Shown here: one piece after another, positions 1 through 34,507 of the stretch | How the letters are laid out: each line of letters starts with the position of its first letter | How positions within the stretch are numbered: position 1 is the stretch's first letter | Assembly: GCA_030841085.1 (NCBI GenBank) | Contig: JAVEDP010000028.1 | Span: 1 to 34,507 of the forward strand | Direction of reading: 5' to 3' | Source of the DNA: Pyrinomonadaceae bacterium | Lineage (GTDB): Bacteria > Acidobacteriota > Blastocatellia > Pyrinomonadales > Pyrinomonadaceae | Length of the DNA stretch: 34,507 nt | Notes under the pieces: generated by a model | What the model saw: the letters and a program-made list of their open reading frames with translations, nothing else | Database searches by the model: none | What the model was told of the DNA's origin: nothing | Made by a program: the position numbers and the translations under genes

Positions 1-112
1 GGGCTCACATAAACAGAATAAATTATATGCCACTTCTCGAGAACACTTGATTCCAACGGCTCGATTCGGTAAACAATACTTTTCAATTCCAATACAGTTT
101 GACGTTAGACCA

Positions 113-1816
113 ATGACCGAAGAAAAAGACCTCGGCTTGCGCAAGATTCGCCGCGCGCTGATTAGCGTTTTCGATAAAACCGGAATCGTTGACTTCGCGC
201 GCGAACTGAAAACTTTTGGCGTAGAAATTATCAGCACCGGTGGTACCGCCAAAACATTGCGCGATGCCGGCATCGAAGTGCGCGACGTTGCCGACGTTAC
301 CGGCTTTCCCGAGATGATGGATGGCCGCGTAAAGACGCTGCATCCAAAGATTCACGGCGCTCTGCTCGGCTTGCGTGATAATTCCGAACATATTGGGGCG
401 ATGAATGAGCACGGTATCGAGCCTATCGACATGGTCGTGGTCGACCTCTATCCATTTGAGAAGACAATCGAGCGTGAAGGCGTAACACCAGCACAAGCAA
501 TTGAGCAGATCGACATTGGTGGGCCAGCGATGATTCGCTCGGCTGCAAAGAACTACAGAGACGTGGCGGTAATTACATCGCCAGACATCTACCGCCAAAT
601 CCGAACTGAACTCATTCTTGACGACGGCGCTCTCACCCTCGCGACGCGGGAACAGCTTGCGCGTCTCGCCTTTATGCGCACAGCCTTCTACGACTCTGCA
701 ATCTTTCCTTATTTGAGCGCTAATCTCGAAGGCGCCAAAGGTTCAAAAATATTTCCACCCGTCCCCGATATTCTCGCGCCTATGTCGACCTACATGAATC
801 TCTTTTCGTCAGCCATGAAAGCAGCGACCGGCAGAACCTTTGAAGATGTTCAGCAAGAATATTTTGACGAGAGCTCCCAGCTAAGACTCAACAAAATAAA
901 CGACCTTCGTTACGGCGAGAATCCCCACCAGGAGGCGGCGCTTTACGAGATCGAAACCAAGACGGCGCCTACGGAGCCTAATGGTTTGGCCCAGGCCGAA
1001 CAACTGGCCGGTAAGGAGATGTCTTTCAACAACTTCGTAGACGCCGACGCGGCTTGGCAGCTTGTTTGTGATTTCAGTGGACTGGCGTGCGCGATCATCA
1101 AGCATACGAATCCCGCTGGCGTCGCCCTCGGAGGGACCGCCGAGGAGGCCTATCGTCGCGCGCTGGCTACCGATCCCGTCTCAGCCTTTGGCGGAATTGT
1201 CGCTTTTAACGCAGCGGTCGACAAAGCGGCGGCAAAGGCAGCCAGCGAGATATTTATTGAGGTCATCATCGCTTCGGAATACGACCCGGCCGCACTGGAA
1301 ATCCTAAAAACAAAAAAGAACCTTCGCGTCTTGAAAGTTCGCGAGCGAAAAAACGGCGAAGGAGTGGAGTACAAACAAATCTCCGGCGGCATGCTGGTGC
1401 AAACGCGCGATAGACATAAATTGAAGCGTGAAGACTTAAAAGTTGTAACCAAGCGCGAACCGACCGAAGACGAAATCCGGGACTTGATGTTCGCCTGGAC
1501 AGTTTGTAAACACACCAAGTCAAACGCCATTGTTTACGCGCGGGATGAGCAAACGGTCGGCGTGGGCGCCGGACAAATGTCGCGGGTTGACTCGGTAAAG
1601 ATAGGCGCGATGCGTGCCCAGTTACCCGTTAAAGGTTCTGTGCTCGCTTCCGACGCCTTCTTCCCTTTTCGCGACGGCATTGAGGAAGCAGCAAAACACG
1701 GCATCACCGCAGTCATTCAGCCTGGCGGTTCAATGCGCGACAATGAAGTTATTGCCGGAGCCGACGAACACAATCTGGCGATGGTTTTTACCGGCGTCCG
1801 CCACTTCAAACACTAG
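113..1816 (+). CDS. purH: Bifunctional AICAR formyltransferase / IMP cyclohydrolase
   Basis: The product catalyses the last two steps of de novo IMP synthesis, formylating AICAR with 10-formyl-THF and closing the ring, in the cytosol. The N-terminal MGS-like cyclohydrolase domain is clear (ALISVFDKTGIVDFARE, STGGTAKTLRDAG, DGRVKTLHPKIHGALL). The transformylase domain carries LRYGENPHQEAALY, GKEMSFNNFVDADAA, IIKHTNPAGVALG, TDPVSAFGGIVAFN, GVGAGQMSRVDS and SDAFFPFRDG, so both activities look intact. I place the start at the ATG at 113; a TTG at 47 would add 22 residues with no family likeness. Neither start has a good ribosome binding site. At about 567 aa it is longer than the E. coli enzyme (529 aa), largely because of an insertion of about 30 residues just before LRYGENPHQ. 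The next gene starts 95 bp downstream. Confidence 0.97.
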   Translation: MTEEKDLGLRKIRRALISVFDKTGIVDFARELKTFGVEIISTGGTAKTLRDAGIEVRDVADVTGFPEMMDGRVKTLHPKIHGALLGLRDNSEHIGAMNEHGIEPIDMVVVDLYPFEKTIEREGVTPAQAIEQIDIGGPAMIRSAAKNYRDVAVITSPDIYRQIRTELILDDGALTLATREQLARLAFMRTAFYDSAIFPYLSANLEGAKGSKIFPPVPDILAPMSTYMNLFSSAMKAATGRTFEDVQQEYFDESSQLRLNKINDLRYGENPHQEAALYEIETKTAPTEPNGLAQAEQLAGKEMSFNNFVDADAAWQLVCDFSGLACAIIKHTNPAGVALGGTAEEAYRRALATDPVSAFGGIVAFNAAVDKAAAKAASEIFIEVIIASEYDPAALEILKTKKNLRVLKVRERKNGEGVEYKQISGGMLVQTRDRHKLKREDLKVVTKREPTEDEIRDLMFAWTVCKHTKSNAIVYARDEQTVGVGAGQMSRVDSVKIGAMRAQLPVKGSVLASDAFFPFRDGIEEAAKHGITAVIQPGGSMRDNEVIAGADEHNLAMVFTGVRHFKH

Positions 1817-1911
1817 AACACGCCTCCCGTCCAAGGGCGGAAAAGTTTGCCATTCCCAAGCCATTGGTGCTAATCATGGGGGCCAACCTGCAAGATGGAG
1901 GACTGTGATCC

Positions 1912-4230
1912 ATGAACACCCGACTGAGCCGGCAACCGAAACACCCGTTTTCGACCAGTTGCTGTTTGATCCTGTTGCTCGCCTGTTGTTTTATCGGCGC
2001 CTCATCCATCGCCGCTCCGGACGAAAGCACTCGTAAACACAGTCTGGTGGTTGTCACCAAGGGGATCAACGACGAAGTCTCAAATGCGTGGACGCAATTC
2101 GCCAACGGCGTCGCGCCTACTGAAGAGACTTTCGTCATCCTGGACGGCGGAGAAACTTTTGATAGGGTTCCGATCATCGGCCAACTACTCACGCCCCATC
2201 CATCCTCTGTTAAGAGCACGAACATCATTCGCATCGACAATCCCGACGATCCAAAAAATCAGGCGCTGCTCAAGAAGATCGCCGAAACACCCAACGCCAA
2301 GGTTTTAGTGGACATGAATCTCGGCTTGCGGGTGTCAGAAAAATCCTGGGGTCCGCATACCGAGTGGGCCGGCAAGGTAGCCAGGTCACTGGCCGAGGCG
2401 CACGTCTCGAAGTATCCCGATTCCGAGACCTTGCTGGTGGGACATAGCGCCGGCACAGAGCCCATTGCCTCTGTGCCTTTGTATGACGCCGACTCGCGAC
2501 GTTTGCTGTTTGACAAAAGGATCGCAGTATCGCCGCGACGAGATAGTGGCTATCCCGAGGGCACTATCTGCATCTTCAAAGACGGCGACTTCTATTACTC
2601 TCCCGGCGGCCGAATAACAATGGACACTATCACTCGCGTGCTGGGTGAACGTGAGGCAGAGATGTTGGCGAATAGAGGTTACGCGGTCGTACGCGTCGCG
2701 GCGCCTCCAGGCCCAAGCTTTGAACCCGAGTCGGGCGGTCTGGTCTACCTCGCCGACTATGCGTCAAAATACTTGGCGCAAACCCTCGCCAGGAATGTCG
2801 GCGAAAGATTTCCGGCCCATACCGATCCGACAAGCATATTCGATCAAAAAGAAAAACTCGTTCTCTATCTGCCTCACACTGAAGAATCGATTGAACTGAA
2901 AAATACGTCCATCTCCACTGGCCTTGAAGCCCTCAACAAAGTAAATACCACGACTCGAACCGAAACGCCTTCTTCGGGTTCAACGGAGGCACTGAAAGAC
3001 GCAGTCAAGGATCTTACTGAAAAAGAACCAACTCCCGGATTGGGCGGGATTTCGCTGAATGCTACCGCGCGTTTGCCGGTAGACGCGGCTGAGGTGGCCC
3101 ACGCCGGTTTCGATGCCCAACAACGCAGACTCTATTTGAAGATGCGCAATGGCAACGTCGTCTGGCTGCCGACTTCGGATGTACAGGTCCTGCGCCAGGG
3201 CTACGAGTTTGGTTACTTGAGTGATGTGAAACCGGAGCTTTCGATTAGTAATACCTTTTTCGATACTCCCGATGGTCGCCGGATCGTAAACCTGACGCCG
3301 CCCGGAAGACAGCCGGTCTATTATTTCGGGCACACGGAAGACACTTTGCTCGGTCTGGTGATGTACTTGGCGGATCAAACTCTGGGGAAGCTCACCTTCG
3401 GTTCCACCGCGGCCGTTCATTCAATTGCCGAAAAAGTCCCAGGCTTCAGAAGCATGCCGGAGCTTTATCCCGAAAAATACGCCGACCACCCAGCATCGCA
3501 GCGTTTCCTGGGATCGGAAGCTCGCGTTTTCACCCACCCTTCATTGATTGAATTGACGCACACGCCAAGAGGAAATGAGTTGGAGTTTGGTAACACTCAG
3601 TTTTCGGTGGAGTTTGGTAAAAGTGGACCGGCCGAGGCCGTGTTCGCATCGTTTCTCGAGTCTCATTTTCATGAAATAGCCAACACCGAATCAGGTGCTC
3701 CCTTCAAACAACTCGTCGCGTATGCCCGTGTCCTGGCAATTTTTCGCTGGATCAAGGAGAACAAGATCACCTTCGAAGAACATGGATTGGCGAGCGAACC
3801 GATGGCGCTCGTATTCACTCCACGTGACGCGACACCATTCGATCTGCCGTCCCTAAATGAAATCGCACCCCGGGCTCCGACCATGTTGTTTGGTCCGGCC
3901 GGTCCAGTGAAGATCATCAATCGCGATCAAAAGGAAACCGTCGTGAGCTATGCCAATGGACGGCCAATCCGGGTCCAGCGCTACGACGGCGGTTCGCTTG
4001 AAATATTGAGAGATGATCTCGGAGTGCCGGTGGCGGTCCGCATGAACGGAACCGAAGAAGCGGCTTTCTACAATGACCCGACGCTGGGACTGGTCCTGGC
4101 CGCGAACCTGAGAGTTGAGGGAGGCGGACGAAGTCTATCCGTTCATATCAACGATAAGACCGTGCTGATACCTGAGAAGCGACCGGAAGAAACCGTGAGC
4201 CTGATGGTCGCGCGCTTTGCGATCAAGTAA
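1912..4230 (+). CDS. Secreted protein with GHSAG (alpha/beta-hydrolase-like) motif, function unknown
   Basis: I do not recognise this 772-aa protein as a named family. It begins with a basic n-region and a hydrophobic stretch (residues about 15-35) ending in SSIAA before PDES, which reads as a Sec signal peptide; a lipoprotein reading (LLAC at 22-25) is possible but weaker. Residues 44-200 look like a lipase-type fold: a strand LVVVTKG, then LLVGHSAGTEP with the candidate nucleophile Ser179 in GHSAG. Residues about 340-375 are Thr/Ser/Glu-rich and probably a linker. The rest is unassigned. A segment reading TEDTLLGLVMYLADQTLGKL, and IFRWIKENKITF further on, loosely recall DUF1598-type secreted proteins, but this is only an impression. 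The start is well supported: GGAGGA at 1897-1902, 9 nt before ATG. It is followed after 13 bp by a membrane-anchored gene, so the two are probably one operon. The catalytic Asp and His were not located. Confidence 0.8.
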   Translation: MNTRLSRQPKHPFSTSCCLILLLACCFIGASSIAAPDESTRKHSLVVVTKGINDEVSNAWTQFANGVAPTEETFVILDGGETFDRVPIIGQLLTPHPSSVKSTNIIRIDNPDDPKNQALLKKIAETPNAKVLVDMNLGLRVSEKSWGPHTEWAGKVARSLAEAHVSKYPDSETLLVGHSAGTEPIASVPLYDADSRRLLFDKRIAVSPRRDSGYPEGTICIFKDGDFYYSPGGRITMDTITRVLGEREAEMLANRGYAVVRVAAPPGPSFEPESGGLVYLADYASKYLAQTLARNVGERFPAHTDPTSIFDQKEKLVLYLPHTEESIELKNTSISTGLEALNKVNTTTRTETPSSGSTEALKDAVKDLTEKEPTPGLGGISLNATARLPVDAAEVAHAGFDAQQRRLYLKMRNGNVVWLPTSDVQVLRQGYEFGYLSDVKPELSISNTFFDTPDGRRIVNLTPPGRQPVYYFGHTEDTLLGLVMYLADQTLGKLTFGSTAAVHSIAEKVPGFRSMPELYPEKYADHPASQRFLGSEARVFTHPSLIELTHTPRGNELEFGNTQFSVEFGKSGPAEAVFASFLESHFHEIANTESGAPFKQLVAYARVLAIFRWIKENKITFEEHGLASEPMALVFTPRDATPFDLPSLNEIAPRAPTMLFGPAGPVKIINRDQKETVVSYANGRPIRVQRYDGGSLEILRDDLGVPVAVRMNGTEEAAFYNDPTLGLVLAANLRVEGGGRSLSVHINDKTVLIPEKRPEETVSLMVARFAIK

Positions 4231-4243
4231 AAATCCTTAAGCC

Positions 4244-5110
4244 ATGAAAAGCAGACGAATAATCATAATTGTGTTGCTGCTGCTGTGTATTGCTGTGGGC
4301 GCCTATTGGCTGATACGAAGAGCGCGGAAGCCACCCATTCCGACTGAGGAGAACCCTGATAAGTTTGGTAAAGAGGTCGACATCAAAACTCTTCTTGGAA
4401 CTCTCTCCTTCGCTCCTAAACTTGAAAGCAGGGAGAATTCCTCTCGTTATTGGCTCTACGTTGACGGCCGCATAGTGACCACGCGAGCCAGCCCAGAATC
4501 CCACGCGGAATCTCTTAAGCCAGTCGAAGTTCTTTTGGTCCCCGGCGAATACAACGTTGAAGTCGGGACCACTACGCCTGACGGAGACGATTCAGGGTCG
4601 ACATTTCCGTTTGAGTTCAGATCGCAGAAAGTTACGATTCAGGCCGGCCACGTAAGTCGGGTGAGCTTGAGTGTGGAACCAATGCGGTATGGCGAGCCGA
4701 CGCCTATCTTTGCCTTGGTCGATCCGAGCTCGGAATGGTTTGAAGCGTGGGTCAGGCGAGTTGACAGCGAGATCCAGGCGTTTCAGAAAGACGCAACCCA
4801 ACAGGCTTTTCTCGACGTTTTTAATGCGCTGCGACAGTCGCCGCCCGCGAGGGCATCGGTCTACATCAACCTTCCCGCCGAAAAAGGTGGTGGCCGCGAG
4901 TTTGATGCGGATGAGGTCAGGCTAATGGTGGGATGGCTTAAGCGTCATCGAAGCAGGACCCTGTCTGCATTGCCGGCAGACTTTGTCGCAAGGATGCCGG
5001 ACGATATGCGTCTGCGATATGATCAGGTCTTGAAAGCAATTAATTCGTATCAAGATTACGTGGCTCAGTTTGAAGAGATCGCGACCAAGCTCGCCGCGGC
5101 CAGGCACTGA
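4244..5110 (+). CDS. Membrane-anchored hypothetical protein
   Basis: A 288-aa protein of unknown function. Residues 5-24 (IIIIVLLLLCIAVGAYWLI) form one N-terminal membrane anchor preceded by KSRR, so the bulk (from about residue 30) should lie outside the cytoplasm. Residues 65-150 have a beta-rich look (YWLYVDGRIVTTR, VPGEYNVEVGTT, VTIQAGHVSRVSLSVEP), reminiscent of PEGA-like surface domains; I cannot confirm that. The C-terminal 110 residues are helical and charged. It starts 13 bp after the secreted GHSAG protein, with no clear Shine-Dalgarno, which suggests translation coupled to its neighbour and a shared role at the envelope. fabI follows 33 bp later. Confidence 0.75.
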   Translation: MKSRRIIIIVLLLLCIAVGAYWLIRRARKPPIPTEENPDKFGKEVDIKTLLGTLSFAPKLESRENSSRYWLYVDGRIVTTRASPESHAESLKPVEVLLVPGEYNVEVGTTTPDGDDSGSTFPFEFRSQKVTIQAGHVSRVSLSVEPMRYGEPTPIFALVDPSSEWFEAWVRRVDSEIQAFQKDATQQAFLDVFNALRQSPPARASVYINLPAEKGGGREFDADEVRLMVGWLKRHRSRTLSALPADFVARMPDDMRLRYDQVLKAINSYQDYVAQFEEIATKLAAARH

Positions 5111-5143
5111 CTGACGCTATTTCCTTCGAAACCCAGGAGAATC

Positions 5144-5908
5144 ATGCTCAACGGAAAATTCGGAATCATCTTCGGCGTCGCCAACAAACGTTCAATCGCC
5201 TGGGCGACGGCGCTGGCGCTTCACGAAGCAGGCGCGCGCCTGGCTTTCACTTACCAGGGCGATCGCCTGAAGGAAAACGTTGAAGGGTTAACTAACGAAG
5301 CGATGCCTGGTTCGTTGCTGCTGCCTTGCGACGTCACGAAGCAGGACGAAGTTGATGCCACCTTCAGACGAGTTGGCGAGGAGTTTGGCCGGCTCGATTT
5401 TCTGATTCACAGCATCGCGTATGCTCCGCGTGAAGCCCTCGGTGGCGAGTATCTCGATACCAGTCGTGACGCTTTCGTCACGGCATTGGAAATCAGCGCT
5501 TACTCGCTAGTTCAACTATCGCGCGCGGCGATGCCATTAATGATCGAAGGCGGCAGTATCGTCTGCATGAGTTATTACGGCGCGGAAAAAGTAGTCGCCG
5601 GCTATAACGTTATGGGCGTTGCCAAATCGGCATTGGAAGCGAGCACACGCTACCTGGCGAACGATCTCGGTCCGCGTAATATTCGCGTCAATGCCATCAG
5701 CGCTGGTCCCATTCAAACGTTATCCGCGCGCGGCGTGTCTGATTTTTCGACGATGTTGAAGCACCACGCTGAGCGCGCGGCCTTGCGGCGCAACGTCGAA
5801 GCCCGCGAAGTTGGCGCTACGGCTGTTTTTCTTTGTAGTCCCATGTCTTCCGGAATCACCGGCGAGGTTATTCACGTCGATTGCGGCTACAGCATCATGG
5901 GTATGTAA
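5144..5908 (+). CDS. fabI: Enoyl-[acyl-carrier-protein] reductase (NADH), FabI type
   Basis: This enzyme reduces trans-2-enoyl-ACP in the last step of each fatty-acid elongation cycle, as a cytosolic tetramer. It is a short-chain dehydrogenase of the FabI branch: the N-terminal nucleotide site is the FabI form GVANKRSIAWA (residues 11-21) rather than the classical TGxxxGxG. The active site is Tyr154-x6-Lys161 in GYNVMGVAK, with Tyr144/145 in SYYGAEK. VRVNAISAGPIQTL-type residues and the ending GEVIHVDCGYSIMGM are also typical. Length (254 aa) is normal. AGGAGA at 5135-5140 lies just before ATG. It is 33 bp downstream of an unrelated membrane protein gene. A heptamer hairpin begins 3 bp after its stop codon and separates it from the LOG-family gene. 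Confidence 0.97.
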   Translation: MLNGKFGIIFGVANKRSIAWATALALHEAGARLAFTYQGDRLKENVEGLTNEAMPGSLLLPCDVTKQDEVDATFRRVGEEFGRLDFLIHSIAYAPREALGGEYLDTSRDAFVTALEISAYSLVQLSRAAMPLMIEGGSIVCMSYYGAEKVVAGYNVMGVAKSALEASTRYLANDLGPRNIRVNAISAGPIQTLSARGVSDFSTMLKHHAERAALRRNVEAREVGATAVFLCSPMSSGITGEVIHVDCGYSIMGM

Positions 5909-5910
5909 AG

Positions 5911-5977
5911 AAGTTCCAAGTTCCAAGTTTCAAGTTTCATGAGCGAACTTGAAACTTGAAACTTGAAACTTGAAACT
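5911..5977. repeat. Heptamer hairpin element (AAGTTYC units)
   Basis: The left arm has four 7-bp units (AAGTTCC twice, AAGTTTC twice). After a 7-nt loop (ATGAGCG) the right arm has the complement AACTTGA repeated four times plus AACT. The arms pair over about 28 bp with two mismatches. The element fills almost the whole gap between the fabI stop (5908) and the LOG-family ATG (5985), so any ribosome binding site for the downstream gene would lie in or next to the right arm. It could act as a transcription attenuator or fold-back structure in mRNA. There is no U-tract, so it is not a standard terminator. Confidence 0.85.
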
Positions 5978-5984
5978 CAAGAAT

Positions 5985-6743
5985 ATGAGCGACAAACCAG
6001 AACCAGACGAGCACAAGCCCGGAACAACTCAGGACGAGCAACTGCTCGAGAGTCCGCGGCTCGACGAGTTCACCCACACGGACACTTGGCGCGTGTTTCG
6101 CATCATGGGTGAATTCGTTACCGGGTTCGACGAACTGGCCACGCTGACCCGCGGCGTTTCGATTTTTGGTTCCGCGCGCACGAAGCTTGACGATCCCGAC
6201 TACGCTGCTGCTCAGGAAACGGCGGCGCTGTTAGCGCGCGCAGGCTTTGCGGTGATTACCGGCGGCGGACCGGGAATTATGGAAGCGGCGAATCGCGGCG
6301 CCTTTGAAGCGGGCGGGCAGTCGATCGGCTGCAACATCGAGCTGCCGTTTGAGCAAAGCTCAAATCCATATTTAACGCGCGGCCTCAAGTTCAAATACTT
6401 CTTCGTTCGCAAGATGATGTTCGTGAAGTACAGCCTGGGGTTCATTATCTTTCCCGGCGGCTTTGGCACGTTGGACGAACTCTTCGAAGCGCTGACGCTG
6501 ATTCAAACTCAGAAAATTCGCAACTTCCCGGTCGTGCTGTTCGGAACGACGTATTGGGAAGGACTGTTGAATTGGGTGCGCGACTTTGGTCTGAAGGAAG
6601 GTAAGCTGACTGAAGAAGATCTAAAGCGGCTGCATCTCACCGACTCACCGGCCGACGTTGTCAAGATTATTATCGACAGCCAAAGCTCGTTTCTTGATCC
6701 CGCAAATAACGTTGCGGATGAATATCAATACCGCGATGATTAA
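5985..6743 (+). CDS. LOG-family (TIGR00730-type) nucleotide 5'-monophosphate phosphoribohydrolase
   Basis: A 252-aa protein of the lysine-decarboxylase-like/LOG fold. Family members hydrolyse the N-glycosidic bond of nucleoside 5'-monophosphates; plant and some bacterial members activate cytokinins, while bacterial PpnN-type enzymes recycle purine nucleotides. The diagnostic motifs are present: GGGPGIMEAANRGA (residues 93-106), RKMMF (142-146) and PGGFGTLDE (157-165), the last holding the catalytic Glu. The first 30 residues are polar and probably disordered. I chose ATG 5985 over a TTG at 5970 that lies inside the repeat. The upstream hairpin leaves no visible Shine-Dalgarno. The gene is convergent with cutA, with 9 bp between stop codons and no terminator. 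Confidence 0.9.
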   Translation: MSDKPEPDEHKPGTTQDEQLLESPRLDEFTHTDTWRVFRIMGEFVTGFDELATLTRGVSIFGSARTKLDDPDYAAAQETAALLARAGFAVITGGGPGIMEAANRGAFEAGGQSIGCNIELPFEQSSNPYLTRGLKFKYFFVRKMMFVKYSLGFIIFPGGFGTLDELFEALTLIQTQKIRNFPVVLFGTTYWEGLLNWVRDFGLKEGKLTEEDLKRLHLTDSPADVVKIIIDSQSSFLDPANNVADEYQYRDD

Positions 6744-6752
6744 TCGCATTCT

Positions 6753-7088
6753 TCACTCTGAAGTCACACTCGCCTCGAGCCATTGCCGGTAGGGTTCCGA
6801 CAGCGCCGTTAACGGAACCGCTACAATCTCAGGCGTTTCATAACTATGAACAGCGCGCACTTCTCTTTCGAGCTCAGCGAATTTTGAGTTAACAGTCTTG
6901 GCGATTAGCAAAATTTCCTTTTGCCTCTCTAACTTGCCCTGCCAACGATAAACGGATTCCATTGCCGGCAGAATCTGAACGCAGGCGGCGAGCTTCCGCT
7001 CGACGAGCAGGTCTGCTAAACGCGACGCTTCTTCTTTGCTTGGAGCCGTGATGAAAACGGCGATGGGCTGGTCAGGTGCGGCGGTCAT
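6753..7088 (-). CDS. cutA: Divalent-cation tolerance protein CutA
   Basis: A 111-aa member of the CutA1 family: small trimeric ferredoxin-like proteins linked to copper/divalent-metal tolerance in E. coli, with an uncertain biochemical role. Family hallmarks are FITAPSKEEASRLADLLVERKLAACVQI near the N-terminus, SVYRWQGKLERQKEILLIAKT in the middle, and VRAVHSYETPEIVAVPL towards the end. The cysteine in AACVQI and the HSYExPEI strand are the conserved points. I use the ATG at 7088; the reading frame stays open for another 19 codons, but those residues come from the repeat array next door and are not CutA-like. It is the last gene of the long leftward block, convergent with the LOG-family gene. 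Confidence 0.95.
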   Translation of the reverse strand: MTAAPDQPIAVFITAPSKEEASRLADLLVERKLAACVQILPAMESVYRWQGKLERQKEILLIAKTVNSKFAELEREVRAVHSYETPEIVAVPLTALSEPYRQWLEASVTSE

Positions 7089-7100
7089 GAGGTTCAACCC

Positions 7101-7132
7101 GTTCAGAGTACAACGTTCGCTTGTTGCAAGAA
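7101..7132. repeat. Truncated or diverged copy of the 93-bp repeat
   Basis: The segment begins with the same GTTCAGAGTACAA as the three units that follow, then departs and ends after about 32 bp. It looks like a broken or partly deleted unit at the left end of the array, 12 bp upstream of the cutA start. Confidence 0.6.
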
Positions 7133-7387
7133 GTTCAGAGTACAAACTTCAGTTTGCGTTGCCTTGGCAAGAGCAGACAAAAGGCTGGACTCTGTACTTC
7201 CTAATACTCTCCAAAGACTCAAACAGTTCAGAGTACAAACTTCAGTTTGCGTTGGCTTGGCAAGAGCAGCCTAAAGGCTGAAATCTGTACTTCCTAATGC
7301 TCTCCAAAGACTCAAACAGTTCAGAGTACAAACTTCAGTTTGCGTTGGCCTGTGCAAGAGCAGACAAAAGGCTGGACTCTGAACTTC
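7133..7387. repeat. 93-bp tandem repeat array, about 2.7 copies, three-way-junction fold
   Basis: Units start at 7133, 7226 and 7319, exactly 93 bp apart; the third is cut short after about 69 bp. Units differ at only a few positions. Each unit holds a small hairpin CAAAC-TTCA-GTTTG, a second one (clearest in unit 2: CAGCC-TAAA-GGCTG), and outer arms GTTCAGAGT and ACTCTGAAC (clearest in unit 3), so each could fold as a three-way junction. This fills the 297-bp gap between cutA and the DUF2007-type gene, whose TGA stop (7386-7388) touches the array end. I see no gene in the gap. Confidence 0.9.
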
Positions 7388-7766
7388 ATTCTTCGTTCTC
7401 GTCGACCTCGCCGCCGGTGAGTGGCGTCGTGTCTCCGCCAAAGAAGGCCGCGTAGAGTTCTTTCGCGCGATCGAAGTCTCGTTCATCCACCAGAATAATC
7501 GAGCCCGGCGAAGTGCTCGATAGCAACGGCGAAAAAGCATCGGCGCCGCCGGATTGAACTACGGAGCGAATGCCGTTCTTGGTAAAGATGTCGTTCACCA
7601 TTTCAGCTTCAACCGGCGAGCCGAGGTTGTGCAGCGGGACCCACTTTGCTTCGCTGCTGTCGTGAGCTGTATTCGCGGACGTCAGTCGTGCGACCAGCTC
7701 CGAATTGTCATCGGGACAACGCGTGATTCCTGGCTCGTATTCAGATTCACAAACTGGACAGAACAT
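7386..7766 (-). CDS. Zinc-ribbon plus DUF2007-like protein
   Basis: A 126-aa cytosolic protein. Residues 1-22 form a short zinc ribbon (CPVC at 3-6, then C17 in TRCPDD; the fourth ligand is not obvious). Residues 42-110 match the DUF2007 / putative signal-transducing type: WVPLHNLGSPVEAEMVNDIFTKNG, RSVVQSGG, IILVDERDFDRAKELYAAF. This family is small, ferredoxin-like and of unknown biochemical role. The C-terminus is acidic (GGEVDENEE). The start is good: AGGAGA stands about 5 nt before ATG on the minus strand. The stop codon abuts a 93-bp repeat array and the upstream gap holds a heptamer hairpin, so this gene is flanked by repeats on both sides. Confidence 0.85.
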   Translation of the reverse strand: MFCPVCESEYEPGITRCPDDNSELVARLTSANTAHDSSEAKWVPLHNLGSPVEAEMVNDIFTKNGIRSVVQSGGADAFSPLLSSTSPGSIILVDERDFDRAKELYAAFFGGDTTPLTGGEVDENEE

Positions 7767-7777
7767 ATGATCTCCTA

Positions 7778-7893
7778 TTTGGTCTTTGGTCTTTGGTTTT
7801 TGGTCTTTGGTTTTTGGTCTTCGGCTTCGTTCTTTACGAGTGACGTGGCTGATTCACTCAACAATCAGAGACCAAAGGCCAAAGACCCAAGAC
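7778..7893. repeat. Heptamer hairpin element (TTTGGTY units)
   Basis: The left arm, about 7780-7826, is a run of 7-bp units TTTGGTC or TTTGGTT, seven in a row with the last degenerate. The right arm, about 7865-7893, reads GAGACCAAAGGCC then AAAGACCCAAGACC, complementary to the left arm. The spacer holds a separate 6-bp stem, GAGTGA/TCACTC (7838-7859). The element lies between the PfkB kinase stop and the DUF2007-type start, both on the minus strand. Confidence 0.8.
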
Positions 7894-7905
7894 CATTTCA
7901 AAAAC

Positions 7906-8847
7906 CTACTGTTTGGCCTGAGCCACTCGTTCAAACGGAATCTCTTCAAAATTCGTCATCCGTTTGAAAGCACTGAAGCGCTCGTTGATTTCCGCATGCG
8001 TCAAACGCCGCACGCGTGCCGTGCCGAATTCTTCGACGTTGAATGAAGCCATGACTGAGCCAAAGATCATCGCGCGGCGCATGGCAGCGTCGTCGAGCTT
8101 CTCCTGGCTCGCTAAATAACCCATAAAACCGCCCGCAAAAGTGTCGCCCGCGCCGGTTGGATCGAAAACCGATTCCAATGGATAAGCTGGTATCGCAAAA
8201 TAACTGGTGCTGGTAAAAAGGGCGGCGCCGTATTCGCCGCGCTTAACGATCAAAGCCTTTGGCCCCCACGAAAGAATGGCGCGCGCCGCCTTCATGAGAT
8301 TTGGTATCTCAGTCAACTGTCTTGCTTCCGCATCGTTGATGATAACGACATCGACGCCCTTAATCGTGCGCAACAATGATTCGCGCGTGTTATCGATCCA
8401 GAGATTCATAGTATCCAGCGCCACCAGCTCGGCATTGGGAACCTGTTCGCGAACTTCGCGCTGCAGGTCCGGCTGAATGTTTCCGAGAAAAACCAAACGC
8501 GATTGTTTCGAACGTTCGGATAGCTTGGGTTTGAAGTCAGCAAATACGTTCAACTGAGTGTCGAGCGTGTGCGCTACATTCAAATCGTAATCGTAGCGTC
8601 CAAACCAGCGAAACGTTTTGCCGTCCGGAATCTTTTCCAGGTCAGTAGTGTCGATAGCGTGCGTGGCAAAAACGATTGCGTCGTCGTCGCCAAAATCGCC
8701 GCCCACTACGCCGACAATACTCACGTCGGTGAAGTAGCTTGCCGAGATCGAGAAGTGCGACGCCGAGCCGCCCAGCATTTTTTCACACTTGCCGAAAGGA
8801 GTTTCTACTGCGTCGAATGCAACTGAACCAACTACTAATAGCGACAT
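7906..8847 (-). CDS. PfkB-family sugar/nucleoside kinase
   Basis: A 313-aa kinase of the PfkB/ribokinase fold, phosphorylating a sugar or nucleoside from ATP in the cytosol. The first signature is the N-terminal VVGSVAFDAVETP with GGSASHFS (residues 26-33). The second is DPTGAGDTFAGGFMG (229-243), with the catalytic base Asp235 and the anion-hole glycines. Substrate cannot be read from the sequence. It lies downstream of mtnP with a BamD-like gene between them, so adenosine/ribose or methylthioribose-related salvage is one possibility. Long palindromic repeats sit on both sides. No strong ribosome binding site is visible before the ATG. Confidence 0.9.
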   Translation of the reverse strand: MSLLVVGSVAFDAVETPFGKCEKMLGGSASHFSISASYFTDVSIVGVVGGDFGDDDAIVFATHAIDTTDLEKIPDGKTFRWFGRYDYDLNVAHTLDTQLNVFADFKPKLSERSKQSRLVFLGNIQPDLQREVREQVPNAELVALDTMNLWIDNTRESLLRTIKGVDVVIINDAEARQLTEIPNLMKAARAILSWGPKALIVKRGEYGAALFTSTSYFAIPAYPLESVFDPTGAGDTFAGGFMGYLASQEKLDDAAMRRAMIFGSVMASFNVEEFGTARVRRLTHAEINERFSAFKRMTNFEEIPFERVAQAKQ

Positions 8848-8895
8848 AGTTTTGTTTTTATGTTGTGTATTGGGAAGCCTGAAAGAGGAAAAGAT

Positions 8896-9029
8896 GATTT
8901 ACCATTTGCCATTTTCCATTTCTCATTTGTCATTTCTCACTTTACCGACCAGACTTGTCACTGAAAGCGAGAGAGTTGGATATTTCTGCAAATGATAAAT
9001 GAGAAATGGAACATGCCAAATGGTAAATC
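8896..9029. repeat. Long inverted repeat with CATTTNN heptamer arms
   Basis: The left arm (8896-8935) and right arm (8990-9029) are 40 nt each and complementary at 37 positions, one of the three exceptions being a G-T wobble. Each arm is built of 7-bp units starting CATTT (CATTTGC, CATTTTC, CATTTCT, CATTTGT). A 54-nt spacer separates them. The element occupies the gap between the BamD-like gene stop and the PfkB kinase start, in a run of minus-strand genes. A close relative lies at 27024-27174. Confidence 0.9.
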
Positions 9030-9056
9030 TGTTTAACTCTCTCCCTATTAATTGAA

Positions 9057-9521
9057 TTAAGGCGTCGGTTTCGGTATCGCACCACCCAGCCCCTTCACGT
9101 CATCTTCCGCCTGTTTAAGAAACACGCTATTCGGATAACCCGTAACCAGTCGTGAAAGATAAACGCGGGCGTCCTGGCGCAACTGCCCAGCAGTTTTTTC
9201 CTTGGTCTTTTGCTTGCCACGATTTTCGGACAGACGCAGACTGCTCTCGCCCGCAATGAAAAGTACCTCATCCAGCTTCGCGAAATTAGGGTTGCCTGCG
9301 TCGATTTCCTCGCAGCGCTTGATCGCGGCAACGTAAGCTTTCTTCAATTTGAAGTAATGTCGCGCAACTTCGAGGTTGTGCAGCGAATCCTTTTCGAGAT
9401 CTTCATCGCGCACGGTTGATGGGTCCGGGCCAGTCTTGGCCGCGCCCTGCGCGTAGCAAACCGACGCCTGAACGGTAATCGCAGCCAGGATAACTATCAA
9501 TGCTATTGAGAATTTCTTCAT
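9057..9521 (-). CDS. Exported BamD-like tetratricopeptide protein
   Basis: A 154-aa protein with a clear signal peptide (MKKFSIALIVILAAITVQASVCYAQG). The mature part resembles the TPR-type outer-membrane-assembly lipoprotein BamD/YfiO or related cell-envelope TPR proteins: ARHYFKLKKAYVAAIKRCEEI with a tyrosine-rich helix pair, then DEVLFIAGESSLRLSENRGKQ and DARVYLSRLVTGYPNSVFLKQAEDDVKGLG. The last is the typical segment in which each repeat ends in a YPNS motif. A full BamD is about 240 aa, so this is a short relative or a paralogue. No lipobox cysteine is placed as expected. I chose the ATG at 9521, which has AGAGG about 8 nt upstream; an upstream start in the same frame would put non-signal residues ahead of the signal peptide. 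mtnP lies 70 bp upstream. Confidence 0.82.
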   Translation of the reverse strand: MKKFSIALIVILAAITVQASVCYAQGAAKTGPDPSTVRDEDLEKDSLHNLEVARHYFKLKKAYVAAIKRCEEIDAGNPNFAKLDEVLFIAGESSLRLSENRGKQKTKEKTAGQLRQDARVYLSRLVTGYPNSVFLKQAEDDVKGLGGAIPKPTP

Positions 9522-9591
9522 AAAGCACCTCTTACAACTTTCTCTCGACACCGCCTTGGATGCAGATTTCAAGCACGCTACTCGAACAATT

Positions 9592-10467
9592 TCACTCCAA
9601 GGCATATTTTTTGACTATCACGTCCAGCTTCTGCCTGGTCTCGGGCGGCCACAAATGCGGCGCCGTAAAGATGGCATTCTTCAGCGCCGAAACACACTTG
9701 CAACTTCGTTCGGAGCTCGCCAAACGTTTGACTGCCTCTTTCATGATGAGTTGCGCGTTGCGCACATTCTTATTCAGGTATTCGACAACGATGTCGATGG
9801 TCACATCGTCATGACCCGGATGCCAGCAATCGTAATCTGTAACCAGTGCCAGCGTGGCGTAACAAATCTCGGCCTCGCGCGCGAGTTTGGCTTCCTGCAA
9901 GTTTGTCATGCCGATAATGTCCATGCCCCACGAGCGATACACTTCGGATTCGGCCTTAGTGGAAAACGCCGGCCCTTCCATGCACAAGTACGTGCCGCCG
10001 CGGTGCGTCGTCACTTCCGTAACTTTGCACGCCTCTTCAAGCACGTCGCCCAGTTCACTGCAGACGGGATGCGCAAAAGTCACATGCGCCACAATGCCCT
10101 CGCCAAAAAAAGTCGATTCGCGAGCGCGTGCACGAGTGCGATCGAAAAACTGATTCGGGATCACCATATCCAGCGGAGCGTATTGCTCTTGTAACGAACC
10201 GACAGCGGACGCCGACAGTATCCGCTCCACACCCAGCATCTTCATTGCGTAGATGTTGGCGCGATAGGGAACTTCAGTCGGCGTGAAGCTGTGGCCGCGC
10301 CCGTGCCGCGGCAGAAAGGCGACCGATTCGCCCTCAAGCGTGCCGATAATGAAGGCGTCAGACGGTTTCCCAAATGGCGTTTCCAACTCGACCTCTTCAA
10401 CGTCGAGCAGCTCCGGCATTTGGTACAACCCGCTGCCACCGATGATTCCGATTTTTGTTGATTCCAT
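9592..10467 (-). CDS. mtnP: S-methyl-5'-thioadenosine phosphorylase
   Basis: The enzyme splits methylthioadenosine, the by-product of polyamine and related synthesis, into adenine and methylthioribose-1-phosphate. It is a PNP/MTAP-class nucleoside phosphorylase of 291 aa. Visible motifs are GIIGGSGLY (7-15), [50 protein letters not shown] and [30 protein letters not shown]. The last includes the Asp that favours 6-amino purines, so adenine specificity is likely. A HicB-like gene ends 16 bp upstream. The leader between them has no strong ribosome binding site. Confidence 0.96.
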
Positions 10468-10483
10468 TTTTTTCGCCGTGTCG

Positions 10484-10693
10484 CTAGGCGTAAATCAACC
10501 TACCCTTCGGCTCCGGGATGGGCCGGCCCTCCTCTTTCGCAGTATCGATCCATTCCTTAATGATTCGCTCCGCATTGGCAACCGCTGCTTGATAGCTCAC
10601 TCCATCCGCCATACAGCCCGGCAATTCCGGAACCTCAACGACGAATGAGTCGTCAGCCTCGCTCCAGTAGATAACGAGCTCATATTTAGCCAT
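10484..10693 (-). CDS. HicB-like antitoxin-family protein, orphan
   Basis: A 69-aa protein of the HicB/UPF0150 type: [59 protein letters not shown]. In toxin-antitoxin pairs HicB neutralises the RNA-cleaving HicA. No HicA-like gene (about 60 aa with a conserved His) lies on either side: the 44 bp upstream and 16 bp downstream are too short, and the flanking genes are a secreted protein and mtnP. It also lacks the extra C-terminal DNA-binding region of longer HicBs. Solitary HicB-fold proteins are common in bacteria and their role is mostly unknown. Confidence 0.88.
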
Positions 10694-10737
10694 TGTTTTT
10701 AGTCAGGCGCGACATTAGATCAATATCACCCATTGCG

Positions 10738-11247
10738 CTATTTGCATCCCGCCATCGCAGTCCTGATAAATTCCGGGAGTTGCCCAGCCTGCTGCTTCAT
10801 CAACAACTCTTCGAGCGGTTGCAACCGGACTCCGGGCTTGGCCTTCTTGATGTTCTGATAAGTCCTCAGCGCGCTTTCCACGCCGGCAAGATAGACGCGA
10901 TATTCATCTTTCGCTTCTTCGGGATGTTCGATGACAAACCTGGTTTCCGCAAAGCTCAATTGCGTCGTAATGGTTCCCGCATAGTCGCCTTTGAGCTTTG
11001 AGTAATCGCCAAGCATGCCGGTGCAAATCGTGACGATGATGTCGGGTACCTCGATCAGCCAAATAAGTAACTCGCGACTCAAAGCCTTTGCATTCTTATT
11101 AAGCGGATCGTTTTCCAGTAGCGTTGCTATCTCAACGGCCCGCTTACGCTCCTCCGGTGTCGAGGGGTGGCGCTTCTGCGCGAGGCTACTGCTTGCAGAA
11201 AGGCCGCAGGCGATGATTAGAGCAATAAGCAGCAGACTTCTCTTCAT
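10738..11247 (-). CDS. Small secreted protein of unknown function
   Basis: A 169-aa protein with a signal peptide (MKRSLLLIALIIACGLSASSSLAQ) and a mature region rich in helix, including EERKRAVEIATLLENDPLNKNAKALSRELLIWLIEVPDI. A possible helix-repeat character is suggested by evenly spaced hydrophobics, but no named domain is recognised. The two cysteines after the signal (ICTG and the terminal GCK) could form a disulphide. The gene starts 3 bp after the MBL-fold hydrolase gene stops, so the two are almost certainly co-transcribed. It may be an accessory envelope protein. Confidence 0.8.
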   Translation of the reverse strand: MKRSLLLIALIIACGLSASSSLAQKRHPSTPEERKRAVEIATLLENDPLNKNAKALSRELLIWLIEVPDIIVTICTGMLGDYSKLKGDYAGTITTQLSFAETRFVIEHPEEAKDEYRVYLAGVESALRTYQNIKKAKPGVRLQPLEELLMKQQAGQLPEFIRTAMAGCK

Positions 11248-11250
11248 CGT

Positions 11251-12105
11251 TTAAGCTTTCGCGAACTCTTCAAAACTAACCGCACGCAGTTTTCCATCTG
11301 CTTCAACCAATTTGCACAACGGTTCATCAGGATCGTGATAGAACAGGCAAGCCCACCCTTCTCGTGCCGCTTGCGGCAACAATTTCTTCTTGGCCTCGAG
11401 CGTCTCCACCGGGAAAAGATCGTAGCCCATGATCCAGGCGTAAGACACATGCGCCTTCATGGGAACGAGATCGGCAAAGCCGAACATCGTTTGACCCCGC
11501 GACTGCAAACGCCAGCACTGCATCGAGCGATTATGGCCCGGATAAGTTTCCATTTGCAGACCGGGGACAACCTCGTAATCGGCGTCGATGGTTTCAAGTT
11601 GCCCGTTCTCTATCAACGGCTGCCAGTTGTCAGGAAAGTAGCTGGCCCGGTCCCGTTCGCTCGGCGCCTGTGCGTGGTCCAACTCGGATTTCGAAACCAA
11701 ATATCGTGCGTTTGGAAAGGTTGGCAAGGCCTTACCGTCACCATTCACCGAAGTATTTCCACCGGCATGATCAAAATGAAGATGCGTATTGATGACGATG
11801 CTGATATCTTCCGCCGCCACTCCGGCAATTGACTGCAACGATTCAGGCAGCGCACGCAGGCGATTGATGCCGTACATTTCTTTGTGCTTCGTCGACCACT
11901 TCTCGCCAATGCCGCTTTCAATCAATATCCGCTCGCTGCCGGTTTCGATGAACAAGCAATTCATGTTCATGCGTATGCGGTTCTGCTCGTCAGGCGGACA
12001 GACCCTGGACCATAACGCGCGCGGCACTACCCCAAACATGGCGCCGCCATCCAGACGAAACTCCGCGTCGGGAACGATCTCCACCCGAAAATCGCCAAAT
12101 AGCAT
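11251..12105 (-). CDS. MBL-fold metallohydrolase
   Basis: A 284-aa metallo-beta-lactamase-fold hydrolase. The dinuclear zinc site is visible: NTHLHFDHAGG (HxHxDH), the downstream His in VPGLQMETYPGHNRSMQCW, the Asp in FGFADLVPMKAH, and a final His in CLFYHDPDEP. The N-terminal layout (MNMNCLFIETGSERILIESGIGEKW) is that of the lactonase/hydrolase branch that also holds quorum-quenching lactonases and many uncharacterised hydrolases. There is no signal peptide, so it is probably cytosolic. Substrate is unknown. A small secreted protein gene follows after 3 bp. Confidence 0.92.
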   Translation of the reverse strand: MLFGDFRVEIVPDAEFRLDGGAMFGVVPRALWSRVCPPDEQNRIRMNMNCLFIETGSERILIESGIGEKWSTKHKEMYGINRLRALPESLQSIAGVAAEDISIVINTHLHFDHAGGNTSVNGDGKALPTFPNARYLVSKSELDHAQAPSERDRASYFPDNWQPLIENGQLETIDADYEVVPGLQMETYPGHNRSMQCWRLQSRGQTMFGFADLVPMKAHVSYAWIMGYDLFPVETLEAKKKLLPQAAREGWACLFYHDPDEPLCKLVEADGKLRAVSFEEFAKA

Positions 12106-12155
12106 TGTAAAACCGTACCTTCAACTAGAACGTCTCTACTTTGATTGCGAAGGGT

Positions 12156-12233
12156 CAAGCAGTTCGGAGTCCAACCTTTAAGTTGCTCTTTGTTTACTAA
12201 GAACAAGCTGAAGCTTGAACTCTGAACTGCTTG
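12156..12233. repeat. Palindromic element with two inner hairpins (relative of the 93-bp repeat)
   Basis: Outer arms at 12156-12174 and 12215-12233 pair at 17 of 19 positions (CAAGCAGTTC on the left, GAACTGCTTG on the right). Inside are CAAC-CTTTAA-GTTG and CAAGC-TGAA-GCTTG. The design and the words GTTC(A/G)GAGT and CTTCAGCTTG match the tandem array at 7133-7387. It occupies part of the 201-bp gap between the parvulin gene stop (12307) and the MBL hydrolase start (12105). Nothing else is recognisable in the remainder of that gap. Confidence 0.82.
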
Positions 12234-12306
12234 CACCTTCCCAATCCCGAGATTCCATACCTTGAATAATCTGTCTGTCTCGGTGGCAGCTTCGTTCCCG
12301 GCGCTG

Positions 12307-13599
12307 CTAGGGCGCGTTCTTTTTTGGACCTGTGCCTGCTGTTGGTTTCTGCGGTTGCGGCACCGGCTCAACCGGTTGCGGTTGCGCCTCGCCTGGACCG
12401 AAGCCCGGCGGCGCCTGCTGCGGTTGCTGTTCGGGCATCTTCACAGAAAAGTTTTCAGCGACAGTAACGTGCGACCGTGCAACGATCTCATCCAATATTT
12501 TTTTCTGTTTTTCCTGTTCGACCGCGGCGCGGGCTTTGTCGCGTCCACTCTGCGGCGGAGCAAACGGGTTGTCACCGCCGGCGCTCTCACCAATCAGAAT
12601 GTGCCGCGCATGCACTTGCTCTTCAGGTTTGCCATCCTTGGTTTCGGTCTTGCGCTCGTCGACTTTGATGATGTGATAACCAAACTTAGTCTGGACCAGG
12701 TCGCTGATCTGTCCCGGCTGAAGCGCGAAAGCGGCCTGCTCAAATTCCGGCACCATCTGGCCATGGCCAAACCAACCCAAATCGCCGCCCTTCTCTTTGC
12801 TGCCGGGATCAGTCGAAAACTCTTTCGCGAGTTTGGCAAAATCTTCGCCGGCACGCACGCGTTTCAAAACGTCTTCAGCCTTTGATCGATTTTGCTTACT
12901 GTCGAGTTCGGGATGCTGCGCGATATAAGCGTCAACCTCGGCGTCGGTCGCCTTCATTTTGTCCGCCAATTGTTCCTGCGCGTAGCTTTGCGCCAGGACG
13001 CGAGCCTGCTCGAGTTTTATTTGCAACTCAACCGCGCGTTGCTTGTCGACACCCGCGGCGACAGCTTTTTGCTCGCCAATCAGCACCTGACCGAGCTGCC
13101 GTTTTACCTGCTTCATTTGCTCATCGGGGATTTGACCGCCGGCAAGCTGCGGATTTTTTGCCTTGGCGTCGGCAATGAAGGCATCAAACTTTGCCTGGTT
13201 CGCTGGCTGTTTGAAAAACTCTTCAACTTCCTGGTCGGAAATGTTTGGCCCAGCTTCGCCGGCGCCCTGCGACTTGAAATAGTTTTCAGCAATAACAACA
13301 GACCTTACAAGATCCAGTTGCCGTTTCACTTCCGGTTTGGTACCGACGCCTTTCGCGCGGGCTTCTTCGGCTACGGCCAACAGCTTGCGCAGGTCGTCGG
13401 CAAAATCTTTTCGCGCGTTTGCATCCGAAGCCAGCTTGGTCCGAAATTGCGGCGCCTGCTCCTCCGCAATCATCGCCATGTCTTCGGCCGAGAGGTTGAG
13501 CGAGTCCGAACGGCGCGCTTTCACCTGCCAAACGATAAGTGCTAGTGCAAACACGACGGCCACCGCGGCCGCGATTAAGGCTTTTGTAGTTGAGGTCAA
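12307..13599 (-). CDS. Membrane-anchored parvulin-type peptidyl-prolyl cis-trans isomerase
   Basis: An envelope folding catalyst of the PpiC/SurA/PrsA type (430 aa), anchored by one N-terminal membrane segment ([17 protein letters not shown]) facing the periplasm. A SurA-like helical region (about residues 40-235) precedes the catalytic domain (about 239-316: [66 protein letters not shown]). A HARHILI strand that normally opens a parvulin domain instead comes after the core (about 331-337), and the C-terminus is a Gln/Pro-rich tail. The start is ambiguous: no ATG fits. TTG at 13599 has AAAGGA about 8 nt upstream and is preferred; an in-frame TTG at 13617 lacks a site. The epimerase gene stops 19 bp upstream. 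Confidence 0.9.
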
Positions 13600-13618
13600 A
13601 ACAATATTCCTTTCCAAA

Positions 13619-14017
13619 TCAATGCTGATGCTCTACTAACTCTAACAACACGCCATTGGTCGCAGAAGGATGAATGAATGCAACCAAGCAACCATTGGCG
13701 CCGACGCGCGGGGTCTCATCGATTAAACGCGCGCCCTTTGCTTTCAAATCGCTGAGCGCTTCACGAATGTTGGGAACGCGAAGCGCGATGTGATGAATGC
13801 CAGGGCCGCGCTTCTGCAAAAATTTTCCTATCGGCGAATCGTCGCTTAGGGGTTCGAGCAACTCAATGTGCGTTTCGCCAATCGCCAGCATAGCCACGCG
13901 CACACCCTGTTCGGCGACTTCGTCTGTCGAGTCCACCGACAACCCCAACGCGTCGCGCCAGACCGAAAGGGCCTGTTCGATTTCGGGTGTTGCGATACCG
14001 ATGTGATCGAATTTCAT
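13619..14017 (-). CDS. mce: Methylmalonyl-CoA epimerase (VOC fold)
   Basis: Interconverts (S)- and (R)-methylmalonyl-CoA, feeding propionyl-CoA carbon to succinyl-CoA. The 132-aa protein has the paired beta-alpha-beta-beta-beta modules of the vicinal-oxygen-chelate fold. Conserved points are [15 protein letters not shown] (metal His in FDHIG), [32 protein letters not shown] (second metal His), and the terminal LLELVEH with the metal Glu. meaB lies immediately upstream (112-bp gap filled by a repeat) and an acyl-CoA dehydrogenase before that. The three genes are consistent with one pathway, which raises confidence over other VOC enzymes. Its stop is 19 bp before the parvulin start. Confidence 0.9.
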
Positions 14018-14022
14018 CTTAT

Positions 14023-14143
14023 GGTCAGTTGTCAGTTGTTCGTTGTCAGTTGTCAGTTGCTAACCGTTAATGAGTAGTCGTCCAGATCCAGGAACCAACT
14101 GACGACTAACAACTGACTACTGACTTCCCCTACTGACTTCCCC
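14023..14143. repeat. Heptamer hairpin element (GTCAGTT units) with 13-bp duplication
   Basis: The left arm, about 14024-14058, has 7-bp units GTCAGTT, GTCAGTT, GTTCGTT, GTCAGTT, GTCAGTT. The right arm, about 14096-14124, is an imperfect complement (CAACTGAC, GACTAACAACTGAC, TACTGACTT). TACTGACTTCCCC then occurs twice in tandem (14118-14130 and 14131-14143). The second copy encodes the last residues of MeaB and the first abuts its stop codon (14130-14132). The element fills the meaB-epimerase gap. Confidence 0.85.
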
Positions 14144-15119
14144 GCATTATCTCTTCCACCGCAGAATAAGGGTCGCGTCGGCGGCTCGCAACCTCACCCG
14201 CTAGTTGTTCGAGCTTTTCCGCGGCATCTGCCGACTCAAGCGCTTGCGCAACCAGCCGTTCGCGCAGCAGCTCCAATATTCTCCAGCGCGCTATTGCCCG
14301 GCGCCGGCCTTCACCGGACTGAGTCCGCAGATGAAACTCGCGATAGTTTTCAATTGCTTTGGCCAACTCTTCGATGCCGGCGCTTTCAATCGCGATCGTC
14401 TTGACGATCGGCGGCTGCCAGGCATCGTCGCGCTCCGCCAGCGATAACAATGCTTGCAGCTCCTTTTCCGTCGAGTTCACGCCGTCGCGATCGGCTTTGT
14501 TGATAACGAAAATGTCGCCGATTTCCATAATCCCGGCCTTGATCGCCTGGATGTCATCACCCATTCCCGGCACCAGCACCACGACCGAAACGTCGGCAGC
14601 CTTAACTACTTCAACTTCATCCTGGCCCACGCCCACGGTTTCGATAATGATTTTGCCGTAACCAGCCGCGTCCAGAATTGAAACCGCATCGACCGTCGTG
14701 CGCGCCAGACCACCGAGGTTGCCGCGCGTGGCCATCGACCGAATAAACACGCCGCTGTCCAGCCCCAGCGTCTGCATGCGAATGCGATCGCCGAGAATCG
14801 CGCCGCCGGAAAACGGACTCGAGGGATCAACCGCAACGATTCCAACTCGTTCACCTTGCTGCCGGTAAAGAAGCGCAAGCTTGTCGACAAGCGATGATTT
14901 CCCGGCACCGGGCGCGCCCGTAATTCCGATTATTAAGCCGCGACCCGTCAGCGGAAAAACCTGCTTCATCAGTTCTGTCGCGTCTTTTGAAAGATCTTCT
15001 ACTTTCGAAATCGCTCGCGCAACCGCGCGCGCGTCACCGGCCGCGATCCGATCGATTAGTGACTTCATGTTGGCTGAAGCGTCCATCGAACCATGCCGAC
15101 TTTGTGTAACTGCTGTCAC
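14130..15119 (-). CDS. meaB: MeaB/ArgK-family G3E GTPase for methylmalonyl-CoA mutase
   Basis: The product is a P-loop GTPase that loads and protects the B12 cofactor of methylmalonyl-CoA mutase. Sequence features are Walker [10 protein letters not shown] (68-76), [19 protein letters not shown], the switch region [12 protein letters not shown] (160-171), [20 protein letters not shown] and the base-specificity motif NKAD (207-210). The C-terminal dimerisation region is present. Length of 329 aa is normal. The start is GTG overlapping the acyl-CoA dehydrogenase stop as GTGA, so the two are translationally coupled. The downstream neighbour is the epimerase gene. The mutase itself is not in the window. 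The last three codons lie in a repeat. Confidence 0.95.
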
Positions 15120-16261
15120 AACTGCTGCAAAATCTCGCGCGCAATAATCAGGCGCTGAATTTCCGACGTGCCTTCACCAATCGTGCACAACTTCGAGTCA
15201 CGCCAAAATTTTTCCGGCGGATAATCCTTGGTGTAGCCATAGCCGCCGTGGACCTGAATCGCTTCTTCACAAACGTTTACACTTATTTCGGAAGCGAACA
15301 GCTTCGCCATCGACGATTCTTTCGTGACCTTTCGCTTGTTGTCCTTGAGCCAGGCGGCGCGATACATCAACAATCGCGCGGCGTCGATCTGCATTGCCAT
15401 GTTTGCCAACTTAAACTGGATCGCCTGAAACTCCGCAATCGGCTTACCAAACTGTTGCCGCTCTTTCGCATAGCGAACGGCAGATTCGTAGGCGCCCTGG
15501 GCGATTCCAACTGCCAGCGCCGCTATCGAGATGCGCCCGCCGTCGAGGATTTCCATCGCATTAACGAAACCGTTTCCCTCATCGCCGAGACGATTCTCGT
15601 CGGACACGTAACAATCTTCAAAAACAACGCTGGCCGTTTCCGACGCGCGCAAGCCAAGCTTGTTCTCTTTTTTGGCCGGCGCAAATCCAGCCATTCCCTT
15701 TTCAAAGATGAATGCCGAAATGCCTTTGCTTCGTTTTGCGCGATCGGTAACGGCCATCGCGACGCAAGTGTCGGCATGAATCGCGTGGGTAATAAAATTC
15801 TTCGAGCCGTTAACTATCCAACCATCGTCCTTGCGCACGGCGGTGGAACGCGTTCCCGAAGCGTCCGATCCGGCGCTTGGCTCGGTCAAGCCCCAGGCAC
15901 CCAGGTGTTTGCCGGTTGCCAGCGGCACCAGGAACTTTTGCTTTTGCGCTTCAGTGCCAAACTGATAAATGTGATTCGCGCAAAGCGAGTTGTGCGCCGC
16001 AACCGAAATGCCCACCGAACCGTCGACGCGCGAAAGCTCTTCGATGATCGTGGCGTATTCGATGTAACCCATGCCGGCGCCGCCGTACTCTTCCGGAAAC
16101 AAAACGCCGGTAAGCCCCAGCTCCGCCAGCTTTGGTTGCAACTCCATGGGAAAGTGCTGCGCTTCGTCCCACTCCATCACGTGTGGAGCGATTTCAGCCT
16201 CAGCGAATTCGCGCACGCTCGTCTTGATCTGCTGCTGTTCTTCGTTTAGTTCGAAATGCAT
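15116..16261 (-). CDS. Acyl-CoA dehydrogenase
   Basis: An FAD-dependent dehydrogenase making trans-2-enoyl-CoA, 381 aa, cytosolic. All three domains are seen: the N-terminal helical part ([21 protein letters not shown]), the middle beta domain with [18 protein letters not shown] and [13 protein letters not shown], and the C-terminal helices with [18 protein letters not shown] and [15 protein letters not shown], whose Glu is at the position of the catalytic base in short- and medium-chain enzymes. The chain-length specificity cannot be told. I start at ATG 16261, which has GGAAAAG just upstream; an ATG 30 nt earlier adds residues without family likeness. It is coupled to meaB (GTGA), suggesting a branched-chain or odd-chain substrate ending in propionyl-CoA. 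Confidence 0.95.
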
Positions 16262-16272
16262 CTTTTCCGTTG

Positions 16273-16325
16273 GCAGGCGAGACAAAGGCATCCCCGCCTG
16301 CTACATCACAGGCAAGAATGCCTGT
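16273..16325. repeat. Double hairpin intergenic element
   Basis: GCAGGCG (16273-16279) pairs with CGCCTGC (16295-16301). Next to it ACAGGCA-AGAA-TGCCTGT (16308-16325) forms a perfect 7-bp hairpin with a 4-nt loop. It stands in the 98-bp gap between the pseudouridine synthase stop (16360) and the acyl-CoA dehydrogenase ATG. No U-tract follows on either strand, so it is not a standard terminator. Confidence 0.75.
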
Positions 16326-16359
16326 CCCAACCAGCAATTTCTTAGTCTTAGATTCTACC

Positions 16360-17136
16360 TTATTGCCGCGATGAAGCGTGACTGGCCACGCCTGCCGGCC
16401 GCCCACCCTTACTCTTTGTCGTGATCGCTTTGACTTCCTGTTCCGAAAGTTTGCGCCACGTGCCCGGCTTTAATTTGTCATCGCGCAATGGCCCGATTTG
16501 CGAGCGCCGCAACTTCATAACCGAATGGCCGATGAGTTCGAACATGCGGCGTATCTGCTGGTTTTTTCCTTCATGCAAAATAATTTCAAACCAGGAGTTC
16601 GTCTGGGTTTCATAAACGCGTTTGATTTTTGCCGGCGCGGTGCGCGTTCCATCCTCGAGCGTCACGCCGCGCCGCAGACGTTCAATCGCCTGCTCGGTGG
16701 GCACGCCCTTTACCTTTGCCTCATAAATCTTCTGGACTTTGTTGCGTGCTGAGGTAATGAAGTTTGTAAACTCACCATCGTTAGTTAGGAGCAACAAACC
16801 TTCCGTATTGAAATCCAGACGGCCGACCGGATAAAGACGGCCAAGCGAGACAGGCAAGAACTGGAGGACCGTCGGGCGGTCTTCCGGATCGGAAACGCTG
16901 GAGAGACAGCCTTTCGGTTTATTCAGCAACACATGGACCAGCGCGCGTTTTTCGATCGCCGGGTTGATGAGTTTGCCGCGCACCTTGATGTGGTCTTTCG
17001 CCGGATCGGCCTTCGTGCCGAGTTCCGTTATGACCTTGCCGTTGACGGTAACCTCGCCGGCAGTAATCAATTCTTCGGCGTGACGCCGCGAAGCGATGCC
17101 GGCGTTGGCGATTAGTTTTTGTAGTCGTTCTTGCAT
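16360..17136 (-). CDS. 23S rRNA pseudouridine synthase, RluB/RsuA family
   Basis: Makes pseudouridine in rRNA, most likely in 23S domain V as for RluB. The N-terminal S4 RNA-binding domain is MQERLQKLIANAGIASRRHAEELI with GEVTVNGKVITELG. The catalytic motif GRLDFNTEGLLLLTNDG has the conserved Asp, followed by KIYEAKVKG, LHEGKNQQIRRMFELIGHSVMKLRR and IGPLRDDKLKPGTWRKLSEQEV. The C-terminal extension is basic (KSKGGRPAGVASHASSRQ). I take the ATG at 17136; a TTG 9 nt earlier is also open. Its usual partner scpB is displaced by the MNT/HEPN pair; the HEPN stop is 14 bp upstream. Confidence 0.93.
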   Translation of the reverse strand: MQERLQKLIANAGIASRRHAEELITAGEVTVNGKVITELGTKADPAKDHIKVRGKLINPAIEKRALVHVLLNKPKGCLSSVSDPEDRPTVLQFLPVSLGRLYPVGRLDFNTEGLLLLTNDGEFTNFITSARNKVQKIYEAKVKGVPTEQAIERLRRGVTLEDGTRTAPAKIKRVYETQTNSWFEIILHEGKNQQIRRMFELIGHSVMKLRRSQIGPLRDDKLKPGTWRKLSEQEVKAITTKSKGGRPAGVASHASSRQ

Positions 17137-17150
17137 TGCCGCCAAAACCC

Positions 17151-17558
17151 TCAGTCTGAAATCTTGTTCTTATCCGTTTCTATTCCTAACGCGGCGCGTG
17201 CTTCCAAGCGCACCTTGCGACATGCTTCGATAGCTTCACGCGCTTCCGACCTATCCGAAGACTGCCCAGGGTATCGGTACTCCACAGCATAGGCTGTAAG
17301 TGGATGTAAATCTGAACGTAGAGCTTCCCATTCGGGCTCAACCTCTAACACCAAATTGAGAAGAACCGTAAGGTCGTGAGTTTTTATGAACGCAACATCT
17401 GCTTCCTGTAATCTGGCCTTTAGAAACTTCTCAACGCATTGCTGGCTATGAAAACAGACGGCATCGTAGTTTGGGTCTGATTCAGCGCCAAACTCGCGTT
17501 GGGCGGTAACGAAATCGCCTTCCGCCTTATCCACCCACTCACGAGTTATTTTCTTCAT
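17151..17558 (-). CDS. HEPN-domain protein paired with nucleotidyltransferase
   Basis: A 135-aa HEPN protein, an all-helical domain that pairs with minimal nucleotidyltransferases; some pairs are toxin-antitoxin or stress modules and others remain uncharacterised. Hallmarks are WVDKAEGDFVTAQREF, CFHSQQCVEKFLKARL (residues 35-50), FIKTHDL (58-63) and EYRYPG (93-98). The RX4-6H RNase motif of toxic HEPN proteins is not clearly present: only R81-SDL-H85 comes near, and its spacing is wrong. An RNase role is therefore doubtful. The 5' end overlaps the nucleotidyltransferase gene by 20 bp. Confidence 0.9.
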   Translation of the reverse strand: MKKITREWVDKAEGDFVTAQREFGAESDPNYDAVCFHSQQCVEKFLKARLQEADVAFIKTHDLTVLLNLVLEVEPEWEALRSDLHPLTAYAVEYRYPGQSSDRSEAREAIEACRKVRLEARAALGIETDKNKISD

Positions 17559-17859
17559 ACAACGTTCGGCCCTTCTCGACGATCTCTCGCATGAACCAAT
17601 CGTTCATGGCAACTCGCTCTTCAACCTGTTGTGGCGTGCGCACGATCAGATCTAGCGGGATACTCGGATTGATCCTGGCGCGAATCTCGATCGCTTTACG
17701 TACAGGTTTCCCTGTGAAGGGCAGTACCACGAGAAGATCGACGTCGGAGTCATTAGTTGGCTCACCGTAGGCATAAGAGCCGAACAAGATAATGCGTTTC
17801 GGCTGAAATTCTTTTGCGATCAGCTCGCTTAGCGATTCAATTCGATTCATCTCGATCAT
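17539..17859 (-). CDS. Minimal nucleotidyltransferase (MNT domain)
   Basis: A 106-aa nucleotidyltransferase with the complete GSX10DXD signature: G27-S28, then D39 and D41 (ILFGSYAYGEPTNDSDVDLLV), plus a third acidic residue D70 in PLDLIV. MntA-type proteins with this motif AMPylate their HEPN partner. The active site looks functional. The reading frame opens further upstream with a GTG at 17883 overlapping the end of scpB by 14 bp; I prefer ATG 17859, which has GGAG upstream at slightly long spacing, but ATG 17850 and GTG 17883 cannot be excluded. It overlaps the HEPN gene and follows scpB without a gap, so both probably ride on the scpAB transcript. Confidence 0.92.
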   Translation of the reverse strand: MIEMNRIESLSELIAKEFQPKRIILFGSYAYGEPTNDSDVDLLVVLPFTGKPVRKAIEIRARINPSIPLDLIVRTPQQVEERVAMNDWFMREIVEKGRTLYEENNS

Positions 17860-17869
17860 AAAACGAGTT

Positions 17870-18562
17870 TCACTCCACTGCACTTCCGAGATCCTGAAAA
17901 TCTTCCATGCTGGGCAGCTCCGAAAGGTCTTTCAAGCCAAACTGCATCAAAAAGTCTTTCGAAGTCCCATACATCATTGGCCGGCCCACCGTGTCCTTGC
18001 GACCCTTGGCCACAATCAATTTCTTATCAAGCAGCGTCTTGATCGACGATGGAGACTGCACGCCGCGAATCTCGAGAATCTCCGGCACCGTGACCGGCTG
18101 TTTATAAGCAATCACAGCCAGCGTTTCCAACGACGCAATCGACAGCTTGGCGCTCGGGCGCGAACGCAGAAACGCGCGCACGTGCTCGTGATACTCGGGC
18201 CGCGTAGCAAACTGCCAGCCGCCGGCGACCTCGCGCAACTGCAAACCGCCGTTGCGCCCATTGAACTCCTGTGAGAGGTCAGCCAGCGCGCCGTCAACTA
18301 CGCTGCGCTCCTCGCGCAACACATCGGCGATTGTCTTCGCGCTGATTGGCTCTTCGGAAACAAAGATCAAGGCCTCGATGATTCCCGCGCGTTCAGCAGA
18401 ACTCTGAACTCGATAGGTCGCCCCCTCGTCAGTCGACTCCTGCGCTTCAACGTCGGTTGCTTCGGCAGCAACCAGCGCCTCGAGTTCTTTAGCGGCCTCT
18501 TCGTTCAGCGCTGCTTCGTCAAGCGGCTGATCTGTTTGGTTGTCGATGCTCTCTTCGCTCAT
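17870..18562 (-). CDS. scpB: Segregation and condensation protein B
   Basis: ScpB is the winged-helix subunit that, with ScpA and SMC, forms the bacterial condensin. The 230-aa protein has a long acidic, Glu/Ala-rich N-terminal extension (residues 1-52, EEAAKELEALVAAEATDVEAQ), then the two winged-helix domains: GIIEALIFVSEEPISAKTIADVL, LQLREVAGGWQFATRPEYHEHVR, and the highly conserved LSIASLETLAVIAYKQPVTVPEILEIRGVQS followed by GRKDTVGRPMMYGTSKDFLMQFGLKDLSELP. AAGG lies before the ATG. An 85-bp gap separates it from scpA and holds a repeat remnant. Confidence 0.95.
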   Translation of the reverse strand: MSEESIDNQTDQPLDEAALNEEAAKELEALVAAEATDVEAQESTDEGATYRVQSSAERAGIIEALIFVSEEPISAKTIADVLREERSVVDGALADLSQEFNGRNGGLQLREVAGGWQFATRPEYHEHVRAFLRSRPSAKLSIASLETLAVIAYKQPVTVPEILEIRGVQSPSSIKTLLDKKLIVAKGRKDTVGRPMMYGTSKDFLMQFGLKDLSELPSMEDFQDLGSAVE

Positions 18563-18591
18563 TGGCCCTTTCGCTTAGTTCTTCCAGTTTA

Positions 18592-18619
18592 GAAGTACGA
18601 GCTGTAGCTTGCGTCTTGC
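18592..18619. repeat. Degenerate palindromic repeat remnant
   Basis: GAAGTACGAGCTGTAGCTTG (18592-18611) resembles the inner hairpin word of the 93-bp repeat family (AGTAC, then an AGCTxxAGCTTG stem). It stands alone in the 85-bp gap between scpB and scpA, without recognisable outer arms. Confidence 0.4.
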
Positions 18620-18647
18620 CAAACCTTAATCGAATCACTTTTGAATT

Positions 18648-19454
18648 TTAACTTGCGACCTTGGCGACGATGTCACCAAACGTCTCTTTTTGAAATAACT
18701 TGATTTCGGTCGAACGCACCAGTTCCAGCACCGATAGAAAAGCCAGCACTAACTCGCGGCGCGACTGTGCTCGTTCAAAGAAGACGCGCAGGTTCAACTC
18801 GCCCGCGGACATCACCATGTTTCGCAGCCGCTCAAGCATTTCTGTCATGGAAATTTCTTCGCGCTCAATTTCCAGCAGGACCTCTTCTTTGTGGCGCGCC
18901 AGAATTTCCTGAAATACTTTTAGTAAATCAAAAAGCCCGACAGAAACTTCCGGGTTATTCTTATCAGTTTCAATTTCTGCGCGCTTGAACACCGCGCGTT
19001 CGACAGTGGCGCGCGACCAAAGCATCTGCGCGGCCGCTTTGTATTTCTGATACTCAAGCAGTTGGTCCACCAGATCTTTGCGCGGATCGTCTTCCTCTTC
19101 CGGAGCCGCAAAAGGATCGCGCGGCAAAAGCATGCGCGTCTTCAGCTCGATTAACGTCGCTGCCATCACCAGAAAATCGCCCGCCACAGCAATGTCGAGT
19201 TCCTGCATTACCTGCAGATAACGCAGGTACTCATCCGCGATGCGGGCCACCGGAATGTCGTAAATATTGACTTGTTCCTGACGAATCAAGTGCAGCAACA
19301 GGTCGAGTGGGCCATCAAAGTCGCCCATCACGATCTTCAGATCGTCAGTCGTGTCATCGGCGACGATTTCCGGAGACGATCCGGTTACGCTTATCGGTCC
19401 GGGGGTTTCTTCCTGTGCCGGTTGAGCGGCTGTGCTTTGGTCAGTTTCGTGCAT
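18648..19454 (-). CDS. scpA: Segregation and condensation protein A
   Basis: ScpA is the kleisin that bridges the SMC heads in condensin. The 268-aa protein has an Asp/Thr-rich N-terminal extension (residues 1-38), then the conserved kleisin core: MGDFDGPLDLLLHLIRQEQVNIYDIPVARIADEYLRYL, DIAVAGDFLVMAATLIELKTRMLLP, and DLVDQLLEYQKYKAAAQML. The C-terminal winged-helix part is REELVLAFLSVLELVRSTEIKLFQ-like (RRELVLAFLSVLELV). I start at ATG 19454. A TTG at 19475, overlapping the trpS stop as TTGA, is the alternative; neither has a clear ribosome binding site. Confidence 0.94.
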   Translation of the reverse strand: MHETDQSTAAQPAQEETPGPISVTGSSPEIVADDTTDDLKIVMGDFDGPLDLLLHLIRQEQVNIYDIPVARIADEYLRYLQVMQELDIAVAGDFLVMAATLIELKTRMLLPRDPFAAPEEEDDPRKDLVDQLLEYQKYKAAAQMLWSRATVERAVFKRAEIETDKNNPEVSVGLFDLLKVFQEILARHKEEVLLEIEREEISMTEMLERLRNMVMSAGELNLRVFFERAQSRRELVLAFLSVLELVRSTEIKLFQKETFGDIVAKVAS

Positions 19455-19471
19455 TGATTCGTTGCCAATAA

Positions 19472-20473
19472 TCAATTTCTAACGAGCAATTCTTTGGCGC
19501 CCGAGATTCCCATTCGCGCCATGACGGTTTCCAGCGTCGGTCGAGCAATGCCGCGCGCTTTTTGTTTGCCCTGATCCAGAATCGCGCCTAATTCACCATC
19601 GCTGATCGATTCGACTCTCTCACGCAGCGGACGCAAGAATTCAATCGTGATTTCCGCCAGCTCCTGCTTTAGCTGGCCATAACCCTTGCCTGCAAAATGC
19701 GATTCAATCTCGTCCGGCGCCTGACCCGTCAGCAATTGAAAGATTGTCAACAGATTTGTGATCGCCGGACGTGACGCATCAAAGCGAATCTCAGTACCTG
19801 AATCAGTCACTGCCCGTTTGAATTTTCGTTGAATGCTGTCGGCGTCCTCCAGCAGCATAACGCATCCGGCCGGATCGTCGTCTGATTTTGACATCTTCTT
19901 CGTGGGATCCGACAACGACATTATGCGCGCACCAACCTTGGGAATATAAGCGTCAGGAATGCGGAACGTATCGCCGTAATCGCGATTGAAGCGAATAGCC
20001 AGGTCCCGCGTCAGCTCAAGATGCTGCTTCTGATCCTCGCCGACGGGAACCAGATCAGTTTGATAAAGCAGAATGTCCGCCGCCATCAGGACTGGGTAGT
20101 CAAATATTCCCACGCCCACGTTCTCAGTCTGTTTGCGCACCTTATCTTTATACTGCGTCATCCGCTCCAACTCAGACATGCGCGCTATGCAGTTAAGCAC
20201 CCACGTCAATTGCGCATGCTCTGCTACATCTGACTGAACGAAGATGGTCGAGATGCTCGGATCGATACCAAGCGCGATATAGATGCGGGCCAGCTCGCAG
20301 GTTTTCTCGGCTAGCAGTTTCGGATCTTGCCGGTTAGTAATCGCGTGCAGATTGACGATGCAGAAAAAGCTTTCGTACTCATGTTGCAACGCCACCCAGT
20401 TGAGCAGCGCGCCTAAATAATTGCCTAAATGAATGTTGCCGGTCGGCTGTACGCCGCTAAAAATTCTTTTCAT
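19472..20473 (-). CDS. trpS: Tryptophanyl-tRNA synthetase
   Basis: A class I aminoacyl-tRNA synthetase of 333 aa that charges tRNA-Trp. Signatures are FSGVQPTGNIHLGNYLGAL, with the HIGH-type HLGN at residues 15-18, and KMSKS at 193-197. Also conserved are YPVLMAADILLYQTDLVPVGEDQKQHLELTRDLAIRFN. The ATG overlaps the stop of the upstream protease gene as ATGA, implying translational coupling. The scpA gene follows directly. A single TrpS of this type is typical for the essential copy. Confidence 0.97.
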   Translation of the reverse strand: MKRIFSGVQPTGNIHLGNYLGALLNWVALQHEYESFFCIVNLHAITNRQDPKLLAEKTCELARIYIALGIDPSISTIFVQSDVAEHAQLTWVLNCIARMSELERMTQYKDKVRKQTENVGVGIFDYPVLMAADILLYQTDLVPVGEDQKQHLELTRDLAIRFNRDYGDTFRIPDAYIPKVGARIMSLSDPTKKMSKSDDDPAGCVMLLEDADSIQRKFKRAVTDSGTEIRFDASRPAITNLLTIFQLLTGQAPDEIESHFAGKGYGQLKQELAEITIEFLRPLRERVESISDGELGAILDQGKQKARGIARPTLETVMARMGISGAKELLVRN

Positions 20474-21153
20474 GGCCGGCTACCGATGAATACCAGTGCC
20501 CAAGCTATCGGCATCACAATCCCGAAGATAAAGCCCAGTACGCCCGTGAAGACCGCAATGAACAACAGGATAAAGCCAAATCTTTCGAGCGCTTCAATCC
20601 CGGATTCAAAACTTGGCGGCAATATGCTGGCGAGCACCTTGCTGCCGTCAAGCGGAGGAATGGGCAGGAGGTTGAAAACTCCTAAGGCAACGTTCAGTCT
20701 AAAGAAAACGATAAGCAAATCGATCGCCCCGTTCGCAATCGTGGAGCTGGAATTAACAAGATTGACGTCACCGTCGACGATTCCGGCTGTGTATAGCAAT
20801 CTGATGGCGAGGCCGGCCACGAAGGCGATAATGAAGTTGCTAATCGCGCCCGCGGCCGAAACCCAAAAGTTGGCAACGCGTTTGTTACGCCACCTCAGCG
20901 GATTCACTGGTGTGGGTTTGGCCCAACCGATTAGCGGCGCCCCCGTGAAAAAAGCAATTGCCGGAAAAAGCAGCGTGCCAATCGGGTCGACATGCGAAAC
21001 CGGATTCAGGCTAATGCGTCCCTGCAAACGCGCCAAGTCGTCGCCGAACCTGTTCGACATCCAGGCATGGGCGGATTCATGAACTGACAACGAAAAAATG
21101 AGCGCCACCATGTAGAGGATGAATTGTTGAATACTGGCGTTAATATTGCCCAT
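20470..21153 (-). CDS. Site-2-protease-type membrane metalloprotease (M50 family)
   Basis: A 227-aa polytopic membrane protease, likely cleaving substrates within or at the membrane. The zinc-binding HEXXH appears as HESAH (H25, E26, H29) at the end of the first membrane helix, and the second motif NLLPIPPLDG (161-170) supplies the third ligand in the NPDG position. Further hydrophobic segments are seen at about 60-75, 95-120 and 190-220. It is the short bacterial form without a PDZ domain that is often found upstream of trpS-scpAB. A 152-bp gap precedes it and holds a hairpin and a short direct repeat. Confidence 0.94.
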   Translation of the reverse strand: MGNINASIQQFILYMVALIFSLSVHESAHAWMSNRFGDDLARLQGRISLNPVSHVDPIGTLLFPAIAFFTGAPLIGWAKPTPVNPLRWRNKRVANFWVSAAGAISNFIIAFVAGLAIRLLYTAGIVDGDVNLVNSSSTIANGAIDLLIVFFRLNVALGVFNLLPIPPLDGSKVLASILPPSFESGIEALERFGFILLFIAVFTGVLGFIFGIVMPIAWALVFIGSRP

Positions 21154-21256
21154 TTAGCAGGTCGGTGCGGAAGAAATAAACGAGAAGTTCACACTAACAT
21201 GGCCCTTAGATCGTGTCAAAAACTGAAGTTTATCAGTAATCATGAGAGCCACCCGT

Positions 21257-21320
21257 TACCGCAGGCGGTACTGACTTCATGTCACTGCGAAGCCAATCCC
21301 AAAGGTCACTGTGAAGCCAA
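21257..21320. repeat. Small hairpin and 16-bp direct repeat
   Basis: TACCGC-AG-GCGGTA (21257-21270) is a perfect short hairpin. It is followed by GTCACTGCGAAGCCAA (21281-21296) and, 8 bp on, GTCACTGTGAAGCCAA (21305-21320), 15 of 16 positions identical. The second copy contains the stop codon and last residues of the propeller gene. No further feature is visible in the 152-bp gap. Confidence 0.7.
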
Positions 21321-22325
21321 CGTGAGCGGCACGGTGTAAACCGCGTCGGTTGAGGCTACAACCAAATCGCCCGCCGCACTGAACGCGAGCCCAACCAGAT
21401 TCATGCCTGCCAAAAATAGTTCTGCGCTCTTTCCATCTGGCGTGATCCGGACGATCCCGCGACGCCCACGCAGCGAAGCCGCAACCAAAAGATTTCCATC
21501 CCGATCAAATGCCAGCCCCTGCGGCCGGCCGAGACCTCTGTAGAACGTGCTCACTGAACCATCGGGCGCGACGCGCGTTACTGAATCAAAACTCGCCACC
21601 GTTGGTCCACTAATATACAACGCATCGTCTGGTCCAACAGCCAAATGATAAGCAGACACGGATGGCTCCAGCTGGACCCACTGTGTTTCTTCCCCAATGC
21701 CGTTCACCTTGTAGATTGTCCCGGTGCGATCGCCAACGTACATCGTGTCATCTGTATCGAATGCAATGCCCGTCGCGACACCAAGGCCGTGCGCAAAAGG
21801 GACCGCCTCCTTGAACGGCGTGATGCGATAGATACTGCCGTCCATGCGGCTACTGACAAACATTTGACCGCGACTGTCGAAAGCAATTCCAGTCGGGTTC
21901 GTTATATCACCTGAAAACTCGGTGACCTCTCCGTTCACATCTATCCGAAATAAAGTGACCGGAAGTTGTTCCCCGCGCGAGCCGGAGCGAGTTACAAACA
22001 ACGCGCCGTCGTCCGTATCAAAAGCCGGATTGGTTACCGGATGAAGATCCTCCGCAAGTCTGCGGCCCACGATTAGATTCGCGTCAGCGCTCCTGATTTG
22101 GCGGCTTTCGAGAGTGACGGCCACCTCGCCCGTCTGCTTCAGTTCGGGAACGATTGCGAGTGCGCGCCGGGATGACAGCGCTACCAGCGGAGCTCGTTCT
22201 TTGCCGAACCACACGGCGCATAGCGTCGGGTCGCTGGTGTCGAATTCAGCGCAATCAATTGCAACCTCGCCGCCGGGGATCGCGACGGCTGGGTCAACCC
22301 TAAGAATTTCTGGCGCTTTGTCCAT
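21306..22325 (-). CDS. TIG-like domain plus SMP-30/NHL-type beta-propeller
   Basis: A 339-aa protein without a visible signal peptide. Residues 1-90 look like an IPT/TIG immunoglobulin fold (PEILRVDPAVAIPGGEVAIDC, GEVAVTLESRQ). From about residue 95 it is a propeller of NHL/SMP-30 type with repeated NPTGIAFDSRGQMFVSSRMDGSIYRI, GVATGIAFDTDDTMYVGDRTGTIYKV and RPQGLAFDRDGNLLVAASLRGRRGIVRI. This is typical of calcium-dependent lactonase-like or scaffolding propellers. Metal ligands of true gluconolactonases are not certain, so no reaction is assigned. The final codons LASQ-stop are encoded by a 16-bp repeat. The region upstream holds two palindromic elements. Confidence 0.88.
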   Translation of the reverse strand: MDKAPEILRVDPAVAIPGGEVAIDCAEFDTSDPTLCAVWFGKERAPLVALSSRRALAIVPELKQTGEVAVTLESRQIRSADANLIVGRRLAEDLHPVTNPAFDTDDGALFVTRSGSRGEQLPVTLFRIDVNGEVTEFSGDITNPTGIAFDSRGQMFVSSRMDGSIYRITPFKEAVPFAHGLGVATGIAFDTDDTMYVGDRTGTIYKVNGIGEETQWVQLEPSVSAYHLAVGPDDALYISGPTVASFDSVTRVAPDGSVSTFYRGLGRPQGLAFDRDGNLLVAASLRGRRGIVRITPDGKSAELFLAGMNLVGLAFSAAGDLVVASTDAVYTVPLTLASQ

Positions 22326-22333
22326 TTATTTGA

Positions 22334-22393
22334 AGTGGCACAGACTCGAGTCTGTGACTGCCGCGACGCTCAGACGAAAAAGTCTATGCCACT
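22334..22393. repeat. Palindromic element with two inner hairpins
   Basis: Outer arms AGTGGCA (22334-22340) and TGCCACT (22387-22393). Inside is the perfect 18-bp palindrome CACAGACTCGAGTCTGTG (22339-22356), and AGAC-GAAAAA-GTCT (22372-22385). The outer-stem-plus-two-hairpins plan is the same as in the elements at 7133-7387 and 12156-12233, with different sequence. Confidence 0.8.
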
Positions 22394-22415
22394 CTGATTG
22401 AGGGCCAACATGATC

Positions 22416-22502
22416 GTAAAGCAACCTGTTAGTTTGCGGGCGGTTCGTTGCCACCTCAACCTGAAGGCCCGGCTACCGACGCAAACTAACAGTTTGCTTT
22501 AC
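22416..22502. repeat. Long inverted repeat with 23-bp arms
   Basis: Arms 22416-22438 and 22480-22502 match at 22 of 23 positions (GTAAAGCAA on the left, TTTGCTTTAC on the right). The 41-nt interior has a weak GGC/GCC stem. It is 23 bp from the preceding palindromic element. Both stand in the divergent space between the propeller gene and hflX. Apart from these two elements, the leader of hflX and a promoter, the 494-bp gap (22326-22819) holds nothing I can name. Confidence 0.82.
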
Positions 22503-22583
22503 ACCTAAAGTTTCATGATACGACGGGCCTTGAACACTGTCGAATGCACAAATTCTCTGGGTTTCTGAACTGAACGGCTTTAC

Positions 22584-22611
22584 CTTGCTATGGTGAACGA
22601 TGTGTTATAAT
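22584..22611 (+). promoter_or_regulatory. Candidate sigma-70 promoter for hflX
   Basis: TATAAT at 22606-22611 is a perfect -10 hexamer preceded by TG at 22603-22604 (extended -10). A weak -35 (CTTGCT, 22584-22589, 16-bp spacer) is all that is seen, as is usual for extended -10 promoters. A start near 22618 would give an untranslated leader of about 200-260 nt. Confidence 0.6.
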
Positions 22612-22617
22612 TCGCCC

Positions 22618-22819
22618 TCGCACGTTGACTTCTGTGACGGTCTACCGCATTTTCCAAGCGGTAATCAGCGTGCTCGCAAACAGAATCTAATGCTCAAGCG
22701 AATAAGCGAAGCGATATCGCAGAGCAACATTAACAATAGTTCCCAGGCGTCGGAAACCCACTGCTCGCTGCGCTCCCGCTGTAACTTCAGCTCGATCCAA
22801 AACATAACCAGACCACGGC
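22618..22819 (+). other. Leader region of hflX, possibly structured
   Basis: Between the candidate promoter and the first possible start codon lie about 200 nt, longer than usual. It contains a perfect 6-bp stem, TACCGC/GCGGTA (22643-22663, loop ATTTTCCAA), and the palindrome GCGATATCGC near 22711-22720. No known riboswitch consensus and no tRNA are recognised. A reading frame runs through part of it but does not look like protein. Confidence 0.4.
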
Positions 22820-24604
22820 GTGAAGCTATCAGCCTCAAGCCGCGGTCACGCGTGTGCGCAAGACTGGAAGGAAGGAATCATTAAGGAAGTACTGGGAAAC
22901 ACTGCGGGCCTGAAGCCAAACCAGTTGCGGCGAATCGAGAAGCTGTACACGCGTCGCCTGCCTGCACAGGAAATTGTCACGCCCGAATTTGCGCGGCAAT
23001 TGGCCGAGCTATCGCATGAAACCCGCCGTCAAATTGGCGCGCTAATAGATCGCGCCGGGCGCGTGGAATATGTGATGGTGGGCGACAATCGCAGCATTGA
23101 GCTTCCGGACTTCAAACGCATCCGCGTCGCTGTCGATCGCTTTCGTGGCCTGCGCTGTGTTCACACACATTTGCGCGGCGAAGGTCTGACACAGGACGAT
23201 CTGACCGACTTGGCATTGTTGCGCCTTGACTTGATGGTCGCGATCGATGTCAACGAAACCAGTGGACTACCAGGTTTGGTTAATGCCGCTCATCTGCTGC
23301 CGCTGTCCGCCGACGGCGCACACAGCACGGCGGGCGAAGCCTACGCGTTCCTGCCAAAAGCGATTGCTTCGCAACTGGATGTCGACTTTCTCGCGCTAAT
23401 CGAATCGCTGGAAGAAGAAATGGCGCGCAATCGGAATGCGACGCGCAAGGCTCGTGTCAAAGATCGCACCATCCTCGTCGGCGTAACGACTGGCTCATTG
23501 AGCGATGCGGAAGAGTCGATGGCCGAACTAAATGAGCTGGCAATCTCGGCCGGCATCGTGGTCCAGGATAAAGCCATTCAACGCCGACAGGCAATCGATC
23601 CGCGCACAGTGCTTGGTCGGGGAAAGCTTCAGGAGCTTCTGATTCGTTCGCTACAACTCGGCGCGGACATGTTGGTGTTTGATCGTGAGCTAACTCCGGC
23701 GCAAGTCCGATCGCTCTCGGAAGCGACTGACCTGAAAATTCTGGATCGCTCGCAACTAATCCTGGACATCTTTGCGCAACGTGCCCAATCGCACGAAGGT
23801 CGCATTCAGGTAGAGTTGGCCCAACTGAAATATCTCCTGCCTCGACTTATTGCCGGGCAGGATTCAGCGTTCTCACGGCTGGCCGGCGGTATCGGCGGCC
23901 GGGGCCCGGGCGAAACAAAACTGGAAACTGACCGCCGCCGCGTTCGCGACCGTATCAACCGTCTGGAAAAAGAAATAGAACTACAACGGCGCCGGCGTCA
24001 CGAGCGAAGAAAGGTTCGCACCAGAAATGAACTGCCGGTCGTCTCGATTGTCGGCTACACCAATGCCGGGAAATCCACGCTCCTGAATGCGCTAACCAAT
24101 AGCGAGGTGCGCGCAGAGCAACGGATGTTTGCGACGCTCGATCCGACTTCCCGACGGCTCAGACTTCCCCGAGAACAGGAAATCATTGTTAACGATACCG
24201 TCGGTTTTATTCGCGATCTGCCGCCGGGTCTCCTTTCTGCATTTCGTTCCACCTTGGAAGAAATCGTTGACAGTCGTTTACTGATTCATCTGGTCGATGC
24301 GGCAAATCCACGCTGGTCGCAACAAGTGCAGTCGGTCGAAAGAATTTTGCAGGAACTTAAACTGACTGAAATTCCTTCACTGCTGGTTCTAAACAAAGCC
24401 GATTTGGTGACGGCAGAGACGCTCGCAGGAATATCACGGCAACTCGCGTCCGATAGCGCCCGCGCGGTTATCTCCTTAGCTGCCAACGATCCGCGAACAC
24501 TGCGGCCGCTGCTTGAGAAAATCGGTGAGATGCTTTCACGTGATGTTGGTTTACCAGCGCGCGAGGAAGAGCTTGATGCGGAACGCGTTTCCCGTATCGC
24601 ATAA
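22820..24604 (+). CDS. hflX: Ribosome-associated GTPase HflX (long form)
   Basis: HflX binds the 50S subunit and rescues or splits stalled ribosomes. The HflX core has RQAIDPRTVLGRGKLQELL, FDRELTPAQVRSLSEAT, the glycine-rich GGIGGRGPGETKLETDRRR (residues 356-374), G1 GYTNAGKST (412-420), G3 DTVGF (459-463) and G4 NKAD (525-528). At up to 594 aa it is well above E. coli HflX (426 aa), because of an N-terminal extension (about residues 25-200: NTAGLKPNQLRRIEKLYTRR, IDRAGRVEYVMVGD, CVHTHLRGEGLTQDDLTDLALLRLDLM). The start is unsettled: GTG 22820 has no ribosome binding site, while GGAAGGA at 22870-22876 points to translation beginning near 22880, where only an ATT codon stands in frame. The phosphodiesterase gene follows after 7 bp. 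Confidence 0.93.
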   Translation: MKLSASSRGHACAQDWKEGIIKEVLGNTAGLKPNQLRRIEKLYTRRLPAQEIVTPEFARQLAELSHETRRQIGALIDRAGRVEYVMVGDNRSIELPDFKRIRVAVDRFRGLRCVHTHLRGEGLTQDDLTDLALLRLDLMVAIDVNETSGLPGLVNAAHLLPLSADGAHSTAGEAYAFLPKAIASQLDVDFLALIESLEEEMARNRNATRKARVKDRTILVGVTTGSLSDAEESMAELNELAISAGIVVQDKAIQRRQAIDPRTVLGRGKLQELLIRSLQLGADMLVFDRELTPAQVRSLSEATDLKILDRSQLILDIFAQRAQSHEGRIQVELAQLKYLLPRLIAGQDSAFSRLAGGIGGRGPGETKLETDRRRVRDRINRLEKEIELQRRRRHERRKVRTRNELPVVSIVGYTNAGKSTLLNALTNSEVRAEQRMFATLDPTSRRLRLPREQEIIVNDTVGFIRDLPPGLLSAFRSTLEEIVDSRLLIHLVDAANPRWSQQVQSVERILQELKLTEIPSLLVLNKADLVTAETLAGISRQLASDSARAVISLAANDPRTLRPLLEKIGEMLSRDVGLPAREEELDAERVSRIA

Positions 24605-24611
24605 ATAATTC

Positions 24612-27011
24612 ATGGCCCGACGCCCACGATTTACAACTCGCTTTAGTCGCGCGCGCGACCTCGCCGTCGCTTACGTGATGCGCCCGCTCGAGGTGTTCCA
24701 ACCCCGCACGCGTTTTCTCATTGGCTTTGCAGCTCTCGTGCTCATTACTACGCCTCTGTTGCTCAACAGCTATTCGACGAGTGTCGCGGCGGATTATCGC
24801 GAGGGTGACATCATTCGTGGCAGCATCGTTGCCCATGGCGACATTACGGCCGTTGACATTTCGGAAACGGAGCGGCGACGGAATGCGGCGCGCCAGGCTA
24901 CCCGTCCCATCTTTAACTTTGACTCAACACGCGGCGAGAGTTCCAGCCGCAGTTTCGAGGCAGCATGGGACGATCTGAAGCTGCAACTTCAGCAAAAGCC
25001 ACATCACACCGACTTGACCTGGAGCGGCGAAGGAGGTCCGGCGGTCGCCCGCGCCCTCACTACTCTCAATCCCAATGATGACGATCTGAAAACTCTGACG
25101 TCGTTAATCCGCGAAGTCGGTGACAAGTACATTTACGACGACGCCGAGGCTGAAAGACTCAATCAGGAGATCGTGCTGGTTGACGTTCGCAATCCTTCCG
25201 CACAAATGGTAATGCCCGCGCCGCGCACGCGCATGCTGTCGCTGGCCGCCGCGCGCCAGGAACTGGAACGCAAAATTTTTGGCATGCAGGGATGGACCCA
25301 GGAACAGAAATTGGCTCTCGTGTCTGCAATCGTGCCGCTGCTGCGGCCAAACGTCGTGCTCGACCAGACGGCAACCGCTACCGCGCGAGAAACAGAAGCC
25401 AACAGAATCCCTCCAGTCACAATCTCGCTGAAGCGAAACCAGGTCATCGCGCGCGAAGGCGACACAGTCACACCGGGAACGCTCTCGCAACTATCGGCGC
25501 TTAAGTCTACGGGCCATGCGGGCCGTCCCTGGCATAACTTGATCGGACTATTGATGATCGTGATGGCGGTTTATTGGGCCGTCTGGAAATTTACCGAGCA
25601 CCGCAGCACGGCGTCTGCTATTTCGCTTTCCAAGTGGCGAGCGTTCGCGCTGGTTGGCTCTGCAATCGTAGTTCAAACAGGACTTATGCGAATCGGCTTT
25701 ACGTTCGCAGACGCGATTGCTAGCAGGATGACAACTGCTCCTTTTAACGATCCGATGATTTGGTCCTTCGCGATTCCCTTCGCGGCCGCGGCGTTACTGG
25801 TCGTCATGTTGGTTGACACGCAGCTCGCCTTTCTTACCGGTATTGTGACGGCGCTGTTCGCCGGCTTGCTGGCGCCAACCGGAATCCAGGCGGCGGTGTA
25901 TGCGCTTATTTCCGGCGCGGGCGCAATCTATGGAATTGGCCGTTATCGCGAGCGACAATCGGTGACGCTGGCCGGGTTATTTGTGGGCGGCGTAAATGCT
26001 TTCATGGCGCTCGCGCTTATCGCTTACGCCGAACAAGCGGTAACGTTGAATTCGTTTCTGCTGGCGAGCGGCTGCGGTTTTGCCGGCGGGCTGTTAACTG
26101 CAATTTTTGCCGCAGGCGGCTTGCCGATCAACGAATCACTTTTTGGGATCTTGACCGATGTGAAACTGCTCGAACTCTCCAACGCCGATCTGCCGGTGCT
26201 GGGCCAACTCGCCCTGCGCGCCCCGGGGACCAATCAACACTCGCACGCAGTGGGCCAACTTGCAGAAGATGCTTGCCGGGCGGTCGGGGCTAATCCGCTG
26301 CTGGCGCGTATCGGCGCGCTCTATCACGACATTGGTAAGGTGGCCGCGCCGGAATACTTTGTCGAAAACCAGCAGGGCGAAAACCCGCACGATCACATGA
26401 AGCCAACGCAGAGCGCCAGAATCATCACTAGTCACGTGACCTATGGCATGAAGCTGGCGAAAGAAATCAATTTGCCGGAACAGATTGCCGACTTCATACC
26501 GCAACACCATGGCACGCGCACGTTGCATTTCTTCCTGCGAAAGGCCGAAAGCATGGCCAAACCCGGTGAACTGATCGATGAAAAAGATTTTCGTTATCCC
26601 GGACCAAAGCCGCAATTTAAGGAAGCGGCCATCATGATGCTGGCGGATTCGTGCGAAGCGGCGGCGCGTTCTCTCGCGCGTCCGGACCCGGAGAACATCC
26701 GCGCGATCGTGGTAAAGATTGTGGATGCCATCATCAGCGATGGCCAACTTGATGAATGCGATCTGACGCTGCAGGAAATCACAACTATTCGCGAAGCAAT
26801 TATCGGCGCGCTCACGGCAATCTACCACGCGCGCATTGACTATCCCGGATTCAATCCGCCAAAAGCCACTGGTCCATTATCAGCGTTGCCGGCAGTCGAT
26901 TTGGACAGCGAAGAACGCGGCATCAGCTACAACAAAGCATCAGACATTCCCATAAACGAAGCTGGCGAGGTTGAAGACGAAGCGATCAGCAGGACAGTGG
27001 CGAAGCGGTGA
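24612..27011 (+). CDS. pgpH: 7TM-HD phosphohydrolase, PgpH-type cyclic-di-AMP phosphodiesterase
   Basis: A 799-aa membrane protein with the full 7TMR-HD plan. An N-terminal membrane helix (about 35-53) precedes a large extracytoplasmic 7TMR-HDED sensor region (54-305), followed by a block of hydrophobic helices (about 310-510). A cytoplasmic HD domain follows, with HD at H572-D573 in LYHDIGK, after NQHSHAVGQLAEDA. Downstream His residues (HDHMKPT, QHHGT) complete the metal site. In characterised relatives this hydrolyses c-di-AMP. The C-terminal 40 residues are acidic. It starts 7 bp after hflX and has no Shine-Dalgarno, so it depends on that transcript. ybeY and the other partners common elsewhere are absent; the gene faces HIT across an inverted repeat. 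Confidence 0.93.
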   Translation: MARRPRFTTRFSRARDLAVAYVMRPLEVFQPRTRFLIGFAALVLITTPLLLNSYSTSVAADYREGDIIRGSIVAHGDITAVDISETERRRNAARQATRPIFNFDSTRGESSSRSFEAAWDDLKLQLQQKPHHTDLTWSGEGGPAVARALTTLNPNDDDLKTLTSLIREVGDKYIYDDAEAERLNQEIVLVDVRNPSAQMVMPAPRTRMLSLAAARQELERKIFGMQGWTQEQKLALVSAIVPLLRPNVVLDQTATATARETEANRIPPVTISLKRNQVIAREGDTVTPGTLSQLSALKSTGHAGRPWHNLIGLLMIVMAVYWAVWKFTEHRSTASAISLSKWRAFALVGSAIVVQTGLMRIGFTFADAIASRMTTAPFNDPMIWSFAIPFAAAALLVVMLVDTQLAFLTGIVTALFAGLLAPTGIQAAVYALISGAGAIYGIGRYRERQSVTLAGLFVGGVNAFMALALIAYAEQAVTLNSFLLASGCGFAGGLLTAIFAAGGLPINESLFGILTDVKLLELSNADLPVLGQLALRAPGTNQHSHAVGQLAEDACRAVGANPLLARIGALYHDIGKVAAPEYFVENQQGENPHDHMKPTQSARIITSHVTYGMKLAKEINLPEQIADFIPQHHGTRTLHFFLRKAESMAKPGELIDEKDFRYPGPKPQFKEAAIMMLADSCEAAARSLARPDPENIRAIVVKIVDAIISDGQLDECDLTLQEITTIREAIIGALTAIYHARIDYPGFNPPKATGPLSALPAVDLDSEERGISYNKASDIPINEAGEVEDEAISRTVAKR

Positions 27012-27023
27012 CTCAAGATCAAA

Positions 27024-27174
27024 CGATTTTCCATTTGCCATTTTCCATTTTCCATTTATCATTTCTTGGTAAGCGAGTTCAATTGTCCCGGAGCTTTACC
27101 GACAATCTGCGCCGATAAAAACAACCTCTTCTGCAATGACAAATGAGAAATGGTAAATGGCAAATGGAAAATCG
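27024..27174. repeat. Long inverted repeat with CATTTNN heptamer arms, second copy
   Basis: Arms 27024-27065 and 27133-27174 are 42 nt each and complementary at 37 positions. Arms consist of CATTT-starting 7-bp units and share long words with the element at 8896-9029 (for example CCATTTGCCATTT). It stands in the convergent gap between the phosphodiesterase and HIT genes, and could act as a two-way terminator or transcript-end barrier, although no U-tract is seen. Confidence 0.9.
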
Positions 27175-27188
27175 GGTTCTTAGCTCAG

Positions 27189-27674
27189 TCAGAACCGATC
27201 GTGCAGTTTCTGATAGGTAGTCGCAAGGTCTTCCGGCAATACACGTGCTTCGGCAACCGCGGTCATGAAATTGGTATCGCCCGACCAACGCGGCAAGATA
27301 TGGATGTGAATGTGATCGGCAATACCCGCTCCCGCCGCACGACCGAGATTCATTCCCAAATTGAAGCCATCCGGCCGGTACACTACGCGCAAAGCAGTTT
27401 GAGATCGTTTGGTGAGATCCATCAACTCGTCCGTAGTCGGCTTTGCAGCCGCATCCAGCTCCCCGACGTGTTCGTAGGGAACAATCAGCAGATGGCCGCT
27501 GATGTAAGGATAACGATTCAAGACGACGAAATTATGCGAAGCACGATGAAGAACGAAATTCGCTGCGTCGTTTTCCGGCTCATCCCGCAGTTTACAAAAA
27601 ACACAGACGGTTAAATCCGCGTCACCGGCGGAAGCGATGTATTCGGAACGCCAGGGACTCCAGAGCCTGTCCAA
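27189..27674 (-). CDS. HIT-family hydrolase
   Basis: A 161-aa histidine-triad hydrolase, probably acting on dinucleoside polyphosphates or nucleotide conjugates. The triad HIHIH is in the segment GIADHIHIHILPRW. Zinc-type cysteines CVFCKL (24-29) and the opening LWSPWRSEYI are typical of the branch that includes Ap4A phosphorylase-like proteins. The start is TTG (27674): AGAGGA lies 6 nt upstream on the minus strand and the protein begins with MDRLWSPWR, as relatives do. The HU-type gene stops 16 bp earlier, so the two form an operon. Confidence 0.93.
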   Translation of the reverse strand: MDRLWSPWRSEYIASAGDADLTVCVFCKLRDEPENDAANFVLHRASHNFVVLNRYPYISGHLLIVPYEHVGELDAAAKPTTDELMDLTKRSQTALRVVYRPDGFNLGMNLGRAAGAGIADHIHIHILPRWSGDTNFMTAVAEARVLPEDLATTYQKLHDRF

Positions 27675-27690
27675 TTCTTATCCTCTTAAC

Positions 27691-28044
27691 TTAAAGAATG
27701 GGCGGCTGACGCGTTTCGTCGGCAGCATGAGTGGCGGAAGCTTCGGGAGCGCGGCGCGTTCCGGCGTCGGGATCGTTAATCAGTTCTTTCAGCTCTTTGC
27801 CGGGCTTGAAGTAAGGGACGCGTTTGGCGGGAATACTGACGGGGTCTCCGGTCTTGGGATTTCGGCCGCGGCGAGCGCCGCGCTCACGTACGCGAAAACT
27901 GCCGAACCCGCGCAACTCGATTTTCTCACCTTGATTTAAGGTTTCGATAATACTTTCAAAAACAATTTCGACGAGTCGTTCGGCGTCCTTCTTTGTAAGT
28001 TCCGCCGCTTCGGCGACATCCTCGACGAGTTCTGCTTTTGTCAT
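27691..28044 (-). CDS. HU/IHF-family DNA-binding protein
   Basis: A nucleoid protein of 117 aa binding and bending DNA as a dimer. It carries the whole HU fold: MTKAELVEDVAEAAELTKKDAERLV, FESIIETLNQGEKIELRGFGSFRVRER, the flexible arm GARRGRNPKTGDPV with the intercalating proline, and IPAKRVPYFKPGKELKELIN. A 25-residue polar tail (DAGTRRAPEASATHAADETRQPPIL) follows, so it is longer than the usual 90 aa. A good ribosome binding site (GAGGTG) precedes the ATG. It is followed by the HIT gene and preceded, after a 213-bp gap, by rpsA. Confidence 0.94.
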   Translation of the reverse strand: MTKAELVEDVAEAAELTKKDAERLVEIVFESIIETLNQGEKIELRGFGSFRVRERGARRGRNPKTGDPVSIPAKRVPYFKPGKELKELINDPDAGTRRAPEASATHAADETRQPPIL

Positions 28045-28192
28045 GCATCACCTCAGATGAGAAAAATAGCCTGGCTACAAACTAAGAAAATTTACGGTAA
28101 GTCTTAACGAATGGCGAGGCGTGCTCGACGCCGTACACTATCAGAAACGATCAAGCCCGGCAAGAATTGGCGACAAAGCGAAAGTCCAAGCC

Positions 28193-28219
28193 ATGGAACG
28201 GCAACAGCGCACGTTCCAT
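28193..28219. other. Perfect 8-bp hairpin downstream of rpsA
   Basis: ATGGAACG (28193-28200) and CGTTCCAT (28212-28219) are perfect complements around an 11-nt loop, 39 bp past the rpsA stop. There is no U-tract on the minus strand, so a terminator is not proven; it may protect or process the rpsA mRNA end. The rest of the 213-bp gap to the HU-type gene has no recognised gene. Confidence 0.5.
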
Positions 28220-28257
28220 AAAGCGAATTCAGGATTTCAAACTGGAAATTTTCGCGG

Positions 28258-30267
28258 CTATTTTGGTTCGTCTTCCGGCTCTGACTCCGGCTTTGGTTCC
28301 GGTTCAGCAGTCGCATCCGGTTGCGGCTCCGGCTCGGCGACTGGGTCCGCCTGCGGCTCGGGCTCGGAACTCGCATCCGCTGGCGGCTCCGGCTCGGCGG
28401 TCACTTCGGCTTTCGGCTCTAGTTCAGCCTTCGGTTCCGGTCTGCTCAAACCAAAATCTGCGAGTTCTCCAAGCGAAGCCATGCCGCTGCCTGCTACCGA
28501 CGAATAGACCTTCGCGTCGAGCACCGGCTCATCCTTGCCTACTGCTCGCGCCGACAAACCGATCTTCTTGTTTTCAGAATCTATGCGCAGGATCTTAAAT
28601 TCCATCTCCTGGCCCAGTTGGACCACGTCTTCAGGCTTCTCGACGCGCTCTTCCGAAAGTTCAGAAATGTGACAGAGCCCTTCCAGATTGTCGTCAAGTT
28701 CGACAAAAGCGCCGAAGTTTGCGAAGCGGGCTACCTTCCCCTTCACAACATCGCCAGGCTTGTGCTCGCTGACAAATCTATCCCAGGCGTTTGGCTCGAG
28801 GTCTTTTATGGAAAGCGACAGGCGCCGGTTTTCAGCATCGATACTGGTGATAACGGCATCGATCTCCTGCCCTTTCTTCAGCACTTCGCTCGGATGTTTG
28901 ATGCGTCGCGACCACGAGATGTCGGAAACATGGACCAAGCCGTCGACGCCGTCTTCAATTTCAATAAAGGCGCCAAAGTCCGTTAGGTTTCGGACGCGTC
29001 CATGCACGCGCGTGCCAACCTGATAACGCTCGTGCAATGTCTGCCAGGGGTTATCCTGGATTTGTTTCATGCCCAGGCTAATCCGGCGCGCCTTTGGATC
29101 CACGCTTAGCACTTCAACCTCGACTGTGTCACCGGGATTGACGAGCTTGCTGGGATGTTTGACGCGTTTGGACCAGCTCATCTCCGAAACATGGACCAAC
29201 CCTTCGACGCCGTTTTCCAATTCCACGAACGCACCATAATCGGCAACGCTCGCCACCTTACCTGGTACTCGACTGCCTACCGGAAAGCGCTCGTCAACGC
29301 TCGACCAGGGATCGGGCAGCAACTGCTTGTAACCAAGTGAGACGCGTTCGCGATCGCGATCAAACTTGAGCACCTTAACCTGGACGGTATCCCCGACCTT
29401 GAACAGTTCGTTTGGATTTTGCAGCCGGCCCCATGACATGTCGGTAACGTGAAGTAAACCATCGACGCCGCCGAGATCTACAAACGCGCCATAGTCAGTC
29501 AAGTTCTTTATCTGGCCTTCGACAACCACATCTTCTTCGATGTGCCCCAATGTTTCGCCCTTGCGTCCAGCGTTCTCTTCTTCGAGCACTGCCTTGCGTG
29601 ACAGGACCACGTTTGAACGTTTGCGATTGAGTTTAATGACCTTCGCTTCGATTTCCTGATTGCGAAGCGCGTCGAGGTTGCGCACCGGGCGCACATCTAC
29701 TTGCGAGCCGGGAAGAAACGCTGCTATGCCGTCGATGTCGACGCGCAGGCCGCCCTTGATGCGTTCAATCACGCGTCCCTTAACGGTGGTACCGTCGCGA
29801 TAGGACTTCTCGAGATCGTCCCAGGCCCGCATGCGCACAGCGTCGGCGCGTGACAGTATCGGCAGGCCGTCGGCAGTCTCCATGCTCTTAACCAACACGT
29901 CGACTTCGTCGCCCGGCTTAACCGAAAGCACGCCGTTCTCGGTGAACTCGGCCGGGTTAACTATGCCTTCCGACTTGTAGCCAAAGTCGATAACCACGCC
30001 GCGCTCGCTTATGCCGACAACCGTGCCGCGCACGACTTCGCCTTCCTGCAAAGTCGCTTGCTCCTGCTCAAACTGATCGAGCAGTTGGCCAAAGTCAACA
30101 TCGCCGAAGGGACGTGGCTCTTCGTCGTCATCGCCTTTTACGGCGACGGCGGGATTGCTTTCTTTTGCCGGTTGGGTTTCTGACGGAGATGTCGAGATTT
30201 GTTGATCGTCAGAAGATGGGTTGTTGTCGGTTTCTTGATTGTTTAAATGCGATTCTTCACTAGCCAT
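28258..30267 (-). CDS. rpsA: 30S ribosomal protein S1
   Basis: S1 recruits mRNA to the 30S subunit. Six S1 OB-fold repeats follow one another in 669 aa, opening with GEVVRGTVVGISERGVVIDFG, GTTVKGRVIERIKGGLRVDI, VEGQIKNLTDYGAFVDLG, GSRVPGKVASVADYGAFVEL, GTRVHGRVRNLTDFGAFIEI and GDVVKGKVARFANFGAFVEL. The N-terminal 50 residues are Ser/Glu/Asp-rich. The C-terminal 60 are a low-complexity Glu/Pro/Ala tail with a repeated EPEPxAD-type unit, so the protein is longer than E. coli S1 (557 aa). A Shine-Dalgarno (CAGGAG) precedes the ATG. A strong candidate promoter stands 255 bp upstream. Confidence 0.97.
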   Translation of the reverse strand: MASEESHLNNQETDNNPSSDDQQISTSPSETQPAKESNPAVAVKGDDDEEPRPFGDVDFGQLLDQFEQEQATLQEGEVVRGTVVGISERGVVIDFGYKSEGIVNPAEFTENGVLSVKPGDEVDVLVKSMETADGLPILSRADAVRMRAWDDLEKSYRDGTTVKGRVIERIKGGLRVDIDGIAAFLPGSQVDVRPVRNLDALRNQEIEAKVIKLNRKRSNVVLSRKAVLEEENAGRKGETLGHIEEDVVVEGQIKNLTDYGAFVDLGGVDGLLHVTDMSWGRLQNPNELFKVGDTVQVKVLKFDRDRERVSLGYKQLLPDPWSSVDERFPVGSRVPGKVASVADYGAFVELENGVEGLVHVSEMSWSKRVKHPSKLVNPGDTVEVEVLSVDPKARRISLGMKQIQDNPWQTLHERYQVGTRVHGRVRNLTDFGAFIEIEDGVDGLVHVSDISWSRRIKHPSEVLKKGQEIDAVITSIDAENRRLSLSIKDLEPNAWDRFVSEHKPGDVVKGKVARFANFGAFVELDDNLEGLCHISELSEERVEKPEDVVQLGQEMEFKILRIDSENKKIGLSARAVGKDEPVLDAKVYSSVAGSGMASLGELADFGLSRPEPKAELEPKAEVTAEPEPPADASSEPEPQADPVAEPEPQPDATAEPEPKPESEPEDEPK

Positions 30268-30515
30268 GCAAACTCCTGTAACAGTCCCGGATAAAATTCA
30301 CCGCTGAGTTCCGTTCCGCGCATCTTCTATCACGATGACGGAAGAAGAGTACCCAAGCGGCGCTCGCTTAGTTGCCTTTGGCGATGATGTCGGGGTTGAA
30401 GCTTGCGAGGAATGCGAGCCGTTTAGATTTGGAAAAGGAGGTTTTATGTGTTTCGATTTCCGCGCGCCCGTAGTCACCCGCTTGGTCCGACACTCACCAG
30501 TCGCTTACCGGGTAG
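30268..30515 (-). other. Long leader of rpsA with anti-Shine-Dalgarno-like sequence
   Basis: A start near 30515 would give a leader of about 248 nt. On the minus strand it contains ACCTCCTTTTCC (at 30431-30442), which is like the 3' end of 16S rRNA and can pair with the rpsA ribosome binding site (AGGAG). On the plus strand the same bases look like a perfect AAGGAGG ahead of a 36-codon frame (30446-30556), which I do not call as a gene. No known riboswitch is recognised, and the 358-bp gap (30268-30625) contains nothing else I can name. Confidence 0.45.
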
Positions 30516-30521
30516 GTTCGC

Positions 30522-30551
30522 AATGTACACGCCGGAATAAGGGCATGTCAA
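30522..30551 (-). promoter_or_regulatory. Candidate sigma-70 promoter for rpsA
   Basis: Read on the minus strand, TTGACA (30551-30546) is a perfect -35 and TACATT (30527-30522) a 4-of-6 -10 match, with an 18-bp spacer. It lies between the propeller gene stop (30626) and rpsA. Confidence 0.65.
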
Positions 30552-30625
30552 GGTGATGACATGGCTAATCAAATTCGGAATATACGAAAAACCCGGCGCG
30601 AAAAAACTTTGTAACGATTTGGAAA

Positions 30626-32980
30626 CTACTGGCTCGCTACTGTCACGCTGCCGGAACCCCGCGGAACTACATAGACGCCAGCAGAGTGCGATCCAACAAA
30701 CAGCGTGTTCTGATCCTGCGAATCAAAAGCGAGGGCCCAGATTCTTTGGCTGGGCAATCGATGCTCCTTGGGATCGATACGCGACCAGGTCGAACCTGCG
30801 TTGAGCGAGCGATAGACACCGCCGCCGATCTCGCCAGTTTGATAAGCGTTGCCCGCGAATACTTCGTCAGGGTTACGCGGATTTATCAGAATGCTGGTGA
30901 AATCTCCAAACGGCAGGTTGCCACCGCGACGACTCCAACTGGCGCCGCCATCCTTTGTCATATAGAACGCTTGCTTGGTGCCGACATATGCATAGTTGGG
31001 TCGACCCGCGTCGCGCGCAATAACATTCACCGGCGCTTCGCTGGGGATACCTGACAGACGCTGCCAGGTTTTTCCCGCGTCTCGCGAAACGAGAACGCCT
31101 GAAGCTGCAGTGCCTACCCAAATAGTTTCCGGGTTTTTCACGTCGGTGGAAATGCACGTAGTCCGCGCATCCAAGCCCGAACCGTACGAAAGTTTTTGCC
31201 AGCCTTGAGTCGGATCGAGCGAGCGAAATAATCCCAAGTTAGTGGCAGCAAGATACAAGGGTTGCTGAGTTGCGGGATCGACGGTTTGCGCCAGCGCGTT
31301 CACGGCATCGGACAATACCATAGTCGCCGCTTCGTCGCCGCTCGCAGCTGTGACATGGAGCGCGGCAAGTGTTAGTCCGTCAAACTTGCCGCTTGCCGGA
31401 AGGTGGTTATCACTCTGAAACTTTCTTAGCGCTTTTGTGGTCAACGTGCCGGCACGCCCGTCGGGTGTGCCAACGTTATAACCCGCGGCGTTCAACGCCT
31501 GCTGCGCTCTGCGGATGGTGTCGCTTGGTTTCGGCGCCACGGAAGGCCGTGCTGCTGCCGCGCGTTTTTTCCCGGGGCGGGCTTTCTCTTTAGCGGCGGG
31601 GCCAGCCGTCCAAACCGGCGCCCACGAAGCTCCGCGATCAAGTGATCGATAGACGCCAAGATTGGTGCCAAGATAAATGGTATTGAGGTTGCGAGCGTCC
31701 TGCAGGATCGAATAAGTGATCAAACGCGGCGGCATGTTGCGCATAGACGGACGCCAGGTTTCGCCGTTGTCGGTGCTGGCAAACAGAAAACCGCCACCAG
31801 TCGTCGTATTGATCGTTGCCGCATAAATTCGATTCGACATCTCACGGTCACCGACGATTACATTCGCGAACCTGCCGCTGTAGCCGGCGTTGGTAGGCGC
31901 GAAGTTTTTTCCACCATCGTACGAAACCATCACGCCATAGTTGTTGGTACCGATATAGACCGTCTGTGGCCTGGACGGATGAACCGCAATTGAGTTGATC
32001 TCGAGTTGCCGCGAAGTGGTGACCATCCACGAATCAGCATCGCCGCCGCGCTCGGAACGCCAAAACCCTTCAGTAGTTCCCGCGAACACCAATCCGGCAA
32101 TCGAAGGATGTTGTAGGATTGCGCGCGTGCGTCGCGACTGCGACGGAATTCCCTGGACCTTCTTCCAACTGTCGCCGGCACTTCGCGTTTCGTAAATACC
32201 ACTGCAGGCTGACGCGATAATGTGATTCGGGTCGCGCGGATCGATATCTATCGCAAAGATGTCGGAGTCGTCGATGATTCCGTTCTTAATTGTTTTCCAG
32301 GTCTTGCCCCCATCGGTAGATTTGTAAGGCAGATACCAGGTGCCTGCGTAAATCGTGTTCGCTGTTCTGGGATCGATGGCGAGAGATTCGACGTGAACCA
32401 ATCCTGCAGTTGAGGAAGTTGGCAGTTGAGTCCAACTGTCGCCCGCATTGTCCGAGCGAAAGATGCCATTGAACGTGCCGGCTATCAAGACATCAGGATT
32501 AGCTTCAGCCTGCGTTAGTGAGTGCAGCGCTTCGTTCTCTAACTCCGGACTCTCGCGCCAATGATGACCGCCATCGGTTGACTTGAAAAAGCCTCCCGCT
32601 TCCTTGTGACGATGCGAGGCGACGTATAGCACTCGCGAATCGCGCGGGTCCACGAGAATGTGGTCCACGAAAAGGCGGGGCCGATTGAAATTGTAAAGAA
32701 ACTGCCAGGTCTTGCCCGCATCCGCTGAGGTGTACAGCTGCCCGTCGAGTGTGCCGAAATAAAATCGGTCGGGATTGCTGGGATCAACCACCAGGCTGCG
32801 GACATCGCCTCCCGGGGGGCCGTTGGAACGCCAATCGTCTGAGTATTTGCTCGCACTATCAGTTGCTACTTCAGCAGGCGATTCGAGCGTCTCGAGCGCG
32901 GAACCTTGCGCGGCAAAGCGCATCGGCAAGGCTGACAACACAACCAGAAGCAGAATGAGTTTTGGCAATCTATTTATCAT
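30626..32980 (-). CDS. Secreted BNR-repeat propeller with embedded peptidoglycan-binding-like domain
   Basis: A 784-aa exported protein (signal INRLPKLILLLVVLSALPMRFAAQG). At least eight BNR/Asp-box units are seen first (TSADAGKTWQ, KSTDGGHHW, RSDNAGDSWTQL, KSTDGGKTWKTI, STDNGETWRPS, RSLDRGASWAPV and others), the pattern of sortilin/Vps10- or sialidase-type propellers. Then comes a Lys/Ala/Pro-rich linker and a PG_binding_1-like domain (about residues 486-542: DTIRRAQQALNAAGYNVG, GRAGTLTTKALRKFQSDNHLPASGKFDGLTLAAL). Further BNR units follow (SRDAGKTWQ, TKDGGASWSRRGG, RSLNAGSTWSRI). No sialidase catalytic residues are identified, so it is likely a binding or scaffold protein. ATG 32980 is taken; an upstream TTG would put extra residues before the signal. 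Confidence 0.9.
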   Translation of the reverse strand: MINRLPKLILLLVVLSALPMRFAAQGSALETLESPAEVATDSASKYSDDWRSNGPPGGDVRSLVVDPSNPDRFYFGTLDGQLYTSADAGKTWQFLYNFNRPRLFVDHILVDPRDSRVLYVASHRHKEAGGFFKSTDGGHHWRESPELENEALHSLTQAEANPDVLIAGTFNGIFRSDNAGDSWTQLPTSSTAGLVHVESLAIDPRTANTIYAGTWYLPYKSTDGGKTWKTIKNGIIDDSDIFAIDIDPRDPNHIIASACSGIYETRSAGDSWKKVQGIPSQSRRTRAILQHPSIAGLVFAGTTEGFWRSERGGDADSWMVTTSRQLEINSIAVHPSRPQTVYIGTNNYGVMVSYDGGKNFAPTNAGYSGRFANVIVGDREMSNRIYAATINTTTGGGFLFASTDNGETWRPSMRNMPPRLITYSILQDARNLNTIYLGTNLGVYRSLDRGASWAPVWTAGPAAKEKARPGKKRAAAARPSVAPKPSDTIRRAQQALNAAGYNVGTPDGRAGTLTTKALRKFQSDNHLPASGKFDGLTLAALHVTAASGDEAATMVLSDAVNALAQTVDPATQQPLYLAATNLGLFRSLDPTQGWQKLSYGSGLDARTTCISTDVKNPETIWVGTAASGVLVSRDAGKTWQRLSGIPSEAPVNVIARDAGRPNYAYVGTKQAFYMTKDGGASWSRRGGNLPFGDFTSILINPRNPDEVFAGNAYQTGEIGGGVYRSLNAGSTWSRIDPKEHRLPSQRIWALAFDSQDQNTLFVGSHSAGVYVVPRGSGSVTVASQ

Positions 32981-33129
32981 ATCGTTAGTACAACTCCGCA
33001 AAATTGTTAGGCTGGGGGAGCAGCTCGGTCTTAAGTCTAATATAACTTCCCGCGTTTGTATGCCGCAAATCTACGCAAAGTCGGTCGTATGCAAAAAGAG
33101 TGCAACAGCTGCCGATGGAAAAGCAAAGC

Positions 33130-33158
33130 GGGCACTGATTCAATGAGAAACAGTGCCC
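33130..33158 (-). terminator. Probable terminator of the OmpA-like gene
   Basis: GGGCACTG (33130-33137) and CAGTGCCC (33151-33158) form a perfect 8-bp GC-rich stem with a 13-nt loop. On the minus strand the stem is followed by a T-rich stretch (GCTTTGCTTTTCC), a somewhat broken U-tract. A smaller hairpin, TCGCATC-ATTGAA-GATGCGA (33172-33191), comes first, between the stop codon and this one. The rest of the 225-bp gap is unremarkable. Confidence 0.65.
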
Positions 33159-33205
33159 ACCTTGGATAGGTTCGCATCATTGAAGATGCGAGATTGATTT
33201 AGTCT

Positions 33206-34507
33206 TTACTCGTCGCCTCGGCGTCCGCGACGTCGCCGTGGCGCTGCCTGCTTCTTGCAGGCAGGACAGGGATTCACAGTCGCAGTATTGGTCCCGGTCG
33301 GAGCAGTGGCGCCACTCGGCACGATCCACAACTCAACCGCCAATTCCTCGCGACAGCCTCCATCCAGGGTGACTATCCTGCCAGCATCGATACCGCGCGT
33401 GTTGACCAGATAGTCTTTCGCGCGATCCGCTCTGGCCTGTGCCTCACCTGCGCAACCGCCAAAGGCAATGATGTAGCCCTGGGCGCCTGGCTGGTTCTGC
33501 AACTGGATAGCATAGTTATCGAGACGAGCCTTCTCATCGTTGAACCGGATGTTTCCGTACTCGTCAAACTTCGTGGCTCCTGGCGCCGGTGCTGTCACCG
33601 AAGCCGAGCAGGATGCCGTTCGCGAGCAGGCTGGATCAAGTCCGCCGATTTCGACCGTTGCGGTCACTGTCTGGCCGCCAAGTCCGGTTGTATCCACGGT
33701 GATGGATGACGTTCCCTGACCGCCGGAAATGGTGCCGGCTGACACGGACCAGTTGTAGGTTATGTTCGCGCTCGATGTTACGTTCGTGGTGAACGTTGCA
33801 GGCGAGCCCGGTTCCACCGCGGACGTTGGACAGTCGATGGAAATTGTCGGACATGGCGGTCGGCAGTCGGTGCAGACGGCGACCGTAACTGTCGCTGTGC
33901 CCGGCACAATATGACCGTTGCCGTCGTTAACCTGTACCGTGGCCGTGTAAGTGCCCGGAGCGAGTGTTGAAAGATCCCAAGCGACCGAAGCTCCCTCTCC
34001 CGAGAGCGTGCCACCAGTTACCGTCCAGGTATAAAGCAGCGTGTCGTTATCAGTATCCGACGCACCGGCATTTAATGTGACTGACCTACTGGCGCTTGCA
34101 GTGCAGCTGTCGGAACTTGTTCCTTCAGGACACGGCAGCGTGATTGATGCACTCGACACTGAGCTGCTAACGATCGGTGCTACGTTAGGCGGCGGCGGCA
34201 GCGTGCGTGCGTTGCGATGGCCAAACCACAACTGGCCAATAAAACCATTCGGATCGTCCGAGAACTTGAACCCAGCCGGCGCTCCATTGACCGTCGCCGC
34301 TATCGTCGTCCCCGGCACTATCACAATTCCTCGATTCGGTACCAGCACTCCCGAAAGGTTGTTCACCGCCGTGTTGAACGCCGTCGCATTGAAATGACTC
34401 GCGTCCTGCTGATTCAGGTGCCGTCGATACGCCAACCCAAATCCCCACCAACGTGCCGGGTATATCTTCACCCCGCCCAGCGCGTCCACCGGGTTGTTGT
34501 TGAAGGC
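33206..34507 (-). CDS. OmpA/PKD outer-membrane protein, 5' part missing at window edge
   Basis: The gene is partial: the frame is open to the window end, reading AFNNNPVDALGGVKIYPARWWGFGLAYRRH. The first visible part (to WFGHRNA, about 95 residues inward from the first methionine-capable GTG at 34489) looks like the end of a beta-barrel. Two PKD/Ig-like domains follow (about 105-205 and 210-300: TLNAGASDTDNDTLLYTWTV, GTYTATVQVNDGNG; GSPATFTTNVTSSANITYNWSVSAG). A divergent OmpA-like domain (307-390: KFDEYGNIRFNDEKARLDNYA, RADRAKDYLVNTRGIDAGRI) then leads to a tail with CPACKKQ and an Arg-rich end (PRRRRGRRGDE). The layout suits an outer-membrane protein with a periplasmic peptidoglycan-facing domain. 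I recall this style from Blastocatellia-type Acidobacteriota. Confidence 0.85.
   Translation of the reverse strand, partial: AFNNNPVDALGGVKIYPARWWGFGLAYRRHLNQQDASHFNATAFNTAVNNLSGVLVPNRGIVIVPGTTIAATVNGAPAGFKFSDDPNGFIGQLWFGHRNARTLPPPPNVAPIVSSSVSSASITLPCPEGTSSDSCTASASRSVTLNAGASDTDNDTLLYTWTVTGGTLSGEGASVAWDLSTLAPGTYTATVQVNDGNGHIVPGTATVTVAVCTDCRPPCPTISIDCPTSAVEPGSPATFTTNVTSSANITYNWSVSAGTISGGQGTSSITVDTTGLGGQTVTATVEIGGLDPACSRTASCSASVTAPAPGATKFDEYGNIRFNDEKARLDNYAIQLQNQPGAQGYIIAFGGCAGEAQARADRAKDYLVNTRGIDAGRIVTLDGGCREELAVELWIVPSGATAPTGTNTATVNPCPACKKQAAPRRRRGRRGDE

Follow-up and report, generated by a model that had tools for sequence, protein, structure and literature searches.

The 93-bp tandem array in a 34,507-nt stretch of a soil Pyrinomonadaceae genome (the whole stretch is called the window here) is a tandem cluster of REPINs, that is, of REP doublets that form a hairpin (Bertels and Rainey, 2011, PMC3116915), and clusters in which REPINs are repeated in tandem with their flanks are a known arrangement already in print (PMC3116915). 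On the evidence given below, we consider it very probable that these REPIN/BIME-type elements were copied by transposases of one RAYT clade, were multiplied later at this site, and remain there as a likely relic. Systems of this type have been described before, and the novelty lies in the GAGT tag, the RAYT clade that goes with it, and a source genome in which the family is orphaned. An apparently isolated repeat becomes in this manner one site of a mobile-hairpin family running through several families of the class Blastocatellia (Acidobacteriota).

Tandem Repeats Finder (TRF) reported the array at 7132–7387 with period 93, 2.7 copies, 92% matches and 0% indels, and its score of 447 was the highest among nine rows for the window. 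The three units that had been noticed in the initial annotation were confirmed, with starts at 7132, 7225 and 7318, as was the location between two small genes with contact to a stop codon. These genes, both on the minus strand, are cutA (CutA1, PF03091; 6753–7088), upstream of which the array lies, and a DUF2007 gene (PF09413; 7386–7766), whose stop codon (7386–7388) is supplied by the end of unit 3. Each unit consists of an element of about 71 bp and a spacer of 22 bp repeated together with it. In unit 1 (7132–7202, plus strand), the 5' REP is intact, with tag GAGT, stem CAAAC and loop TTCA, and the 3' REP hairpin is imperfect, with 4/5 pairs and loop TTTT. After spacer 1 (7203–7224), unit 2 (7225–7295, plus strand) has an intact 5' REP and an intact 3' hairpin with the GAGT tag and outer arm altered; spacer 2 (7296–7317), with one difference from spacer 1, is followed by unit 3 (7318–7388, plus strand), again with an intact 5' REP and an imperfect 3' hairpin. 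Two small hairpins had been proposed for every unit, and this holds fully for the 5' hairpin (CAAAC-TTCA-GTTTG, perfect in 3/3 units) and only in unit 2 for the 3' hairpin; with the altered tag and outer arm of unit 2 included, the 3' half is damaged beside an intact 5' REP in all three units. Ahead of the array is a degenerate partial unit, an older copy (7088–7131), which is common to the closely related genome G011 at the orthologous site. One further single copy was found in the window at 12159–12230 (minus strand), with stem CAAGC and mismatched stem CAACC, flanked by genes for a metallo-beta-lactamase-fold protein and for a PpiC-type rotamase.

The element is near-palindromic and is composed of two inverted halves, each of them a REP-like hairpin, so the repeated unit is an inverted REP pair as in REPINs and BIMEs. 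In each half, the foot GTTCA and the tag GAGT are followed, after one base, by a hairpin with 5 bp in the stem and a TTYA loop of 4 bases, and this layout is constant across five genomes. When halves with fewer than four stem pairs were left out, the loop was nearly always TTTA or TTCA: 115 halves in the source genome (the eight commonest loops listed total 125), 42/43 in G011, 41/42 in G014, 42/42 in G031 and 40/40 in G036. GAGT, ending 1 nt before the stem, is conserved to at least 90% at each position in the source-genome halves and to 100% in the halves of 20 G036 copies. The tetranucleotide at the foot is therefore neither GTAG nor CGTC, by which the REP superfamilies are defined, and judging from its position and conservation GAGT appears to take the place of GTAG. 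In four G036 copies (L212, L213, L219 and L228), the outer arm was changed (GAGCATGGAGTT / AACTCCATGCTC) with the pairing kept. Of six isolated half-element matches that were retrieved, L327 stood alone, and the other five were accompanied by a degenerate partner of low score (14.6 to 32.1 bits). The half-element matches listed included no larger transposon that shares these ends and could be the parent; the one pair spaced about 190 bp apart, at L049, resembles a single element split by another palindrome. At this locus (L049:1485-1698), the REPIN is apparently broken by another insert of about 115 bp with inverted ends GCAAACTGTTAGTTTGC.

The search for the unit elsewhere in the genome, which the initial annotation had suggested, was conducted with a covariance model built from 42 source-genome copies, together with BLAST and nhmmer. 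At least about 73 copies (145 strand-rows) were found in the source genome, and this is a lower bound, since it comes from 150 scored candidates of 2196. In the fetched source loci, 69/73 copies were outside ORFs, compared with 17% (230/1380) of random positions there; four were inside ORFs and one was at a locus edge, the ORFs having been called mechanically and a few of the 73 copies being weak. The high copy number argues against chance, and together with the extragenic position it is characteristic of REPINs and BIMEs. Among 68 classifiable copies, 48 were between co-directional ORFs, 9 between convergent and 11 between divergent ones. The element was also found in 26/38 relatives, i.e., in 27/39 genomes including the source genome; with stricter filters it was present in 20 of 247 genomes of the phylum, 13 of which (the source included) belong to the same family, three to the class and four elsewhere in the phylum. 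An exact-pattern scan of named genomes gave 15 stretches, and every one of them came from a MAG bearing the label Pyrinomonadaceae, Blastocatellia or Acidobacteria.

The shortness, inverted ends, intergenic position and many copies of the element would also suit a MITE derived from a classical DDE insertion sequence, whose terminal inverted repeats are mobilised by a transposase acting on double strands and which leaves target-site duplications. Direct repeats were not in excess at the element ends, however: repeats of 5 bp or more were present in 8/73 copies (one of 10 bp), compared with about 13% of mispaired controls. Both halves are, in addition, tagged hairpins whose loop hardly varies, and the linked gene family is a Y1 RAYT, as described below, and we therefore regard a MITE as very improbable. 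Insertion between inverted arms of 7-bp repeats was considered as a rule of target choice and rejected, the mean anchored flank complementarity of the source copies being 5.12 of 12 against 5.15 in the control. Strong local flank complementarity was found in 6/73 source copies against 0.6% of mispaired controls, and in one case each in G014, G031 and G036; in G011 the anchored value was above the control (6.59 vs 5.29, 22 copies). The association with inverted 7-bp-repeat arms is thus one of a minority of copies. REPIN copies lying between such arms are seen at L022:1440-1680 and L026:1440-1680.

The three-way junction proposed for the unit was supported in one respect and not in another. Over the 42 source-genome copies, the stems covary within each hairpin, with G-C, C-G and A-U occurring at the same pair, and a three-way-junction model leaves 96.0% of cells paired with 50 double changes against 16.8 in shuffles. 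A model of one long hairpin leaves 86.5% paired, and 500/500 shuffles reached this value or exceeded it, since a variable stem position in one half is hardly ever complementary to its counterpart in the other; the cross-half columns 21–73 were unpaired in 41/42 copies and 29–65 in 39/42. Since the junction pairs covary and the halves do not match each other, the comparison favours independent hairpins in the source genome. The folding energies, on the other hand, give the junction as the minimum-energy fold in only 4/42 source copies as RNA and 3/42 as DNA, and in 0/84 copies of relatives; in the median source copy, another fold is preferred by 7.9 (RNA) or 4.3 (DNA) kcal/mol, and the three window units themselves fold as long imperfect hairpins.

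The composition of the pairs bears on the same question. Homotypic pairs, in which both stems are alike, numbered 0/42 in the source set against about 10.9 expected by permutation, figures that do not constitute independent tests because the copies descend from each other. In a wider source set, there were one homotypic pair, 40 heterotypic pairs and 32 with at least one imperfect hairpin. Among the best-scoring copies listed for the relatives (about 20 loci each), homotypic pairs were 1/22 in G011, 2/21 in G014, 4/21 in G031 and 18/20 in G036, where the homotypic copies are fully palindromic versions. A strong claim that heterotypy proves selection for the three-way junction was dropped, because descent of the copies from a master makes the permutation overstate the deficit, and because G036 is mostly homotypic and the energies favour the long hairpin. 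REP heterodimers and homodimers have both been described, with protection from hairpin-clearing enzymes as a proposed reason (PMC3733652).

Alternatively, the array might be a structured RNA, a processing element or a termination element in the DUF2007–cutA mRNA, such as a stabiliser, an attenuator or a small RNA, with the junction as its functional form. The covariation of both hairpins is in accord with this, and so is the location of the array between two co-directional genes, shared by 48/68 classifiable copies. Nevertheless, no Rfam family matched the window at its gathering score, no intrinsic terminator (a GC-rich stem followed by a T run) was found in 6700–7950, the junction is rarely the minimum-energy fold, and the 3' half is damaged in all three window units. 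We regard such a primary RNA function as improbable; a secondary effect of the element on the mRNA, as proposed for other REPs, is possible.

For the history of the site, copy number was compared between species, and it differs. The comparison covered the cutA/DUF2007 junctions of 14 genomes in the genus, the source included, and no element was detected at 10 of them; in two further genomes, G001 and G002, the junction was not located. Next to the DUF2007 stop codon, G014 carries a single complete copy and G005 a single degenerate one, and the source genome has three units and one remnant. In G011, whose DUF2007 protein is 97.6% identical to that of the source, the degenerate unit, unit 1 and the last unit all survive as remnants, interrupted by other sequence. 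Filled and empty sites are seen also at 12159, where the source genome has the copy and the orthologous site of G011 has none. Because G011 keeps several unit remnants, a multi-unit state predates its split from the source lineage. The simplest reading of these alignments is that one old insertion was multiplied before the split from G011; alternatively, the G014 copy may represent a second insertion at the same spot (a hot spot), which is conceivable because it has other stems (CAAGC/CAACC).

A tandem array in an assembly of 43 contigs could also be a single unit that was mis-expanded in assembly, particularly as its 256 bp would exceed common short reads. The units are not identical, however: units 1 and 2 differ at 6/93 positions, and unit 3 differs from the others by a 1-base indel and a few changes. 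Moreover, G011, a separate assembly, keeps at least two unit remnants and the degenerate one at the same site, and two copies of the element lie close together elsewhere too, namely at L020, L270 and L263, the last being a G011 tandem pair about 89 bp apart where the orthologous source locus L031 has a single copy. We consider an artefact extremely improbable. In view of the differences between units 1 and 2 and of the remnants in G011, the recent expansion that the initial annotation had read from the near-identity of the units is weakly supported.

In 95 RAYT loci of the source genome and relatives, the half-element was present on both sides only at L351 (G014; 961–1560, a protein of 199 aa) and L361 (G036); no gene had been bracketed by the element in the first 60 RAYT loci of relatives examined, and these cognates were missed at first because of their low Pfam scores (21.3 bits in G014 and 32.7 in G036). 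One-sided single copies were found some hundred bases from other RAYTs (L055, L151, L162 and L309). The two bracketed proteins are 56% identical over the aligned part, and a profile made of them gave 31 matches in 19/39 genomes: 10 loci of a close RAYT group, 20 other loci, and one further match without a locus. The close group consists of nine loci with at least 280 bits and one 140-bit fragment (G011). The REPs of the element bracket 8/10 of these loci on both sides (L370, L371, L372, L373, L374, L376, L378 and L389) and 0/20 of the more distant loci examined. The two exceptions, which have related repeats, are L375 (G031), flanked by GTAGT-type REPs, and L377 (G023), flanked by GAGT-type REPs with a different foot; both genomes carry the element despite the other REPs at their clade RAYT. 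In a tree including the 15 source RAYTs and other RAYTs and leaving out the G011 fragment, the nine full proteins were monophyletic with support 0.964.

Two clade proteins scored 75.7 and 53.2 bits with NCBIfam REP_Tyr_transpos (NF047646), both below the cut-off of 80, and the PF01797 scores were 32.7 and 20.7 bits (cut-off 23), one of the two being above. A clade protein matched PDB 4er8 (TnpAREP) with E 4e-6, and PNHYH and NYVHHNPV stretches are present in the clade alignment. The gene linked to the element is thus HuH/Y1 TnpAREP-like, as expected for REPINs and BIMEs, and the REPtron arrangement, a RAYT flanked by the same REPs, is present in relatives and was not found in the source genome. 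All of the nine genomes having the clade hold at least 29 element rows, and 11/30 genomes without it (the source included) hold at least 20 (Fisher p 0.0012, rows being counted among the best 118 per genome); any element rows are held by 18/30 of the latter (p 0.036). Both p values overstate independence because the genomes are related, and absence of the clade is provisional because many genomes are fragmented and incomplete.

The source genome has 15 Y1_Tnp (IS200-like) genes (L054–L068), and none of the 15 is bracketed by the element. They were considered as cognates and rejected, since the repeats visible within 220 nt on each side belong to other families. In the wider source loci, lenient scanning gave no more than a degenerate copy at some hundred bases' distance from L055, and matches of E 0.08 or worse. 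The best match of the clade profile in the source genome was a distant RAYT with 54.5 bits, and no clade member was found. Many of the 15 genes adjoin their own REP-like hairpins, which are mutually different. In relatives, clade genes are damaged in several cases: that of G011 has an in-frame internal deletion without the HuH part and is still bracketed by REPs, and those of G036 (L371) and G012 (L374) have an in-frame stop. A candidate transposase has thus been identified; some genomes have it, in others it is damaged, and in the source genome none was detected.

The REPtrons of relatives and the biochemistry published for TnpAREP lead us to infer that the clade RAYT most likely copies these REPINs. 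TnpAREP recognises single-stranded REP hairpins through their tag and palindrome and cleaves beside them (PMC8266576); the clade RAYT may likewise recognise single-stranded REPs through tag and hairpin and copy REPINs into intergenic DNA. One REPIN probably landed beside the DUF2007 stop in a common ancestor of the source species, G011, G014 and G005, and would later have multiplied with its 22-bp flank to three units and one degenerate unit, probably by slippage or unequal recombination. The source genome seems to have lost the copying enzyme, and because no cognate RAYT is detectable there the array is most likely a relic; the damaged 3' REP beside the intact 5' REP in each unit is consistent with a relic that a transposase has ceased to maintain.

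Comparison with known systems places the family close to described ones. Like the GTAG- and CGTC-tagged REP superfamilies (Di Nocera et al., 2013, PMC3733652), it consists of tagged short hairpins, forms homo- and heterodimers with the tags outside (HH), shows dimers reiterated in tandem with flanks and some REPs inserted in palindromes, and lies mainly downstream of genes; unlike these, of which GTAG REPs have RAYTs and CGTC REPs none, it has a RAYT clade in relatives only. It differs from the REPINs of PMC3116915 in its GAGT tag, in pairing REPs mostly unlike in stem in this genus, and in that a cognate RAYT was not found in the source genome. The Marinomonas REPtron (REPMb, group 3 TnpAREP; PMC8266576) shares a 5-bp perfect stem, a TTTA loop, several positions of which are required there, and a tag shortly before the stem; the tag is GTAG 2 nt before the stem there and GAGT 1 nt before it here. 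In E. coli BIMEs (Y, Z1 and Z2 REPs), subtypes such as Y and Z2 are likewise paired inverted and copies occur in tandem, with another tag, stem and RAYT clade (PMC6006769, PMC8266576); E. coli TnpAREP recognition rests on GTAG, where the present element has GAGT. REP tags in a table of PMC2817692 are GTAG or GTGG, and atypical REPs without GT[AG]G are known for some TnpAY1 classes (PMC6006769). No GAGT-tagged family was found in the REP/RAYT literature (Acidobacteria, Blastocatellia, GAGT) as judged by title and start of abstract in open-licence papers.

That the clade reads GAGT and so defines, with a transposase of its own, a third superfamily of tagged REPs, whose pairs are kept unlike in the window lineage and alike in G036, is a tentative proposal to which we give slightly less than even chances. 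If it is true, unlike REPs would keep the window-lineage element from closing into one perfect long hairpin, and the evolution of guide recognition and of the choice between homodimer and heterodimer could be asked. Because the tag differs from GTAG and the clade member of G031 has GTAGT-type REPs, the clade lends itself to a comparison of guide recognition among RAYTs. The family also supplies cases of REPIN populations after RAYT loss; RAYT evolution is named as outside the main model and sketched in an appendix in PMC8049555.

Other repeats were also noticed. The window has five arrays of 7-bp repeats with a different heptamer each (5911–5977, 7780–7895, 8896–9029, 14024–14124 and 27026–27160); four of the five are built as two inverted arms of 28 to 40 nt, 84 to 93% complementary, with loops of 10 to 54 nt, and the fifth has only a 15-nt arm pair. 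A scan of 295 kb of source sequence, a sample chosen around REPINs and RAYTs, gave 29 period-7 arrays and two period-9 arrays, the remaining periods between 4 and 12 being unrepresented, and an inverted partner within 200 nt was present for 18/29 period-7 arrays compared with 10/564 control draws. Heptanucleotide arrays are known (PMC4679880), and the inverted arrangement was not met in the available part of that paper. In addition, a 30-bp imperfect repeat at 28298–28419 is located in the 3' end of a long ORF (28258–30267, minus strand), whose protein has an acidic, proline-rich tail at its end.
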